In this document: one piece after another, positions 1 through 64,000 of the stretch
How the letters are laid out: each line of letters starts with the position of its first letter
How positions within the stretch are numbered: the first letter of the stretch is position 1
From: Bdellovibrio sp.
Lineage (GTDB): Bacteria > Bdellovibrionota > Bdellovibrionia > Bdellovibrionales > Bdellovibrionaceae
Length of the DNA stretch: 64,000 bases
Direction: 5' to 3'
NCBI GenBank assembly: GCA_014376435.1
Contig: JACMRL010000013.1
Coordinates: 107,256 to 171,255 of the forward strand
Notes under the pieces: model-generated
What the model was told of the DNA's origin: nothing
Database searches by the model: none
What the model saw: the letters and a program-made list of their open reading frames with translations, nothing else
Translations under genes and position numbers: made by a program

Positions 1-1219
1 CGGTTGCTTTATCGGTAATGATTTTTACGAAACCTTCGGTATTGCCTTTTGCTTTGGCTCGCCCATTTGCGGCGAACGGAAATTTACCTACAGCGATTTC
101 AATTCCGGCGGCTTTTGCTTCGGCTTCAGTCATTCCCACTGAAGAAACTTCTGGATGAGTATAAATAACCGAAGGAACCGTCGCATAATTAACGTGACAA
201 AAACCCGTGGCTAAGAATTCTCCAACGGCAACGCCTTCTTCTTCGGCTTTGTGCGCTAACATGGGTCCAACGATCACATCACCAATCGCGAAGATATTTG
301 GAACATTTGTTTGGTAGTGAGCATTTGTTTGAATACGACCGCGTTCATCTTTTTTAATTTGTACGTTTTCTAAACCAAGACCGTCGGTAAATGGTTTACG
401 ACCCGTAGCAACTAAAACGACATCACCTTGGATCGAAGCTTTTTTACCGTCGGTTAATGATTCGTAATCAAGCTCTACGCGTCCGCCAACGGATCTAGAA
501 GCCGTTACTTTAGTTGAAGTCATGAAAGATACGCCAGTTTTTTTCATCGAGCGTTGTAGAACGCTCACGGCATCTTGGTCCATCATTGCGCAAATTTTAT
601 CGGCGAATTCAACAACGGTTACTTTTGAACCCAAGCGAGCCCACACCGAAGCCATCTCTAAACCGATGATTCCACCGCCCACGACTAACATTTCTTTTGG
701 AACGAAATCTAAAGCCAAGGCACCCGTTGAAGAAAGAATTTTTTTCTCATCAAATTTTAAAAACGGAAGCTCAACCGGAGTTGAACCCGTTGCGATCACG
801 ATATTTTTAGCTTGAATATTTACTTTGATGCCGTTCGCATCCGTGATTTCGATGGTATTCGCATCAACAATGCGAGCCATACCTTTAATACCGGTGATTT
901 TATTTTTCTTAAATAAAAATTCTATCCCGCCAGTTAGTTCACCCACGATTTTTGTTTTACGCGCCATCATTTTTTCTAAATCAAGTTTAACAGATTCAAT
1001 CTTAATTCCGTGATCAGCAAAGTCGTGCGAAGCTTCATAATAAAGTTCTGAGCTTTGCAGTAAAGCCTTAGAGGGAATGCAGCCGACGTTTAAGCATGTG
1101 CCACCAAAAGTTTTATCTTTTTCAATCACGGCCGTTTTAAAACCCAACTGAGCCATGCGAATGGCCCCCGTGTAACCGCCGGGACCTGCACCAATAATTA
1201 CGATATCATAAGCATCCAT
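1..1219 (-). CDS. lpdA: Dihydrolipoyl dehydrogenase (E3), 3' end cut by the window
   Basis: This FAD-dependent flavoprotein reoxidises dihydrolipoyl groups of 2-oxoacid dehydrogenase complexes with NAD+. Reading the minus strand from ATG at 1219 gives an N-terminal dinucleotide-binding motif IIGAGPGGY at about residues 8-16, then the redox-active disulfide segment GGTCLNVGCIPSKALL, which is diagnostic for the family. About 406 residues are present of a usual 460-470, so the C-terminal dimer interface with the His-Glu pair lies outside the window. The start is chosen because ACGGAG sits 5-6 bases upstream. It follows sucB by 33 bp on the same strand and is the last visible gene of the sucA-sucB-lpdA operon, so it most likely serves the 2-oxoglutarate complex (and possibly others). 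Confidence 0.95.
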   Translation of the reverse strand, partial: MDAYDIVIIGAGPGGYTGAIRMAQLGFKTAVIEKDKTFGGTCLNVGCIPSKALLQSSELYYEASHDFADHGIKIESVKLDLEKMMARKTKIVGELTGGIEFLFKKNKITGIKGMARIVDANTIEITDANGIKVNIQAKNIVIATGSTPVELPFLKFDEKKILSSTGALALDFVPKEMLVVGGGIIGLEMASVWARLGSKVTVVEFADKICAMMDQDAVSVLQRSMKKTGVSFMTSTKVTASRSVGGRVELDYESLTDGKKASIQGDVVLVATGRKPFTDGLGLENVQIKKDERGRIQTNAHYQTNVPNIFAIGDVIVGPMLAHKAEEEGVAVGEFLATGFCHVNYATVPSVIYTHPEVSSVGMTEAEAKAAGIEIAVGKFPFAANGRAKAKGNTEGFVKIITDKAT

Positions 1220-1252
1220 AAAAACTCCGTCTGACTAACTAGCTTTATTAAA

Positions 1253-2515
1253 TTAAACTTCTAACAATAATCTTTCAGGATCTTCGACGCCTTCTTTGAT
1301 CTTCACCAAAAAGCTAACGGCTTCTTTGCCATCGATCATACGGTGATCATAAGAAAGGGCTACGTACATCATCGAACGAATTTCCATTTTACCGTTAATT
1401 ACAACCACGCGCTCTTCGATTTTATGTAAACCTAAGATCGCACTTTGTGGGGCATTTAAAATCGGAGTCGATAATAACGAACCGAATACGCCACCGTTCG
1501 TAATCGAGAACGTTCCACCCATTAAATCGCCCGGAGTAATTTTTCCGTCGCGGCCCTTCAGAGCTAAGTCACGAATGGCTAATTCAATACCCGCAACCGT
1601 GTAAAGATCGGCATCTTTAATCACGGGAACCATCAAACCACGGTCGGTTGAAACTGCCATGCCGATATTGAAGTAATTATGATATTCGATTTCATTGCCA
1701 TCGACCCAAGCATTCACCGCTGGAAATGCTTTCAATGCTTCAATCGCCGCTTTCACAAAAAATCCGTTGAATCCTAAGCTTACGCCGTATTTTTCTTTGA
1801 ACTTATCTTTATATTTCGCGCGTAGTTCAATGATTTTTGTCATATCAACTTCATTAAACGTCGTTAAAATCGCCGCATTATGCTGAGCTTGTACTAAACG
1901 CTCGGCGATTTTTTTACGGATACTAGTCATCGGTACGCGTTTGATATCGCCCTGTTTAGTCGGACCCGAAATAACGGGAGTTACGGTCGTAACTTTTGCG
2001 GCCGCGGCCGAAGAAGTGACCGGAGCCGGTGCAGAAGACTTTTCGCTAGCGGGAACTAATGCAACATCAGATTTTGTTAAGCGTCCGCCTAAGCCAGTTC
2101 CAGTAACGGTAGAAGGATCAACGCCGCGTTCATTCACAACACGTTGAACTGCCGGAGACATATGAGCTTGTAAATCAGGGTGCGTCGCACGGCCGGCAGG
2201 AGTTGCGGGAGCCGGAGCTAATTCGGTCTTCGCAGCGGCGGGTACTGCAGAAGTAGTTGCGCCAGCGGCCGGAGCTTTTCCATCCGTGTCGATTGCGCCA
2301 ACACTTGCGCCGATTTTTACGGTTTCACCGGCCTGCGCAGTGATTGTTAGTACGCCGTCTTTTTCTGCGACGACTTCGACGGAAGCTTTATCCGTTTCAA
2401 GAAGCATGATCACGTCATTCATTTTAACGAATTCGCCAGATTTTTTTGTCCAGCTACCGATAACTGCTTCCGTGATTGATTCGCCGACTGCAGGAACTTT
2501 AACTTCTAACTTCAT
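1253..2515 (-). CDS. sucB: Dihydrolipoyllysine succinyltransferase, E2 of 2-oxoglutarate dehydrogenase
   Basis: E2 core of the 2-oxoglutarate dehydrogenase complex, transferring succinyl from lipoyl to CoA in the TCA cycle. The 420 residues show one N-terminal lipoyl domain (residues 1-77) with the lipoylated lysine in ETDKASVEV (K43), an Ala/Pro-rich linker, a peripheral-subunit-binding domain around 113-150 ([19 protein letters not shown]), a second Ala/Pro linker and the catalytic acyltransferase domain from about 190 to the end. The active-site motif DHRMIDG (H391, D395) is intact. GAAAGG lies 8 bases before the ATG. It is 37 bp downstream of sucA and upstream of lpdA. A single lipoyl domain and the pairing with sucA favour the succinyltransferase over the acetyltransferase. 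Confidence 0.96.
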
Positions 2516-2552
2516 GATGTAAAACCTTTCGCTTAGAGATCTTTAATAAAAA

Positions 2553-5288
2553 TTATATTTTGAATACGTCCGTGATCACTTGTTGTTGTTCAATGCGATG
2601 TTTGTAGATTGAACCCGTTGCGGGAGCGGCTTTTTCGCTGCGGCCCGCGTAGTTTAAATTCAATTTAGAATTCATCGCGATCAACATTTCCATTATTTTG
2701 AAGAATACGTATTGGTACGAACCCATGTTTTTTGGTTCTTCTTGCGCCCATACTAATTTCTTCGCATTTGGATAAAGTGCTAAGGTTTCTTTTAATTTCC
2801 AATCAGGAAAAGGAGAAACTTGTTCCACACGAACTAAGACCGTAGTTAGATCACGCGTTTTTTCACGCTCTTCTAAAAGTTCGTAGTAGAATTTGCCTGA
2901 AACTAAAACGATCTTCTCCACTTTTTTAGCATCGGTGACAAATGGATCATTGATCACTTCCTGGAATGAACCGTTCGCTAATTCTTCTAAAGTGCTAGTC
3001 GCCCGGGGATGTCTTAATAAAGATTTCGGTGACATAATAATTAATGGTTTTCTGAAATCGCGTTTTACTTGTCGACGTAACGCATGAAAAATCTGCGCCG
3101 GAGTCGTCAAGTTCGTAACCTGAATATTATTTTGCGCCGACATTTGTAAAAAGCGCTCCATCCGCGCCGATGAATGCTCGGGGCCTTGGCCTTCGTAACC
3201 GTGCGGTAATAGAAGAACTAAACCGCTCATCTGTTGCCACTTTGATTCGCCCGCAACTAAGAATTGATCAATCATAATCTGTGCGCCGTTACCAAAGTCT
3301 CCGAATTGAGCTTCCCACATGGTTAGAAAACTTGGGTCAGTGATTGAATTACCATATTCAAAACCCATCACGGCGTATTCGGATAGAATTGAATCATAAA
3401 CGCAGAAATATAAACTTTCTTTGTCATTTTCACGGTCTAAAGTTTTTAAAGGAAAATAAGCCTCGCTCGTTTTAGTATCAAAGAAAGCTGAATGACGGTG
3501 CGTGAAGGTACCACGCACGCAATCTTGGCCCGTTAAACGAACCGAAGTATTTTCTTTCATTAAACTTCCGTAGGCTAAAAGTTCGCCCATACCCCAGTCG
3601 ATCGGCTCGCGACCTTCGGACATGGCTTTACGGGTTTCAACTAATTTAACTAATTTTGGATGAAGATTAAAGTTAGCCGGAACGGTAGAAAGTAAAGTTC
3701 CCACATCTTTTAAAATTTTAATATCAACTGAAGTTTTTGCCGGTTTTTCAATGTCAGCGGCGGTGGCTTTTTTTAAACCCTTCCACGCGCCTTCAAATTT
3801 AAAAGTTTTTACTTTTGGCGGATTCGCCTTTGCTGAATCGTAAATTTTTTGTAAATCGCTCATGCGATTTGTTAGTAAGCCATCCGTGAAGGCTTGATCA
3901 ACCACATTCACCTGCACTAATTGCTTCGCGTAGATTTCACGTAATGTCGCGTGTTTACGGATAATATCGTACATTAATGGTTGCGTATAAGCGGGTTCAT
4001 CGCCTTCATTGTGACCGTAGCGACGGTAACAAAGCATATTAATCACAATATCGCGGCGGTATTCTTGGCGGTAACGGACGGCGATGTCCATCGCGCGTAC
4101 GCAAGCTTCAACGTCATCACCGTTACAGTGAATAACTGGAATCGCTAAAGCTTTTGCAACGTCGGAAGAATAATGTGCCGAGCGCCCGTTTTCCGGCGAG
4201 GTTGTAAAACCAACTTGGTTATCAACCACGATGTGCACTGTGCCACCAACCGTGTAACCCGGAACATGCGCCATCTGTAAAACTTCAAAAACTACACCTT
4301 GACCCGCAAATGCGGCATCACCATGAATTAAAACGGGGATGACGCTATTACGAACTTCCATATCATTTCGGCGGCGTTGTGCCGCGCGCGCCATACCAAT
4401 CACCACGGGATCAACCGCTTCAAGATGGGAAGGATTAAATGCTAAGTGCGCCGTCACTGATCCTGACGTTGTCTTTTTTTCTTTTGAATAACCTAAGTGA
4501 TATTTTACATCGCCCGAGAAATCATCTAACGGAGCTTCTAATTCAGTGGGCCCGTTAAAATCGGCAAACATTTGCGCGATATCTTTTTCCATAAAGTTCG
4601 CAAGCACGTTGATACGTCCGCGATGGGCCATACCAATCATTACTTCTTGCACTTTAAGTTCAGAACCTTTTGATACTAAGCGATCCAGCATGGGAAGTAA
4701 GGCGTCTCCACCTTCAACGGAAAATCTTTTTGTACCAACATAGCGAGTATTAATAAATTTTTCTAAAGATTCAGCGTTTGTTACAGAAGATAAAATATTT
4801 TTTTTCTCTTCTGCAGATAATTTTAAATTTGTTGGGTTCTGTTCAAACTCTTTAATAAACCAATTTCTGATTTCGGGAAGGGCTTCCGCGCATTGCACGG
4901 TTAACTTTCCACAGTAAACAGATTTCAGGAAAGAAATAATTTCGGCTAAACTTGCATTCGGTTTTCCGATTAAAGATCCGATTTGAAATTTTGCAATTAA
5001 GTCTTTGTCGGTTAATTTAAATTTGCTTAAGTGTAATTGATCACTTGGCGCCACGGTATTAGCTAATGGATCAAGATCTGCTTCGTAGTGACCGTAGTTG
5101 CGATACGCAGTGATTAATTCGTAAACGTTTAACTCTTTTTCTGAAAGTCCAAAAGCGCCGTCTTGGCCAAATTCAAATCCTTCAAAAAAACGTTTCCATT
5201 CCATGCCAACCGCATCCGGAGATTGTTTGTACTGGTTGTAAAGTGACTCTAAGTATTCCAAGTTTGCTGCGGGATTCATTTGGCTCAT
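2553..5288 (-). CDS. sucA: 2-oxoglutarate dehydrogenase E1 component
   Basis: Thiamine-diphosphate-dependent decarboxylase that commits 2-oxoglutarate to succinyl-CoA in the TCA cycle. The 911 residues match the usual 900-950. The N-terminus (NLEYLESLYNQYKQSPDAVG) is the typical E1o region that contacts the complex. The ThDP/Mg motif starts near residue 322 with GDAAFAGQG and ends with DNQVGFTT. The C-terminal transketolase-like domain (RGTFTHRHSAFFD and beyond) is present. Start ATG at 5288 is preceded by AGAGGT. First gene of the minus-strand operon sucA-sucB-lpdA. The promoter should lie in the 110-bp divergent gap shared with gpmA (5289-5398). Confidence 0.97.
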   Translation of the reverse strand: MSQMNPAANLEYLESLYNQYKQSPDAVGMEWKRFFEGFEFGQDGAFGLSEKELNVYELITAYRNYGHYEADLDPLANTVAPSDQLHLSKFKLTDKDLIAKFQIGSLIGKPNASLAEIISFLKSVYCGKLTVQCAEALPEIRNWFIKEFEQNPTNLKLSAEEKKNILSSVTNAESLEKFINTRYVGTKRFSVEGGDALLPMLDRLVSKGSELKVQEVMIGMAHRGRINVLANFMEKDIAQMFADFNGPTELEAPLDDFSGDVKYHLGYSKEKKTTSGSVTAHLAFNPSHLEAVDPVVIGMARAAQRRRNDMEVRNSVIPVLIHGDAAFAGQGVVFEVLQMAHVPGYTVGGTVHIVVDNQVGFTTSPENGRSAHYSSDVAKALAIPVIHCNGDDVEACVRAMDIAVRYRQEYRRDIVINMLCYRRYGHNEGDEPAYTQPLMYDIIRKHATLREIYAKQLVQVNVVDQAFTDGLLTNRMSDLQKIYDSAKANPPKVKTFKFEGAWKGLKKATAADIEKPAKTSVDIKILKDVGTLLSTVPANFNLHPKLVKLVETRKAMSEGREPIDWGMGELLAYGSLMKENTSVRLTGQDCVRGTFTHRHSAFFDTKTSEAYFPLKTLDRENDKESLYFCVYDSILSEYAVMGFEYGNSITDPSFLTMWEAQFGDFGNGAQIMIDQFLVAGESKWQQMSGLVLLLPHGYEGQGPEHSSARMERFLQMSAQNNIQVTNLTTPAQIFHALRRQVKRDFRKPLIIMSPKSLLRHPRATSTLEELANGSFQEVINDPFVTDAKKVEKIVLVSGKFYYELLEEREKTRDLTTVLVRVEQVSPFPDWKLKETLALYPNAKKLVWAQEEPKNMGSYQYVFFKIMEMLIAMNSKLNLNYAGRSEKAAPATGSIYKHRIEQQQVITDVFKI

Positions 5289-5398
5289 AGTAAATTGACC
5301 TCTAATGTATTTCGAAGCATGATCGTCTCATAAAAAAGTCGTAAGATGTACCAAAAATATAGGTCGTTTTCGCAGTCATTTTGACGGGAGAATTTAGA

Positions 5399-6163
5399 TT
5401 GTACACACTAGTCGTTATTCGCCACGGGGAATCGCTTTGGAATAAAGAAAATCGCTTTACTGGATGGAAAGATGTAGATCTGTCAGAAAAAGGCATCGCT
5501 GAAGCGCAAAAAGCGGGCAAGCTATTGGCAGACAAAAACTTAACTTTCGAAATTGCATACACCAGTCGCCTGACTCGGGCCATCAAAACTTTGAACTTTA
5601 TCTTAGATGCTCTAAAACTTCAGTGGGTGCCCGTTACAAAAGAGTGGCGCTTGAATGAACGTCACTACGGAGATCTGCAAGGTTTAAACAAAGCCGAAAC
5701 TGCGGAAAAGCACGGCGAAGACCAAGTCAAAATTTGGCGCCGTAGTTTTGATACGCCTCCACCGATGATGGCAAAAACAAATCCTGAGCATCCGATCAAC
5801 GATCCACGCTACAAAGATGTGAATCCGAACGATATTCCAAGTGGCGAATCTTTAAAAGACACCATCAATCGATTTTTACCTTTGTGGGACCAGAAAATTT
5901 CTAAAGACATTTTAGCCGGCAAAAAAGTTTTAATTGCTGCGCATGGAAATTCATTACGCGCTTTGATCAAACATTTAGAAGGTCAAACAGCAGCTGAAAT
6001 TATGGCAGTAAATGTACCAACGGGTGTTCCATTAATTTACCAACTAGAAAAAGATTCAAGCACCCCATCTGGTTTTAAAGTGGTAGGCAAAGAATTTTTA
6101 GGTGACGAGGCCGCGATTGCCGAAGCGATGGCTCACGTGGCTTCCCACGGAAATAAAAAATAA
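5399..6163 (+). CDS. gpmA: 2,3-bisphosphoglycerate-dependent phosphoglycerate mutase
   Basis: Interconverts 3- and 2-phosphoglycerate in glycolysis and gluconeogenesis, in the cytoplasm. The protein begins YTLVVIRHGESLWN, where the RHG histidine is the phospho-acceptor. It also has the substrate-loop features FTGW and RHYGDLQGLNKAET (written NERHYGDLQG in the sequence) and the second catalytic histidine in AAHGNSLRAL. I place the start at TTG 5399, with GGGAG eight bases upstream, giving 254 residues, close to the usual 230-250. An in-frame TTG at 5381 would add six residues but has no obvious Shine-Dalgarno sequence. Its stop overlaps the next start by one base (TAATG), so it is translationally coupled to hutI. 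Confidence 0.95.
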   Translation: MYTLVVIRHGESLWNKENRFTGWKDVDLSEKGIAEAQKAGKLLADKNLTFEIAYTSRLTRAIKTLNFILDALKLQWVPVTKEWRLNERHYGDLQGLNKAETAEKHGEDQVKIWRRSFDTPPPMMAKTNPEHPINDPRYKDVNPNDIPSGESLKDTINRFLPLWDQKISKDILAGKKVLIAAHGNSLRALIKHLEGQTAAEIMAVNVPTGVPLIYQLEKDSSTPSGFKVVGKEFLGDEAAIAEAMAHVASHGNKK

Positions 6164-7347
6164 TGTCCGCTATTCTTTTTACAAACTTTCAGATGGTTTC
6201 AGCCGACTTCAAAAGTCAGCAAGCCAAAACATCGATGGTCGTTAAAAATGGCTTGATTGTTTGGATCGGAAACAAAATTCCGAAAGCTTTAAAAGTTTCT
6301 AAAGAGATCAATTTAAAAAATAAATTAGTTTTTCCCTCATTCGTTGAATGCCACACCCACAGCGTGTTTGCGGGTTCGCGCGCCGAAGAATTTGAAATGC
6401 GTAATAACGGAGTTAGTTATTTAGAGATCGCAGAAAAAGGCGGCGGAATTTTATCAACAATGAAAGCCACGCGCGCTATTTCTGCAAACGAACTTTTAAA
6501 ATTATCGCAAAAAAGAGTAGATTTATTTGTTCAGCAAGGTGTTTCGACTTTAGAGATTAAATCTGGCTACGCGCTGGATTTAAAAAATGAAGTAAAGATG
6601 CTTGAAGTAACAAAAAAGCTAAAAGGCCCGCGCATTATCCGCACTTTTTTAGGGGCGCACGCTCGGCCGCCAGAATTTTCTAGCAACGCTGATTATTTAG
6701 ATTACTTGATTAAAAAAGTATTACCCGAAATTAAAAAGAAAAAATTGGCGCAGCGGGTGGATATCTTTATTGAGAATAAGTTTTTCGAAAAAGAAGAGTC
6801 TGAAAAATATTTAAAAGCGGCTAGTGATTTAGGATTCAGAGTGACTATACACGCGAATCAACTTTCATTATCAAGCGGTGCTGATTTAGCGGTGCAGTTT
6901 GATGCTCATTCGGCAGATCATGTGATTCATTTGAATGATCAACAGATCAAAAATTTTTCTAAGTCTTCAACTGTGGCGGTATTATTACCGACGGCTGATC
7001 TTTATATGAAGTGTGCGTACCCCCCGGCGCGTAAGCTAATCGATGCGGGTGCGAAAGTTGCTTTAGCAACTGATTTTAATCCGGGAAGTTGCCCTTCGCA
7101 GGATTTATCATTAGTGGGGCTACTTGCGCGTTTAGAAATGAAGATGACATTGCCAGAAGTTTTTAAAGCTTACACATCTCATGCGGCTCAAGCTTTGGGG
7201 ATTGATGCCGAGGAAGGTGATTTTTCTTTAGGAAAAGCAGCTAACTTTATATGCACTGACGCCGCGCTAACTGATTTCTTTTACTCGGCAGGTAGGACTC
7301 CAGAGCACTTGCTTTTCATTCGAGGAAAGCAAGTTAAAGTAAGTTAA
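6163..7347 (+). CDS. hutI: Imidazolonepropionase
   Basis: Amidohydrolase-superfamily metalloenzyme that hydrolyses 4-imidazolone-5-propionate to N-formimidoyl-glutamate in histidine catabolism. Recognised from the metal-site segment FVECHTHSVFAGSRAEEFEMR, the conserved GVSYLEIAEKGGGILSTMKATR stretch (shown here in pieces), the GGGI loop, IHANQLS, and the late ATDFNPGSCPS motif. The 394 residues are close to the family's usual 400-420. The ATG overlaps the gpmA stop codon by one base. No other hut gene is in the window, so pathway completeness cannot be judged. The pairing with gpmA is unusual and looks like lineage-specific operon assembly rather than function. Confidence 0.93.
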   Translation: MSAILFTNFQMVSADFKSQQAKTSMVVKNGLIVWIGNKIPKALKVSKEINLKNKLVFPSFVECHTHSVFAGSRAEEFEMRNNGVSYLEIAEKGGGILSTMKATRAISANELLKLSQKRVDLFVQQGVSTLEIKSGYALDLKNEVKMLEVTKKLKGPRIIRTFLGAHARPPEFSSNADYLDYLIKKVLPEIKKKKLAQRVDIFIENKFFEKEESEKYLKAASDLGFRVTIHANQLSLSSGADLAVQFDAHSADHVIHLNDQQIKNFSKSSTVAVLLPTADLYMKCAYPPARKLIDAGAKVALATDFNPGSCPSQDLSLVGLLARLEMKMTLPEVFKAYTSHAAQALGIDAEEGDFSLGKAANFICTDAALTDFFYSAGRTPEHLLFIRGKQVKVS

Positions 7348-7375
7348 AAAAGCGAAAAATAACGCGATCTGATAT

Positions 7376-7396
7376 AAATTTAAGAATCTTAAATTT
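7376..7396. repeat. Perfect 9-bp inverted repeat upstream of 7437 gene
   Basis: AAATTTAAG and CTTAAATTT flank the 3-bp spacer AAT. It lies 28 bp after the hutI stop and 40 bp before the next gene start. The stem is all weak pairs apart from one G-C, and no long T-run follows, so it is as likely an operator as a terminator. Confidence 0.4.
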
Positions 7397-7436
7397 TAAC
7401 TTGTATGAAGTGGCAAAGTTTTTCTAGGCTACGTTT

Positions 7437-7862
7437 ATGGCAGCAACGTATTCATCATTTATGACAACTAAGTATTATAGCCCGGTATTCAACACAGCGC
7501 TTTTTGATGGGCCGTTCAGAATATACTTTTCTCAGAACTATGAATCTTCAACTTTGAAAATTTATCATTTGCTGCAGACTCAGTATAAAGATTTATGGGG
7601 GCAGCTGAAGGCTTGGACTCAAAACTCTCGCGAGCATGTTTTTTTGTTGATGTATCCTGAAGACAAAGATCTGCAAATCGTTTTTGCAGAGACAACGAAG
7701 AACGCAAAAGCCACCGTCCAGTTGCAATCTTGGGATGAAGGAATTGTTTTAGGTATTTCACAACCAGTTACTGATTTAGATTTAGCATTGCAAGTCGAGC
7801 AAATCGGATCCATGTTACAAAATTGGATGGAAAAACAAAAAAACTATGAAGCTTCCCTTTAA
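7437..7862 (+). CDS. Hypothetical protein paired with a Flp-type pilin
   Basis: A 141-residue soluble protein with no signal peptide or membrane segment. It is rich in aromatics and has no motif I recognise. The C-terminus (LQVEQIGSMLQNWMEKQKNYE) is probably helical, and the middle looks like mixed alpha/beta. It overlaps the following pilin-like gene by 17 bases, so the two are almost certainly co-translated; an accessory or regulatory role for the pilin is inference only. The ATG at 7437 lacks a clear Shine-Dalgarno sequence, and the in-frame ATG at residue 9 is an alternative start. Confidence 0.6.
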   Translation: MAATYSSFMTTKYYSPVFNTALFDGPFRIYFSQNYESSTLKIYHLLQTQYKDLWGQLKAWTQNSREHVFLLMYPEDKDLQIVFAETTKNAKATVQLQSWDEGIVLGISQPVTDLDLALQVEQIGSMLQNWMEKQKNYEASL

Positions 7863-8100
7863 GCCTCGATTTTTAAATAATCAAACCGGACAAATTTTAG
7901 TCGAATATCTTTTATTGATGGTAATCGCTATCGCTTGCGCGACAATTCTTACTAAATCATTAGTGGGTCGTGGTTCTGAGGGCTCTAAATCGGGTCAGGG
8001 AATGATCATAAAGCAGTGGGACCGAATTTTACATGTGATTGGAAATGATATTCCAGATTGCGCGAAGCAAACTAGCTTTGGTACTCCAAATTGTCCGTAA
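7846..8100 (+). CDS. Flp-type (class IVb) prepilin-like protein
   Basis: An 84-residue protein with the class IVb prepilin processing signature G/XXXXEY: glycine 15 followed by QILV and E20-Y21, then a hydrophobic stretch LLLMVIAIACATIL. This predicts a 15-residue basic leader (MKLPFKPRFLNNQTG) removed by a TadV/PilD-like prepilin peptidase and a mature protein of 69 residues. The tail has two cysteines (DCAKQTSFGTPNC) that could form a disulfide loop. Flp pili (Tad systems) are common in Bdellovibrio-type predators. No other tad gene is in the window, so this may be an orphan major or minor pilin. The start overlaps the preceding gene. Confidence 0.72.
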   Translation: MKLPFKPRFLNNQTGQILVEYLLLMVIAIACATILTKSLVGRGSEGSKSGQGMIIKQWDRILHVIGNDIPDCAKQTSFGTPNCP

Positions 8101-8104
8101 TATT

Positions 8105-8875
8105 CTAAAGATATCCCGAGCCGCGTTTTTTAACTTCTTTATTTAATTTTTTTTGCATCGATTCTTGAATCTCATTTGCCAGATCAATACATAATTCACG
8201 ATCATCAATTTTTTCAGGTCCAAAAGGTAAATCGATGGGTTTCTCAAAAATAATTTTCCATTTCGCGGGTAGCGGTAAAATATTCAGTGGCAACGGTAAA
8301 ACCAACCCACGTAAAAATTTAGAAAATTTAAGTTGTTGCAAATTAATATGAGTTTCTTCGGCACCTAAAATTAAAGTTGGAACAATTACGGCATCCGTTT
8401 CTAAAGCCATGCGAATAAAACCGCGCTTGAATTCTTGAAGCTGGTATTTTTTAGTTGAGGGTTTAAAGTTCCCTTGTTCGCCCTCCGGAAACAATACCAC
8501 TAAATTATTTTTTTTAAGTAGAGTAATTCCATTTTCGTAACTGGCCTCAATAAAACCCATCTTCTGTGCTGGTAAAGCCGTCTTCTCTGTTAAAAACCAA
8601 AGATGGTGTGTCATCACGCGGGGAATACGCTTTGTGTTTTGTTGAAGTACGTAGGCCAATATCAACGCATCAAATCCAGAAAAGCCCGAATGATTTGGGG
8701 CAATGATAACGGGACCTTTTAGGGGTAAATTTTCAATACCTTCAATTTCTAAACGAAAATACTTTTTCATTAGCTCCATGAAAAATCTGGGGAATACTTT
8801 ATACAGCAGGGTATCTGCATCAAGTTTGCTTACGTTAAAGATTTTTTCATTGGGTTTTTTAAAAAAATTGATCAT
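8105..8875 (-). CDS. Lysophospholipid/glycerophosphate acyltransferase family protein (PlsC-like)
   Basis: Membrane-associated acyltransferase of the LPLAT superfamily, expected to act in phospholipid synthesis or remodelling. Motif I reads APNHSGFSGFD, with the catalytic His separated from Asp by six rather than the usual four residues, as seen in the MGAT-like branch. Motif III is present as FPEGEQGNF. The protein is 256 residues from ATG 8875. The longer reading frame from TTG 8914 would run back into glpK, so I reject that start. It is convergent with the pilin gene (4-bp gap) and divergent from glpK with only 9 bp between starts, so the two promoters must lie inside each other's genes or overlap. 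Substrate is unknown. Confidence 0.82.
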   Translation of the reverse strand: MINFFKKPNEKIFNVSKLDADTLLYKVFPRFFMELMKKYFRLEIEGIENLPLKGPVIIAPNHSGFSGFDALILAYVLQQNTKRIPRVMTHHLWFLTEKTALPAQKMGFIEASYENGITLLKKNNLVVLFPEGEQGNFKPSTKKYQLQEFKRGFIRMALETDAVIVPTLILGAEETHINLQQLKFSKFLRGLVLPLPLNILPLPAKWKIIFEKPIDLPFGPEKIDDRELCIDLANEIQESMQKKLNKEVKKRGSGYL

Positions 8876-8884
8876 GATGGTTCT

Positions 8885-10375
8885 ATGAAAAAATATATCA
8901 TGTCTATTGATCAAGGAACAACCAGTTCACGGGTCGTATTGATGAACCAAGCCGGAAGTCTCGTTTCACTAGAGACGACAAATCTCAAACAAATTTTTCC
9001 GCAACCAGGCTGGGTCGAGCATGATCCAAATGATATTTGGAATTCGGTACAAGTGGCGGCGGCGGCGGCTTTAAAAAAAATAAATGCCGAACCAACTGAT
9101 ATTTTAACGATCGGAATTACAAACCAACGTGAAACGGTTGTCGCATTCAGAAAGTCGACGGGCGAAATTTTGCACAATGCGATTGTTTGGCAGTGCCGTC
9201 GTACCACAAAGATGTGTGATCAACTTAAAAAAAAGTGGGCCGTTAAGATTAAAAATAAAACAGGCTTAGTACTAGATCCTTATTTTTCGGCCAGCAAAAT
9301 GCGTTGGCTGATAGAAAATGTTCCGGCGGTAAAAAAAGCTTTAGATGAAAAAGATCTATCGTTCGGGAATATCGATACTTTTTTAATGTCAAAATTATCG
9401 GGTGGAAAAATTTTCGCCACCGATGTTAGTAATGCATCGCGAACGATGTTAATGAATTTAAAGACCGGCCAGTGGGATGAGGAACTACTAAAATTATTTA
9501 AAGTTCCATTAGAGGCTTTGCCGGAAATTAAATCTTCAGCGGGCTTGTTTGGTACAACTCAGGGTTTTAAATCGGCGGCGAACGAGACACCAATTACCGG
9601 TGTGGCGGGAGATCAGCAAGCGGCTTTGTTCGGGCAAACTTGTTTTAATGTGGGCGACAGTAAATGTACTTTCGGTACCGGCAGCTTCATTCTAATGAAT
9701 ACGGGTTCTCAAATTCTAAAATCAAAATACGGTTGTTTGACTACGGTGGCCTGGAAAATCGGAAATCAAAAAATACAATATGCTTTAGAGGGCGGAGCTT
9801 TTATTTGCGGGGCCGCAGTCAGCTGGCTGCGTGATGGTTTAGAATTATTTGAAAAAAGTTCTGAGGTGGAAGAGCTAGCGCACCAGGTTTCTGATAGTGG
9901 CGGAGTTGAGTTTGTTCCGGCTCTGACTGGTTTAGGTGCCCCTTACTGGAATCCACACGCCCGTGGTGAAATAACGGGGCTAACGCGTGGTTCAACGAAG
10001 GCACATTTGGCGCGTGCGACTTTAGAATCAATGGCTTTGCAAAATGCCGATATTCTTTTAGCAATGCAAAAAGATTTAAAAAAGAAAATAAAACGCCTGC
10101 GCGTTGATGGCGGAGCTTCCGCAAATAATTTGCTGATGCAAATGCAAGCCGATTACTTAGGTTCGGGGGTTGATCGACCTCAGCAAATTGAAACGACCGT
10201 GATTGGTGCGGCTTACTTAGCTGGACTTGGGGTGGGGCTTTGGAAAAACTTAAATGAGATTCGTTCTATCTGGAAAATCGACCAAGAATTTAAAGCACAA
10301 ATATCGGCAAAGGCTTTACTAAAGCGAAGAAAGAGCTGGTTGCACGCAATTAAAAAAGCTTCATTAAAAATTTAA
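8885..10375 (+). CDS. glpK: Glycerol kinase
   Basis: ATP-dependent phosphorylation of glycerol to sn-glycerol-3-phosphate. The FGGY-family signatures are clear: N-terminal DQGTTSSRVV, the GlpK-specific IFPQPGWVEHDP segment, TNQRET, the second-domain motif GVAGDQQAALFGQ, and the C-terminal FGGY-type motif DGGASANNLLMQMQAD. The length of 496 residues is exactly typical. Two ATGs are possible (8885 and 8900); neither has a strong Shine-Dalgarno sequence, and I keep the first. No glpF or glpD is adjacent. The divergent phospholipid acyltransferase suggests a glycerolipid context. Confidence 0.96.
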   Translation: MKKYIMSIDQGTTSSRVVLMNQAGSLVSLETTNLKQIFPQPGWVEHDPNDIWNSVQVAAAAALKKINAEPTDILTIGITNQRETVVAFRKSTGEILHNAIVWQCRRTTKMCDQLKKKWAVKIKNKTGLVLDPYFSASKMRWLIENVPAVKKALDEKDLSFGNIDTFLMSKLSGGKIFATDVSNASRTMLMNLKTGQWDEELLKLFKVPLEALPEIKSSAGLFGTTQGFKSAANETPITGVAGDQQAALFGQTCFNVGDSKCTFGTGSFILMNTGSQILKSKYGCLTTVAWKIGNQKIQYALEGGAFICGAAVSWLRDGLELFEKSSEVEELAHQVSDSGGVEFVPALTGLGAPYWNPHARGEITGLTRGSTKAHLARATLESMALQNADILLAMQKDLKKKIKRLRVDGGASANNLLMQMQADYLGSGVDRPQQIETTVIGAAYLAGLGVGLWKNLNEIRSIWKIDQEFKAQISAKALLKRRKSWLHAIKKASLKI

Positions 10376-10513
10376 AGTCTAGCAATGGTGAACTAAGGTA
10401 GGTAAAACTTGCCTACCTCCTACGACTAGAATTCGGTTGCATTTTGAAACTGGCCTCCAAAGATAACCTTGTTAAAGTAAACAATAAGTTATCTTCATGG
10501 AGGAAGATAAAAA

Positions 10514-11707
10514 ATGAAAACCACCCAAAATATTTTTCTAGCCCTTGTGCTCACCATCTTTTCTTGTATTTTGCACGCGACCCCGCAAACACAAAAAGAA
10601 TGGACGATGTTAGTTTTTATCAACGGTCACAATAATTTAAGCCCGTTTGCAACCATGAATTTAAAAGACATGGAAAAAACGGGTTCTTCCGACCAAGTTA
10701 ATATCGTGGTCGAGTGGGGTTCCGAAGAATCAAATTTGACTAAGCGTATGCTTGTCAAAAAATCCACAGATCCTAAAAAAGTAACAAGCCCGGTGTTACT
10801 GAGTTTTGAAGATCATGACATGGGAGATTACAACAACTTAGTCGATTTCGTTAAATGGGGAAGTGAAAATTTTCCAGCCAGACATTATTTTGTAGCGGTT
10901 TGGAATCATGGATCAGGTTGGCATTTTCAGAATAGGAACGCCGGCAGCATTAGTACAAATGATATTTCTTTCGATGATCATACGGGAAATAAAATCACCA
11001 CCGAACAGTTAGGTGTGGCGATGGGGCAGATCAAACAAATCATCGGCCGTAATATTGATATCTACGGATCGGATGCTTGCTTAATGGCGATGGTCGAAGT
11101 CGCTGCCGAAATGAAAGACTCGGTTGATTATTTCGTCGGCTCTGAAGATACCGAACCTGAACAAGGTTGGCCCTACGCTCCGTTTCTGCAAAAATGGTTA
11201 ACAAAACCCACAATGACTCCCGCCGAAGTTTCAATATTGTTAAGCAAAGAATATAAAAAGGCTTACAGCGGCGGAGTTTATGGCGCAAAAGAAGTTACGT
11301 TCTCAGCCATGGATTTATCGAAGCTAGATGCTTTGTTAGCCTCTACAAAAGCTTTGGCTGCTTCATTTAAAAATTACAGTAAAGACGCACTAAAGGAAAT
11401 GGGCCAGCTGATGAATTCGGTTAGCGCATTTTATTATTCAGACTATAAAGACTTCGGTAATTTTTTAACGGTGATGAGCACGGCCAAGGGTGTGACAGAT
11501 AAAAAACTTTTTAATAACGTGGCCGCCGATATTAAAAACGTAGTGATTTCAGTCGAAAGCACACAAACTTTTCAGTTTGCGACGGGAATTTCAATTTGGT
11601 TTCCTGATTATGAATCAAAAGATGAAATGACACGTTACACGGGCTTAGAGTTCGATAAACAAACTTCTTGGTCCGGCGTAATTGATTCTATTCTTGCAAA
11701 CAAGTAA
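10514..11707 (+). CDS. Secreted clostripain-like cysteine peptidase (family C11)
   Basis: Exported endopeptidase of clan CD. A signal peptide occupies about residues 1-22 (IFLALVLTIFSCILHA). The catalytic histidine is H132 in VWNHGSGW, and the catalytic cysteine is C189 in GSDACLMAMVE, the standard C11 arrangement. The region SEDTEPEQGWPY after the cysteine is also typical of the family. C11 enzymes usually cleave after Arg or Lys and often self-activate. The 397-residue length fits. ATG 10514 has a strong GGAGGAAG Shine-Dalgarno sequence. It is a single gene with its own upstream gap. In a predator it is a plausible prey-protein hydrolase (inference). Confidence 0.88.
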   Translation: MKTTQNIFLALVLTIFSCILHATPQTQKEWTMLVFINGHNNLSPFATMNLKDMEKTGSSDQVNIVVEWGSEESNLTKRMLVKKSTDPKKVTSPVLLSFEDHDMGDYNNLVDFVKWGSENFPARHYFVAVWNHGSGWHFQNRNAGSISTNDISFDDHTGNKITTEQLGVAMGQIKQIIGRNIDIYGSDACLMAMVEVAAEMKDSVDYFVGSEDTEPEQGWPYAPFLQKWLTKPTMTPAEVSILLSKEYKKAYSGGVYGAKEVTFSAMDLSKLDALLASTKALAASFKNYSKDALKEMGQLMNSVSAFYYSDYKDFGNFLTVMSTAKGVTDKKLFNNVAADIKNVVISVESTQTFQFATGISIWFPDYESKDEMTRYTGLEFDKQTSWSGVIDSILANK

Positions 11708-12700
11708 TTAGTAGTTTTTAAAGCTTAAACCGAAACCGATATAGTATTCTGAAGTATTGCTGTCGAACAGCTTCAGATTATTTTGATAGGTTTCGGGATT
11801 AAATAATCCGTTCGAATTTGTATGACCGATGAAAACTTGAAGATAATCATTAATGCTATAATCAAGTTGTTCGTAATGTAGAAAAGCATTCGTCACAAAA
11901 TCATCTTTAGCAAATAAAGAATCAAATTGAAAACGTGTTTTAAAAGAAAATTTTTCGGTAATTGAATAGCCAAAATTAAGACGCTGTCTTAAGCGGTAAT
12001 TTGAAGTTGGTTCGTTTTTAGAATTGAAATCAGAATCGGTAAAAATTTTCGTATAATTTAAACTGTAATTTAAAATAACCTGAGGAACACCCAGGTTCGC
12101 CATATTTAAACCCAAAACTAAGCTTGCACCCGCGGTACTTTTAATTTTTGCGAATTCACGTGATTTTGTAGAAAGTGGAAACCCGTAAATTAAAACCGGC
12201 ATAAGTGTGAAGTAATTTCCGGTATTCCAAGCTTTGTGACTGATAGCTACGGTGGAGTCATCCCACTCGTTATCTCCAGCCTTGTCAGTATTTTGATAAA
12301 AATATAATGAGCCCGCAATGGTATATTCACTGAACTGGATTTTTGGATTTGCTTCGTAATAAAGATAGCGATACTGGCTTCCGTCAAGCTGTTTTTCAGA
12401 TTGCAGATTATAACTTGCCGAAATATCAAAACCTAATTTAACTGATTTTTCAGCCTGTTTTTCTGCAGATTGAAGTGATGGTTTTAAAATAGAATTAACT
12501 TTTTTAATTTCAACAGGTTTTGCCGTCGCAGCTTTAGTTTCAATTTCTTTAGGTTCGTTTGTAATCTGAACTTTTTTAAATTTTGTATTTGGTAAGCCAA
12601 AACCATTATATTTTTCAGGTAATGATGTTGTATCAGTTTGAGCCAAGCTGAAAGCCGAACAGAGAAAAGCCAATATGCAGATAACTGATGGTTTAAACAT
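11708..12700 (-). CDS. Predicted outer-membrane beta-barrel protein, unknown function
   Basis: 330 residues with a signal peptide (MFKPSVICILAFLCSAFSLAQ) and a 60-70 residue Lys/Glu-rich linker. After that come alternating polar and hydrophobic aromatic-bounded strands through to a C-terminal phenylalanine-rich strand (YYIGFGLSFKNY), the pattern of an outer-membrane barrel. The hydrophobic alternation (for example QYRYLYYEANPKIQF) supports about 12 strands, but I cannot name a family. It is convergent with the C11 peptidase, starting right at its stop codon. Secretin or transporter roles are not supported. Confidence 0.6.
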   Translation of the reverse strand: MFKPSVICILAFLCSAFSLAQTDTTSLPEKYNGFGLPNTKFKKVQITNEPKEIETKAATAKPVEIKKVNSILKPSLQSAEKQAEKSVKLGFDISASYNLQSEKQLDGSQYRYLYYEANPKIQFSEYTIAGSLYFYQNTDKAGDNEWDDSTVAISHKAWNTGNYFTLMPVLIYGFPLSTKSREFAKIKSTAGASLVLGLNMANLGVPQVILNYSLNYTKIFTDSDFNSKNEPTSNYRLRQRLNFGYSITEKFSFKTRFQFDSLFAKDDFVTNAFLHYEQLDYSINDYLQVFIGHTNSNGLFNPETYQNNLKLFDSNTSEYYIGFGLSFKNY

Positions 12701-12826
12701 AATGATTTCCGTTTCAAAGTCTATGCCTAAAAAATTTACTCGAAAAGTTCTGAATTTGATCTGAAGCGTTTTCTATCTGCTCAAGACAATTTTTGCTACA
12801 CGTTTGCGGTATACGAAAAAAATCGC

Positions 12827-13198
12827 TTATTTCTCGGCGCTGATTTCTTTTAACGCCGTATTCATTTGCTTCAATCGCGTCGAAAATGACTTCAGCATCG
12901 AGGCCGCCCACAGCGGCAAATCATTTAGCATAAGCTCATAACCTTCGGCAGAAATTTTCATCGCTTTAACATCAGAAACTGCTTGCGCAGAAGCCGAGCG
13001 AGCTCCCTTATCGATAAGGGCAAATTCGCCAAAAGTTTCGCCGGGACTTAATTTTGCCACTTCAATTTTTGCGCCTTTTTTATCTTTCATAAAAATAGAA
13101 ACTTCACCTGATTCAATGATAAAAAAATGTGCTTCTATATCGCCTTCAAAGAAAATAAAATCGCCGGCTTTAAAAGTTTCTTTAGTGATCGAGCTCAC
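12827..13198 (-). CDS. Stand-alone cyclic-nucleotide-binding-domain protein
   Basis: About 123 residues forming a single cNMP-binding (Crp-type) beta-roll, with no DNA-binding helix-turn-helix. Family hallmarks are KAGDFIFFEGD, the phosphate-binding cassette region GETFGEFALIDKGARSASAQA, and the terminal helix. The cassette has the canonical GE..L...R.A pattern, so nucleotide binding is plausible. I choose GTG 13198 because AGGAGG lies four bases upstream; the longer frame to 13264 adds 22 residues of no resemblance to the family. Proteins of this shape usually act as regulatory subunits or in trans. The partner is unknown; the lytic transglycosylase is divergently transcribed. Confidence 0.8.
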   Translation of the reverse strand: MSSITKETFKAGDFIFFEGDIEAHFFIIESGEVSIFMKDKKGAKIEVAKLSPGETFGEFALIDKGARSASAQAVSDVKAMKISAEGYELMLNDLPLWAASMLKSFSTRLKQMNTALKEISAEK

Positions 13199-13402
13199 GT
13201 GGCCTCCTGCGGAAAAATTAGAATAAAACCTACCTGAATCATGCACAAATTTTAAAAAAATCACAAGGTCTCGAAAAAAAACATAATCACTAAGACTTTG
13301 GTCGAGCCACGTTGTATTCGAAGTAAAATAATCCGCCCGTTTTGTTCTTCGCTTTTAGATTCAAAAAAGGTTAACCTATTCAACATCTAAAGTAAGGGTA
13401 TT

Positions 13403-15790
13403 ATGTCGACAAAAATGCGCCGGAAAAACTTATTCTTTTACTCCGCTCTAACGCTAACGTTCTGGTTAAGCGTGGCGATACCGTCAAAGACTTTTGCCAA
13501 AAAGTTAAAAAAGTCTGCGTTGATAGTTGAAATTAAACCTTCCGGATCCAAAAACTCATCGCAGCTAGATTCCGAGCAATTATTAAATGAATTTTTTAAA
13601 CAAAAAGCCGCCGGTGAAAAGGATCAGTCTTTTAAAACTTTGACGGGTTGGAAAACAGTCACTCCGGAAGAAGGCTTTTACAAAAAATTCTTTGAAGCCC
13701 AGTTGCAACAGTCTCCAGAATTATTTTGGAAATTATATCTTGATCTGAAAAAAAATAAAAAATTAATGCGCGTTCAGCTCGAATCCTTAAAGCAGGTTTT
13801 AGATTTAAGTTTGGCAAGTGATAAAAAATTTGCTTTTTCTGTGGAAGACTTCAAAAAAGAAGCGCGCATTATTTTAAAAAAAATGCGAGGACTGCCCGAA
13901 GGTTTACAGTTTGAATTGCAGTATTTAACTTGGATTCAGAAAAACGGCGTCACGGAGGAGCTATGCCGTACCGAGCGTCAGCGATGGCTATCACAAACCT
14001 CAGTGCCACTAAAGCAAATCATGACCTCATTAAAAAGCTGTCCGATGGAATTTAAAGATTTTACGTACCGAACACGACTTCTCATTTTTTCCGGAGAAGA
14101 GAAAAAAGCGCAAGCCGAAGTGAATGAGTTTATCGCCTCGCAAAGCCTGAAAGAATGGGAAAAAGCATATCTGCAAGCCGTGTTCTTTTCAAATGTTGGT
14201 GATCCCACATCCGCATTTGAAATCGTAAAAAAATACGAAGCCGACCTGCTGCAATCTAAAGAGTATCACGATAATTTTTTCTATATTGCTCAGCGGGCGG
14301 GAGAGTTAGAGAAAGCTGAAGAAATTATTAATAAAATTATTACCCATGCACCTAACGGGAAAGAAAAGCATGAATTCATTTTTCAAAAAGCTTTTCTTTT
14401 TTACCAAACAAAAAAGTATAAAGATGCGATCGTTATACTTGATTCATTAATAAAAAATCATCCCTCAAAAACTCGGCGTATCAAACGAAGCGACTACGAT
14501 GATTTAACGTGGCTACGCGCGTGGTGCTATTACTTAGATAAAAACTATGCGGCGGCCCAACACGCTTTTATTGAAAACAAACAATGGACGCGCGACAAAA
14601 CACGTAACATCTACTGGTTAGCGCAAACGGAGTGGGCCTTACAAAATCAAATGAAGGCACTTGATTATTTCAAGCAGTTAGCTCAGCCATTAATTGAAGG
14701 CAAATTCTATAATTATTATAATTTCTTAGCCTGGATACGTTTTGAAAGTTTAAAAAGCGAAGTCAACACAGAGTTCTTTCGAAATCAATTAGCAAAAATG
14801 AAATCGGGCCGTGGCCAATACGTTTTACCCGATGACTCAGTAAATCCACTTAGAATTGTCCAAGAATATAAAACATATTTTGATGAAATTAGCACCACAG
14901 ATGAAGGTGATATCCAAATCGCTAATCAAGATGCGGTCGTAGCGGAACAGTCCGACGTTAAAGCAATCGAAGTTGATTCAACGGCCGAGCTAAAAAAAGA
15001 AATTAATTGGGCCGAACACTTGATGATGTGGGGTTATCCAGATTTTGCAAAGTGGCATTTATTCGAAGTAGAAAAAGCTTTAAACACGCGCGCCAAAGCC
15101 GATCCACTTATTCAGTACTATCTAGACAAAAAATTTTACTACCGGGCTTTATCGCTCGCGCAAAAAGTAACCTCGCCGCAGCAAAAAAAATTAAGTCTAA
15201 AAGACGACGAGCTTTTATGGAAATCACTTTACCCGAAAGCTTACGATTTAAATGTACAATCTGAAGCAGGCTTAAGAAAAATAAATCCATACTTAATCTG
15301 GTCAATTATGAAAGCCGAAACCCAATTCAAAGCCGATGCAATTTCTCCAGTCGGGGCGGTGGGTTTGATGCAATTCATGCCGTACACGTCAATTAAGGTG
15401 GCTCAACTTTTAAAAGAAGATCACGAAGTAAAAGAATTATTCGACCCACCACAGGCCGTGAAGTACGGCGCCATGTACTTAAAAAAATTATCGCTAGAGT
15501 TCGATAACCAGTTGCCATTGATTGCCTCAGCCTACAACGGCGGACCGCACCGAGTGAAGCTATGGTTACGTAATTTAGGTGATATCGATTTTGACGTATT
15601 CATCGAACACATTCCGTTTTCAGAGACCAGAACCTACGTCAAACGTGTTCTAAGTTTTCATACAACCTACCAAAAAATCTACGACGAAAAAATGGATTAT
15701 AAAAAATTTCAGTGGCTGATCGAAAAAAATCCGTACAAATTAGTCCAACCCATCTCACTAAAAGAAGAATGGGACTTTCCCGTACGCTAA
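13403..15790 (+). CDS. slt: Soluble lytic murein transglycosylase (Slt-like) with helical repeat domain
   Basis: Periplasmic enzyme that cleaves the MurNAc-GlcNAc bond with anhydro ring formation. 795 residues: a signal peptide (about 1-32), a long all-helical TPR-like superhelix (about 100-600) as in Slt70, then a goose-type lysozyme (SLT) domain. Catalytic E639 sits in SIMKAETQFKADAISPVGA, followed by GLMQFMPYT and ASAYNGGPHRVKLWL, all standard family 1 motifs. It is larger than Slt70 (about 620 residues). Monocistronic by layout, with an AAGG Shine-Dalgarno sequence. Predators use such enzymes on their own wall and on prey wall, and which applies here cannot be told. Confidence 0.92.
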   Translation: MSTKMRRKNLFFYSALTLTFWLSVAIPSKTFAKKLKKSALIVEIKPSGSKNSSQLDSEQLLNEFFKQKAAGEKDQSFKTLTGWKTVTPEEGFYKKFFEAQLQQSPELFWKLYLDLKKNKKLMRVQLESLKQVLDLSLASDKKFAFSVEDFKKEARIILKKMRGLPEGLQFELQYLTWIQKNGVTEELCRTERQRWLSQTSVPLKQIMTSLKSCPMEFKDFTYRTRLLIFSGEEKKAQAEVNEFIASQSLKEWEKAYLQAVFFSNVGDPTSAFEIVKKYEADLLQSKEYHDNFFYIAQRAGELEKAEEIINKIITHAPNGKEKHEFIFQKAFLFYQTKKYKDAIVILDSLIKNHPSKTRRIKRSDYDDLTWLRAWCYYLDKNYAAAQHAFIENKQWTRDKTRNIYWLAQTEWALQNQMKALDYFKQLAQPLIEGKFYNYYNFLAWIRFESLKSEVNTEFFRNQLAKMKSGRGQYVLPDDSVNPLRIVQEYKTYFDEISTTDEGDIQIANQDAVVAEQSDVKAIEVDSTAELKKEINWAEHLMMWGYPDFAKWHLFEVEKALNTRAKADPLIQYYLDKKFYYRALSLAQKVTSPQQKKLSLKDDELLWKSLYPKAYDLNVQSEAGLRKINPYLIWSIMKAETQFKADAISPVGAVGLMQFMPYTSIKVAQLLKEDHEVKELFDPPQAVKYGAMYLKKLSLEFDNQLPLIASAYNGGPHRVKLWLRNLGDIDFDVFIEHIPFSETRTYVKRVLSFHTTYQKIYDEKMDYKKFQWLIEKNPYKLVQPISLKEEWDFPVR

Positions 15791-16171
15791 AAGTAAGCCT
15801 ACCAAAGTCGCACTGACTGAAGCTCGGGGATTTTAAGTCCCAAATGTATTCAAAGTAAAGTAGAGCGCTGATTTTGGAACCAGAATGTTTGGCCCTGGCG
15901 TTATAGCTGTTCATACGTCAGAGATTCTCAAAAAACGCGTACGCTACAAAAAACACTTTGCGACTTTTCTTTTTTTTTATGAAAAAGCAGCCTTGCGTCT
16001 AGAAATAGAACAGCTAGATCTTCGTCCGTTCGTGGAAAGCTGGCAGCATCTTATGAAAACTAATGATTCGCCACTTGGTGGCTTGCCTTAGGCTGGTAAA
16101 CTTGACCTATAGCGAGACACTTTTTGTAAATGATGGTTAAAGAGAAATCGTTTATAAGCCGATAAATAGTT
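15791..16171. other. Intergenic stretch before the fibre gene
   Basis: No convincing gene. It contains a short hairpin GCCAC-TTG-GTGGC near 16070-16083 about 90 bp before the fibre start. The 68-codon frame inside this stretch has no family resemblance and no good ribosome binding site. It should hold the promoter of the fibre gene, but I cannot identify convincing -35 and -10 boxes. Confidence 0.4.
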
Positions 16172-19100
16172 GTGTTTAGTGAAGAAAAGTTAGCCACTCA
16201 TTTTAAGAAAATTTTCTTTTTAGCTATATTTATTTTTGTAAATATACTTTCTGTTTCTTTTGCTAAAGCCACGCCTAAAAATATTTCATTTCAAACAAAG
16301 ATATATAAACCAGATGGAAGCCCGCTTGAAGCCAGTGGTGTGCAATTTAAATTTTCGTTGATGAATCCCTTAAGTACTTGCGTGATTTATTCTGAAACTT
16401 TTCCTTCGGTTGATTTATCGTCTTCGAGCGGTAGTGTAGTCTTAGCACTAGGCGCTGGTACACGTAGTTATCCGCTAGCGGGTGGTATGCAGTGGTACGA
16501 TGCTTTTAATAACGCGACAGCGTCTTATACGTGTCAAGTAGCCAGTGGTCCTCCGCCAACATATTCTCCGGGGTTAACTTCAAATCGCAGATTAGTGATG
16601 CAGTTCAATGATGGTAGTGTGAACGGGTGGCAGACTTTGCCTCCGATGGATATCAATAGCGTACCCTACGCGATGTTTTCTGAAGTTGCAGAAAAGCTTG
16701 GAACAAATACAGCCGCAGATTTTATTTTAGGAACAAATGTGCCGTCGTGTACGGGTTCAGATGTTTTAACTCGAACTTTCGGAACTTTTAGTTGTGTGTC
16801 GGCAGCGGCCGCTACGACGATGGCGCCGTCTGGCTTAACTGCGGGCGGAGCAAGTACGGGGCAAGTTTTAAAATTCGATGGAGCGAACTGGGTTCCCTCA
16901 GCTGATCTTACCGGCGCAGCGGCCGGAGTAACGGCCGTTACCTCAACCAACGCTTATCTTTCTGTTGCGACCGGAACTTCTACGCCAGCGCTTACGTTAA
17001 ATGTTGGCACAGGCGCGGGAACCGTGGCTGCGGGTAACGATGCACGCATTAGTGGTGCATTTCAAGCAGCAACGGCATTAAGCGGAGACTTAACGGGTAC
17101 ATTACCAAATGCAGTCATTGGCGCAGGTGCGGTGACGAATTCAAAAATCACTTCAATGGCTTTTAGTAAATTAACTTCAGTTCCAACTACATTAGCGGGT
17201 CATAGCATTACGATGGTATCGACAGATGTGACGAATGCATTAGGTTACACGCCAGGATCAGGCGGAGGAACCGTTGGTTCCGTCACTGCAGCTTCTACTT
17301 CGGGAAATCCAATCACGGTGAGTGCGTCGAGTACTTCGCCTTCGATTGATATTTCAAAAGCGACAGCGTCAGTGAACGGATATCTAGCGTCTTCAGATTT
17401 TACAATCTTCGCAGCTAAAGGCTCTGGATCAGTAACAAGTGCAACGGCAGCGTGTACTTCAGGAAATCCGATCACGGTGAGTGCATCGAGCACTTCGCCA
17501 TCGATTGATATTACAAAAGCGACAGCATCAGTAAATGGATACTTAGCATCTTCAGATTTTTCAATCTTCGCAGCTAAAGGCTCTGGATCAGTAACAAGTG
17601 CGACGGCAGCGTCTACTTCAGGAAATCCGATCACGGTGAGTGCATCGAGCACTTCACCATCAATCGATATCTCACGTGCGACAGCTTCGGTGAATGGTTA
17701 TCTAGCTTCGTCAGATTTTTCGACTTTTAATAATAAATTAGGCACAAATCTTTTATCCGCAAAAATCTTTGTCGGTAATTCAGCTAATATCGCTGAAGCC
17801 ATGGATCTGTCGGGTGACGCTTCAATTTCAAATACAGGATTTTTAACTTTAAATAATACTGTCTCAGCAGGTTCAGGAACAAAAGTTTCATTCGATGCAA
17901 AAGGTCGCGTGACCGGTACCTCCGCTTTAGCTTCGGGAGATATTCCAGTTTTAGATGTAGCAAAAATTACCACCGGAGTTTTTTCAACAGCGAGACTCGG
18001 AACAGGTTCTGCGGACGCGAGTAAATTTTTACGGGGCGATGGGTCTTGGCAAGTCGTGGGTGGTGGAACGGTTAGCTCCGTGACTTCAGCGGCAACTTCG
18101 GGAAATCCGATCACCGTTAGTTCTTCTTCAACTTCGCCATCGATCGATATTTCTCGTGCGACAGCTTTAATAAATGGCTACTTGGCTTCATCAGATTTTA
18201 CAACTTTTAATAATAAGATGTCGTCGGCATTGGCTTCCGGGGATATCTTTGTTGGTAACGGATCTAGCTTGGCCGAAAGCCGCACTCTATCAGGTGATGC
18301 GACGATTTCAAATTCTGGAATTTTAAGTTTATCTAACTCGGGCGTTAGTGCCGGCACATTTTCTAAAGTAAACGTTGATGCAAAAGGTCGCGTGACTGCC
18401 GGCAGTTTAATTAACTCAACCGACGTAACGAATGCACTGGGTTTTACGCCAGCCATGGGTGGTGGCGGTGGGGTTGGTAATGCGATTGGCGTTATTGCAC
18501 GTGTGCAAAGAGCGGATGCGGGTTCGGTTACTTTTTCAGGAAATATGCCACCGGATACAACTCCGCAAATAACCGATGGGGCCGAAATTTTTATTATTCC
18601 GGTTACAGTTCCCGCGGGTGTTAGCTTTTTATATTTTAATGTAAATCATCTGCAGTGGGGTGAAACTTCAAATCATTCCGATGCCTTTACGATTGCACTT
18701 TTTCGCGACGGACAAGCGGGCACAAATGCTTTAGCTGCACATGCCGAAGAAGGCGATTATGGCTCTAACGAAAGTTCGATAAATACAACGTTAAGAATTG
18801 CGGCTCCACCGGCAGGCTCATACACATATCGTATTCGTGCCGGCGCAAATAACGGTAGTTTTTATTTAAATCGTGGCATATGGGGTATCATTACGGTGGC
18901 AGGTGGTTTAAATCAAGCGGAGGTAACTGTATTGGCCGATGGTTCCGGCAGTGCGCCAGCCGCTAACTATTGGGGCCTTGCAACCGGCGGAATTGCTTAC
19001 GCCAGCGGTAACGTCGGTATCGGAACGTCAACGCCAGGTTATGCGCTATCAGTTGTTGGTGATGTGAATGTCACGGGTAATTTTAAAATTAACGGTAACA

Positions 19101-21349
19101 ATATCGGCGGAGGCGCGGTGACAAGTGTGTCTGCGGATGCAACTGCCGGTAATCCAATTACGATCGGCGGAACCTCGACAGCACCGACTGTTGGTTTACC
19201 GAAGGGGACGGCATCGGTGAATGGATACTTAGCATCTTCAGATTTCACTACATTCAACGCTAAACAAGCTGGCTCAACCGAGTTAACTGGTTTAGCTACG
19301 CTATCCACAATTGGCTTCGTACGCAGAACAGCGGCCAATACTTATTTAACCGTTGCATCGATGGATTTAACCACGCACGTAATGGGAACCTTACCAGCTG
19401 GTAACGGTGGTACAGGTCAGTCAAGTTACACGACGGGTGATTTACTTTACGCTTCTTCCGCATCAGCGTTATCGCGCTTACCCGCATCAGCCACCGTAGG
19501 TCAGGTCTTAACCAATAACGGAACGGGTATCGCACCGACGTGGCAAGCACTCGCCGCAGATAAGTTATCTTCTCTAGGTGCAGCTAATGCAACAAATGCG
19601 ATTGATAATTTAAACTTTGCTCAATCATGGGATTGGTCAACGGCAAGTACACAAAACCCACTAACGTTCAGTGCAAATGCCTTAACGACGGGAAGTTTAT
19701 TAAATATTAATACTTCAAGTGCCGCGCTGAATTCGACGAATGGTTTATTGAGCATTGTAAATACGGGTGCTTCGACAACGGGAATGCTGGCTCGATTTCA
19801 ATCAAACTCGGCGGCGGGCTCGGGCATGACGATTTTAGCTAATGGAAACGTGGGTATCGGAACGACTACTCCGCAGGCAAAACTTGATGTGTCGGGTGGT
19901 ATTCGTTTAGCGATGGATAGCACCGCATGTACTGCATCCAATGCCGGTACACAACGCTATAATGTAAACGCAATGGAATATTGTAACGGAACTGCTTGGA
20001 CAGCTTTTGGCGTCGCGGGCGGGGGCTATACTTGGGTGCGAATTTATGCTGAGTCGGTTTCAGCGACGAAAACAAATATTACCGTTTCAGGACTGAATGG
20101 AAATTCAGATATTCAATATAAAGTTATAACGAGATTTATTAATGGTTCAGGCAGTGCATCTCAATATAGAATACATTTAAATAACGACACGGCCGCAAAC
20201 TATGCTCATCAATATGTTTACGGCACCGGAACAACACCGAGCGCAGGTACTGATCCGGTGTCAACTGGCATTTTCTTAGGTGTAACCGATGCTTCACTTC
20301 AACTTAGTCAGGGCGAAGTATTGTTATTTGCAAAGAGTGGCTATCCGCGAATATCTCGAAGTTCATATTCAAATTTAAATGCCACTGCAGTTTCTGAGTT
20401 GAGTACGACTTGGAATAACACGTCTTCAAACATCACATCTTTAGTGTTTAGCTCAAGCGTTGCCAACGGCATCGGAGTAGACAGTTACGTCGAAGTATGG
20501 ACAATGCGTGCTGTGGGCGCAGGCTCATCAGATAATTTAGGAAACCACGCGGCGACTCAAAATATTGTACTAGGTAATAATTGGCTTTCTGGTGATGGTG
20601 ATCCAGAAGGAATTCGCATTAGCACTACGGGTAACGTTGGAATCGGAACGGCAAGTCCAAGCACAGCTCTGCAAGTCAATGGAACTGTCACAGCTACTGC
20701 AATTTCTACGTCTTCGTTTGTGGCACCAACTATTCAGAAATTTCTATCTGGATCTGGAACCTACACCACTCCAACTTCCCCTCGTTCTCCTGTCTATATA
20801 AGAGTTCGAATGGTTGGTGGTGGTGGTGGTGGTGCCGGGGGTGGAACTGGTTCTCAAGGAGCTGGAGGAAATGGTGGTAGTACAACATTTGGAGCTGCTT
20901 TACTAGCGGCCAATGGCGGTGGCGGCAGTGCTGCTGGCGGATACGGCGGTGGTACTGGAGGTTCTGCTTCACTGGGAACTGCTAGTGGAGCTGCTTTTGC
21001 CGGTGGAAGTGGGGGTATGGCAGGAGCTGCCAATGCGTCCGTTTCAGTTCTAGCAGGTGGCGCGGGTGCGGCTTCTCCTTTTGGCGGTGCAGGTGGCTCG
21101 AACGGCGGCGCTGCAGCTACGAACAGTGGCTCAGGCGGACCTGGAGCAGCTTCAGGCGGAACAGCTACAAATCAACCAGGTGGCGGCGGCGGTGCTGGCG
21201 GTTACGTCGAGGCTCTCATTTCAGCTCCAAGTGCAAACTATTCTTACTCTATAGGAACTGCAGGCGCTGGAGGTACAGCTGGTACTTCTGGTCTAAGTGG
21301 TGGTAATGGTGGTTCAGGAATAATTATAGTAGAAGAATATTACCAATAA
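16172..21349 (+). CDS. Giant surface fibre, mosaic adhesive trimer (MAT)-like, glycine-rich tip
   Basis: 1725 residues with a signal peptide (about 1-33) and an N-terminal beta domain (about 35-175) starting KNISFQTKIYKPDGSPLEA, which resembles the conserved base of Bdellovibrio mosaic adhesive trimer proteins. A long repetitive shaft follows: three adjacent 53-residue repeats (about residues 366-524) and further diverged copies near 632-680 and 980-1030. Several NVGIGT-T/S-P chaperone- and tail-fibre-type motifs occur near 950, 1228 and 1490. The C-terminus is a polyglycine domain (about 1550-1725) ending GIIIVEEYYQ, like glycine-rich phage receptor-binding tips. It starts at GTG 16172 with weak upstream pairing. 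MAT proteins sit on the predator surface and recognise prey; that role is inferred from architecture. Only a few cysteines occur, one in repeat 2. Confidence 0.85.
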   Translation: MFSEEKLATHFKKIFFLAIFIFVNILSVSFAKATPKNISFQTKIYKPDGSPLEASGVQFKFSLMNPLSTCVIYSETFPSVDLSSSSGSVVLALGAGTRSYPLAGGMQWYDAFNNATASYTCQVASGPPPTYSPGLTSNRRLVMQFNDGSVNGWQTLPPMDINSVPYAMFSEVAEKLGTNTAADFILGTNVPSCTGSDVLTRTFGTFSCVSAAAATTMAPSGLTAGGASTGQVLKFDGANWVPSADLTGAAAGVTAVTSTNAYLSVATGTSTPALTLNVGTGAGTVAAGNDARISGAFQAATALSGDLTGTLPNAVIGAGAVTNSKITSMAFSKLTSVPTTLAGHSITMVSTDVTNALGYTPGSGGGTVGSVTAASTSGNPITVSASSTSPSIDISKATASVNGYLASSDFTIFAAKGSGSVTSATAACTSGNPITVSASSTSPSIDITKATASVNGYLASSDFSIFAAKGSGSVTSATAASTSGNPITVSASSTSPSIDISRATASVNGYLASSDFSTFNNKLGTNLLSAKIFVGNSANIAEAMDLSGDASISNTGFLTLNNTVSAGSGTKVSFDAKGRVTGTSALASGDIPVLDVAKITTGVFSTARLGTGSADASKFLRGDGSWQVVGGGTVSSVTSAATSGNPITVSSSSTSPSIDISRATALINGYLASSDFTTFNNKMSSALASGDIFVGNGSSLAESRTLSGDATISNSGILSLSNSGVSAGTFSKVNVDAKGRVTAGSLINSTDVTNALGFTPAMGGGGGVGNAIGVIARVQRADAGSVTFSGNMPPDTTPQITDGAEIFIIPVTVPAGVSFLYFNVNHLQWGETSNHSDAFTIALFRDGQAGTNALAAHAEEGDYGSNESSINTTLRIAAPPAGSYTYRIRAGANNGSFYLNRGIWGIITVAGGLNQAEVTVLADGSGSAPAANYWGLATGGIAYASGNVGIGTSTPGYALSVVGDVNVTGNFKINGNNIGGGAVTSVSADATAGNPITIGGTSTAPTVGLPKGTASVNGYLASSDFTTFNAKQAGSTELTGLATLSTIGFVRRTAANTYLTVASMDLTTHVMGTLPAGNGGTGQSSYTTGDLLYASSASALSRLPASATVGQVLTNNGTGIAPTWQALAADKLSSLGAANATNAIDNLNFAQSWDWSTASTQNPLTFSANALTTGSLLNINTSSAALNSTNGLLSIVNTGASTTGMLARFQSNSAAGSGMTILANGNVGIGTTTPQAKLDVSGGIRLAMDSTACTASNAGTQRYNVNAMEYCNGTAWTAFGVAGGGYTWVRIYAESVSATKTNITVSGLNGNSDIQYKVITRFINGSGSASQYRIHLNNDTAANYAHQYVYGTGTTPSAGTDPVSTGIFLGVTDASLQLSQGEVLLFAKSGYPRISRSSYSNLNATAVSELSTTWNNTSSNITSLVFSSSVANGIGVDSYVEVWTMRAVGAGSSDNLGNHAATQNIVLGNNWLSGDGDPEGIRISTTGNVGIGTASPSTALQVNGTVTATAISTSSFVAPTIQKFLSGSGTYTTPTSPRSPVYIRVRMVGGGGGGAGGGTGSQGAGGNGGSTTFGAALLAANGGGGSAAGGYGGGTGGSASLGTASGAAFAGGSGGMAGAANASVSVLAGGAGAASPFGGAGGSNGGAAATNSGSGGPGAASGGTATNQPGGGGGAGGYVEALISAPSANYSYSIGTAGAGGTAGTSGLSGGNGGSGIIIVEEYYQ
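17267..17743 (+). repeat. Three tandem 159-bp (53-codon) repeats in the fibre shaft
   Basis: Successive copies start near 17267, 17426 and 17585, exactly 159 bases apart, and are nearly identical at DNA level. Each encodes the pattern TSGNPITVSASSTSPSID then TASVNGYLASSDF. Copy 2 has a serine-to-cysteine change (TGT for TCT at about 17453). Diverged single copies recur near 18070 and 19120. The high identity implies recent duplication or gene conversion and should permit length variation by recombination. Confidence 0.9.
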
Positions 21350-21409
21350 AAAATTTAATTTATCTTTACTGTTGTCGGTTTTTTAAATCCTTGTATTTTA
21401 TATTAATGA

Positions 21410-22159
21410 GCAGACTTCCTGCTTCAAAACACAGTACTTAACGTCGACAACGATGCTTTACGCTTAAATACAACGGGACGCTCCGATATAGGAACAACAA
21501 CACCCGCATCAAAACTTGAAGTTTCCGATGCCGCATCCACGGTTTTTAATGTTACTAAGACAGGTGCTGGATCAATCTCAATTTCTATTATTCATGATGG
21601 ATAAGAACCACGAATATTTGGTCGAAGCGGAGCTAGTTTGTACTTAGGTGTTACCGGCGATGCTGTAGCTGGAGCTCACACTTTAAAACCTGGTTTAAAC
21701 GTCGGTATCGGGACGACAGTGCCGAATGCACTTCTGCAAGTCAACGGGACTACTTTTATAAATGCGACGGCTCAAGATGCTTCTGTGACTTCAGCTAAAT
21801 TAGTTGTCATGCAAACTCCTGCTACGGCTGATTGGACACAAACAGTTAAAGGTGGTACGACCGCCGGCAGCAGTTATGGCATAAGATTAAATGCCGGAAC
21901 AAACTCTTCCGATGCCGCCCTTGTTGTTAGAGACGTAACAAATACCAATGACTTTTTTAAAATTCGAGGAGATGGCAACGTCGGCATCGGAACGATAACT
22001 CCGGGGCAAAGGTTATCTGTTGTTGGCACGATCGAATCTACCTCGGGTGGATTTGAATTTCCGGATGGCACAACGCAAACCACAAGTAATATTTTACAAA
22101 CCAATACCACGAACGCGGGCTCCGTTACCAGTTCTTGTCTCCCATCTACAAATAAGTAA
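21410..22159 (+). pseudogene. Truncated, stop-interrupted 3' part of a second fibre gene
   Basis: In one frame from 21410 the DNA encodes fibre shaft sequence (LLQNTVLNVDNDALRLN, then DIGTTTPASKLEV), hits an in-frame TAA at 21602-21604, and continues in the same frame through a GLNVGIGTTVPNALLQVNG stretch and GNVGIGTITPG to a short C-terminus ending SGGFEFPDGTTQTTS and a few more residues. No signal peptide or start lies upstream, since a TGA at 21407 closes the frame. It is therefore the 3' remnant of a paralogous fibre, 60 bp behind the intact gene. The part after the stop (from TTG 21638) could still be read as a 173-residue frame, but lacks a ribosome binding site. Confidence 0.78.
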
Positions 22160-22247
22160 GTAACTGGGGAAACTATAACTATTCGACATTCGAACCTCCT
22201 TTGATGAAGGGAAGTTCAGATCAAATAAAAAGCCTAAATTATTTTTC

Positions 22248-23348
22248 CTAAACGTTAAATTTAAAGAATAAAATATCGCCGTCTTTGACTAGATACTCTT
22301 TCCCCTCAGAGCGGTATTTACCCGCTTCTTTAACTGCCGCTTCGCTCTTCAGTGAGAACAACTCTTCACAGTGATATGCTTCCGCTCGGATGAAGCCTTT
22401 TTCGAAATCTGTATGGATCACGCCGGCTGCTTGCGGAGCTTTGAAGCCTTTTTTAATCGTCCAAGCTCGCACTTCTTGTTCGCCCGCCGTGAAGTAAGTG
22501 TAAAGGCCTAGTAACAAGTAGGCTTCGCGAATCAGGCGATTTAAGCCGGGCTCGGTGGCGCCTAAACTTGCTAAGAATTCGGCGCGTTCTTCCGGGGGTA
22601 ACTGCGCGATGTCTGCTTCCATCGATGAGCAGATGAGGATCGATTTATTATTCTCTTCGGCGGCGCGTTTTTCAACGGAGCGTGACCAATCATTTCCGCC
22701 GGCCGCGAAGTCTGTGTCTGAAACGTTACATGCGTACAATACGGGTTTGCTAGTTAGTAAATGCATGTCCGCTGCGTAAGGAGCTTCTAAATCGTTTAGT
22801 GCCACGGAGCGCGCTGGTTTACCTTCTTGCAATGCTTTGAAAATTCTTTGCGTTACGTCTGCGTCCATTTTTACTTTTGGATCTGCAGAAGTTTTTGCCA
22901 ATTTTTCAACGCGCTTTGCTTTTTTTTCTGCGGTATCGTAATCGGCTAATAATAATTCGGTGTTGATTACGTCCATATCACGAATTGGGTCTACGCTGCC
23001 TGATACGTGAATCACATTTGGATCATCAAAGCAACGTACCACGTGAATGATAGCGTCCGTTTGTTTGATGTTACCTAAAAATTGATTTCCTAAGCCTTCG
23101 CCTTTACTGGCGCCTTTAACGATGCCCGCGATATCTACGAATTCCATCGTGGTTGGAACGACGGATTTTGGTTTTACGAATGCCGTAATTTTATCTAAAC
23201 GAATATCCGGCACGGTTACGATACCAACGTTTGGATCGATCGTACAAAAAGGGTAATTGGCCGCATCAGCTTTACCGGAAGTTAAAGCGTTGAATAAAGT
23301 TGATTTTCCTACGTTTGGTAATCCGACGATTCCGACTTGTAATGGCAT
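22248..23348 (-). CDS. ychF: Ribosome-associated ATPase YchF (OLA1 family)
   Basis: Obg-superfamily P-loop NTPase that prefers ATP and binds the ribosome or 50S subunit. 366 residues, the standard length. The G1 motif is GLPNVGKSTLFNAL near the N-terminus, followed by NYPFCTIDPNVGIV (switch I), a DIAGIVKGASKGEGLGNQFL switch II region, an inserted coiled-coil domain, and a C-terminal TGS domain (IIRTDFEKGFIRAEAY-like: IHTDFEKGFIRAE here). The adjacent pth upstream is the usual bacterial pairing. Last gene of the minus-strand housekeeping run. Confidence 0.97.
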   Translation of the reverse strand: MPLQVGIVGLPNVGKSTLFNALTSGKADAANYPFCTIDPNVGIVTVPDIRLDKITAFVKPKSVVPTTMEFVDIAGIVKGASKGEGLGNQFLGNIKQTDAIIHVVRCFDDPNVIHVSGSVDPIRDMDVINTELLLADYDTAEKKAKRVEKLAKTSADPKVKMDADVTQRIFKALQEGKPARSVALNDLEAPYAADMHLLTSKPVLYACNVSDTDFAAGGNDWSRSVEKRAAEENNKSILICSSMEADIAQLPPEERAEFLASLGATEPGLNRLIREAYLLLGLYTYFTAGEQEVRAWTIKKGFKAPQAAGVIHTDFEKGFIRAEAYHCEELFSLKSEAAVKEAGKYRSEGKEYLVKDGDILFFKFNV

Positions 23349-23381
23349 TTGGTAACTCCTTTTAGCAGGCCTTTAAAATCT

Positions 23382-23963
23382 CTAACGGATCAATCCGTTG
23401 AAATCAGTAGAGGCTTGATTTAAACCTTTAAAAATAAAACATTCAATCCCGTCGATGGCTTTTTCCACGATAGGTTTTAAAACTTTGTCTTCTTCTTTTG
23501 AAAAAGCACTTAATACGTAATCGGCAATATCAAAACCAGGATTTTCCGGACGGCCTACGCCAATTTTTAGTCGGGTGTAATCCATCCCTAATAACTCGCT
23601 AATATTTTTCACGCCGTTTTGTCCGCCGTGACCGCGATTTTTTTGAAACTTCATTGAACCTAAGGGTTGATCGATATCATCGTGAACCACTAAAAGATTC
23701 GTCAGCGGGATTTTGTAAAATGCCATTAAGGCTTGTACGGACTGACCCGAAAGATTCATAAACGTTTGCGGTTTTACCACCAGAATTTCTTCTGATTTTC
23801 CGTCGACTTCAAGTTTAAATTTTTTCGTTTCGGCTTTATGTTCATCGCGGTAGTTACCGGCTTTGATCGCATTCATCCAGGCATCCATAACCATGAAGCC
23901 CACGTTATGGCGGGTCATCGCATATTTACCACCAGGATTTCCAAGACCAACAACTAACCACAT
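23382..23963 (-). CDS. pth: Peptidyl-tRNA hydrolase
   Basis: Releases tRNA from peptidyl-tRNA that dropped off ribosomes. 193 residues, typical length. Conserved N-terminal VVGLGNPGGKYAMTRHNVGF holds the catalytic histidine (RHN) and substrate asparagines. KPQTFMNLSGQSV and VVHDDIDQPLGS with GGHNGxxxI-type GGQNGVKNI are also present. It lies between rplY and ychF, a widespread conserved order. Confidence 0.97.
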   Translation of the reverse strand: MWLVVGLGNPGGKYAMTRHNVGFMVMDAWMNAIKAGNYRDEHKAETKKFKLEVDGKSEEILVVKPQTFMNLSGQSVQALMAFYKIPLTNLLVVHDDIDQPLGSMKFQKNRGHGGQNGVKNISELLGMDYTRLKIGVGRPENPGFDIADYVLSAFSKEEDKVLKPIVEKAIDGIECFIFKGLNQASTDFNGLIR

Positions 23964-24053
23964 AAACTTTGATCACCTTTAGCTGAATGAACCGCTTAAA
24001 TAGCAATGGCGACCCGAAGATCGCCATTACGTAAATTAATCTTTAAAGAAAAA

Positions 24054-24782
24054 TTATTTCTTTGCAGCTGGTTTCGCAGCGGCTGGAGCTTTAGCGCCCG
24101 CAGCTGGTTTCGCACCGGCAGCTGGTTTCGCACCGGCAGCAGCGGCTGGAGCAGCAGCGCCTTTTGCACCGGCAGCAGCAGCTGGAGCAGCGGCAGCAGC
24201 TTCAACAACTGGAGCAACAACTTCATCTTCTTGAACAACAACGGCCGCGATTGTTAACTCTGGACGAGAGATTAACTTAACGCCAGCGGGGATTGTTAAT
24301 TCAGAAGCATGGATTGAATCTCCAACGCCTAAGTTAGAAACGTCAACGATGATTGCATCTGGAATTTCAGTTGGTAAACATTCAATTTCAACCTGACGAG
24401 CGGCGATATTTAATAAACCACCTTCAGAGATACCGATTGGTTTACCTTCGATACGAATCTCAACCGATACGCGAACCGCTTTTTTAAGATCAAGCGCGAA
24501 TAGATCCACATGTTCAGGAATGCGAGTTACCGGGTGAACGATCACTTCTTTTAATAAAGCTACTTTACCGTGTAAAGCTTTGTCTTCAGATTTAATGTTT
24601 AAAAGAGCATTCTCGTAGGCACGAGAGTTATATTTTAAAATATCGTTTACATGGAGTGAGATAGAGATATTTTCAGTTGCTCCGTAGATAATTCCCGGAA
24701 CCATTTTGTCTACGCGAAGACCACGAGCGTTTGCGCGACCCACTTGACGATTTACTACAGTTAATTCGATTCTTTGTTTCAT
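24054..24782 (-). CDS. rplY: 50S ribosomal protein L25 (CTC-type) with Ala/Pro/Lys tail
   Basis: 5S rRNA-binding ribosomal protein of the two-domain CTC type. The N-terminal L25 domain (about 1-95) and the C-terminal TL5 beta domain (about 96-190) are both recognisable (for example MVPGIIYG, GVGDSIHASELTIPAGVKL). Beyond residue 190 is a low-complexity tail built of AAPAAAAGAK and repeated PAAGAK units ending KPAAKK, longer than in most relatives. The Lys-rich tail may add RNA affinity (inference). The ATG is preceded by a GGAG Shine-Dalgarno sequence within tcaggagaaaaaa. Between prs and pth. Confidence 0.95.
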   Translation of the reverse strand: MKQRIELTVVNRQVGRANARGLRVDKMVPGIIYGATENISISLHVNDILKYNSRAYENALLNIKSEDKALHGKVALLKEVIVHPVTRIPEHVDLFALDLKKAVRVSVEIRIEGKPIGISEGGLLNIAARQVEIECLPTEIPDAIIVDVSNLGVGDSIHASELTIPAGVKLISRPELTIAAVVVQEDEVVAPVVEAAAAAPAAAAGAKGAAAPAAAAGAKPAAGAKPAAGAKAPAAAKPAAKK

Positions 24783-24859
24783 TTTTTTCTCCTGACTACT
24801 TCCTCCAAACTTTCACCCAATGTGAAGCCTGAGGCCATTGTCGTTGCTGTTTAGTTTTT

Positions 24860-24902
24860 TTTGCCTTTCGGCAAACCATTCATTTTTTGCTTTCGGCAAA
24901 AA
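24860..24902. repeat. Two adjacent small hairpins between prs and rplY
   Basis: TTTGCC-TTTC-GGCAAA (24860-24875) and TTTTTGC-TTTCG-GCAAAAA (24884-24902) are two related stem-loops in the 149-bp gap. On the minus strand the first is a 6-bp stem with a GAAA tetraloop. Neither is followed by a clean U-run on the coding strand, so they may be processing or attenuation signals rather than full terminators. Confidence 0.4.
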
Positions 24903-24931
24903 TTTAACTTTTAGAACATGAATCTGATGGC

Positions 24932-25882
24932 TTAGTCGAATAGCGAACTGACTGAATCATGATCGTGAATTCGTTTAATCGCTTCTGATAAAACGGGGGC
25001 GACCGAGATCACCTGAATTTTTCCGGATGCGATCGCGGCTTCACTTAAAGGAATTGTGTCAGACACAAAAACTTTTTCCAGTTTGCTTTCAAAAATCCGC
25101 GTGACCGCGGGGCCTGAAAGAACTGGGTGCGTAGCAACGGCGAATACTCTTTTTGCCCCATTTCGGAGGAGACTGTCAACCCCTTGCGTAAGGGTCCCGG
25201 CCGTATCAATCATGTCATCGACGATGACGGCGATTTTACCCGCAACATCACCGATCACGTGCATGGCTTTCGCCTCATTGGGGCCTGAACGGCGTTTATC
25301 AATGATCGCTAAGCTTGAATCAATTCGTTTAGCAAAGGCGCGGGCACGTTCGACGCCGCCAGCGTCAGGGCTAACGGTTACGAACTCTTCGCCGGCTCCC
25401 ATATGTTCTTTCCAAGCGCGGGCTAAAGTCGGAGTTGCGAATAAGTGGTCAAAAGGGCAGTTGAAAAAGCCTTGAATTTGGGCAGCGTGCAGATCGACGG
25501 CGACAACTCGGTCTGCACCGGCCGTCGTTAATAAATCGGCCATACATTTTGCCGAGATTGGTGCGCGGGGTGCGACTTTACGATCTTGTCGGGCGTAACC
25601 GTAATAAGGAATGACGGCGGTTACATGAGCGGAAGATGCACGCTTGAAAGCGTCGAGCATAATAAATAATTCCATGTAGTGCTGATTTACCGGTGGACAA
25701 GTGCTGGCTATCACGAAAACATTTTTTCCGCGTACGCTTTCTTTAATCTCAACTTGGATTTCACCATCTGAGAAGGCGTTAACTTGACTATTTCCGAGGG
25801 GCACTTTTAATAAACGAGAAACTTCGTTGGCTAAATGAATTGAAGAATTTCCGGCAAAGATTTTAAGGTTGCTGAGCGACAT
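24932..25882 (-). CDS. prs: Ribose-phosphate pyrophosphokinase
   Basis: Makes PRPP from ribose-5-phosphate and ATP for nucleotide, His and Trp synthesis. 316 residues, typical class I. Conserved elements: ATP-site FSDGEIQVEI, YYGYARQDRK flexible segment, DLHAAQIQGFF, the R5P/PRPP loop DDMIDTAGT, and KVFVSDTIP. Good synteny (prs-rplY-pth-ychF) supports it. Confidence 0.98.
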   Translation of the reverse strand: MSLSNLKIFAGNSSIHLANEVSRLLKVPLGNSQVNAFSDGEIQVEIKESVRGKNVFVIASTCPPVNQHYMELFIMLDAFKRASSAHVTAVIPYYGYARQDRKVAPRAPISAKCMADLLTTAGADRVVAVDLHAAQIQGFFNCPFDHLFATPTLARAWKEHMGAGEEFVTVSPDAGGVERARAFAKRIDSSLAIIDKRRSGPNEAKAMHVIGDVAGKIAVIVDDMIDTAGTLTQGVDSLLRNGAKRVFAVATHPVLSGPAVTRIFESKLEKVFVSDTIPLSEAAIASGKIQVISVAPVLSEAIKRIHDHDSVSSLFD

Positions 25883-25958
25883 GAAACCCCTTTGTCTGCG
25901 TAATCATTTGTGGTTAAAGCAACCTAACAGGTCGATTTTCTGCTGTCATGCCAAACTT

Positions 25959-26567
25959 TTATGACAGTACATTGGTTTCTTTCAATTTGGCTAAAAATTG
26001 TGTCAGAGCTAAAGCTCGATGAGATTTTTGGATTTTATAACCGGGGCCAAGCTCGGCCAAAGTTTTTGTTTCACCATCGGGCATAAAAACCGGATCGTAG
26101 CCAAAACCCATTAAACCGGAAGCTTTTGCATTAACAACACCCTTCATAAGACCCTCAAAAACCCATTCTTCACCTTGCGGAGTAATGACTACGCTTACGC
26201 ATTTAAATTGAGCGGCGCGATTCGGACCCGAACGAATTTGCATCATTTTTAGAAGCTTCGCGACGTTTTCAGAATCACGAGCGTTTGCGCCAGCGTAACG
26301 GGCAGAATGGATCCCTGGTAAATTTCCTAAGCTATCCACTTCAAGACCTGAGTCTTCACCTAGAACCCAATGATCGGTCTTCATGGCTTTAACGGACTTT
26401 GCTTTGATGCGCGCGTTTTCTAAAAACGTGGTTCCGTTTTCTGGCTTCGGAGTAAAATACGGAAGATCACTTTGCGAAAAAACTTTAAACTCCGGAACTT
26501 TCGCCAAAGTTAATTTGTATTCTTCTAGTTTACCTTTATTACCCGTGGCAATCCAAAGTTCTTGCAT
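25959..26567 (-). CDS. rdgB: XTP/dITP pyrophosphatase (non-canonical purine NTP hydrolase)
   Basis: House-cleaning enzyme hydrolysing dITP, XTP and ITP to monophosphates. 202 residues. The start has the substrate loop ATGNKGKLEEYK, then GEDSGLEVDSLGNLPGIHSARYAG and the C-terminal GFGYDPVFMPDGETKTLAEL and SHRALAL motifs, all diagnostic for HAM1/RdgB. The ATG follows the rph stop by 4 bp, so they are co-translated. The rph-rdgB pair is a common bacterial arrangement. Confidence 0.97.
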   Translation of the reverse strand: MQELWIATGNKGKLEEYKLTLAKVPEFKVFSQSDLPYFTPKPENGTTFLENARIKAKSVKAMKTDHWVLGEDSGLEVDSLGNLPGIHSARYAGANARDSENVAKLLKMMQIRSGPNRAAQFKCVSVVITPQGEEWVFEGLMKGVVNAKASGLMGFGYDPVFMPDGETKTLAELGPGYKIQKSHRALALTQFLAKLKETNVLS

Positions 26568-26571
26568 GTAA

Positions 26572-27315
26572 TTACCGTTTCAGTGGAAAAAATGATCCGA
26601 TGATTTTAGCTTGTTCTTGAAAAAGTTGCTGGCAACCCAATTCCGCAAAAGCCATCATATCTAAAAGTTGTTGTTTAGAAAAAGTTCCGTCTTCGGCCGT
26701 ACCTTGGATTTCGATGAAATCATTTTTATCGGTCATTACGAAATTCATATCGGTGCCGATATCAGAATCTTCATCATAATTTAAATCGAGTAACGGAGTA
26801 ACGACCGATTGATCTTCAAATAAACCAACCGAAATAGCTGAAACATAATGTTTCAATGGAATGGTTTTAATTTCGGAAAGATCATTTAATTTTTTTAAAC
26901 ATAAAGCTAACGCAACAAAGCCACCGGTAACTGCGGCCGTGCGTGTTCCGCCGTCGGCGTTGATTACATCGCAATCGATCGTAATTTGTTTTTCACCCAA
27001 AGATTTTAAATCAACGCAGGCTCTTAGTGAGCGCCCGACTAATCTAGAAATTTCTTGGGTGCGTCCACCATTCGCAGTTTTTTCACGTTTCATGCGCGTG
27101 TGGGTCGAGCGCGGTAACATTCCGTATTCGGCGGTCACCCAACCAGAGCCCGAACCCATTAAAAAAGAAGGCGGTTTAGGTTCGTAACTTGCGGAACATA
27201 ATACACGCGTATTTCCGAATTCGACCATGACGGATCCTTCGGCGTAATCTAAAATATGCGGAGTTATTTTAATGGAACGAAGCTGATTTGGTTGGCGCTG
27301 GTCTGATCTTTTCAT
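26572..27315 (-). CDS. rph: Ribonuclease PH
   Basis: Phosphorolytic 3'-5' exoribonuclease that trims tRNA precursors. 247 residues. Conserved N-terminus RSDQRQPNQLRSI, then GSVMVEFGNTRVLCSAS, GWVTAEYGMLPRSTHTR, the phosphate-binding ISRLVGRSLRA, and DCDVINADGGTRTAAVTGG. All RNase PH hallmarks are intact. It sits between the amidase gene (4-bp gap) and rdgB (4-bp gap), implying one operon. Confidence 0.98.
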   Translation of the reverse strand: MKRSDQRQPNQLRSIKITPHILDYAEGSVMVEFGNTRVLCSASYEPKPPSFLMGSGSGWVTAEYGMLPRSTHTRMKREKTANGGRTQEISRLVGRSLRACVDLKSLGEKQITIDCDVINADGGTRTAAVTGGFVALALCLKKLNDLSEIKTIPLKHYVSAISVGLFEDQSVVTPLLDLNYDEDSDIGTDMNFVMTDKNDFIEIQGTAEDGTFSKQQLLDMMAFAELGCQQLFQEQAKIIGSFFPLKR

Positions 27316-27319
27316 AGAG

Positions 27320-28015
27320 TTATTCTTCGTTCACGCCCGAATTTTTGTCACTCTTTTCTTTGTATTTTAGGATCGATAGCGTCAGTAGATTTGCAATTTC
27401 TGCCTGATATTCAGGAGTCGCCAGTTTGCGGGCTTCGCGGCGGTTTGAAATAAAGCCCACTTCCACTAAAACGGAGGGCATTGAGGTGTTTTCGATCACG
27501 TAAAAAGGCGCGCGGCGAATCACGCTTTTTTGATCGGTGGTTTGTTGGATGTCTTTAGAAAACTCTAAGCTGGATTTCATTTTTCCGAACTGAACTAAAT
27601 CTTGCTTGATTTTTTCGATGACCGCGTTCGATTTTTCGCTGGATGTTTTTGTTTTACTAACTGCTTTCGTAAATTGTGGAGAGCCGAAATAAAACTCCAT
27701 TCCGCTGACTTGCAATGACTGCGAAGAATTTGCATGCAGACTTAAAAATAAATCGGCATCTAGTTTGTTGGCTAAGTCGACGCGGTTTTGCAAAGACAAA
27801 CCTTGGGTTTGTGAGCGGGTCAATGTGGCGGTGATTGATTTATTTTTTTCTAAATTATTTTTTACGAGCTCGGCAATTTGGTAAACGATTTTTGATTCTA
27901 CAAATGAATCACGGCTCGTACCCAGATCAACTCCGCCATGCCCCGGGTCTAACACCACGTGAAAAGCAAAAGCCGTGGATGAGAATAATAAAAAAGTAAG
28001 AACGAAGTGATTCAC
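27320..28015 (-). CDS. Secreted N-acetylmuramoyl-L-alanine amidase (Amidase_3)
   Basis: Zinc amidase cleaving the MurNAc to L-Ala bond in peptidoglycan. Signal peptide VNHFVLTFLLFSSTAFA directly precedes the catalytic domain, so there is no AMIN domain. Zn ligands are visible: the His in LDPGHGG, the Glu in FVESKIVYQIA, and the His in LSLHANSS. The catalytic Glu is in VEVGFISNRRE. I put the start at GTG 28015 because the signal peptide begins there and an intrinsic terminator hairpin lies just upstream (28050-28092); the longer open frame would read through that hairpin. The GTG has no strong Shine-Dalgarno sequence, so the start is uncertain. First gene of the amidase-rph-rdgB-prs run. Confidence 0.85.
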   Translation of the reverse strand: MNHFVLTFLLFSSTAFAFHVVLDPGHGGVDLGTSRDSFVESKIVYQIAELVKNNLEKNKSITATLTRSQTQGLSLQNRVDLANKLDADLFLSLHANSSQSLQVSGMEFYFGSPQFTKAVSKTKTSSEKSNAVIEKIKQDLVQFGKMKSSLEFSKDIQQTTDQKSVIRRAPFYVIENTSMPSVLVEVGFISNRREARKLATPEYQAEIANLLTLSILKYKEKSDKNSGVNEE

Positions 28016-28049
28016 TTGTTGTAGTGTAACGATAATTTCTGATAAGGAG

Positions 28050-28092
28050 AAAAAAAAAGACGGCCAGGTATGGGGGGAAGTCCCTAGCCGCC
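28050..28092 (-). terminator. Strong intrinsic terminator or attenuator upstream of the amidase gene
   Basis: On the minus strand GGCGGCTAGG (28092-28083) can pair with CCTGGCCGTC (28068-28059) to form a 10-bp stem (two G-U pairs), followed by nine consecutive T (28058-28050). It ends 35 bases before the amidase start. Confidence 0.75.
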
Positions 28093-28245
28093 ATGGGGGG
28101 GTACCTTCTATTAAAGCAATAGATGATCCACATCTAAAACGATTGAATGGCATCTGGGCTGTCTAAGGGCTAGACGGCGGCGTAAACCGGCGCGCATTTT
28201 TGGTCGCTTTGAGATTTCATGCAGCCCTAGCGCCGTTGATATACG
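28093..28245 (-). ncRNA. Candidate structured leader RNA or small RNA
   Basis: On the minus strand a possible extended -10 (TGGGTATAAA, TATAAA at 28256-28251) precedes about 150-200 nt rich in mutually complementary blocks. These include CGGCGC with GCGCCG, GGGCTG with CAGCCC, the hairpin GTCTA-GCCCT-TAGAC, and a GCCGCC block (28181-28176) that could pair with the 5' arm GGCGGC of the terminator at 28092-28083. That gives a plausible terminator/antiterminator switch for the amidase-rph operon. I do not recognise it as 6S, SRP, tmRNA, RNase P or any riboswitch. The boundaries are estimates. Confidence 0.42.
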
Positions 28246-28289
28246 TCCTTTTTATACCCAGCGCTTAAATTAATTTCCTCATTTTGAAA

Positions 28290-28973
28290 TTACAACAGGC
28301 CCGCTGCAATATTGATGGTCAGTGCCAGCAATGTTGTATTAAAGAAAAACGCGGTCACGCAATGAACCAAACCCGTTCTTCGCATGCTTTTTGAGGAAAA
28401 GTTCACATCCGCCGTTTGCCCCGAGGTTCCAATGACAAAAGAAAAATACAAAAAATCGGCATAGTCGGGCTCTTCTTCTTCAGGAAATATCAAGCCTCCC
28501 GGCCGATGATCGACGATCGCAGCGTAATAGTCATGAGCATAATGCAAAGCAAAGATCACATGCGTGAAGGTCCAAGCTGTGAGAATTGAAAGACCCGCAA
28601 GCGCTACGTGTGCATAGCGAATCGGTCCTTGCAACTCTTTAACCGTGGCCAGCTCCATAACAATCGAGCCCAAAGTCGCGGTCACCGCAACAATCACTAA
28701 AATCAGAATCAGAAATTGGCCTTCGTCTTCCAGCTTCGCACGTTCCTGCATTTTTTCTTTGCTGGACCAAAACATCATTCGAATCGCTAACGCCAAGTAA
28801 AGACAAGTTCCAAGATTCCACCCCATGATGGCTCGGGTGAAGGACTGCTGCGCGAGCGACTCGGGAATAAGCAAAGCGCCGAAAATTCCAACCAAAATAG
28901 AAATTGTCAGTCTGGGACGAGCAGCTAATACACGCAGTAGGAATGGATGACGAACCAAGCGGACCCCCAGCAA
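28290..28973 (-). CDS. DUF1345 family integral membrane protein
   Basis: 227 residues with about five membrane segments: LTISILVGIFGALLIPESLA, LGTCLYLALAIRMMFW, LILILVIVAVTATLGSIVM, HVALAGLSILTAWTFTHVIFA, and VTAFFFNTTLLALTINIAAG near the end. The segment DYADFLYFSFVIGTSGQTADVNF followed by a MRRTGLVH-type loop is the DUF1345 signature (given here from separate pieces). Function of the family is unknown. The start TTG 28973 is accepted because the frame is closed just upstream and the N-terminus looks natural. Monocistronic. Confidence 0.8.
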   Translation of the reverse strand: MLGVRLVRHPFLLRVLAARPRLTISILVGIFGALLIPESLAQQSFTRAIMGWNLGTCLYLALAIRMMFWSSKEKMQERAKLEDEGQFLILILVIVAVTATLGSIVMELATVKELQGPIRYAHVALAGLSILTAWTFTHVIFALHYAHDYYAAIVDHRPGGLIFPEEEEPDYADFLYFSFVIGTSGQTADVNFSSKSMRRTGLVHCVTAFFFNTTLLALTINIAAGLL

Positions 28974-29654
28974 ATCTTTTGAAGTTAGTTGTCAAAAGCT
29001 TATGTCACTAAAAAATAAATGCCAATGGGCAAAAACAAAATCAAGTGACCGGAAAAGTTAGGTTTTACGGTTTTACTCAATCGATGCATTCAAAAAGGTT
29101 CTACTGCAAAGGTTAGATGTTAAACTAGAACAATTCGGAGTTAAACCGCCGACGCTCGTTGCAACTTCGAATAAGTTAAATGGATTCGCGCATTCTTAAA
29201 AGACAGATTAGAAATGAGATCATGGACCAAAATTTCAAAAGAGGCAGTCAGATTTTTTTCGAACGCCTGTCCAATACTTAAAATACAAGGGCTGTGGCAA
29301 TATCCTCAAAACTGCTTCAAATAAATAACTGTTTCGATCAATGCACGGTGCCCAGCGGCCCGTCGCAATAATTGGATTGATTTGATCGACCATCTTTAAG
29401 GTTTTGTCTCGATGTGTTTGTCGTAAAATTACTTCAACGAACAAGATCCATAAGTGATAAACTTTTTCTAATTTTCTAATGACTTCAGTCCAGTCAATTC
29501 AACTAGACCCGGCTATTGAATGCTGAATTTTGCAAAATTAGAAGGCTCGACTCAGGTTCAGTCTAATCGATCGGGTCTACTTTTCGAAAAGCTTTCCTCA
29601 TAGAATAAAGGATCAAACATCTTGAGTGATAACTATCTAGCTAAGGAAGTACAG
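28974..29654. other. Intergenic stretch with no recognised gene
   Basis: About 680 bp between a leftward and a rightward gene. A 69-codon minus frame at 29235-29444 and short plus frames show no family resemblance or ribosome binding site. There may be promoters for both flanking genes and possibly decayed coding sequence. No tRNA, repeat or clean terminator was seen. Confidence 0.4.
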
Positions 29655-31088
29655 ATGATGACATCTAAGAAAATGAGCCTTGCCGTATTAAGTTTAATTT
29701 TAGTTAAAATTGCTCCGGTCTATGCGGCCGACGTTGAAAACGCACAAATTGAAGCGGAAGAGGCGATTGCCGATGCTGAATCTTCAAAAGCCGAAGCGAA
29801 TGAAACTAAAAAACGTTTGGATGACGATCGTAAAAAGCGTGATCAATCAAAATCAGAAGCTAAAAAATCTTTAGATAAGGCGCGCGCGATCGAATTAGAC
29901 GCTAGAAAAGAATTAGCCCAGTCAGATAAAGAAATCGCGCAAATGAAAATGGAAATTGCCGAAGCGGCAAAAAACCAACAAACTTCTGAAAAACAATCGG
30001 CCGAAGGCGATGCGAAGATGAAAGCTTTAAAAGAAAAAGTCGCGGCGCAGGAAAAAGAAAAAGCACAAGCGATCGAGCGCCGTAAAAAAGCAGATGGTAT
30101 TTTACAAGAGACCACCTCACAAATGAGAAATTCTGAAAAAGAGGCGGCTCGTGCCGGCGAAGAATCTCTGCGTTCACAAAAAGAAGCTATCGACGCACAA
30201 AACGCGCAAAAGCTAGCGCAGCAAAACCTAGTAAAAGCGCAGGCGCAAACGCAAAAAGCTTTGGCGGAAGCAAAAGTTTCGGAAGCCCGAATGAACCAAG
30301 AAAAAGCCCGTGCCGAGGCGGAAAAGAAAAAATCTGAAGCGGAAATTAGTAAGTTAAAAGCGCAAACCGACGCGGCTCAAGCGGCAGTAAATAAAATTTC
30401 CGAAGAAACTAAAAAAGTTGAAGAGCAACGCGAACAAACCAAAAAATCTTTAGAAGATGATAAGAAAAAGTTCTTAAGCATTAGAAAAGAAGAAGAAAAA
30501 GCTCGTGAACAATCAATCAAAGCTAAAAATGACTACGAAAAAGCCAGAATTCAATTTCAAAAAGACTCAGCACAGATGAACTTAGAAATTGCCCAGTTAA
30601 AACGTTCACATGCCAGTGCGGATGCTGAACTTAAAAAAATCGAAGCAGAAACGCAGCGGATGAATACGGAAGGTGAAAAATTAAAACAAGAACGGGAGCA
30701 ACTTTCGGGTGTGGTCGAAAAAACAAAATCGCAAATGGAAGAAAGTAAAATTAAATTAGACACCGCGCGTGCGCAGGCAGAAACTGAAAAGATGCGCTTA
30801 GAGACTCATAAAATCCAAGCCGAAACGGCGGGGATTCAAGGGACGAAGCCTACTGTCGGAACGGTCGCGGTCGCGGCTAAAACCCCATCGGGTTCGAAAA
30901 TGGCGAAAGTTGTGATAATGAAAAACGACTGTGCGATTAAAAATAAAGCCGATGCCGCCGGTAAAGATCTTTTTAAAATTAAAAAAGGTGGCCGCGTGAG
31001 CATCGTGGAAAACGCCACAAAGTGGTCACAAGTCGTAAAAGGTAAATTAGTACCAGACGGCTACATCGAAAAAACTTGTTACCAATAA
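29655..31088 (+). CDS. Exported coiled-coil protein with C-terminal SH3-like domain
   Basis: 477 residues: a signal peptide (MSLAVLSLILVKIAPVYA), then about 370 residues of continuous Glu/Lys/Ala/Gln heptad coiled coil (residues 25-390), then a compact C-terminal domain (about 415-477). That domain (KNDCAIKNKADAAG, later GGRVSIV and the final Cys-Tyr-Gln) resembles bacterial SH3 domains (SH3b) of the periplasm, with two cysteines that could be disulfide-linked. ATG 29655 has AAGGA seven bases upstream, better than the ORF's TTG at 29622. A periplasmic spacer that anchors to the wall is a plausible role (inference). The PilZ gene follows 16 bp later. Confidence 0.72.
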   Translation: MMTSKKMSLAVLSLILVKIAPVYAADVENAQIEAEEAIADAESSKAEANETKKRLDDDRKKRDQSKSEAKKSLDKARAIELDARKELAQSDKEIAQMKMEIAEAAKNQQTSEKQSAEGDAKMKALKEKVAAQEKEKAQAIERRKKADGILQETTSQMRNSEKEAARAGEESLRSQKEAIDAQNAQKLAQQNLVKAQAQTQKALAEAKVSEARMNQEKARAEAEKKKSEAEISKLKAQTDAAQAAVNKISEETKKVEEQREQTKKSLEDDKKKFLSIRKEEEKAREQSIKAKNDYEKARIQFQKDSAQMNLEIAQLKRSHASADAELKKIEAETQRMNTEGEKLKQEREQLSGVVEKTKSQMEESKIKLDTARAQAETEKMRLETHKIQAETAGIQGTKPTVGTVAVAAKTPSGSKMAKVVIMKNDCAIKNKADAAGKDLFKIKKGGRVSIVENATKWSQVVKGKLVPDGYIEKTCYQ

Positions 31089-31104
31089 TTTACCCGAGGA
31101 CTTC

Positions 31105-31680
31105 TTGAGCTGGGCACTGCACAACGCTTTGAAGGGCTGGACACTCTACGATCTAAGTGATCGTGAGGTTCAGCTTATGATAAAGAGCATGTCGGTAAAT
31201 GAAGTGAAGCTTACGCGTATTTGTCAGTCGGGCGATCAAGCCTGGGTTACGATGACTGAATTAACACACCCAGAATTTTTCGCAAAAATAAATTTTAATC
31301 TCAGCTCGTATCCATCAATCGATCAGCTAACGTCTACGGGAGTAGACACAGAGTATTTTGTCATACGTCCCGCGCGCGCCATGTATCCACGTTTACATAA
31401 ACGCCATGAAGTTAAGGTGCCGTGCTTTATTTATTCAGCGACGCGCCAATTTCATTCGACGACGGTGGATCTTTCTGAAGGTGGTCTGCACTTTAAAGAT
31501 ATTATTCCAGAATGGATTGCGGGTTATTTTATTGTCGGCGTGCATTCGCCCGAAGGAATTATTCAACTGATGTGCAGTTTAGTGGAAGATCAAAAAGAAA
31601 AAAAACGGGTCCAAATCGTTTCGGAAGAAGCTGACCCGCAATTTTTAATCTATAAAGACTGGCTAAGTCGCGCTCCTTAA
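31105..31680 (+). CDS. PilZ-domain protein with N-terminal GYF-like domain
   Basis: 191 residues. The N-terminal 55 residues (WALHNALKGWTLYDLSDREV, then ICQSGDQAWVTMTE) look like the DUF4339/GYF_2 fold. The C-terminal half is a PilZ domain with both c-di-GMP motifs: RxxxR as RLHKR and DxSxxG as DLSEGG. c-di-GMP binding is therefore likely. Start is TTG 31105 with GAGGA four bases upstream. It follows the coiled-coil gene by 16 bp, so the two may act together at the envelope. c-di-GMP controls predation modes in Bdellovibrio (established for that genus). Confidence 0.82.
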   Translation: MSWALHNALKGWTLYDLSDREVQLMIKSMSVNEVKLTRICQSGDQAWVTMTELTHPEFFAKINFNLSSYPSIDQLTSTGVDTEYFVIRPARAMYPRLHKRHEVKVPCFIYSATRQFHSTTVDLSEGGLHFKDIIPEWIAGYFIVGVHSPEGIIQLMCSLVEDQKEKKRVQIVSEEADPQFLIYKDWLSRAP

Positions 31681-31687
31681 AAATGAA

Positions 31688-32857
31688 TTAGGTTGGCGGC
31701 TGCAAAGCTTTTTCAGCCGGGGGTTTAACTGGTTGAATTTTATTCTGCACAATCATCGTTCTAGTGGGAAATGCAAATTCAAGCTTTAGCTGCTGAATAA
31801 TCGCGTAAATCATTTCTAAATATTTTTGTGTAAATGAGTTTTCACTCGCGTCGTCGTCTATATGAAAATGGAAATTAACTAAAATATTAAGACTTGAATC
31901 ACCGAAGCTATTAAAAGTAATACTGATGCGTTCGCGGTCTACTTTAGGATCTTGCAATAATAAATAAGTCAGGTGCTCGGAGAATTGTTTCATCTGGTCA
32001 GGTGTAGCGTCATAGGTAACTCCTAACACATGGCGAAAGCGAATCCAGCCGTCACGATTGGATAAGTTATCGATTTTCTCTTTTGCGACCACGGAGTTTG
32101 GTAATGTGACCAATGAATTATAAAGGGTGCGGATTCGAGTCGAACGAAAGCCAACCTCTTCCACGATGCCTTCTGTGTCGCCCATCCTAATTCGGTCACC
32201 CATTTTAAATGGCTTATCTAATAAAATTGTAATCGTACCAAAAATATTTGCTACAGTATCTTGGGCTGCAAAAGCTAAAGCCACGCCGCCTAAACCTAAG
32301 CCCGCCAAAAGCGCAGTCACGTTCACGTTGAAATTTTGTAATACAATCAATACACCAACGATCACCACTAAAACTTTTAAGCTTTTTGTGGCCAGCGGAG
32401 CTAACTGATCGTCCATATGAGTTTCAGTTTTTTTAGCCCACTCCTGAATAAGTAAGCCAAAAGCTTCCACGGTATAGTAGCACAAACGAATTAAGTTGAA
32501 CGATAAAAAAAGTCTAAAAAAGATTCCCAAGTATTTATCTAAATTTAAACTAAGCTCTAAAGATTCAATTAAAACTATGCCGCCTAACGAAACAAAAATC
32601 CAGCTTAAAGGTTTTTCAATTTCGATTTCAAAAAGAAAATGCATAAAAGAAAGTTTTTTAAAGTAAGTCTGATTTTTTTTAATCTTTTTAAAGAAAGATA
32701 CTAAAATGTGACGAACAAAATAAAGTAAAATAAGGCCCGAAACCAGCGCGATCCATTTCCAATTAGGGATTAAAAAAACCATTCTTTCAGAAAGTTCTTG
32801 CATTTCGCTTGAAATAAAACGGCTACCGGCTTGGATTTGAAGATCTAAATTATTCAT
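31688..32857 (-). CDS. MscS-family mechanosensitive ion channel
   Basis: 389-residue inner-membrane channel that opens on hypo-osmotic stretch. Three or four N-terminal helices precede the pore helix TM3 (ALLAGLGLGGVALAFAAQDTVAN, Gly/Ala pattern), then the beta domain GTITILLDKPFKMGDRIRMG and EGIVEEVGFRSTRIRTL, and a C-terminal alpha/beta domain. The ATG overlaps the uppP stop by ATGA, and its ribosome binding site AGGAG lies inside uppP, so they are translationally coupled. Confidence 0.94.
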   Translation of the reverse strand: MNNLDLQIQAGSRFISSEMQELSERMVFLIPNWKWIALVSGLILLYFVRHILVSFFKKIKKNQTYFKKLSFMHFLFEIEIEKPLSWIFVSLGGIVLIESLELSLNLDKYLGIFFRLFLSFNLIRLCYYTVEAFGLLIQEWAKKTETHMDDQLAPLATKSLKVLVVIVGVLIVLQNFNVNVTALLAGLGLGGVALAFAAQDTVANIFGTITILLDKPFKMGDRIRMGDTEGIVEEVGFRSTRIRTLYNSLVTLPNSVVAKEKIDNLSNRDGWIRFRHVLGVTYDATPDQMKQFSEHLTYLLLQDPKVDRERISITFNSFGDSSLNILVNFHFHIDDDASENSFTQKYLEMIYAIIQQLKLEFAFPTRTMIVQNKIQPVKPPAEKALQPPT

Positions 32858-33618
32858 AGGGCTCCTGAATGGCTAAAAACTAAAACTAAAACTCCGACAA
32901 TGATCCGATAAATTCCAAAGTAGCGAAATCCGTAGCGGTTTAAAACCGCAATAAAAAATTTAATCGCTAAAATTGAGAATACAAAAGCTAATAAAACACC
33001 CAATCCTAGGCGGCCGGCTTGTGAAAAATCTAAGATTGCCCGAATTTTCCATAATTTATAAACAGTGGCGGCAGCCATAGTAGGAATAGCAAGTAAGAAT
33101 GAAAATTCGGCCGCCTTTTCGCGAGATAAGCCAACAATTTGCCCACCAATAATCGTTGAAGCTGAACGTGAAACGCCGGGAATCATCGCGATACATTGCA
33201 TGAAACCAATGATCAACGCAGAACGCTCGCTTACTTCTGTTTTTGTTTGATGACGAAAAAGTGAATCAATAAAAACTAAAACAACTCCGCCGATAATTAA
33301 AGCCCATGCGACCACGGTGGTACTTTCTAAAAGAAGATCGATTTTATTTTTAAATAAAAAACCGATGACGGCGGCCGGTAAAAAAGCGATAAATAATTTT
33401 TTATAAAAAGAAAAATTCCACTTCAAGCGCTCTCGGTATAAAAAAACCACCGCTAAGATTGCGCCAAATTGAATGATGACATCGAATGCTTTAGTAAACT
33501 CGTTTGCAGTTATATTAAGTAACGAACCCGCCAAAATTAAATGTCCGGTTGATGATACCGGAATAAATTCAGTAAGGCCTTCGATCAGCGATAGTATAAA
33601 AACATCTAACCACGTCAT
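32854..33618 (-). CDS. uppP: Undecaprenyl-diphosphatase (BacA family)
   Basis: Integral membrane phosphatase recycling the lipid carrier for peptidoglycan and other envelope polymers. Start ATG 33618 gives 254 residues. The N-terminal motif EGLTEFIPVSSTGHLIL and the second motif PGVSRSASTIIGGQIVG hold the catalytic residues. About eight membrane segments. An upstream extension to 33729 lacks similarity to the family. Four-base overlap with mscS. Confidence 0.95.
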   Translation of the reverse strand: MTWLDVFILSLIEGLTEFIPVSSTGHLILAGSLLNITANEFTKAFDVIIQFGAILAVVFLYRERLKWNFSFYKKLFIAFLPAAVIGFLFKNKIDLLLESTTVVAWALIIGGVVLVFIDSLFRHQTKTEVSERSALIIGFMQCIAMIPGVSRSASTIIGGQIVGLSREKAAEFSFLLAIPTMAAATVYKLWKIRAILDFSQAGRLGLGVLLAFVFSILAIKFFIAVLNRYGFRYFGIYRIIVGVLVLVFSHSGAL

Positions 33619-33796
33619 ATATAGTATGGTTTGGCGATAACGGATTGTACTCAACCAATGTCTAGCTGCGTAAAAGAAATTATTTACTGTTTTTTTACAA
33701 ATTAGTCGGGATACGATCTTTTGATGCAAAAAGGTTCCATTACGGAACCGCTTAGTTTTGTAAATTTTAAAACAGTTTTTTCACGGAGGGAAGACT

Positions 33797-35347
33797 ATGA
33801 AAGCAACCACTATGGGATGGATCCTATCGCTGCTATTATCAGCATCGATTTCAAACGCAGGCGAATTTTTAGTAAAATATAAAAATATGACTGCCCTTAA
33901 CAAGATGGCTTCAATGCAAACTGAAGCAATGGGCTTAGAGATGAAAGACATTCATCGTCCGGGCCGTTTAGTGATGGTCAGCATCGCTAAGAAAAATGAA
34001 GCAAAAACAATCGCTGCTTTGTACGCTGATAAAAACATTGAATACGTTGTTTCGAATTTTAAAATCCGCGCTTACTCGGCGCCGGTTGATGCAAAAGCCT
34101 TAAAAGATCAATACGCGCTAACTAAAGTAAACGCGGAAGCGGCTTGGAAGCGCGCGGGCAACAAAGGTAATCGCAGTGTTATTCTTGCGGTAATCGATAC
34201 CGGAGTTGATTATACTCACCCAAATCTTTCTCCAAATATGATTCCTGGTTTTGACTTTAAAGATAACGATGCAGACCCAATGGATATGACGGGTTCTGCA
34301 AACCCAGGTCACGGTACACACTGTGCGGGTATCGTCGGAGCAACTGGTTTGGTTGACGGCGGGATTCAAGGAATGAGCCCTGAAGTTTCAATTATGCCTT
34401 TGCGTTTCCTAGGTGCAGATGGTTCAGGCGATTTGAATAACGCAATTAAAGCAATCGATTTCGCAATCGAAAAACACGTTGCAGTTATCTCGGCTTCTTG
34501 GGGAGCAACTGTTCCTGAAGCAACGGCTAAACCACTGATCGAAGCAATTCAACGTGCGGATGCCGCGGGAATTATCTTTGTAACGGCAGCGGCGAATGAT
34601 GGAAAAAATAATGATAACACAGGTGTTTATCCAGCGAATTCAGGCACGGCTAACATGATGGTTGTTGCGGCTTCAAATTCAACGGATGCAAAACCTAGCT
34701 GGTCAAACTATGGTAAAGCTAAAGTTTCTTTAGCGGCTCCGGGCGATGCGATCATTTCAACTTTGCCAGGTAACAAATACGATAGCTTATCGGGTACATC
34801 AATGGCGACTCCGCTGGTAGCGGGTTTAGTGGCTTTCTTAAAGGCGCAGGATGCAACTTTAACGGGTGCTGAGATTCGTTCATTAATGCAAGTGACTGGC
34901 GCGAAAGTACAAATCGAAACAGCATGTAATTGCCGTGTTGATGCTTTAGCAGCCGTAGATACTTTAATTTCTAAATCAGCATGGGTTGTTCCAGCAGCCG
35001 CAACAATCGCTGAAAAAGCTACTTTACAATTTGCAATGAAAAACTCTGCGGGCGCAGTTCGTTTCGAATCTTCAAACCCATCGGTTGCAACGATTGATGC
35101 AAACGGTTTATTAACGGGCATGACTAAAGGTACAGTGATTGTTAAAGCGACGGATGCGGCTGGTAAGACAGTTCAGTCATTAGATATTAACATCGGTACG
35201 GTTGCTTCAACGCAACCTGGTAACCCTGGAAATCCAGGCAACCCAGGTCAACCTGGTAACCCTGGTGAATGTCCACTGGGAAGCCCAGAGCTTTGCCAAA
35301 TCCTTTGCACGATTATTCCAACCGCTCCTTGGTGTGCGGCTCCGTAA
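33797..35347 (+). CDS. Secreted subtilisin-like serine protease (S8)
   Basis: 516 residues: signal peptide (1-21), an I9-type inhibitory propeptide (about 22-92), then the subtilase domain. The triad is D134 (AVIDTGVDYTHP), H172 (PGHGTHCAG) and S335 (LSGTSMATP), with the oxyanion Asn267 region (TAAANDG). A bacterial Ig-like (Big_2) domain spans about 395-475 (RFESSNPSVATIDANGLL). A Pro-Gly spacer (GNPGNPGNPGQPGNPG) leads to a small Cys-rich end with four cysteines. GGAGGG precedes the ATG. Likely exported protease acting on prey or on exoproteins (inference). Confidence 0.93.
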   Translation: MKATTMGWILSLLLSASISNAGEFLVKYKNMTALNKMASMQTEAMGLEMKDIHRPGRLVMVSIAKKNEAKTIAALYADKNIEYVVSNFKIRAYSAPVDAKALKDQYALTKVNAEAAWKRAGNKGNRSVILAVIDTGVDYTHPNLSPNMIPGFDFKDNDADPMDMTGSANPGHGTHCAGIVGATGLVDGGIQGMSPEVSIMPLRFLGADGSGDLNNAIKAIDFAIEKHVAVISASWGATVPEATAKPLIEAIQRADAAGIIFVTAAANDGKNNDNTGVYPANSGTANMMVVAASNSTDAKPSWSNYGKAKVSLAAPGDAIISTLPGNKYDSLSGTSMATPLVAGLVAFLKAQDATLTGAEIRSLMQVTGAKVQIETACNCRVDALAAVDTLISKSAWVVPAAATIAEKATLQFAMKNSAGAVRFESSNPSVATIDANGLLTGMTKGTVIVKATDAAGKTVQSLDINIGTVASTQPGNPGNPGNPGQPGNPGECPLGSPELCQILCTIIPTAPWCAAP

Positions 35348-35370
35348 TTACCAAAGTTAAAGTTACAAAT

Positions 35371-35405
35371 AAAAAAGGAGAGTTCGAAAGAATTCTCCTT
35401 TTTTT
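35371..35405. terminator. Intrinsic terminator after the subtilase gene
   Basis: AAAAAAGGAGA, loop gttcgaaagaat, then TCTCCTTTTTTT, with U-runs on both strands. It lies 23 bp after the S8 stop and 19 bp after the stop of the convergent response regulator gene, so it can serve both. Confidence 0.88.
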
Positions 35406-35423
35406 ATTTAGTGAAATATTTTT

Positions 35424-36791
35424 TTAAAGCACGCGGTTGGTTTGGTCAGGTAAAAGTAAGCCTTCTAATTCTTTGGGGACGGGTTGATTAAATAAAATGT
35501 AAAGACTCTTTAAAACCTGTTCACTAATTAGTTTTCTTTGAAAAGAAAAGATTTGCAGCAAAGCTTGCTTCGCGTCAGTCTGGTCAGTTTGCATTAATAA
35601 AACTTCTACAAATTCATTTACTCCTTGGATCAGTTTCGAGAAAGAATGAATTTTGGTGCGCGGAAGTTTATTTGGGAAGCCTTGTCCATTAACATTTTCG
35701 TGATGTTGTAAGGCGATTTGTAAAACTTCATCTGGAATTTGTCTAATGGCGCTTAAGATTTTAAAACTTTGTTGTGGATGGTTCTCATATTCTTTTAAAT
35801 CTTCTGGAGTGTATTGAATTCTTTTTTTATTTATTAGTTGTTTACTATCTTTTAATCCCAAATCGCACAACAGACCACCTAAAACAATACGACTTTGAAT
35901 GCGTGGCGAGTTCCATTTCCACTGTTCGGCGATGCAGCTGCTGATTGCCGCGATCAGATAATTTTTTTGGACTAGATGAGGGCTGCCATTTAAGTAGGAA
36001 ATAAAAAGTTCACTTAGCTTTCCGTGATTGAAAATTGCCTGTGAGAAATTATTTACCGAATTTAAACAGTGGTTTAAGCTTTGCTTATTGACCGAATTGA
36101 ACACCGGGTTCTGAGAAATGTTTGTAACCATTGCAGTGTAGGCTTTTATTTTTTTAGCATGATCAACGGGTCGAAGCTTCGTACAATCCGCGGTCACGAA
36201 CTGCAAATCAGCATATTTGGCGTAATCAGCCGAAGCTAGATAAATATACTTAATCCCTTTGGCCACTAAGTTCTGCAAACGCTGAGTAGTAAATTCTTGG
36301 CCTGTTTTAGTTACGCACATATATTTATGATTAATTTTTAAAAATAAACTAAATTCATTGTAATTCGAAAATACAAAATCACTAATCGGAATTGAGTAAT
36401 AGTTTTCATCTGCCGAGCCAAAGGCTTCTTCGGTTTCTAATAAATAATCGACCACTAGTTTTAAAATATCTAAGTCAAAAGGCTTCGTCATTAATTCGTC
36501 TACGCCAAGACTGTAAGCATTTTGCACATTCATCAAATCAGTATGGCCAGTCATTAGCACGAAGCGCGCATTCGATTTTTTGGTGGTTTTATATTCTTTA
36601 AAAAAATCTACCCCGCTCATGCGGGGCATTCTAATATCAGAAAGTACGAGTTGAATGTCTTTATTATTTAAGGCGGCTAAACCATCTTGAGCGTTAGCAC
36701 AGGTCGAAACACTGTGCCCACAACTAGTTAGATAATCCATCAGCGTTTCCGCAATTTCTGGCTCATCATCGACTATTAAAATATTAGGCAT
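35424..36791 (-). CDS. Response regulator with degenerate HD-GYP output domain
   Basis: 455 residues from ATG 36791. The receiver domain (1-120) is complete: acidic D8/D9 in LIVDDEPEIAE, phospho-acceptor D52 in LVLSDIRMPRMSG, then the Thr and Lys sites (FVLMTGHTD; TKPFD). A middle region of about 170 residues is unassigned. The C-terminal half resembles HD-GYP phosphodiesterases: LQHHENVNGQGFPNKLP matches HHE..(D/N)G.GYP. However, the HD pair expected in LLHDIGK reads LLCDLGL, so one metal histidine is cysteine and the signature is GQGFP. It is probably not a c-di-GMP hydrolase but a sensor or scaffold (inference). No histidine kinase is adjacent. Confidence 0.83.
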   Translation of the reverse strand: MPNILIVDDEPEIAETLMDYLTSCGHSVSTCANAQDGLAALNNKDIQLVLSDIRMPRMSGVDFFKEYKTTKKSNARFVLMTGHTDLMNVQNAYSLGVDELMTKPFDLDILKLVVDYLLETEEAFGSADENYYSIPISDFVFSNYNEFSLFLKINHKYMCVTKTGQEFTTQRLQNLVAKGIKYIYLASADYAKYADLQFVTADCTKLRPVDHAKKIKAYTAMVTNISQNPVFNSVNKQSLNHCLNSVNNFSQAIFNHGKLSELFISYLNGSPHLVQKNYLIAAISSCIAEQWKWNSPRIQSRIVLGGLLCDLGLKDSKQLINKKRIQYTPEDLKEYENHPQQSFKILSAIRQIPDEVLQIALQHHENVNGQGFPNKLPRTKIHSFSKLIQGVNEFVEVLLMQTDQTDAKQALLQIFSFQRKLISEQVLKSLYILFNQPVPKELEGLLLPDQTNRVL

Positions 36792-37056
36792 AAGTGATTC
36801 AAGCGCCTTTCGTAAACAAGTTAATCGAAAAAAATATAAATACCTTGCTACAGCATCAATACAAAACAAAACGACAAAAGACATTGATTTAGTTATTAAG
36901 CGTTTTGCTTAATAATACGCACTTAAATCGATTGTTAAAGATTTTGTTAAGAAACTAGCTTAAAGTAATATCTACTGAACAACTTTATAAAGTATTTTAA
37001 TTTAATTTATTAGATACTTCAGTACCAAAGTATACAACTAAACAAACTGGACTATT

Positions 37057-37085
37057 AAATAAAGTAAATTGATTTAACTTTATTT
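37057..37085 (+). repeat. Near-perfect inverted repeat just upstream of the acyltransferase-like gene
   Basis: AAATAAAGT-AAAT, spacer TG, ATTT-AACTTTATTT: a 13-bp stem with one bulged base, ending six bases before the GGAG ribosome binding site. It could be an operator for one of the nearby XRE proteins or an RNA hairpin that hides the ribosome binding site. Confidence 0.5.
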
Positions 37086-37100
37086 GGAGTGGAGTTAACG

Positions 37101-37805
37101 ATGTTTATAAATACTGATGAAAAAGAATTAAATTTTTACTTTTTTAATCCAAGGGAAGATAACTCTGCAATGAAAATTCAGCAACAGCTGACTTACAGAT
37201 TTTGGCACGAAATCTGGGCAGATAGCTTTAAAGAAGTAGATCAAATTTCTACTCTACACAGTGATGATTACGTTCGAAGTGATTACGTCGGAGTGCTGTT
37301 TTACAAAGATGAACCAGTTTTAATGTGCCTATATACTTTTCATGATATAACTAAAGATTGGACTCGTGAAGATTCTTATTTCAGAGCTTGGCCAAAAAAA
37401 ATATTTGATGATTTACAAAGTGAAAAGCATTCAAAAGCGCTGGTGTGCAGTCATTATACTCTTGGAAAAAAATATCGTCAGGTTGCTGATTATAAAGTGA
37501 AAGATCTAGTTTTATCTTTTATACATTGTATTTTTCAAGATACGCAGTATCCAATTCTACTTGCGACGACAAGAAATTCAAAAAAAGCAAATCAGTTAAT
37601 GTATTCGATGGGCTGCGAAGCTTTAGCGAAAGATATAAATTATCATGGTGAGCCTGCAGACTTGATGATTCTAACCCGTGAAAGATCATTTCAAAATTTA
37701 ATGGTAGAAACTGACCTCGCCGTACGTGATGTGACTCTAGCTTTGTGGAAAAATAAAAATAATAAAATTAAACAATTACTACCACCAGCTCAACAAGCTT
37801 CGTAA
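37101..37805 (+). CDS. Unknown protein, possibly GNAT/N-acyl-amino-acid-synthase-like
   Basis: 234 residues from ATG 37101 (GGAG six bases upstream; the GTG 12 bases earlier is less likely). No signal or membrane segments. The pattern LTYRFWHEIWADSF then a SDYVGVLFYKDEPVLMCLYTF strand pair, and CSHYTLGKKYRQ and NSKKANQLMYSMGCE further on, resembles the GNAT-type fold of LuxI/FeeM N-acyl synthases, but I see no canonical acyl-CoA loop, so the call is tentative. It is 10 bp upstream of a heme-oxygenase-like gene with which it forms an operon. The region is more AT-rich than its neighbours. A biosynthetic or signalling pair is inference. Confidence 0.5.
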   Translation: MFINTDEKELNFYFFNPREDNSAMKIQQQLTYRFWHEIWADSFKEVDQISTLHSDDYVRSDYVGVLFYKDEPVLMCLYTFHDITKDWTREDSYFRAWPKKIFDDLQSEKHSKALVCSHYTLGKKYRQVADYKVKDLVLSFIHCIFQDTQYPILLATTRNSKKANQLMYSMGCEALAKDINYHGEPADLMILTRERSFQNLMVETDLAVRDVTLALWKNKNNKIKQLLPPAQQAS

Positions 37806-37815
37806 AGGACAAAAA

Positions 37816-38487
37816 ATGGATTTCAAAAATTACAGAACACAGTTTATAGATAAAATCGAATCAATGATTCCAACTGTTAACGCATTCAATTGGGAAGACG
37901 AGAATCATTACCAGATGTGGCTAGCGCAAACGTATTATATTGTTCGCCATACAAGCCATTTTATTTGTATGGCGGCGGCTTTGACGCCTGTGGAAGCCAG
38001 AGCTGAACACTATCACTTAGTGAATCACCTTAAAGAAGAAGAGCATCATGATGTGTTTCTAGTTAAAGATTTAGCAAGTTTTGGGAAGAAATTTTCAGAT
38101 TTTCCACAGTTACCCGAAACTGAGTTAACTTGGCAGAATCTTTACTATTGGTTAAGTCAGCGCAAATCGAGATCAATTCTGGGTCATTCGTTATGTATTG
38201 AAGGTTTGGCTGGAATTACCGGCGAAACTTTACTTAAACGCTTACGTAATACGTATCCTGCCAAAGCCTTAAAATTTTTAGAATTACATTTTGAAGCTGA
38301 TAAAGATCACTATCTTCAAGGGCTAGAGCTGATCGAAGGCTTCGATAAAGAAAGTCTAGAAGATATTAAAAAAGTACAAGAACAAAGCGCAGTGCTTTAT
38401 TTAAATATGCTAAGCGCTATTTCTAAATACTGTGATTCGAAAAAGGTGAAATCAACTGGTTTCGAGCCGTTGAGAAAACCCGCGTAG
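37816..38487 (+). CDS. Heme-oxygenase-like diiron protein (HDO/CADD-type)
   Basis: 223 residues, all-helical, cytoplasmic. Candidate metal ligands follow the HDO superfamily layout: an E/H cluster (LKEEEHHD, residues 73-79), a glutamate in CIEGLAG (E129), and a clear H-x3-D-x2-H motif (H158, D162, H165) in LELHFEADKDHY. This set is shared with CADD-like and SznF-like diiron oxidases, which oxidise or fragment amino acids, fatty acids and N-hydroxy substrates. The nearest database family name is probably iron-containing redox enzyme. The substrate is unknown. It overlaps the convergent gene on the minus strand by 65 bp, unusual for this window. Confidence 0.68.
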   Translation: MDFKNYRTQFIDKIESMIPTVNAFNWEDENHYQMWLAQTYYIVRHTSHFICMAAALTPVEARAEHYHLVNHLKEEEHHDVFLVKDLASFGKKFSDFPQLPETELTWQNLYYWLSQRKSRSILGHSLCIEGLAGITGETLLKRLRNTYPAKALKFLELHFEADKDHYLQGLELIEGFDKESLEDIKKVQEQSAVLYLNMLSAISKYCDSKKVKSTGFEPLRKPA

Positions 38488-39154
38488 GTCTAAAAATATG
38501 AATGACTGCCGTTGTTGAATAAGGTGCTGCGATATCAAAAATCGGCGCACACGCCAACGGTTCATTTTCGCCTTCAAATAGTCCCACACTGTTTAGTTCA
38601 TTAACGGTATGTTTACCTAAGTAAGCCATCGGATAAATGATATCTTCAGTTGTCAGCATACATTTTTGGTGCAATTCAGCGTAAGCTTGATTTACGGACT
38701 CTTGTCTGGCGAATAGCTGATGCCATGGCCGGCTTAGGAATGTTTCTATGTCAAAACTTGTAATAAAGAAAAAATGTAAAGATCGAAAAATTTGGCGACC
38801 CCATGGGTCGATAATTTCGAAAACTGAATCAGCGGAGATTAAATCCATGCAGCCATTTGGTAACTTACATCTGAAGTGCTTTAAAAAATTCCATAAGAAT
38901 ATTTTTTCATTCCAAGGTGTAGCTTCAGGTAACTCGGCTTTAGTTGATTCCATCACGGTAACGTAGGTAGTAAGATTATCATTGATCCAATTCATCTGTC
39001 CGGCCTCTAATCGGGATAGATTTTCTTTAACCGACGACGATGGGTCAGGAACAATTTGCCCAAACTCTTTTAGAACTAAACGAAGTCGAGCGGTAAGTAT
39101 GAAAAATAACTCAATCGATTCCGTAGAGCATGAAGCATTTATATTTTCTGACAT
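38423..39154 (-). CDS. Unknown protein in XRE regulator operon
   Basis: 243 residues without signal or membrane segment and no family I recognise. The middle part (DSVFEIIDPWGRQIFRSLHFFF) could be a PAS-like sensing fold, guessed only from hydrophobic alternation. Its ATG directly follows the upstream XRE gene's TAA (TAA-ATG), so the two are co-translated. Its 3' end overlaps the convergent diiron gene by 65 bp. Role unknown; a sensing partner for the DNA-binding protein is possible. Confidence 0.55.
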   Translation of the reverse strand: MSENINASCSTESIELFFILTARLRLVLKEFGQIVPDPSSSVKENLSRLEAGQMNWINDNLTTYVTVMESTKAELPEATPWNEKIFLWNFLKHFRCKLPNGCMDLISADSVFEIIDPWGRQIFRSLHFFFITSFDIETFLSRPWHQLFARQESVNQAYAELHQKCMLTTEDIIYPMAYLGKHTVNELNSVGLFEGENEPLACAPIFDIAAPYSTTAVIHIFRPTRVFSTARNQLISPFSNHSI

Positions 39155-39439
39155 TTAATTTTCACCCAGGGCAGTTTTTTTGCCAAATCCAACTTTTTTA
39201 GCTAACTCGATTTCGTATGCTTCTAATAAAATTTTTGTAATTTTTCTTTCCGGTATTCCAAGAATAATTATAAGTTTCCCTAAAATTTCAAAAGGAGTTT
39301 TTGATAATCCACGCTCAATGAGTGAGACGAATTGAGGACCGTCGTAGTTCAATTTCGTGGCCAAGTCTAATTGGGTAAGGCCTTTTCTAATACGATAATC
39401 ACGTATTAGATGCCCAATTTGAACATTAGTTTTTTTCAT
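39155..39439 (-). CDS. XRE-family helix-turn-helix regulator
   Basis: 94 residues with a complete N-terminal lambda-repressor-like HTH: IGHLIRDYRIRKGLTQLDLATKLNY, then FVSLIERGLSKTPFE. A short C-terminal helix-rich tail follows (KILLEAYEIELAKKVG). It is a paralogue of the 39524 gene, with about half its residues identical by eye. No clear Shine-Dalgarno sequence: a palindrome (39446-39458) sits right before the ATG, suggesting autoregulation. Confidence 0.85.
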   Translation of the reverse strand: MKKTNVQIGHLIRDYRIRKGLTQLDLATKLNYDGPQFVSLIERGLSKTPFEILGKLIIILGIPERKITKILLEAYEIELAKKVGFGKKTALGEN

Positions 39440-39445
39440 AAAATG

Positions 39446-39458
39446 AAACTATTAGTTT
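39446..39458. promoter_or_regulatory. Candidate XRE operator
   Basis: AAACTA-T-TAGTTT, a perfect palindrome located seven bases before the ATG of the 39439 gene. A related half-site (GAAACTAT) sits in the same position before the paralogous gene. Confidence 0.5.
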
Positions 39459-39523
39459 ATATTTTGGACGTCAATTAGAAATTAATGATTAACAAAGTAA
39501 AAGACTATACAGAGCAAAAAATA

Positions 39524-39805
39524 CTACATTCCAGAAGCTTTCTTGCGTCCCGATGAAATTTGTTCGCGGGCTTCTTTTTTATAAGTTTCTAAAAGTAAGT
39601 CTACAACCATTTTCTCAGGAATTTTTAAGAAGCTGATTAGTTCGCCTAAGATGTTCAGTGGAATTTTTGAATGTCCATTTTCCATTAACGAAATAAATTG
39701 TGGAATGCTATAACCCAATTTGGTCGCGAGCTCTTTTTGAGTTAAATCCGCTTTGACACGGAATTCTTTGATTACTTGCCCAAGGTGCTTGTACGTTTTT
39801 TTCAT
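39524..39805 (-). CDS. XRE-family helix-turn-helix regulator, paralogue
   Basis: 93 residues; HTH in LGQVIKEFRVKADLTQKELATKLGY, with the recognition segment SIPQFISLMENGHSK, and a helical tail. The two paralogues share start (MKKT), spacing and the 5' sequence TAGTTTC just before the ATG. It precedes the other HTH gene by 84 bp on the same strand, so this is likely a tandem duplication. No toxin-like partner is apparent beyond the unknown 38423-39154 gene. Confidence 0.83.
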   Translation of the reverse strand: MKKTYKHLGQVIKEFRVKADLTQKELATKLGYSIPQFISLMENGHSKIPLNILGELISFLKIPEKMVVDLLLETYKKEAREQISSGRKKASGM

Positions 39806-39842
39806 ATAAAGAAACTATCAATGATACAATTAGGAGACAAGA

Positions 39843-39880
39843 GAAACTGTTAAGTTTCGTAAAATAAATGTAATTTATTT
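39843..39880. promoter_or_regulatory. Two palindromes upstream of the XRE operon
   Basis: GAAACT-GTTA-AGTTTC (39843-39858) and AAATAAAT-GTA-ATTTATTT (39862-39880) are both perfect. The first shares the AAACT/AGTTT core with the operator at 39446. The second shares AAATAAA/TTTATTT with the inverted repeat at 37057-37085. Confidence 0.5.
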
Positions 39881-39946
39881 ACTTAACATGCCCGGAAGGA
39901 GCCTACGGCTTTTATTTTACGCAGCAGTGCGCGGTGAACCCGAGCT

Positions 39947-40555
39947 TTAGCTCGGTATTTTTTTACGTGCCCATAGCACTTCAAAAATCATATAAACAAA
40001 CATACTGACGGTTAGTCCAACGCCTTTAAGAATAGCCCAAGCTTCAGTACTCCATTCAAATGCAGCCCAGGTTGCTAATAAGGCGTGTGCTAAAAAGAAA
40101 AAGCTCATGCGAAAAGTCATACCGCTTAAGCTGGCTTTTAAAAAATCAGGTGCTTCGGGGTTTTGCTTTTCTATAACCATGACCAGAAAAGGTTTTTTCA
40201 TAAACCAGCTACCTAATAAAAATACGAAAAAGCCAAATTCAAAAATAGCTGGTTGCAGCTTAAACCAAATACCGTCACTTGAAACAAGGGAAACTCCCCC
40301 AAGAACTAACAGAATTCCATTTCCTACCCAAGTCATCGTACTGACTTTACGGTAACGAATTAGTTCATAAACAATTTCACCGAAGCCAAAAACCATCCCG
40401 GCGACAAGGCCTGCGATAATTCCGTATTTTTCTTCGATCACCGTAAAGGCGATCACGGGAAGTAAGCCGCCGAAGAAAATAGATAAAAACTGCGCCTTAG
40501 GCGTGGGCTTCGAAATCAATGGCTTCCCCTTGATGCGCACTAATGACTTGATCAT
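39947..40555 (-). CDS. YciB/IspZ-like septation membrane protein
   Basis: About 190-202 residues with five or so membrane segments (for example SIFFGGLLPVIAFTVIEE, AGLVAGMVFGFGEIVYELI, FGFFVFLLGSWFM, MSFFFLAHALLATW). The pattern fits the intracellular septation protein A family, but several residues differ, so the family call is moderate. The frame starts inside pyrC; TTG 40519 with AAGGGGAAG upstream is an attractive alternative to ATG 40555. The stop codon lies inside a hairpin CCGAGC-TTTA-GCTCGG (39940-39955). Cotranscribed with pyrC. Confidence 0.68.
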   Translation of the reverse strand: MIKSLVRIKGKPLISKPTPKAQFLSIFFGGLLPVIAFTVIEEKYGIIAGLVAGMVFGFGEIVYELIRYRKVSTMTWVGNGILLVLGGVSLVSSDGIWFKLQPAIFEFGFFVFLLGSWFMKKPFLVMVIEKQNPEAPDFLKASLSGMTFRMSFFFLAHALLATWAAFEWSTEAWAILKGVGLTVSMFVYMIFEVLWARKKIPS

Positions 40556-41843
40556 CTTGCATAATGATTTGGCCTTTTAAGATCGTGTGAGTCGGCCAGC
40601 CAGTTACTTTCATACCGTCAAATGGAGTATACCCACATTTTGAAGCGATCCATTTATTTGTAATTGTATTTTGTTTTTTAAGATCAACAATCGTAAAATC
40701 TGCATCGTAGCCTAGTTGGATACGGCCCTTATTTCTAACGCCAAACAAGCGCCGTGGGTTTTCAGTAACTAAAGCCGTAAAACGCTCTAGCGAGAAACGT
40801 CCTTGATGAACGTGGTTTAACATAATCGGCAATAAAGTTTGTACTCCCGGAAATCCCGAAGGCGATTGCGGATAAGGTTGAGCTTTTTCTTCCAGCGTAT
40901 GCGGCGCATGATCGGAGCCAATGATATCAACGGTTCCATTTTCAACCGCTTGCCAAAGTTTTTCAAAATGGCGGATATCACGAATGGGTGGATTTTGTTG
41001 TGCTAAAGTTCCTAAGCGTTCGTAACACTCAGGCGCAGATAAAGTCAAAAATTGCGGAAGAATTTCAACCGAAGCGATATCTTTATTTTCTTTTAAAAAA
41101 GCCATCTCTTCAGACGAAGAAACGTGCAAGATATGAATCGGTCGTTGATATTTTTTTGCCAGAGCCACGGCTTTGCGAGTTGAGATCATCGCGCTTTCTT
41201 CATCGCGCCAGATGTGATGTGCCCGTGGATGAGCTGCTTCGACCGCAATATGCTTGCGTGCACGCATGCGCGCTTCGTCTTCTGAATGAATCGTTAAACG
41301 TCTGCGTCCGTGTTTCATAACTTCTTCAAAAATTTTATCATCATCAACTAACAGTGAGCCAAAAGAAGCTCCTAGAAAAATTTTAATTCCGGGAGAGTGT
41401 GGAAGTTTTTCTAGATTTTCTAGTTCAGAAACATTTTCGTTTGCGGCCCCTAAAAAAAATGCGTAATTGCAATGCGCACGGTTTTTAGCCAAGCTCATCT
41501 TTTCTTCAAAGGCTTCTTTTGTCGTCGTGGAAGGTGTCGTATTGGGCATTTCGAATACGCTAGTAACTCCACCTAAGACGGCGGCGCGGGTGCCGGTTTC
41601 TAAATCTTCTTTGTGCGTTAATCCGGGTTCACGAAAATGAACTTGTGAATCGATTAGTCCAGGTAAAATAGTTAGACCAGTTAAGTCAAGGGTATTGCTG
41701 GAAGTTGCTTGAAGCGAAGAAGAGATTTCAAAAATGCGCTGGTTTTTAACGGCGATATCGACCCTTTTTTTTACGATTTTATTTTGTTCGGAATCGTAAA
41801 TCATCGCATCGGCATTTTTAAGAATTAGATCGGCGTTTGTCAT
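40497..41843 (-). CDS. pyrC: Dihydroorotase, class I
   Basis: Zinc amidohydrolase closing the ring of carbamoyl-aspartate to dihydroorotate in de novo pyrimidine synthesis. 448 residues. The metal-site motif DSQVHFREPGLTHKEDLETG, the EMPNT.P.T segment, the carboxylated-lysine neighbourhood GIKIFLGASFG, and the C-terminal GSDHAPHTLEEK and FPGVQTLLP are all class I signatures. No pyrB or carAB adjoins. Allantoinase or hydantoinase is a less likely alternative, since the GSDHAPHT motif favours DHOase. The septation-like gene overlaps its 3' end by 59 bp or less. Confidence 0.9.
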   Translation of the reverse strand: MTNADLILKNADAMIYDSEQNKIVKKRVDIAVKNQRIFEISSSLQATSSNTLDLTGLTILPGLIDSQVHFREPGLTHKEDLETGTRAAVLGGVTSVFEMPNTTPSTTTKEAFEEKMSLAKNRAHCNYAFFLGAANENVSELENLEKLPHSPGIKIFLGASFGSLLVDDDKIFEEVMKHGRRRLTIHSEDEARMRARKHIAVEAAHPRAHHIWRDEESAMISTRKAVALAKKYQRPIHILHVSSSEEMAFLKENKDIASVEILPQFLTLSAPECYERLGTLAQQNPPIRDIRHFEKLWQAVENGTVDIIGSDHAPHTLEEKAQPYPQSPSGFPGVQTLLPIMLNHVHQGRFSLERFTALVTENPRRLFGVRNKGRIQLGYDADFTIVDLKKQNTITNKWIASKCGYTPFDGMKVTGWPTHTILKGQIIMQDDQVISAHQGEAIDFEAHA

Positions 41844-41940
41844 AGGTAAAGACTAGCTGAACTCTGGCTTAAAGTCTAGAAGCGTGAAAGCTCTGTTTGA
41901 GACTTGCCACATCCAGAATAAAATTGAGATAATTTAAGCC

Positions 41941-42735
41941 ATGAATGAGCTTATAAACTGGGTCGCGCGCAATAACACGCTGATGATCCAAATTTCTTTT
42001 ACAATCGTATTGTTGCTGGTTGTTATTTATATTTTTCGGTTATTCTTTGTATCTTCTGAGACCCCCCTATCAACAAGTGGTAGCGGCGAAGTTTCTCAGC
42101 TTAATCAAAAAATTGATCAATTATTGCAGCAAAAAAATGAAGCTTCTACGGCGGTGGGGAATTTCGTAGATTCAACATCTGCAAGTTCACCAGAGCTTGA
42201 GCGTTTGCGATCAGAAGTTGTTACGTTACGTACGACTCTAAATGAATCAGAAAAAAAAGTATTTGATTTAAGTCCGTCAGCTAACGTGCCACAAACCAAT
42301 GAAGCAAATTCTTTAGTTGAAAATAATGTCGGTACTGAAAAAGTTACGGAGTTAACGGCTAAACTTGAACAGCTTGAAGCTCGCTTAGCTGAATACGATA
42401 TTATCGCCGAAGACATCGCTGAACTTAGTCAACTACGCACCGAAAACTCTGATTTAAAAAAACGTTTAGGTTTACCCGATGAAAATGCTTTGACGAGTGA
42501 CTTCGCTCCCGCGGTCAGTATTTATGAAGAAACGATCAGCTCCGCACCAAGTCGTATCGAAGCCGAAACCGCGTTGCTAGAAGAAGATTTAGTTAAATCA
42601 ACTTCCGCGGCGACATCTTCTGCTGCTGCGGCGTTGGGAGAGCCCTTTATTGCTGAGCTTAATTCGGATATTTCTGAAGCAGATAAAAATGTATTAGATG
42701 ATTTTGAAAAGTTAATGAAGAAAGGTTCGTCATGA
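41941..42735 (+). CDS. Unknown single-pass membrane protein with coiled coil
   Basis: 264 residues. One N-terminal membrane segment (ISFTIVLLLVVIYIFRLFFV, about 17-36), followed by a predicted cytoplasmic or periplasmic coiled-coil (AKLEQLEARLAEYDIIAEDI) and an acidic, Ser/Ala-rich end. No enzymatic motif. Overlaps the next gene by 4 bases (ATGA), so the two are co-translated. Lineage-specific. Confidence 0.65.
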   Translation: MNELINWVARNNTLMIQISFTIVLLLVVIYIFRLFFVSSETPLSTSGSGEVSQLNQKIDQLLQQKNEASTAVGNFVDSTSASSPELERLRSEVVTLRTTLNESEKKVFDLSPSANVPQTNEANSLVENNVGTEKVTELTAKLEQLEARLAEYDIIAEDIAELSQLRTENSDLKKRLGLPDENALTSDFAPAVSIYEETISSAPSRIEAETALLEEDLVKSTSAATSSAAAALGEPFIAELNSDISEADKNVLDDFEKLMKKGSS

Positions 42736-43376
42736 AGCTTAAATTATTTTTAGGGGTTTTAGGTATCACGGTTTCTACTTGGGCGGCCGTTCAATCTCAG
42801 GTAGCAGAAAACTCTCAAGGTAGTTTTGCCGCGCAGATGAGCGTGGCGAAAAATGCTTCATTACCAATGGGAGCTCGCTGGTCCGCATTGCTCAGGGCTG
42901 CGGACGTAGCGTCGTCTGAGCAAATCGAAGAGATTCGTACTTTTACAAAGAGTTCTGATTGGTATATGCGAAATGCTGCGATGATGGCGCTGTCTAAGAT
43001 GGGCGGCGACTACGCAATCGAAGAGGCGAAAAAATTAGTAAAAGATAAAGCCCTGGTTGTTCGTTCGGCAGCCGTAGATTTGATCGCAACTAAATTCACT
43101 TTAGAAAATCGTAAGATCTTAGCCGATGAATTAGCGCAGAATTATAATTTCAAAGGCAAACACAGTTTATGGATTCGTCCACAAATTATGAAGCATTTGG
43201 CGTCTCGCGCTAGTCGCGATGATCGCGCTTTTTTTGCCAGATACTTATTTGACCAAGATTCTGTCATTGAAGAATTGGCTGCCGATACTTTAGAAAAAAT
43301 AACGGATGTTAATTTTTCAGGTAAAGATCATCTAGCGCAGTGGAAAGTATTCGTTAAAGAAAAAAAATGGTTGTAG
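42732..43376 (+). CDS. Exported HEAT-repeat protein
   Basis: 214 residues with a signal-like N-terminus (MKLKLFLGVLGITVSTWA) followed by several helical HEAT-type repeats (WYMRNAAMMALSKMGGDYAIEEAKKL, VVRSAAVDLIATKF, VIEELAADTLEKIT). Likely a periplasmic protein-protein scaffold. Coupled to the previous membrane protein by ATGA overlap. Confidence 0.7.
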   Translation: MKLKLFLGVLGITVSTWAAVQSQVAENSQGSFAAQMSVAKNASLPMGARWSALLRAADVASSEQIEEIRTFTKSSDWYMRNAAMMALSKMGGDYAIEEAKKLVKDKALVVRSAAVDLIATKFTLENRKILADELAQNYNFKGKHSLWIRPQIMKHLASRASRDDRAFFARYLFDQDSVIEELAADTLEKITDVNFSGKDHLAQWKVFVKEKKWL

Positions 43377-43402
43377 CTAGTTAAGGGATCAATGCGCGAA
43401 GC

Positions 43403-43906
43403 TTATTCCGCCTTCGCCGCTTTTTTCAAAGCCTGGGCAATTACAATTTCGCGTTCGATGCGATAAAAAAGTGAAAGCTCTTCCAGACCATCTGATTGAA
43501 TCATCTGAGTTTCAGAAATAAAATCTTTAAAAATTTCGATTTTCTTCTCGATCGTCACGCGCGTTGATTCACGTCCTTCGCTTTTACCTTTGGCGAAAGT
43601 AAAAGTAAGTTTGTAACGCGCGCTTTTGAATTGCGGGCGAGTTTGATCGGGCGGAAGCCATCCGTCAACGGCCTTCACAAAATCAGTTTCAATCACGCCA
43701 AAATCTTGGTTTTCAGAAGCGATTGTATACTTGATTACACTGTGCGCGGCTTTCCAAACAACGTCGTACGACGCGTAGAATATTTTTTGCTTCGAAGCTT
43801 TTTCGATAATGCGATCGACAGATTCGGGTTGTTTTTCAAACAACGAGCAGCCAGAAATCGAAATAAATAAAATAAAACTAAAAATCAGTTGAAGCATGCG
43901 ATACAT
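43403..43906 (-). CDS. Predicted lipoprotein, unknown
   Basis: About 167 residues from ATG 43906, a Shine-Dalgarno-poor start inside the preceding gene's 3' end. The signal is LIFSFILFISISGCS with lipobox ISGC. The mature part (KAAHSVIKYTIASENQDFG, FVKAVDGWLPPDQTRPQF, and a helix-rich end) has no recognised family. The stop of the 43878-45359 gene lies 28 bp inside it, so they overlap and are coupled. Confidence 0.65.
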   Translation of the reverse strand: MYRMLQLIFSFILFISISGCSLFEKQPESVDRIIEKASKQKIFYASYDVVWKAAHSVIKYTIASENQDFGVIETDFVKAVDGWLPPDQTRPQFKSARYKLTFTFAKGKSEGRESTRVTIEKKIEIFKDFISETQMIQSDGLEELSLFYRIEREIVIAQALKKAAKAE

Positions 43907-45359
43907 GGGTGGCGGCTTCAATGAGACTGTCATCTAAAGAAGGATTTGAGTTTTTGTTACTACCGATAAAATTAATTCCGACGCGCATCTTAGAGGCTGT
44001 GCCACGAAGCGGCCACTTTGGTAATTGTACTTGCGAATTCCAACCCAAACCCAAAACTTCCCAACGAGGACGAGCCACGAAAAATTTCGACGCTCCGCTG
44101 GTGGCTTCAGTTAAATCTGAAATTGAAATTGAAGTTGCAATTGGAAAAATTCCGGCGGTGGTTGGGGGACTGGGTAAAGTAATTCTGTAACCGCCTGAAG
44201 TTGAGATCGACGGATTTTTTACCAGCGGCAACATTTCTTGTTTGATGCCTACGGTGTAAGGTAGAATCGATACGCTCATGCGGTCGGCCCCCGATGAAGT
44301 AGCCATAAACTCAGATTCTCTTTTGACCACATTCAAAATGAAAGCGGGCTTACCACCAAGCGATGATAAAACCAAAGTTTGCCCACCGGTCGTTTTTTTA
44401 ATATCCGTGGGGATTAAACTACCAGCCACTTGGCTAGCGGCTAAGACCAATAATAATTCATCAGATTGTATATTAGGAGTCGTCACCGTGAATGAATTTT
44501 TAAAATCTAATTCATTCGCCGGAATATTTAAATTAGTAACGGGGTTTACGATCGTCGTATCGCGAATACTTCCACCTAGAATAGAAAAATAATTAATCAG
44601 TTCATAGAAAGGTTTGCCGGCACGAATTTCGCCAATGACGTCTTTAAAAACAAATTGGCCACGAGCCGCAAAAAATCTTTTAGGGCCAAAAGTTGCAACT
44701 TGCATACTGTACACGGGCTTAGAAATTGTTACGCTGAAGATATAACTTTCTTTTTGTGTCGGTAAAGAAATATTTGTCGGTACCCGAGATTCTTGACCCG
44801 CGACTGTCAGAACATCAGAGTACGGACTTAAAACTTGATTGATATCAAAGTTCAGTAAGTCAGACCGATTTAAGGCGGGCATGACTAAGCCGAAATCGAT
44901 CAATTTATCGCTATTCACCACAGGAAGTTGAGTCACTTCGCCGCGAATTTCAGGTTTTGTGGCTAAATGTTTTGGACTTAAGCGAATTATTAAATCGCCC
45001 GGTTGTTGGTTCAGTAAAGTGATGCGCACGTATCCGGTTGCATCCACCGTTACATGATCCGGTGCGGTCCATTCAGCTGGAATAGCCGCGATACCCGATT
45101 GATCGGTTTGAATTAAATTTCCTGAAAACGGTACGTCTGCCTCAGAACCAATTAAAATTTGTGCGGCAACAACGGGTTCGCCGAATTGGTTGATCACATT
45201 AATTTGCGGAGTTTCCTGAGATTGTGCAGTCCATAAAAAACGCACCACGTTTGAATTAGAAATAACTGATTTTGAAGTTTCTTTTTTATCTTTGCTGCAG
45301 CTTAAAAATAAAAAACAGGCACCGACCAAAAGAACTGATTTCATAGGAATAAGATTCAT
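43878..45359 (-). CDS. Predicted lipoprotein with possible Ig-like domain, unknown
   Basis: 493 residues with a lipoprotein signal (LVGACFLFLSCSKD, lipobox LSC). The N-terminal part (NQFGEPVVAAQILIG, later DQSGIAAIPAEW and VTVDATGYVRITLL) resembles a carboxypeptidase-regulatory-like or Big-type beta sandwich. The rest is beta-rich with no recognised motif. Probably anchored in an envelope membrane. Operon with the 43403 gene. Confidence 0.62.
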   Translation of the reverse strand: MNLIPMKSVLLVGACFLFLSCSKDKKETSKSVISNSNVVRFLWTAQSQETPQINVINQFGEPVVAAQILIGSEADVPFSGNLIQTDQSGIAAIPAEWTAPDHVTVDATGYVRITLLNQQPGDLIIRLSPKHLATKPEIRGEVTQLPVVNSDKLIDFGLVMPALNRSDLLNFDINQVLSPYSDVLTVAGQESRVPTNISLPTQKESYIFSVTISKPVYSMQVATFGPKRFFAARGQFVFKDVIGEIRAGKPFYELINYFSILGGSIRDTTIVNPVTNLNIPANELDFKNSFTVTTPNIQSDELLLVLAASQVAGSLIPTDIKKTTGGQTLVLSSLGGKPAFILNVVKRESEFMATSSGADRMSVSILPYTVGIKQEMLPLVKNPSISTSGGYRITLPSPPTTAGIFPIATSISISDLTEATSGASKFFVARPRWEVLGLGWNSQVQLPKWPLRGTASKMRVGINFIGSNKNSNPSLDDSLIEAATHVSHASTDF

Positions 45360-45434
45360 AAAATACCTTCCTTAAGCTAGTTTCGACTATTGCATCGACT
45401 AACTGAAGTTAGGTCAATCTGTTTATGTGCCTCA

Positions 45435-46226
45435 TTACGGATTCAATTCAGAATAAACACTTAACACGCGGCGGTTGTAGCCGTTTAAAAGAATATGAAC
45501 GGTAGTTTGATCTTTTCGAGCGACATATTGATTTAGACTTGCCTGGTAAATGATTAAATTTTCTCCGATACGCTCGACGATTGCAATATGGCCATAGCCA
45601 CCGATGCGGCTCCATTGCATCACAAAGGGAGTTTTTTCAGGATATGACCAGATATGTTGCTTCAGGCGAGCTTCTTCAGAACCATTACCGTCGCGTGCAA
45701 AATCGACCACTTTGTAATGGGAAATATTTTTTTTCGCGTACGAATCAAAATCATTCGCAGTAAAATATCCTTTCGGAAAACCGCTTAATTCAAGCACTCG
45801 CGCTACATACTTATTGCAAGCGGTACCAATGCTTCTGGCTTCCAGCTCAATCGTTTTTTGCGCATTTAAGATTAGATCCCAGGTTTTAGTAAAGATATTG
45901 CCAGGCTTAGCCTTGGGCGCTTCTTTAGCCGGTGTTAAAGGTAAACCTTTAGGCGTTATTGGGATGATTTTAGGTGCGGACGCAGTTGGCGTAACAGTTG
46001 GCTCTGGCAAAGCTGTCACGTCAGCGCCGGGCGACGAAACCGAGGTATCGGTCACTTCGGGAAGCTCAAAGGTAGTGGGTACTTGCTCTGGCCCGCTGAC
46101 GGGGCCGCTTGGCAAGTTTTGCAGATCAGTTTGCTCAAAACCAGAATTTGCTTGGTTGGTAGAGAATGACCGGCCGCAACCCGTAACTAAAGCAATAAAT
46201 GAGATTGCTAAGATTCTGCATTTCAT
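45435..46226 (-). CDS. Predicted lipoprotein with CHAP/NlpC-type amidase or peptidase domain
   Basis: 263 residues: lipobox VTGC (C17), a Pro-rich linker (about 45-110), and a C-terminal papain-like domain. Candidate catalytic residues are C137 in SIGTACNKYVARVLELSGF and H213 in GGYGHIAIVE, the typical Cys and Gly-His-hydrophobic arrangement of CHAP or NlpC/P60 enzymes. A peptidoglycan or acyl-lipid hydrolase is likely, bound to a membrane. Which of the two superfamilies is uncertain. Confidence 0.68.
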   Translation of the reverse strand: MKCRILAISFIALVTGCGRSFSTNQANSGFEQTDLQNLPSGPVSGPEQVPTTFELPEVTDTSVSSPGADVTALPEPTVTPTASAPKIIPITPKGLPLTPAKEAPKAKPGNIFTKTWDLILNAQKTIELEARSIGTACNKYVARVLELSGFPKGYFTANDFDSYAKKNISHYKVVDFARDGNGSEEARLKQHIWSYPEKTPFVMQWSRIGGYGHIAIVERIGENLIIYQASLNQYVARKDQTTVHILLNGYNRRVLSVYSELNP

Positions 46227-46340
46227 GAGAGTAATTTATCACGCTTCAGCTATGCTAAAGTGAAAAAAAAAGTTCTTAGAAAAAGTTATAAAAAAGTTAT
46301 TAAAACGGCTAAAAATTTGTCACTTTTCACAGGAGAAATC

Positions 46341-46814
46341 ATGAAAAGACTAAAATCAGTTATCGGCTTGTTTATAGTGATGAGTCTAACTCAAGCGAGT
46401 CTAGCAGCTACAGAGCGCGTAAAGCCTGCGCTGCTGCAATACACGCCGGAATTTATTTTGCAGCAGGTACTAATAAAGAAAAATATTTCGTTTCGTGATG
46501 ATGTTGCGATGCCAGCGATTTATTTGGAAAGCAAGACGTCACTTCAACAATTTCAAAACGCGATCGAGTCACAATGGAATTTTCGCCCCGCTGTTTTTAC
46601 AAATGCTTACGCGGTAAAAAATAATGAAATCTATATTCTAGATGAAGCTAAATATTATGATGAAAGTAAACGTTGCATGGATGATTCTTTAGCTCACGAA
46701 CTCACTCACTACGTACAAGTTAAATATAAAAATTATGATTTAAACGATGAATCACTCGAGTGGGATGCCATCGAAGTTCAAACTTGGTTTCGTGATAATT
46801 TTTGTAAATTTTAA
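46341..46814 (+). CDS. Secreted small metalloprotease-like protein (HELTH motif)
   Basis: 157 residues from ATG 46341 (AGGAGA six bases upstream); the frame upstream to 46260 is poor sequence. Signal peptide VIGLFIVMSLTQASLA. The metal motif is SLAHELTHYVQVKY (H119, E120, H123), with a downstream candidate ligand E145 in WDAIEVQTWF. Resembles the DUF6647-type minimal zinc peptidases; the call rests on the motif. Two cysteines (C112, C155) could form a disulfide. Confidence 0.68.
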   Translation: MKRLKSVIGLFIVMSLTQASLAATERVKPALLQYTPEFILQQVLIKKNISFRDDVAMPAIYLESKTSLQQFQNAIESQWNFRPAVFTNAYAVKNNEIYILDEAKYYDESKRCMDDSLAHELTHYVQVKYKNYDLNDESLEWDAIEVQTWFRDNFCKF

Positions 46815-46820
46815 GCTTAG

Positions 46821-48635
46821 CTAAAATGAAGCTTTATTTTTTGCCGTTAATTCTTCCCAGCGTGCAAAAAGTTTTTCAACTTTTGATTCAGCCTCAGCCA
46901 CCTGAGTAGTTAATTCACCTAAACGTTTGAAATTGGTTTGCACGTCAGATGAAGAAAGTTCAGCTTGCAAGGATGCCAATTTTTTTTCTTCATCGGCGAT
47001 AATCGCTTCCATTTTATCAAATTCAATTTTTTCTTTATTCGATAAACCTTTTTTAGCGGGTTGTGATTTGCTCGAATTTTTTTCTAACGGAATCGATTTT
47101 TTATTTTGGTTCAATTTAAACCATTCTTCCCACTGCATCGTATCAGCGAAAGAAACAATTTTATTGGTATTCATATCAAATGCCCAAATGACATCACAGT
47201 TTTGATCCATAAAATAACGATCATGGCTGACCAGAATAACGGCGCCGCGAAATTCTACTAAAGTGTCTGATAGGGCTTCTAAAGTTTCTACATCCAAATC
47301 ATTCGTCGGTTCATCCAGAATAAGAACATGAGCTTTTTTTAACATTAACTTTGCTAAAATGAGTCGGCTCAATTCACCACCCGATAATTGCGAGACGGGC
47401 ATGTCCATTTGTTGCGGGCGAAAATAAAAACGGCTTAAGTAAGATCTGCCAAAAACGGGTTCACCTTGAAAATGTACGTAATCGCCTTCAGGGCAGATTG
47501 CTTTTAAAACGCTGATGTTGGGATCAATGCGGTCTTTACCTTGTTCAAAGTATGAAACTTCGATGTCTTCGTTTACGAAAACTTGTCCTTCATCAACACT
47601 GTCTTCACCCATTAAGCATTTAAGTAAGGTTGATTTCCCGCAACCATTTGGACCGATCAAGCCATAACGGTGTTTGGGGCTGATAAATGCGGTAAAATCC
47701 GTAAACAACTGGCGGTCATTAAAGGATTTTCCAATATGATCAGCGGCAATTAATTTTTTTGGAGATTTATCTGTGCTACCAAAATCTAAATTTAAAATAT
47801 TTTGTTTGTTCTGTGCTTTGAGCGCACTGACTTCATCAATAATATCGTAAGCACGGTCAATACGTGCTTTTTGTTTAGTTAAACGTGCTTGTGGGCCACG
47901 GGCTAACCAATCTTTTTCAATTTTCATTGTATTGCGGCGCTTATCTTCAATACGTTTTTGACCGTCTAACAAACCTAGTTTATTTTCGATATGTTGGTCG
48001 TATTTTCCATTCGTACGTAGCAAGCCTTGCGGCAGGCGGGGATCTAAATCAAAAATTACTTTACAAGTATTCTGTAAAAATCGGCGATCATGCGTAACGG
48101 TTAGTAAAGCTAAAGAAGTTTGCTTATTTAAAAAATCTTCTAGCCAAATAATACTTTCCAAATCCAAATGATTCGTTGGTTCATCTAGTAAAAGTAAATT
48201 CGGGCGTTTCATTAGTTCGCGGGCAAGAGCAACTTTTTTTTGCCAACCGCCCGAAAGGGTCGCCACAGATTTTTCAACTCCGTCTGGAAATTGATCAAGT
48301 TCTAATTTCGAAATTAATTCAAAAGCCAAAGTTAAATTTTCAGAATCGTAAGGGTCATCAACCACGGCCATCATCGCGCTATAAATGGTTTCATCTTTTT
48401 CAAAACTAGGTTTTTGTTTTAAATAACCTAAACGTAAATTATTGGCGAAAGAGATTTGCCCGTCATCGGTTTTTTGCTCTTTAGATAATAAGCTAAGCAG
48501 AGTTGATTTGCCGGCACCATTTGGGCCAATTAAACCAATGTGTTCATCGCTATCAATCGCAAATGAAATATCTTTAAACAATGTTTTAGACGCGAAACTT
48601 TTTGATAATTGGTAGGCAGAGATCAAAGTTGACAT
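46821..48635 (-). CDS. uup: ABC-F ATPase (Uup-like)
   Basis: 604 residues: two ATP-binding cassettes without membrane domains. First Walker A GPNGAGKST, signature LSGGWQKKVALARELM, Walker B LLLLDEPTNHLDLE. Then an interdomain linker and the second cassette GPNGCGKST, LSGGELSRLILAKLML, ILDEPTNDLDVE. A C-terminal coiled coil (about 530-600) matches the Uup branch rather than EttA or YheS. ABC-F proteins act on the ribosome; Uup protects against replication or excision problems and low-temperature assembly defects. It follows a small Cys-rich gene by 3 bp, so they are coupled. Confidence 0.93.
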   Translation of the reverse strand: MSTLISAYQLSKSFASKTLFKDISFAIDSDEHIGLIGPNGAGKSTLLSLLSKEQKTDDGQISFANNLRLGYLKQKPSFEKDETIYSAMMAVVDDPYDSENLTLAFELISKLELDQFPDGVEKSVATLSGGWQKKVALARELMKRPNLLLLDEPTNHLDLESIIWLEDFLNKQTSLALLTVTHDRRFLQNTCKVIFDLDPRLPQGLLRTNGKYDQHIENKLGLLDGQKRIEDKRRNTMKIEKDWLARGPQARLTKQKARIDRAYDIIDEVSALKAQNKQNILNLDFGSTDKSPKKLIAADHIGKSFNDRQLFTDFTAFISPKHRYGLIGPNGCGKSTLLKCLMGEDSVDEGQVFVNEDIEVSYFEQGKDRIDPNISVLKAICPEGDYVHFQGEPVFGRSYLSRFYFRPQQMDMPVSQLSGGELSRLILAKLMLKKAHVLILDEPTNDLDVETLEALSDTLVEFRGAVILVSHDRYFMDQNCDVIWAFDMNTNKIVSFADTMQWEEWFKLNQNKKSIPLEKNSSKSQPAKKGLSNKEKIEFDKMEAIIADEEKKLASLQAELSSSDVQTNFKRLGELTTQVAEAESKVEKLFARWEELTAKNKASF

Positions 48636-48638
48636 GGC

Positions 48639-48881
48639 CTAATATGACTTATTATTTGAAATTTGGCATCGTTCTTTTTTAGCTCGACATGCATCGACGT
48701 CTTCCGCTTTGAATTTAAAACCGGCCGCGCTTTCGCCTCTCATAATGGGGCGCACGCAATTCTTGAACAGACGTTTTTTATCTTTATCGTCGCTTTGTGA
48801 GAATCCGATGCTTTTGCAGGCATCGATGACTTTTTTGCAGGGGCCATCTTGTGAGCGGTTAGGTTCTTTACCGTAGGTCAT
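48639..48881 (-). CDS. Small Cys-rich protein, unknown
   Basis: 80 residues with four cysteines (C15, C22, C42 and later C64, C72) in a spacing that resembles small Cys-rich repeat proteins (for example KKVIDACKSIGFS, FKNCVRPIM, DVDACRAKKERC). Basic. No signal peptide is visible from this start, though an upstream extension is possible. Co-transcribed with uup, 3-bp gap. Confidence 0.5.
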   Translation of the reverse strand: MTYGKEPNRSQDGPCKKVIDACKSIGFSQSDDKDKKRLFKNCVRPIMRGESAAGFKFKAEDVDACRAKKERCQISNNKSY

Positions 48882-49032
48882 TAAACCGTAGGTAGTATCG
48901 TTAAAAAATTAGGCTTTCAAAACGGGCATAGCTGTTAGGAACGTATCATTTAGTGGCCGATTAAATCTGGCTGACAAAAGTCTAGCAATAAAATATTGAT
49001 TAGTTCTTCATTTTTCGACAGAAAAGACCGTT

Positions 49033-49701
49033 ATGTATCTAGTGGAATACTTAAATATTTTAGCATACATCTTTGGTTATGGAGCGATGACCGCTCTTGT
49101 ATTTTGGCTGGTGCGGATGCTGTTTTTGTATTATCAAAATATTCGTCAGGTTGAAGCCATTCATAAGTACGAGGCAAAGACGGCCGTTTTACGTATGTTA
49201 TTAAAAGCGAAGTTAAAAAAGCACGGTAATACGATTGCACGTCATTTCAAAGGCGATAAAATTTTTTTAAATCTGATTAAGCCAAAAATTGAAGAAATTA
49301 GTCATTATGATTTCGCCAATCAAAATGAATATGAAAAAGTAATGAATAGTCTGATTGCACTTTACGACGTGATTGACGTGGAATTACAAAAGCGATCTCC
49401 CACGCTATTTAACAACAACGAGCAAGATACCAAAGCTTCATCTGAGCAAAAAGAAAAAACTTGGTACCGGCTTGCGAAGTATGGGAAATCACAAGTGGTG
49501 CTGATTCGTGATTTGGTTGACGCAACGGCAGAACTGAAAGATTTGATCGACACTTATAATATCGAACGGCAAAGCCGTTTTCAGAATAAATTTAAAGCTC
49601 CCGAGCCGATTACGATTACAAATTTTGATTCTCTAAACACGATTCTTGACTCAATGGATACGACAGAGTTTGTCGATTTCGAAAACAAAAAAGTCAGTTA
49701 A
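49033..49701 (+). CDS. Unknown protein with N-terminal membrane anchor
   Basis: 222 residues. One N-terminal hydrophobic helix pair (ILAYIFGYGAMTALVFWLVRMLFLYY), then a charged helical domain with basic segments (AVLRMLLKAKLKKHG) and a C-terminal acidic end. No family recognised. It is convergent with the CBS-domain gene, which starts one base after its stop on the other strand's 3' side. Confidence 0.6.
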   Translation: MYLVEYLNILAYIFGYGAMTALVFWLVRMLFLYYQNIRQVEAIHKYEAKTAVLRMLLKAKLKKHGNTIARHFKGDKIFLNLIKPKIEEISHYDFANQNEYEKVMNSLIALYDVIDVELQKRSPTLFNNNEQDTKASSEQKEKTWYRLAKYGKSQVVLIRDLVDATAELKDLIDTYNIERQSRFQNKFKAPEPITITNFDSLNTILDSMDTTEFVDFENKKVS

Positions 49702-50757
49702 TTACTTCTTATCACTTTTTAAATTTAGGGTACGAATACGTGAATTGGTTGATAACAATGTTTTTGGATCATCGTCTTCGTCAAAAATCTCTCCGACAAC
49801 TTCTTCAAAAATATCCTCTAAAGTAATCGCGCCAATGGGTTCATCGTCTTTACAAACTAACGCCATATGATTTTTATGAATTTGAAATTTTTTAAGCGCG
49901 TTTAAAATGGGTTCTTTAGGATTTAATCTTAAGATGGGGCGAATCAACTGCGTCCAATCTAATTTTGAAATTTCGGTTTCAGAAACAAATTCTTTTGTGT
50001 GCAGTAAGCCGATAATTTTGTCGTCTTTGCAGACCGGCAGACGGGTGCGTCGACTACTTTTAATTTTTTCTAGAATGCTGTGGTGATGATCTTCAAAGTT
50101 AACGGTCGTGACGTCTTCCCACGGAATCATAATGTCTTTAACTGTGCGCTTATCAACATTAATTAAATTAAATACGTATTGTTTGTGCGTTTCAGTTAAA
50201 GGATCTAAATCGATTTCTTTAGTGGTATCTACCGTTTTCTCAACCTTGAAAAAAGCAAAGATAAACTTGGTGAAAAACTTCGTTGAGACTTCCAGTAAAA
50301 AAACAAATGGAGCAAAGATTCGATCTAAAACAATCAATATGATACCGCCACCTAAGGCAAATTTCATTGGAAACCGCAGGGCTAGTGATTTCGGGACTAA
50401 CTCGCCAATAACGACACTGACGTAAGTTAAAGGTAAGACGATAATCGCGATGGATAAGATTTCTGAAGTGCCTTGATCAACGTTAAAGTAAGAAACTAAT
50501 TTTGGACCCAAGTATTCTTCCGCGCCCGCACCACTGACAGCAGCAGAAATGGCGCCCACTAATGTGATGCCGATTTGTAATACAGAAAGTACACGCTCGG
50601 GATTTTTCTTGAGGTACAAAATACGTTCAGCAGCTTTAGATCCGCTAGCCGCTAATTGTTTGATGTGTGGTCGTGAAACAACTACGAAAGCCATTTCAAT
50701 GCATGAAAACACGGCATTAAGTAAAAGACATAACAGAATGATAATTGCTTCGCTCAC
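49702..50757 (-). CDS. CNNM/CorC-type membrane protein with CBS pair
   Basis: 351 residues. N-terminal DUF21 (CNNM) domain with four membrane segments (SEAIIILLCLLLNAVFSCIEM, then GITLVGAISAAVSGAGAEEY, IAIIVLPLTYVSVVIGELVPKSLALRFP), then a tandem CBS domain (about 205-330; DIMIPWEDVTTVN and GLLHTKEFV, CKDDEPIGAITLEDIFEEVVG). The C-terminal CorC_HlyC domain of longer homologues is absent; the chain stops after the acidic DEDDD segment. Members are linked to Mg/Co efflux; the hemolysin name is historic. Confidence 0.88.
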   Translation of the reverse strand: MSEAIIILLCLLLNAVFSCIEMAFVVVSRPHIKQLAASGSKAAERILYLKKNPERVLSVLQIGITLVGAISAAVSGAGAEEYLGPKLVSYFNVDQGTSEILSIAIIVLPLTYVSVVIGELVPKSLALRFPMKFALGGGIILIVLDRIFAPFVFLLEVSTKFFTKFIFAFFKVEKTVDTTKEIDLDPLTETHKQYVFNLINVDKRTVKDIMIPWEDVTTVNFEDHHHSILEKIKSSRRTRLPVCKDDKIIGLLHTKEFVSETEISKLDWTQLIRPILRLNPKEPILNALKKFQIHKNHMALVCKDDEPIGAITLEDIFEEVVGEIFDEDDDPKTLLSTNSRIRTLNLKSDKK

Positions 50758-50800
50758 GGGGCGATCAAATCATCTCTTAGCTAGAATATCAACGACAAAT

Positions 50801-50832
50801 AAAAAAGGCCTCTCGGTTGCCCGAAAAGCCTT
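50801..50832 (-). terminator. Intrinsic terminator of the stress-gene operon
   Basis: On the minus strand AAGGC..TTCGGGCAACCGAGAGGCCTT followed by TTTTT: two stacked stems AAGGC/GCCTT and CGGGCAACCG. It lies 24-55 bp after the YqjD-like gene stop, just before the CBS-protein gene. Confidence 0.7.
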
Positions 50833-50855
50833 CTGTTGCGAAATTTTCTTAGCGA

Positions 50856-51116
50856 TTACTTACGGCTTCTGCTTAAAAAGAAACCCGCTACCAAGCCGAT
50901 TGCGGCGCCAGTAGCTAGGCAACGTCCTGGATGTTTTTTAAAATAATCCATTGTTGTACCGTAGTACTCAACCGCGCCCTCTCTGACAGTGTCATATTGT
51001 CCGACTAGTTGTGAAACGATCGGTTCAGCTGCAGATACTGCAGAGTTTGCAGCTGCAGAAGCTTTAGATCCCATACCGTTTAATTGATTTTTGATGTCTT
51101 GTGCTTGTGGTTGCAT
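50856..51116 (-). CDS. YqjD/ElaB-like protein (DUF883)
   Basis: 86 residues. A helical, Ala-rich soluble part leads to a C-terminal hydrophobic anchor (GRCLATGAAIGLVAGFFLSR) ending in basic residues. The KKHPGR-CLATGAAIGLVAGF pattern matches the ElaB/YqjD/YgaM C-terminal tail, which targets the inner membrane and binds stationary-phase ribosomes in E. coli. Last gene of a five-gene set on the minus strand. Confidence 0.75.
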   Translation of the reverse strand: MQPQAQDIKNQLNGMGSKASAAANSAVSAAEPIVSQLVGQYDTVREGAVEYYGTTMDYFKKHPGRCLATGAAIGLVAGFFLSRSRK

Positions 51117-51134
51117 TGATTACTCCTGTTATAA

Positions 51135-51410
51135 TTATTGCTTGTTACGTATTGATTCTTTTGTTTGTTCAGCTGTTTCAGCAACTGACTTTAAAACTTC
51201 ATCTTTTTTATTTTGAAAACGATCATAGATTGAAGAAAGTTTTGCCGAAGCATCTTCTTTCGCCATTCCGTATTTTTGTTGCAATAGACCGCCAACCGCT
51301 GTCATATCGCCTTTCGTTTTTTCTAAATCATCGCCAGTTAAGTTACCCCATGTTTTTTGGATTTCGCCTTTGATTTCCGTCCATTTGCCTTTTAATAAAT
51401 CGTTATTCAT
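51135..51410 (-). CDS. CsbD-family stress protein
   Basis: 91 residues. The N-terminal KGKWTEIKGEIQKTWGNLTGDDL is the CsbD signature, followed by a Lys/Glu-rich amphipathic C-terminus. Small soluble proteins of this family are induced by general stress, biofilm or osmotic conditions. Sits 18 bp upstream of the YqjD-like gene. Confidence 0.85.
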   Translation of the reverse strand: MNNDLLKGKWTEIKGEIQKTWGNLTGDDLEKTKGDMTAVGGLLQQKYGMAKEDASAKLSSIYDRFQNKKDEVLKSVAETAEQTKESIRNKQ

Positions 51411-51445
51411 AAATTCTTCCTTTTGTTGTTAAATTAATTATTAGA

Positions 51446-52060
51446 TCAAAATTCAAGTGGAAAACTAACGCTCAAAATATATGACTTGTTCTTTAAGTTT
51501 ATATTATCAGAAGCGCTAGCGGCAAACGGGCCGACTTTTTCCACTTTCGTTGAGCCGTATTTTAGATCTTGATATTCAAGATTTAAGCTCAACATAATGA
51601 TTTGAAAACCTACACCAACGCGATAACCTTGCGCTTGCGTAAATTTTAAATCCACATTGTTGCTTTCTTCGGGATCTAGTTCACCGCCCAAGACATAACT
51701 ACCCCAAACACGTAACCCAATTAAGGGTGTTTGTACACCAACCGCCGGCCCGTAATTATACGAAGCTGAAGAAGCATCCAAATTGTTTGAAGAATTTTTG
51801 AAATTAGGCTTTGCGTAGCGCGCATCAAGGGCCAAGAAGATTACTTCATTTACGTGAGCACCCACCCGGGCTCCCAAGCCAACTCCAGAAATAGTTCCCG
51901 TTGAATTTAAAAAAGGCGCCGGATATTCAAGTGTAGAGTCACCACGCTCATACGTTAGCATGGGTTCAACAAATAATCCGCCAGCGGCCAAAGCCGTGGT
52001 AGCTGCAAAGCTTGAGAAACCTAAAATTGTAATTAACATTAAATTTCTAAACTGTAACAT
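51446..52060 (-). CDS. Outer-membrane beta-barrel protein
   Basis: 204 residues with a signal peptide (about 1-25, LMLITILGFSSFAATTALA). The rest is a small barrel with alternating strands and a C-terminal phenylalanine after SYILSVSFPLEF. The YxRGDSTLEYPAPFL and GVQTPLIGLRVWGS segments look like OmpW/opacity-type (OMP_b-brl) small barrels. No partner gene suggests a substrate. Within the stress-gene cluster. Confidence 0.7.
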   Translation of the reverse strand: MLQFRNLMLITILGFSSFAATTALAAGGLFVEPMLTYERGDSTLEYPAPFLNSTGTISGVGLGARVGAHVNEVIFLALDARYAKPNFKNSSNNLDASSASYNYGPAVGVQTPLIGLRVWGSYVLGGELDPEESNNVDLKFTQAQGYRVGVGFQIIMLSLNLEYQDLKYGSTKVEKVGPFAASASDNINLKNKSYILSVSFPLEF

Positions 52061-52087
52061 CTATCGCCCCTTTTTTTTCTTTATTCA

Positions 52088-52360
52088 TTATTTTTTAACG
52101 TCGTCCGCTTTATCTTTTACTTCGTCAACGCCATTTTGAATTTTATGGCCAATTTTTTTCGCCGCGCATTCCATTTTACCGTTGATCATTTCGCAAGTTT
52201 TATCTTTAACGGTGCGAACGCCTTTCTTAGTCGATTTTTTGATATCGCTTCCAACTTCAGAGGCTTTCTCTCCCATAGTCTCCGCGATTGCGGTTGATAA
52301 TCCTGCGGTGAAACTCACCGCTACGATAGATGCTAAAAATAATTTTTTAAATGATTTCAT
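52088..52360 (-). CDS. Small exported Lys-rich protein, unknown
   Basis: 90 residues with a signal peptide (LASIVAVSFTAGLSTAIA). The mature 60 residues are basic and helical (GSDIKKSTKKGVRTVKDK), with one cysteine pair (CEMINGKMECA) and a repeated amphipathic end. Probably a periplasmic stress protein or an OsmY/entericidin-like factor, which is guesswork. Confidence 0.55.
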   Translation of the reverse strand: MKSFKKLFLASIVAVSFTAGLSTAIAETMGEKASEVGSDIKKSTKKGVRTVKDKTCEMINGKMECAAKKIGHKIQNGVDEVKDKADDVKK

Positions 52361-52393
52361 ATTACATACCCCGAAGTACTTGATGATTAATAG

Positions 52394-52576
52394 TTATGGT
52401 AAAATTTTGCTGTTACGTCCAGTTACTAAACTTGCAACGAAAGAGATAACTGCCAGTACTAAAAACACGAACAGTACTGTTTTACCAATTTCCATAGAAA
52501 CACCGGCAAAACCAGTGGCTCCGAATAAAATTGCTACTAGTGCCAATACGAAAAATAAAATCGCTGCTCTCAACAT
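52394..52576 (-). CDS. DUF1328 small membrane protein (YtjA-like)
   Basis: 60 residues with two hydrophobic helices: MLRAAILFFVLALVAILFGATG and KTVLFVFLVLAVISFVASLV. Matches the DUF1328/YtjA family (small stress-associated inner-membrane proteins). First gene of the set; the divergent 300-bp gap with the CotH gene should hold its promoter. Confidence 0.82.
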   Translation of the reverse strand: MLRAAILFFVLALVAILFGATGFAGVSMEIGKTVLFVFLVLAVISFVASLVTGRNSKILP

Positions 52577-52702
52577 AAAAATCTCCTTTAGATTTGTTGT
52601 TTTACTAATTAAGTAATCCTAGAAGACAGCAATAGCCAAACCATTGTTTTTTATCGCTCAAATCGAATTAAACTTCCTTCGGGTTATTATTCTTAAAATA
52701 AA

Positions 52703-52731
52703 TGGGGCATTTTATCTTAAAATTGGGGCAT
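52703..52731. repeat. Two direct TGGGGCAT repeats, 21 bp apart
   Basis: TGGGGCAT at 52703-52710 and 52724-52731, one in the same orientation at exactly two helical turns. It sits between the divergent DUF1328 stress set and the CotH-like gene, where a regulator dimer could bind. Confidence 0.35.
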
Positions 52732-52884
52732 AAATACACGCTGCGTATCTAAACTACATTTTAATCGTTATGGAAGTAGAAAGCTTATTTACGACCGCTG
52801 TCAAAAAGTTGCTCGCACCATTAGGCTTCAAAGTGTATTTGATTTGTTTACGCATGGGAATATTCTGTGCAATTAAGAAGCTTT

Positions 52885-54213
52885 ATGAAAAACAAAATAC
52901 ACTTCAAAAGCGTATTATTAACTCTATCCGTTATCTTTGCTACCTCTTTCGGTGCGCAAGCCATGGTAAACGGTAAGGGTACTTTGCGTATCGACATTCA
53001 AATGCCTGAGCAAGAACAGAAAGATCTATTAAGATCGGAACGAACGGATGTTCCGGCAGCACAGGCAAAAATTTATAAAGATGGAGAGCTCACTCAAGAA
53101 ACTGAGATTAACTTACATTCTCGCGGACAAAGCTCATTAAAAGAATATGATCGTAAAAATATGGAAGCTAAATCTAATTCCGAAGATGATAAAAATAAAA
53201 AACTTCATACGGGTTCAGTTAAAGCTAAAGAAATGATTTTATCCGCTTCTCCGGAAGACTACTTAGTTACTAAAAATATGTTAGTCTATCGTCTGTACAA
53301 AGCGGTGAATGTTCCAACGATGAATACTGAGTACGCAGAAGTAACTATCAATGGAAAATCGCAAGGTCTTTACATGACTTCGTCCAGCGCGGCCGAACAT
53401 CTCATTTTAGAAGAAGATGCAGAAGTTGTTTTCCGCAGACGCTACGCAGATTTCATCGAATTAAAAAAGGCAAAAAAATCTTTATCGGAAGCCGATATCA
53501 AAGCTTACGAAAGTAAATTAGCAGATCTTTATAAAATCGCTACGACCCAAAAAGGGGAAGAGCTGGTCGCAGGTCTTTCAAAAAACTTCAACGTAGATCA
53601 TTATTTACGCTGGTTAGCGGTTAATTACATCGTGAAAAACTCTGATTATTTTGACGAAGTTTTCTTCTTTGCTAAAAAAGACAAAAATAACGAAATGCAA
53701 TTTGATATTTTTCCTTGGGACTTAGATGACACTTTTGCAGAACAAATGCACGGTATGGGATTGCCCGGTTATATCAATCGTCATCAAGAAGGACGTTCTC
53801 AGCGTCAAATGCTTTACAGTTTTGAGAGCCAATTAGACCAGGCAGTATCACAAGACCGCGTTTTACTAACAAAATATTTTAACGTATTGAAGGAAGTCGT
53901 GGCTGAGCTATCGGATGATAAAGTTGACCACATTTTCGGAACAGTAAAAAATAAACTAATTCCTTATTTAGCCGATGCAGATATTTTAAATGGTGGACTA
54001 ATCGATATTCAAAAATCAGTGCACGACCCCGTATCAGTTTTAGCTGACATGGAAATAAAGCGTGATTTAGTTAAATCGCGCTTAGCGGAAATGCGTGCGG
54101 AATTAGCAGTGATTGCGACTGAAAATCCAGGAGAGCGTGCAAAATCTTTCTCTAAGTTCAGAAAGAAAATTAGCCGCATCGAGCAAAAAATTATGAGACA
54201 GATGTCTCAATAA
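52885..54213 (+). CDS. Secreted CotH-like kinase-fold protein
   Basis: 442 residues from ATG 52885. Signal peptide VLLTLSVIFATSFGAQA. Family features: LHSRGQSSLKEYDRK, corresponding to the CotH RGxSS loop, a TSSSAAEHL-type strand after QGLYM, the helix with VKNSDYFDEVFFF, and the metal-binding motif FPWDLDDTF, matching the CotH PWDxDxxF segment. Spore-coat CotH phosphorylates secreted proteins with ATP; bacterial extracellular homologues may modify surface or fibre proteins. The start is preceded by AAGAAG. A long charged C-terminal helix (about 395-442) is extra. Confidence 0.75.
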   Translation: MKNKIHFKSVLLTLSVIFATSFGAQAMVNGKGTLRIDIQMPEQEQKDLLRSERTDVPAAQAKIYKDGELTQETEINLHSRGQSSLKEYDRKNMEAKSNSEDDKNKKLHTGSVKAKEMILSASPEDYLVTKNMLVYRLYKAVNVPTMNTEYAEVTINGKSQGLYMTSSSAAEHLILEEDAEVVFRRRYADFIELKKAKKSLSEADIKAYESKLADLYKIATTQKGEELVAGLSKNFNVDHYLRWLAVNYIVKNSDYFDEVFFFAKKDKNNEMQFDIFPWDLDDTFAEQMHGMGLPGYINRHQEGRSQRQMLYSFESQLDQAVSQDRVLLTKYFNVLKEVVAELSDDKVDHIFGTVKNKLIPYLADADILNGGLIDIQKSVHDPVSVLADMEIKRDLVKSRLAEMRAELAVIATENPGERAKSFSKFRKKISRIEQKIMRQMSQ

Positions 54214-54376
54214 TTTTTAAATCTCCGCTCAGATTATTATTGTTCGAGGAACGTGGTCATTCGGTTGTATTAAGATGTTCGGCCGCTGCACCTTTTGATA
54301 CGGCCTCACAGGCTGTAAAAAGAATTGACGCTTTCGCACGATTACTTTAAATCTGGTTCACCAACCGGGAGATTTA

Positions 54377-55327
54377 ATGAAAGCGACAATCTTGTTTTTT
54401 GTTTTTATCGTATTTTGCCTGAACAGTTTTGCGCAAGAGACAAAGCCATCGGCACCTAGCATTTATCTTTCATACGACTACTATCACTATGATTTAAAAG
54501 GCTCATCGATTGCCACTACAAATATTTATACATTTGGCACGACGACGATTGATTACCATTTGTTATCTGCAACCTGGTTATTTAGTCCGACTTGGACACT
54601 CATTGCATTTGTTCCTTATAGCAAAACAATGGTTGAAACCATTTACGAACCAACTGCGACCGGTTTAAATTTCGCAACCAAAGATTATGTTGGCGGCTTC
54701 AATGATATTAGATTGATGGCGGTCACGCCCCTGTCGCTGAACCCCAATTATTTAACGATGTTCGATATTGGTTTCACGTTGCCAACGGGTAGCACCGACG
54801 AATATTTTACTTCGTCACCGAAGCAGCGCGCCGCTTATAATATGCAACTAGGATCCGGTACGCCGGATCTTTATATCGGTACAACAGTTACGAATACCAT
54901 GAATGATTTAATTTCTACAGCGCGCGCCCAAGTAGCTATTCGCGGTGGAAAAAATGCGATCGGCTATGCGCTTGGAAATGAATTTTTAGCAAAGCTTGCT
55001 TCAACCTATAATTTAAATCCTTATTTGGGTGTCGGGGTCAGTGCAAATTATAAAATGCGCGGTGCCATTCAAGGTCGCGACGCAAAGTATGAATTATTTA
55101 ATAACTACCAAAACGGATTAATTTCTGGCGATGGGCACCAATATTATCATGGCACCCAAGCAAATTGGGATGCAGCGGCCGTGGTTAAACTTCATACCCC
55201 CACATTCTACAGCGTAGTTGCATCGTTCGAAGTCGGTGTGCCATTTTGGCAAGGTGCCGCGAACAAAGATGACATTCGCATCGACACGCGCTATTACCTT
55301 GCAGGAAATTTGTCGACCGCGTTTTGA
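54377..55327 (+). CDS. Outer-membrane porin-like protein (meta-pathway/phenol transporter type)
   Basis: 316 residues with a signal peptide (LFFVFIVFCLNSFAQ). A barrel of alternating strands resembles the MetA-pathway-of-phenol-degradation porin family (PF13557-like), for example YDYYHYDLKGSS, LLSATWLFSPTWTLIAFVPYS and DIRLMAVTPL. C-terminal strand TRYYLAGNLSTAF ends in Phe. GGGAG precedes the ATG. The substrate cannot be deduced. Confidence 0.6.
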   Translation: MKATILFFVFIVFCLNSFAQETKPSAPSIYLSYDYYHYDLKGSSIATTNIYTFGTTTIDYHLLSATWLFSPTWTLIAFVPYSKTMVETIYEPTATGLNFATKDYVGGFNDIRLMAVTPLSLNPNYLTMFDIGFTLPTGSTDEYFTSSPKQRAAYNMQLGSGTPDLYIGTTVTNTMNDLISTARAQVAIRGGKNAIGYALGNEFLAKLASTYNLNPYLGVGVSANYKMRGAIQGRDAKYELFNNYQNGLISGDGHQYYHGTQANWDAAAVVKLHTPTFYSVVASFEVGVPFWQGAANKDDIRIDTRYYLAGNLSTAF

Positions 55328-55340
55328 TGCAAGACAGATC

Positions 55341-55368
55341 GGAAGCTCGAGCTCTTTGACGAGCTTCC
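55341..55368 (+). terminator. Hairpin after the porin-like gene
   Basis: GGAAGCTCG-AGCTCTTTGA-CGAGCTTCC: a perfect 9-bp stem, 14 bp after the stop, followed by AAAAATCTTTAGTTTTT. The U-run is delayed and interrupted, so its strength is uncertain. Confidence 0.5.
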
Positions 55369-55642
55369 AAAAATCTTTAGTTTTTAAATACGACCGCAAT
55401 TCGCTCGAATGATAATTTATTACGCCGAACAGTTCCGGCATAAGTTAAATCGGTAATGGGCCACGAGATGGGTCATTATGTTTTAAATCACATCTATAAG
55501 ATGCTCGCTTTTTTTGTAATTATTATTTTTAACGATCATTCCTCAGCTAAAACCCGAATTTTGATGGCGATGAAGTGGAAAGAGGAGAATATTAATCATG
55601 AAAAAAATAAAGAAAAATGAATAACAAGGAATGTTTCATAAT

Positions 55643-56512
55643 TCAGTGATGAAAAAAAGTTATTCCTGAAAGTTTTTCGACCTCATTGAGTGTGGTTTTA
55701 TACTTTTCCCAATCACTGGTAGGACTGGCGGTGTTTAACACAACGGCTATTGGTAAGCATGGGCTGGTAATGGAAGGTTGAGATCCGTCCGGATTGGTAT
55801 TAGGCATAATGACCGCGATGGTCTCGGTATTAGGGCCAATATCAGCCGCAGATTGGTTGGTATCGACTAAGAAAATAACTTTAAATTCTTTTGATGGAAC
55901 TTGAATATCTTGATGCGGTCCTATTTTTCCAAAGTCTTGATCGTAAATAGGACCGGCAATGATGTAAGCTTTCTTGTGCTCAGTGTGCACAACGTTACGC
56001 ATATGCTGTTCAAGATGCTCCCAGATCATTCGGTTCAAGAAGGGAGTTTGCGGAACAATATTACTCATAACAAATGTCATTTTATTATTTTCTATTTTGT
56101 CGGAGCGATCTGCCGAAGGAGTTTGATGGCCGCGGTCAAAGCAGAAGCCAGCGTACTCACTGACTTCCACAGGTTTTTTTAGACCCTGAGTTGAAGATTT
56201 TAAATACTTTGCTAACTCAACATCCGCAGTAAATGCCGTAGATCTTCCTGATTTACCAATACTTTTATCTTCTAGTTTCCAAGCAACCCAGTTTGGATTT
56301 CGTAAGTCCTTATTATAGGAAATAATATATTGCGAACGAGAAATAATTATTTCAGAGCTATTCATTGCGGGCAGACTGTTCGTGTATAAGTTAGTATTGT
56401 TTTTTAGATCAACGGACCCTAAAACGATTTCAACGTTTGCTAGGGCAAAATTGTGAGTGACCAAGATTAAAAGAAGGACTGATAATCTAAAATTAAAAGT
56501 TGATTTTAACAT
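55643..56512 (-). CDS. Secreted DNA/RNA non-specific endonuclease (NUC1 family)
   Basis: 289 residues with signal peptide (1-24, LLLILVTHNFALA). The catalytic motif CFDRGHQTPSADRS contains DRGH (H129 general base), and the magnesium/asparagine helix is MSNIVPQTPFLNRMIWEHLE (N160, E168). This is the beta-beta-alpha-Me nuclease fold of Serratia nuclease. The exported enzyme is expected to degrade prey or environmental nucleic acid (inference). No inhibitor gene is adjacent. Confidence 0.92.
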   Translation of the reverse strand: MLKSTFNFRLSVLLLILVTHNFALANVEIVLGSVDLKNNTNLYTNSLPAMNSSEIIISRSQYIISYNKDLRNPNWVAWKLEDKSIGKSGRSTAFTADVELAKYLKSSTQGLKKPVEVSEYAGFCFDRGHQTPSADRSDKIENNKMTFVMSNIVPQTPFLNRMIWEHLEQHMRNVVHTEHKKAYIIAGPIYDQDFGKIGPHQDIQVPSKEFKVIFLVDTNQSAADIGPNTETIAVIMPNTNPDGSQPSITSPCLPIAVVLNTASPTSDWEKYKTTLNEVEKLSGITFFHH

Positions 56513-56846
56513 TCATACGATCCTTTTCTGTTGCATTGTCCGCACCATAGAATAACAAATAATAAGCCCGTGTCCAAAATATAAAAAATTAAATAAATGT
56601 CATGTTGTAGAATGAACCTAGTTTATTGGAAGCTATCCGTGGATCATTTTAGGTGTCAAAAATAGTTACATCTGTGATCAATTTACAATCGTAATGCTTG
56701 TTGTTACTAATCTGTGTTTAGACATTCGGAGACCCTGCAGAAAGTTCAGTCCGACTTCCATTACAAGCCGTCATTCTTAAGGGTAAATTAGTTTCGTCTT
56801 GCTTTTTATTTGGCCCCGTTGATTAATCACGGCTGCAGGAGTACCT
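56513..56846. other. Divergent intergenic stretch
   Basis: 334 bp between the leftward nuclease gene and the rightward S41 protease gene. No gene, repeat or terminator that I can support; it should contain two promoters. Confidence 0.5.
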
Positions 56847-59327
56847 ATGCTTATTTCTATTATTTTGGTTCTTTTCCAGTCCGCATCCTTTGCCCAAACT
56901 GAAGCCGAAAAAGATATTGGCTATTTAAAAAATCGCCGCCAAGAAATGGTTATGTCACTGCCTAAGTACACGTCCGAAGAAAAGCACATCATCACAAGCC
57001 AGGCGATGATACTTCTTAAAGATCTTTATGTGAACCGTGCTTTGAAAGAGAAAGAGTTTCAGCAACGCCCTATTCCGCTGCTGGAAAGTATTTCAGAATT
57101 GGCGCCGCAGATGTCGGATTACGAATTTCACCTTCAGATGTCGCAGCTTTTTGTGAATCAGCGTGATGGCCATGTTGATTATTACCTACCGGCGCCGTTT
57201 GGGTGCTATGAAACGTATATTCCTTTAGATTTTACAACCGCGCGCGATTATATATCAAAAAAGCAAGTGGTGGCGATCAGCTCGATCGAAAAATCACAAC
57301 AGCTCTTAAAACTTATTCCGGAACTGAATGACTTGCAGGTTGGTGACGTGATTGAATTTTATGACGGCTTAAATCCATTTGAAGCCGCGCTCAGAACAAA
57401 AAGCTTCAACAGAGGTTCGAACAGTTCTGCCCAGATGCGATGGGGCTTAAGCTTATTAAATTTTAGAAATCATGCCCGACAAATATTGATTCCAGAAAAA
57501 GATTATGTCCAGCTGAACATTCGTCAGCGCTCAGGAAAAACCATCAATTTAATTATTCCTTGGCTTGTTGCACTTGATCACGAATGTGTTGATAAATCGG
57601 ATTCGAAAAATAAAGAAACTTCTGCTAAAACCTCAAACGGATTGAACAGCGGAATGGATGAAGATCAGCATCGAATGAACAAAAGGTTTCGACCCTATGA
57701 TAGAAAACGTGTCGTGCAACAACCCGGCAAAATCTGGAACGACACGGAAGTCTTGTCGGCAAATGCCGATCTTTCAAATCTCATCTCTACGGCAGAGCCC
57801 TCGATAAAATACAAAGTGATCCACAACGCGTCAGGCACCTTTGGTTACCTTTACATCGAAAAGTTCACAACGGATCAGCTTTCAGAGAAAAATTCTCGGC
57901 AACTGATCCGCGACTTACTAACGGGAGCTTTTTCGCAGACGGAAGGTCTGGTCCTAGATTTGCGCTCTAACCCGGGTGGAAATATTGATTACGCGGAAAG
58001 CCTGGTACAATTCTTCACAGCGAACAATGTAGAACCGAATGGCTTTCGACTTTTAACCACCGAATTAAATCAAAGTGTGCTGGAGGGTTTTGACGAATTC
58101 GACTTTTTAAAAGCGTGGAAGAAAGCTGTAGACCTTGGAAAATCAATGACCGAGGGCATCGGGATAACCTCCGCAAAATTTGCTAACTCTGACGGTCAGT
58201 TTTATTTTAAACCAGTTATCGTACTTAATAATGCGAAGTGTTTTTCAGCCTGTGACATGTTTTCAGCGGCTATGCAAGACAGTGGGGCGGCACTGATCTG
58301 GGGAGAAGACACGCGCACCGGTGGTGGTGGTGGCAACGTCATCAGACAAACGTATTTTCGTGGCGGCCACCAAAAAGAAAATCCCTTTGTTGAGCTTCCG
58401 CATGGTCAAGATATGCGAATTGCTTGGCGGCAAGCTGTACGCGCCGGAAAAAGCAAAGGCTTACTGATTGAGAATCGCGGTGTCGAGGCCGACGTTTTTG
58501 AAACCATTAATTTAGATGATATTATTCATTATGATCAGTTCTTGATGAATCGCCTTAGTCAAAGATTGAAATCAATGGGCCAAAAACAAAAAGGTTTTGC
58601 ACGGATCGTAAGCAATGAACGTATCACCTGGTTAACTAAACAAAGCTACGCGATACCCGTGCAGCTGGCGCAAACGTCTGAAATTCAAATCAAGGCGGAC
58701 GGAAAAATTCTAGGTACGCAAAATGTCAGTTCTGAAGGTCCGGAATTAAAACCTGTATTCATTAACTTAACTCCTTCAATGCAAACTAATTTAAAAAACT
58801 CGGGCTACCTTGAACTTGTTGGACTGTACCGCGGTAATAGGGTTTGGCGAAAAACAGTGGACTACCGAATTTTTTCTAACGTTTATTCAACGCTGCCACT
58901 TGATCTTAATTTCAATGCCGGTGCCGGTACGACACCATTGTATTTACTTTCAAGCGAAGCCCCTAGCGACGGCTGGCTCATTTTTAATAAAGCTTTAGTG
59001 GTGGGTGATGGCGACTTCTATCCTTCGGACCTGAAGGCAGAGGCGTCGCTTTTTGTGGATTTAAAAAATACGCCGCAGGCGCGCTTAAGTTTCGACGCAA
59101 AACTTTCCTCGGAAAAAGACTATGATTTATTTTCGGTCCTTATCATTGATCAAAATTCTCAGAAGACGGTGGTCGTAGGCCCCCTTTCAGGTGAATTCGC
59201 TTTTTCATCGTACGAAGTCGATCTTTCCAATTTTGCCGGACAAAAAATAGAGGTCCGCTTTGTCTTTGAAAGCGACAATGGCTTCAACTTGACGGGCCCG
59301 GAGTTATTTCGAATCCGATTGGAATAA
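56847..59327 (+). CDS. Secreted S41-family serine protease with C-terminal beta domain
   Basis: 826 residues, signal peptide (LISIILVLFQSASFAQ). The S41 core is at about 330-540: LVLDLRSNPGGNIDYAESL gives the substrate-binding motif. KCFSACDMFSAAM holds the predicted nucleophile Ser467, and EDTRTGGGGGNVI lies just downstream. The N-terminal 270 residues form an accessory domain (possible PDZ region with EFYDGLNP, not certain). The last 270 residues are beta-rich, resembling jelly-roll or Ig-type substrate-binding modules. A GCAGGAG ribosome binding site is five bases before the ATG. It is unusually large for C-terminal processing proteases. Confidence 0.85.
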   Translation: MLISIILVLFQSASFAQTEAEKDIGYLKNRRQEMVMSLPKYTSEEKHIITSQAMILLKDLYVNRALKEKEFQQRPIPLLESISELAPQMSDYEFHLQMSQLFVNQRDGHVDYYLPAPFGCYETYIPLDFTTARDYISKKQVVAISSIEKSQQLLKLIPELNDLQVGDVIEFYDGLNPFEAALRTKSFNRGSNSSAQMRWGLSLLNFRNHARQILIPEKDYVQLNIRQRSGKTINLIIPWLVALDHECVDKSDSKNKETSAKTSNGLNSGMDEDQHRMNKRFRPYDRKRVVQQPGKIWNDTEVLSANADLSNLISTAEPSIKYKVIHNASGTFGYLYIEKFTTDQLSEKNSRQLIRDLLTGAFSQTEGLVLDLRSNPGGNIDYAESLVQFFTANNVEPNGFRLLTTELNQSVLEGFDEFDFLKAWKKAVDLGKSMTEGIGITSAKFANSDGQFYFKPVIVLNNAKCFSACDMFSAAMQDSGAALIWGEDTRTGGGGGNVIRQTYFRGGHQKENPFVELPHGQDMRIAWRQAVRAGKSKGLLIENRGVEADVFETINLDDIIHYDQFLMNRLSQRLKSMGQKQKGFARIVSNERITWLTKQSYAIPVQLAQTSEIQIKADGKILGTQNVSSEGPELKPVFINLTPSMQTNLKNSGYLELVGLYRGNRVWRKTVDYRIFSNVYSTLPLDLNFNAGAGTTPLYLLSSEAPSDGWLIFNKALVVGDGDFYPSDLKAEASLFVDLKNTPQARLSFDAKLSSEKDYDLFSVLIIDQNSQKTVVVGPLSGEFAFSSYEVDLSNFAGQKIEVRFVFESDNGFNLTGPELFRIRLE

Positions 59328-59379
59328 TTTTATTTCTGAGTATCGACAAAATGATTATTTTGAATAATGGCTTTTGAAC

Positions 59380-60687
59380 TCATCGCAATCCATATTCGTT
59401 GTGACGAACCTCGTAGACTAAGTTTGTTTTAGCAATGTTTTGAATAACGGCGCTAAAAATCTCTCGATTTATGTTATCTAAGTTTGCGTCCCATTCATCA
59501 AATAAGAAAACTCGATCTTTAGAATTTTCAGCTTCGATATGTTTTAGGATGGCCATCGCTTTTTGGCCTGTCGACATTTCGTCAGATATTTGTTCAAAGA
59601 AAATTTCCATATTTGCAGGCACATAAACGGCTTGATCGCCAAGTTGTTGTTTTTTAATTTTTAGCCAAGTCGATTTACCGGCACCATTCGGACCGGTTAC
59701 CAATGTTCGTCCGTTTGAATGAATAAATTGAAGGTGTTCTTGTTTCATTCGCTGATCAAGAGTTTGCTTTTCTGGCGTCTGCATACTCGAAAAGAATCCA
59801 TTTAAAAGAGCTGACATCGAGTGATAATGTAAACCCAGTGTTCCCATCACCTCGATGTGTTGAATAATTTGAACCTGGCGATGTAACGTTGCAATCAAAG
59901 GAAATAAAACAACGGGATTTTGTAAACCCTGAATGATTAGATAAATCAATAACCCCATCACGGGCACCATGGTTACAAGAGTAATCAGTAGTTGAACGCT
60001 TTCTGTTTTGCTTCGATTTTTTAAAACGCGTGAGCTTAGTTCGCTAAAACAGTCCCCCTCTAGTTTATAAAGACTCTCTATATTCATTTGGTTACCAATC
60101 AATAATGTGTTCCAGGACTTAGACAGAATACTTGAATGAGCAACTCGGCTAGCCTGAGTTGCTGCACTCCACATCCCTAAAGGTTTAGCGAATACATAAG
60201 CAAAGAATCCGTAGATTGCAAAACTTCCGGTGTAAGCTCCAATAAAAGATTTATCTAAGGTTGCGCCAATCACCGCAATATTAAAAACTACGTTAAGAGC
60301 CGTAGTTAATAAATCGTTCCAGTAGAATGTAACTTGATCAATTACGTGAAATGACTCTCGCTGCATAAAACCAAATTTTTCATTTTGAGCAACAGAGTTC
60401 CCCAAAAGATCGATGCGTCCTTGATAATTTTTACGAAACAGGCCCAGGTATTTTTTCTGTATGGATAAAACCCATTTGTCTTGCAAATACTTTTGTAAAG
60501 AAACAGGAAAATAAACCAGTGTTAAACAGGACAAAAATCCAAATAGCTGTATTAAGAAACCACGCTGTTCATGTTGGGATGAGGTTAACTTAATTAGAAA
60601 ATAAGTTGAACCTGCGACCATTGCTTGCTGAATAACTATAACAAGTGACAAAAAGAAAAACTGTTTTGTCTTGATAAAAAATTTCAT
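59380..60687 (-). CDS. ABC transporter, cyclic-peptide-exporter type (SyrD/PvdE/YojI-like)
   Basis: 435 residues: an N-terminal six-helix exporter domain (about 10-270), then a fused ATP-binding domain. Walker A GPNGAGKST (332-340), ABC signature as STGQKAMAIL (372-381), Walker B VFLFDEWDANLD (393-404), H-loop His429 in YEVRHNEY. The FDEW-x-A and STGQ features are those of the cyclic peptide transporter family (SyrD, PvdE, microcin-exporting YojI). The domain is short: its helical subdomain is compact. It is downstream of the 51-codon peptide gene on the same strand and separated from it by a hairpin. Expected to export the mature peptide. Confidence 0.8.
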   Translation of the reverse strand: MKFFIKTKQFFFLSLVIVIQQAMVAGSTYFLIKLTSSQHEQRGFLIQLFGFLSCLTLVYFPVSLQKYLQDKWVLSIQKKYLGLFRKNYQGRIDLLGNSVAQNEKFGFMQRESFHVIDQVTFYWNDLLTTALNVVFNIAVIGATLDKSFIGAYTGSFAIYGFFAYVFAKPLGMWSAATQASRVAHSSILSKSWNTLLIGNQMNIESLYKLEGDCFSELSSRVLKNRSKTESVQLLITLVTMVPVMGLLIYLIIQGLQNPVVLFPLIATLHRQVQIIQHIEVMGTLGLHYHSMSALLNGFFSSMQTPEKQTLDQRMKQEHLQFIHSNGRTLVTGPNGAGKSTWLKIKKQQLGDQAVYVPANMEIFFEQISDEMSTGQKAMAILKHIEAENSKDRVFLFDEWDANLDNINREIFSAVIQNIAKTNLVYEVRHNEYGLR

Positions 60688-60722
60688 GACTTTCTCCGGT
60701 TAATTTAAACAAATAATAAAAC

Positions 60723-60746
60723 AAGGGCCCGGGTGGGTGGGCCCTT
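60723..60746 (-). terminator. Hairpin between the candidate precursor gene and the exporter gene
   Basis: On the minus strand AAGGGCCC-ACCCACCC-GGGCCCTT, an 8-bp G+C-rich stem, followed by TGTTTTATTATT. It lies 15 bp after the small gene's stop and 36 bp before the exporter's start. A partial terminator here would make more precursor than exporter, the usual layout of ribosomal peptide loci. Confidence 0.75.
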
Positions 60747-60760
60747 TAAACAATACTTTC

Positions 60761-60916
60761 CTAAACTTCTTCATCCAGTTCTTTAAGTAAGGCTTCAATG
60801 TCGACCGGGATCACATTAAGTAATCGTCTGACTACGCTTGGGCCTAAGTCGCTTTGAATATAAAGATCAACTTCCTCTTCGTTTGTGATAATTTCTGTTT
60901 CGAAACTGTTTTTCAT
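60761..60916 (-). CDS. Candidate RiPP precursor peptide, 51 residues
   Basis: MKNSFETEIITNEEEVDLYI then QSDLGPSVVRRLLNVIPVDI and a tail EALLKELDEEV. I use ATG 60916 because AAGGAGA sits 4-5 bases upstream; an in-frame upstream ATG at 60952 would prefix a Cys-rich MESCSCTNQGEC. The peptide is acidic and helical, with no cysteines in the chosen form. It lies between the exporter gene (downstream, same strand) and the divergent methyltransferase operon. Precursor status is inferred from size, position and the hairpin after it; no core is identifiable. A regulatory or docking protein remains possible. Confidence 0.6.
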   Translation of the reverse strand: MKNSFETEIITNEEEVDLYIQSDLGPSVVRRLLNVIPVDIEALLKELDEEV

Positions 60917-61080
60917 ACATTCTCCTTGGTTGGTACATGAACACGATTCCAAATTCGGTGCCGATTGCTGCCAGCTTTAAAACCTTGTAATTTCGATTAC
61001 AGAAAAATCTTGTCCGAAATCTAAGAATATTTTCTTAATTCCCGGAATTTTTTAAGAAGAAAAGATGCTAGGACGATTTT

Positions 61081-61167
61081 ATGGCCTATGCATCTGGTAC
61101 TCAGATTGAAATAAAGGTTTCCGTAGAGACTGTTATTAAAAATCGAACTAATCAGGGGACGGAATGA
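61081..61167 (+). CDS. 28-codon upstream ORF coupled to the methyltransferase gene
   Basis: MAYASGTQIEIKVSVETVIK then NRTNQGTE. AGGA at 61070-61073 is seven bases before the ATG, and its TGA overlaps the methyltransferase ATG (ATGA), giving translational coupling. It could be a second peptide substrate, a leader peptide or just a coupling frame. No homology is known to me. The hydrophobic-alternating middle (IEIKVSVETVI) would suit a beta-strand core. Confidence 0.4.
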   Translation: MAYASGTQIEIKVSVETVIKNRTNQGTE

Positions 61168-61967
61168 AAAAATTATCAATAGTTGGTGTTGGTACCAAAA
61201 GGTTTTCGCAAATCACATTAGCCGCATTGGCGCAAATTCAAGCAAGCCAAGCAATTTGTTACATTGAAACAGAAGAAGCAACTATAAAAAAATATGTGCC
61301 GGGTGAGCACCACTTAGTGAACCTAGATCCTTTTTATCAGAGCAATCAAACAGATATCGAGAACTATAAACAGATGATGAAAGCGATTATCAAAACGTTG
61401 CAATCATATGAGCAAGTTTGCTTTATCGTTGCGGGTCATCCGCGGTTAGGTGTTTTTTTGACCCGTGCTTTAGAAGCCTGGGGTAATAAAAATCAAGTGC
61501 AAGTAGAAGTATTTGAGGGTATTTCAAGTTTTGACGTGATGGCAAACGTGCTAAAGCTCGATATTCTTGAAAATGGAACAAGCCTTATCGATATTAATCG
61601 CGCCCTTCTATACAACCAAACGATCAATACTCAATGCGATCATTTCTTTTATCATGTGTGTTCGGTTGCAAATCCAATCGCAGATTTTCGCGGTTTCTTC
61701 GGTGGAAACCGGTTGGATTTACTCAAAGAGTATCTTTTAAAATACTACCCTAAAAATCATCCCATTGCTTTAGTGAAGGCTGCAAATTCAATCGACGAAG
61801 CATCTATGATCCTTAATTATACTGTCGAACAGGTAGATCAGTTAAATAAAGAAATTAATTTTTCAACAACACTATACATACCAGCACTCAAAAATCATTC
61901 GATTGATTTGAGTATATTGAAGATAATACAACAGCAAGCAGGCAGTCATGAAAATCTTAGCTTATAA
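61164..61967 (+). CDS. TP-methylase-fold SAM methyltransferase, borosin-type (OphM/SonM-like)
   Basis: 267 residues. N-terminus KLSIVGVGTKRFSQITLAAL is the SAM-dependent tetrapyrrole-methylase-like motif GVG.., followed by a segment ending LVNLDPFYQSN, then IENYKQMMKAIIKT. AGHPRLGVF (residues 90-98) corresponds to YGHPGVF in borosin enzymes; EGISSFD to PGVSAED. The VANPIADFRGF and TTLYIPAL segments also align. Order and spacing match the split-borosin alpha-N-methyltransferase SonM and the OphMA methyltransferase domain as I remember them. Y68 is conserved, but the catalytic Arg four positions before that Tyr and the Tyr of YGHPG are replaced (by Asp and Ala). Function is inferred: backbone N-methylation of a separate peptide. 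First gene of a three-gene overlapping operon; AGGGGA precedes the ATG. Confidence 0.75.
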   Translation: MKKLSIVGVGTKRFSQITLAALAQIQASQAICYIETEEATIKKYVPGEHHLVNLDPFYQSNQTDIENYKQMMKAIIKTLQSYEQVCFIVAGHPRLGVFLTRALEAWGNKNQVQVEVFEGISSFDVMANVLKLDILENGTSLIDINRALLYNQTINTQCDHFFYHVCSVANPIADFRGFFGGNRLDLLKEYLLKYYPKNHPIALVKAANSIDEASMILNYTVEQVDQLNKEINFSTTLYIPALKNHSIDLSILKIIQQQAGSHENLSL

Positions 61968-62490
61968 CTATCCGTACACTTATTTTGTAATCGAAAATTT
62001 TTTACCAGTTGAGGAATATCAATCTATCAAAACAAGTGCTCCGCAATCAGTTAATTGGGAATTAAGCTCGCAGCAGCCTGGCCAATACGGGATGATTTCT
62101 AACCACCAAATCATTCGCAAAATGGCTGGTAAAGAAATGCGAAATTTTTTAAGCAAATTAACCGGTGTAAAAGTTGAAAGACACAAAAACTCAATTCCGC
62201 AGTTACGTCGCACCATTGGTGCTACCGACGGCGTTGATTGCCACACCGATTTTAAATGTGGCTTTAGCGTTGGCGTTTTTCTGCATATGACAACATGGAT
62301 TCCAGAGATGGGTGGTGAGCTCAAAATTTGGAGTAAATATGATCATGCTTTTCAACTGGAAAATATGATTCAACCCAAGGCTAATACTTTAGTGGTGATG
62401 GTTTTCTCAGAAAAATCTTTTCATAGCGTAGCTCCAGTCGTGAAAGGTGTTGAACGTACAACTCTGTTAACTGAATGGAACTTTGTTTGA
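61948..62490 (+). CDS. 2-oxoglutarate/Fe(II)-dependent oxygenase
   Basis: 180 residues, single-domain jelly-roll oxygenase. The iron facial triad is H99-x-D101 in GVDCHTDFK and H159 in SEKSFHSV. The 2-oxoglutarate-binding Arg is R170 in GVERTTLL. N-terminal ENFLPVEEY and GGELKIWS are typical of prolyl-hydroxylase-like members. It overlaps the methyltransferase by 20 bases and is in turn overlapped by the protease gene. In this setting a peptide side-chain hydroxylation or desaturation is the natural reading (inference). Confidence 0.88.
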   Translation: MKILAYNYPYTYFVIENFLPVEEYQSIKTSAPQSVNWELSSQQPGQYGMISNHQIIRKMAGKEMRNFLSKLTGVKVERHKNSIPQLRRTIGATDGVDCHTDFKCGFSVGVFLHMTTWIPEMGGELKIWSKYDHAFQLENMIQPKANTLVVMVFSEKSFHSVAPVVKGVERTTLLTEWNFV

Positions 62491-63257
62491 TTTATTTTAC
62501 AACAAATCTCATCAATCAAATGTATCAGAAAACTGATTATGCGCCTAAGCGGTGGCTTCAAAATAATTTAAACAAAATCGAAAAAGATATACTTTTTTAT
62601 CGAGAACAAATTCGTATTTCGCTGATTCAATCAGAATGGAAGATGCCGATGCAGGCAGAGCTTGAAGTTCTATTGCCTCAGTTTATCAGCGCGAACAGAA
62701 AACCTTCTTCGGTTCCAACTCTAAAGCCGCCTACTTTTTTTAAACGAAAATTAGAAAATAGTCTTAAAGTATATTTGAACGAAATATTAAAAAACCACTC
62801 GCGAAAGCATGATATGGCTATTATTCTTGAAAGAGCCTGTCTTGATTTACAAACGCCAGAATTTTACACTCTACCGCTTACAACCGGGTATATAATTTAT
62901 GGGAACGGGGAGCCTACATTCGGAAATCTACTTTGCTTAGCGCACGAGTTAGGCCACGCCCTGTACGAGCTAGATTTTCCTGGCGATGAGCTTGGCTCTG
63001 AAGTGTCGGCTTTTCAAGTAGAAGATCATGTCGCGCAATTGCTGCTGAAGGATTTAAATGATAATGCCGAATGGGCGCAATATAAATTTGAACAAGATCA
63101 GCTAAATTATTTTCTGTGTCTTAATGAATGCAAAGAATTTGAAACTGGAATTTCGAAAACGCTTCAGCATCATCTATTTTTTCGAGAATCATTGGTTACT
63201 TGCTGGGGCTATCAATGCATTAATGCGTGGGCGTCTGTAAAAAGACTGAATACCTAG
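62475..63257 (+). CDS. HExxH metallopeptidase, M3/oligopeptidase-like short form
   Basis: 260 residues. A mostly helical N-terminus precedes the zinc motif LCLAHELGHALYELD (H157, E158, H161), and a following GSEVSAFQVED aligns with the third-ligand region (E176) of M3 enzymes such as PepF. M3 peptidases are 550-700 residues, so this is a minimal form or an outlier. No signal peptide, so it acts in the cytoplasm. It overlaps the oxygenase by 16 bases. ATG 62520 is an alternative start. Leader-peptide removal is the expected role here (inference). Confidence 0.72.
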   Translation: MELCLIYFTTNLINQMYQKTDYAPKRWLQNNLNKIEKDILFYREQIRISLIQSEWKMPMQAELEVLLPQFISANRKPSSVPTLKPPTFFKRKLENSLKVYLNEILKNHSRKHDMAIILERACLDLQTPEFYTLPLTTGYIIYGNGEPTFGNLLCLAHELGHALYELDFPGDELGSEVSAFQVEDHVAQLLLKDLNDNAEWAQYKFEQDQLNYFLCLNECKEFETGISKTLQHHLFFRESLVTCWGYQCINAWASVKRLNT

Positions 63258-63343
63258 AGTTCGCGTTAAGTGCTACACCATTCAGATTTTCTCGTTATAG
63301 CCGATGCCAATTTCAATATCTCGACAATTTATCAACTGGTCTT

Positions 63344-63636
63344 TTAAAATTTAACGGCGTAATCCATAACAGAAATTAAAAAATCATCCGATTGAACTTC
63401 TTCAGAAGTAGCTACCGTAATATCTATCTTTTGTTCGGGAATTTTTTCGAATGATTGTTTTTTGGTCAGCGATAGAAGATTTTTTGAGGCTGAAACCAAC
63501 ACGAGTAAGTCAATATCGCCTCCTTTTTTATATCGTCGACACGGCTACCAAATAAATATAATTCGTAGGATTGATCAGCCAACAATGCGGAAAAAGCAAA
63601 CTTAATGGCCGATACTTCTTTGTAACTAAGCCTCAT
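63344..63636 (-). pseudogene. Frameshifted MNT-type nucleotidyltransferase (antitoxin-like)
   Basis: Minus strand ATG 63636 gives MRLSYKEVSAIKFAFSALLA, then ELYLFGSRVDDIKK. The pol-beta motif GSR.x-GGDIDLLV continues only after one base is gained: the A-run after GATAT holds six A (63524-63529 as T) where seven would keep the frame GGC GAT ATT GAC TTA. The downstream frame encodes DITVATSEEVQSDDFLIS and ends at TAA 63344. Such proteins pair with HEPN toxins. Total 97.7 codons confirms the shift. A sequencing error or slippage on the A-run is an alternative. Confidence 0.72.
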
Positions 63637-63667
63637 GATTTATTTTTTGCGGTAGGGCAAATAATAG

Positions 63668-63692
63668 TGATCTTCCCCTGAAAAAACGGACA
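63668..63692. repeat. Terminal inverted repeat of the IS3 element
   Basis: TGATCTTCCCCTG followed by AAAAAACGGACA. Immediately left of it the minus frame reads YYLPYRKK and a stop, three bases before the nucleotidyltransferase ATG: possibly the last residues of a truncated partner gene. The matching left repeat should be beyond 64000. Confidence 0.6.
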
Positions 63693-63698
63693 CATAAA

Positions 63699-64000
63699 TC
63701 ATGCGGCGTTAGCCAGTTGTTCACATTGAATCGGTGTCACGAACTCAATACTTGAGTGCAATCTTTCGCGATTATAAAAAACTTCGATGTATTCAAAAAT
63801 CTTTTTTGTGGCATCCGCTCTAGTTTCGAACTTCGTTTGATAAACTAACTCGACCTTTAACGTTCTGAAAAAACTTTCAGCAAAAGGGTTGTGGTAGCGG
63901 TTGCCCTTACGTGACATGCTGGGAATTATTTTTTCTTCGTGCAGTTTTCGTCGAAAACTTCCCGCCGCAAACTGCGCGCCGGGATCCGAATGGATAATCA
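63699..64000 (-). CDS. IS3-family transposase (OrfB), C-terminal part
   Basis: Minus-strand frame open to the right edge. From the edge it reads HSDPGAQFAAGSFRRKL and ends PIQCEQLANAA. The DDE core is represented by HSD (second Asp) and AESFF (Glu) in MSRKGNRYHNPFAESFFRTL. Typical IS3 sequence also includes YQTKFETRADATKKIFEYIE and FYNRERLHSSIEFVTP. The N-terminus with the first Asp is outside the window. Confidence 0.93.
   Translation of the reverse strand, partial: IIHSDPGAQFAAGSFRRKLHEEKIIPSMSRKGNRYHNPFAESFFRTLKVELVYQTKFETRADATKKIFEYIEVFYNRERLHSSIEFVTPIQCEQLANAA

Follow-up and report, generated by a model that had tools for sequence, protein, structure and literature searches.

Introduction

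Borosin pathways are the only RiPP pathways known for methylation of the peptide backbone, according to a study on SonM/SonA (PMC8429565). The same text describes how arginine R67 of SonM links the core, the clamp and Y71, and reports that the R67A variant keeps trace activity only. In the fungal systems OphMA, dbOphMA and MroMA, the enzyme and the core form one protein. Here, we analyzed a five-gene locus of Bdellovibrio sp. in which a putative precursor peptide and a borosin-related methyltransferase (MT) are encoded by separate genes. Searches of an open-access library, whose results did not include a main paper on split-borosin types, gave no such cluster.

Results

The window, that is, the whole stretch of 64,000 nucleotides analyzed, forms the end of a 171-kb contig in a genome of 2.76 Mb. 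Within it, the small acidic peptide gene shares the minus strand with an ABC exporter gene, and three enzyme genes run the opposite way on the plus strand, with overlaps of 20 and 16 bases between neighbors (Table 1). The five genes, their strands and their overlaps agree with a preliminary description of this DNA, whereas its SyrD-type label for the exporter did not hold and its borosin-type motifs for the MT held in part only. The peptide gene starts with ATG and is preceded by AAGGAG. The hairpin behind it has a z of -2.5, with an equally good fold in 1 of 200 shuffles. An IS-type integrase fragment lies approximately 440 bases downstream of the cluster.

Table 1 Features of the locus, with positions counted from the first letter of the window
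Feature	Positions	Strand	Details
ABC exporter, predicted	59380-60687	minus	435 aa; membrane part and short nucleotide-binding part
Terminator-like hairpin	60723-60746	minus	between peptide gene and ABC gene; 8 pairs, 6 of them G-C; T-rich tail after it
Putative precursor peptide gene	60761-60916	minus	51 aa, acidic; segment R31-x-L-x-x-I-P37
TP-methylase-fold SAM methyltransferase (MT), D-type clade	61164-61967	plus	267 aa; PF00590, 1.5e-15
2OG-Fe(II) oxygenase, predicted peptide hydroxylase	61948-62490	plus	180 aa; PF13640, 1.1e-8
HExxH protein, predicted small M3-like peptidase	62475-63257	plus	260 aa

The best matches of the MT were the fungal borosins OphMA, dbOphMA and MroMA, both with the single sequence (9e-16) and with a profile (2.3e-28), and the top 32 rows of a fold search were all borosin entries. 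For phylogeny, 81 of 103 aligned rows were kept. The 22 dropped rows comprised 15 near-duplicates or thinned rows (by name, seven from the family and nine borosins) and six outgroup rows, five of which were badly aligned, the sixth (out_L077) being R-type and borosin-like. The resulting tree, which carried a warning of long branches, joined the D-type rows (aspartate at position 64, see below) and the R-type rows (arginine) apart from 11 other TP methylases, with support of 100/99. Together, the fold rows and the tree place the MT on the borosin side of the TP-methylases, in a D-type clade sister to the borosins. The R-type rows did not form one clade; 21 of them paired with 47 D-type rows, and L038 and P0045, both R-type, branched off outside this pair (supports 96/75 and 94/82), suggesting that arginine is probably the older active-site state.

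Profile scores, fold and tree thus agreed with the preliminary description in setting the MT with borosin enzymes, and on these grounds we rejected a cobalamin or diphthine-type identity. An MT acting on a small molecule, of YabN or cobalamin type, beside a small gene for an unrelated protein is a very improbable alternative: the Pfam name TP_methylase would suit it, as would hits in NCBIfam, to YabN with 75.9 bits (cut-off 525) and to cobalamin enzymes, but these all fell far below cut-off, the kinship evidence points to borosins, and, as described below, a motif peptide accompanies the MT across phyla, with tandem copies under purifying selection.

We compared the active site of the MT with 28 borosin rows, a set that lacks the proven types V-X. 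Position 64, which sequence alignment equates with R72 of OphMA and R67 of SonM, is aspartate in the window MT, as it is in 54 of the 58 family rows, whereas all 28 borosin rows have arginine. The four family rows with arginine were P0029, P0030, P0044 and P0045; three of them fell among the borosins in the tree and P0045 fell outside. The same 54 D-type rows have arginine at position 146, where 25 of 28 borosin rows have aspartate, so that both positions are altered jointly in 54 of 54 D-type rows. Position 90 (SonM Y93) is alanine in the window MT and A, N, P, Q or G across the D-type rows; it is tyrosine in 27 of 28 borosin rows, the exception being the Y98A mutant chain 5n0s. At position 164, the family has H (45), D (8) or Q (5), versus Q in every borosin row. 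Every row has Tyr 68 (SonM Y71), both in the family (58) and among the borosins (28). Thus, of the borosin-type motifs first reported for this MT, the fold and the GHP signature stand, but the active-site arginine and one tyrosine do not. Because the R67/R72 position is aspartate and SonM R67A is barely active, we do not class the D-type clade as borosin: in the alignment, it is borosin kin without a defining borosin feature.

In a narrower form of the RiPP reading favored below, the locus would encode split borosin chemistry, with backbone alpha-N-methyl groups installed as by SonM and the R64D and D146R changes compensating each other. The common fold, the best matches, the universally kept Tyr 68 and the joint change at positions 64 and 146 are what one would expect of it. 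The trace activity of SonM R67A and the ties of R67 to core, clamp and Y71, as given in PMC8429565, argue the other way, as do the lack of tyrosine at the SonM Y93 position in 54 of 54 D-type rows and of a detected borosin binding domain in the peptide. We give this narrower form slightly less than an even chance.

A small frame with the motif R-x-L-x-x-[VIL]-P, which is less strict in L014, L029 and L030, was found near the MT in 15 of the 17 D-type loci with DNA (the window, L003, extended as L081, L004-L014, L029, L030, L032 and L033). The two loci without such a frame were L006, which ends about 170 bases upstream of the MT, and L033, a fragment. Across nine aligned peptides, the R and P of the motif were invariant. 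A leave-one-out profile, built from the other loci only, ranked the window peptide first among 1829 six-frame open frames (22.3 bits, E 1.1e-5; runner-up 9.3 bits). With segments chosen by eye, and with L012 and L013 excluded for each other, such profiles placed the neighbor peptide first among the six-frame open frames of its locus in 12 of 13 loci; L014, where another frame separates the peptide from the MT, failed with rank 147. The lowest scores of true peptides were 9.6 (L013), 10.0 (L029) and 12.0 bits (L012). Chance frames in other test loci reached 10.5, 9.8 and 9.3 bits, and the best match on 24 borosin-type loci was 8.4 bits. As their scores lie near those of chance frames, the peptides of L012, L013 and L029 lean more on their tandem structure.

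A peptide search over 309 genomes of this phylum gave four strong matches (≤1.5e-15). They came from the four MT-bearing genomes, and all are members of the search model. We also considered free-standing peptide copies; the six other matches of the ten were weak (3.5e-5 to 0.009) and were taken as chance; five belonged to frames of 472-1087 aa, and the sixth to a stop-containing frame of 38 aa. The window peptide had no match at E 1 in Pfam or NCBIfam, and thus none to a borosin binding domain, and showed no similarity to the split-borosin-type neighbor peptide of S. meliloti (E 3.2). Judged by the profile rank of the window peptide and by the recurrence of all five genes in another genus, described below, the arrangement is more than chance.

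In the peptides of an Alteromonadales MAG (L012), Sphingomonas (L013) and Serratia plasmids (L029, L030), the motif segment occurs in triplicate. The three 19-residue copies of L029 are identical in protein sequence, with more than 90% of synonymous sites differing. The pN/pS between copies was 0.30 in Alteromonadales, 0.19 in Sphingomonas and 0.008 in Serratia. Since changes between copies are mainly synonymous, the peptide is under purifying selection in these relatives, and the R-x-L-x-x-[VIL]-P segment is likely the core.

The five-gene neighborhood, whose conservation had been proposed as a check, recurs whole and in one run in another genus of the same family (locus L081, genome G019). 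There, the run continues with a TIGR04267-like protein (5.8e-8, 32.9 bits, cut-off 40), encoded separately beside the M3-like one, and a second 2OG oxygenase. A Nostoc locus (L007) and a deltaproteobacterial MAG (L008) each combine the peptide and MT with a transporter, a methyltransferase, an oxygenase and an M3-like protein; the Nostoc transporter is MFS by Pfam, and the methyltransferase of L008 is PRMT-like by PDB matches (8.2e-9). Six loci (L004, L005, L009, L010, L011 and L032) hold the peptide, the MT and an ABC protein of the window's family, and L006 holds the latter two. In the group L004-L006 and L009-L011, a small radical-SAM-like gene comes next. Pfam recognized it in L010, the sole one checked (3.8e-9); NCBIfam matches were weak in L004, L005, L009 and L011 and absent in L006, and L032 is cut. 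Asp/Asn beta-hydroxylases were present in L012 (1.2e-22) and L013 (4.1e-23), the latter also with a PRMT-like protein (4.2e-8), and the Serratia locus L029 has an HExxH protein without a family, a 2OG oxygenase and an MFS-like protein. The unvarying Arg and Pro of the motif may be the sites at which such partner enzymes work.

With a somewhat less than even chance, the D-type enzymes represent a separate RiPP class, with a borosin-derived fold that has lost the machinery of backbone N-methylation and methylates another site of the R-x-L-x-x-[VIL]-P core. The core would then be further decorated, depending on lineage, by a 2OG oxygenase, a PRMT-like methyltransferase, an Asp/Asn hydroxylase or a radical SAM protein.

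In the window oxygenase, H99, D101 and H159 are invariant across five relatives, and the nearest solved kin is OGFOD1 (4.8e-6). Its nearest curated family, as for the oxygenases of L007, L008 and L081, is the YhhC-type RiPP 2OG oxygenase (NF041706, 3.9e-8). With 33 bits versus a cut-off of 150, the window protein is not a member of that family. A search of the open-access literature for YhhC linked with cyclophane returned nothing.

The HExxH protein had no match in Pfam or NCBIfam (the latter at E 1), nor did its profile match PDB sequences at E 0.1. Its predicted model, however, matched M3 and M2 peptidases, in line with the earlier guess of an M3-like peptidase; at 260 residues, it is far shorter than M3 oligoendopeptidase F or Pz peptidase (approximately 560). 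Among 142 genomes of the class, the protein occurred once, adjoining the MT in G019, and four of six non-self homologs were on contigs equal in size to those of MT homologs. It is unlikely that this protein is instead a 2-oxoglutarate-dependent HEXXH hydroxylase or oxidative cleavage enzyme. In RiPP clusters, the HEXXH enzymes PflC and PosC hydroxylate and oxidatively cleave their peptide, as stated in PMC12636437, and the G019 cluster includes a TIGR04267-like protein. That gene is nevertheless distinct from the M3-like gene of G019, the window protein did not match TIGR04267 (2OG-dependent HEXXH peptide hydroxylase) at E 1, and its model points to peptidases.

The ABC protein has the Walker A motif GPNGAGKS and the sequence DEWDANL, and its family (24-27% identity) adjoins the MT in 8 of 16 other loci. 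The preliminary description had likened it to SyrD, PvdE and YojI. Neither the window protein nor four relatives matched the NCBIfam SyrD-type cyclic-peptide transporter model at E 1e-3, and the weak solved matches of the membrane part were exporters of the BmrA/MsbA/Atm1 type instead; the SyrD-type identity found no support.

D-type enzymes are thinly spread over Bdellovibrionota, Chlamydiota, Cyanobacteria, Pseudomonadota and Bacteroidota. Counting the starting genome each time, the MT was present in 3 of 59 relatives, 4 of 368 genomes of the phylum, 4 of 151 genomes of the phylum of G368 (one a fragment, two already known), 1 of 249 genomes of a further set and, at E 1e-40, 1 of 199 and 1 of 194 genomes. 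Within the order to which the Nostoc genome belongs, 22 of 291 genomes matched; 21 did so weakly (E 6.6e-26 to 9.6e-21), and the 24 sequences from these were all R-type. No MT was found in 13 other genomes of the genus, single-sequence scans of genome contigs and of viral contigs gave no match, and neither did a scan of plasmids with the triple-core peptide. Relatives are carried on conjugative Serratia plasmids. The sparse scatter over phyla, the absence from the 13 genomes of the genus, the integrase fragment and the Serratia plasmids suggest horizontal spread of the family. The base composition of the cluster (G+C 0.36-0.40, versus 0.36-0.44 in the preceding 9 kb) shows no sign of a foreign island.

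Discussion

The locus contains what generally characterizes a RiPP cluster, namely a small conserved peptide gene, tailoring enzymes and an exporter, and we consider it probable that it is one. The 51-residue peptide would be the substrate. It is likely to receive methylation on its R-x-L-x-x-[VIL]-P segment from the borosin-related MT and hydroxylation from the 2OG oxygenase; the M3-like peptidase probably cuts it to size, and the ABC protein probably carries the product out of the cell. We infer the peptide as substrate of each enzyme, as well as the order of these steps and the methylated atom. For that atom, the backbone amide nitrogen would be the best single guess by analogy, because this fold and the nearest characterized enzymes methylate there, while Asp in place of Arg leaves doubt. 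Against the RiPP reading, we counted the missing key arginine, the failure of L014, the three weak peptide scores, the undetected binding domain, the pairing of peptide and MT by neighborhood, and the divergent orientation of the window pair.

The kinship of the MT, the conserved peptide and the M3-like model survive from the preliminary interpretation; a borosin in the strict sense and a SyrD/PvdE/YojI-type exporter do not, the former because aspartate replaces the key arginine and the peptide showed no borosin binding domain in the searches above. Two of the three outcomes it had named as speaking against it did not occur, as the MT groups with borosins and 15 of 17 loci keep the peptide next to it.

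The D-type clade offers an experiment set up by nature. Either fewer features are required for backbone methylation than has been supposed, or this fold performs other peptide chemistry. With tiny clusters, short peptides and some triple-core substrates, this can be tested by two-gene co-expression.

Compared with the type IV split borosin SonM/SonA of Shewanella oneidensis, as presented in PMC8429565, the window MT has Asp and Ala in place of R67 and Y93, and the five-helix binding domain of SonA type was not found in the window peptide by Pfam, NCBIfam or the S. meliloti comparison. The positions of R72 and Y98 in OphMA-type enzymes are likewise altered, and the fusion of enzyme and core seen in the fungal proteins is replaced by separate genes. 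Relative to SonM/SonA, the window cluster adds an oxygenase, an M3-like protein and an exporter.

Genes flanking the cluster

The five-gene cluster is followed, after about 440 bases, by an integrase core frame that runs past the contig end; we take this integrase to be of the IS3 type. Two short frames with a GSRVDD stretch may be what is left of a minimal nucleotidyltransferase gene. On the other side, the S41-family peptidase gene adjoins the cluster, and the N-terminus of the endonuclease is a signal-like stretch.

Features flanking the cluster and in related loci
Feature	Location	Strand	Match or source
DNA/RNA non-specific endonuclease	window 55643-56512	-	PF01223, 3.6e-43
Large S41-family peptidase with InhA-like MAM domain	window 56847-59327	+	
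Two short frames with GSRVDD stretch	window 63344-63636	-	
Integrase core	window 63699-63998	-	PF13333, 2e-15
Triple tandem core peptide	L029 7573-7806		conjugative Serratia plasmid
Triple tandem core peptide	L030 7594-7806		conjugative Serratia plasmid
TIGR04267-like HExxH protein and second 2OG oxygenase	L081 10766-11955		G019

Related loci and methyltransferases

In G019, from another genus of the same family, the five-gene set is followed by the two additional genes tabulated for L081. The methyltransferase of the Serratia plasmid locus L030 is disrupted, with transposase genes adjoining. In the methyltransferase tree, two R-type proteins, which carry the borosin active-site Arg, fall neither among the main borosins nor within the clade with Asp at that position (D-type) but branch off separately from them: L038, from a cyanobacterial genome, and P0045, which carries the name of a Priestia aryabhattai plasmid protein.
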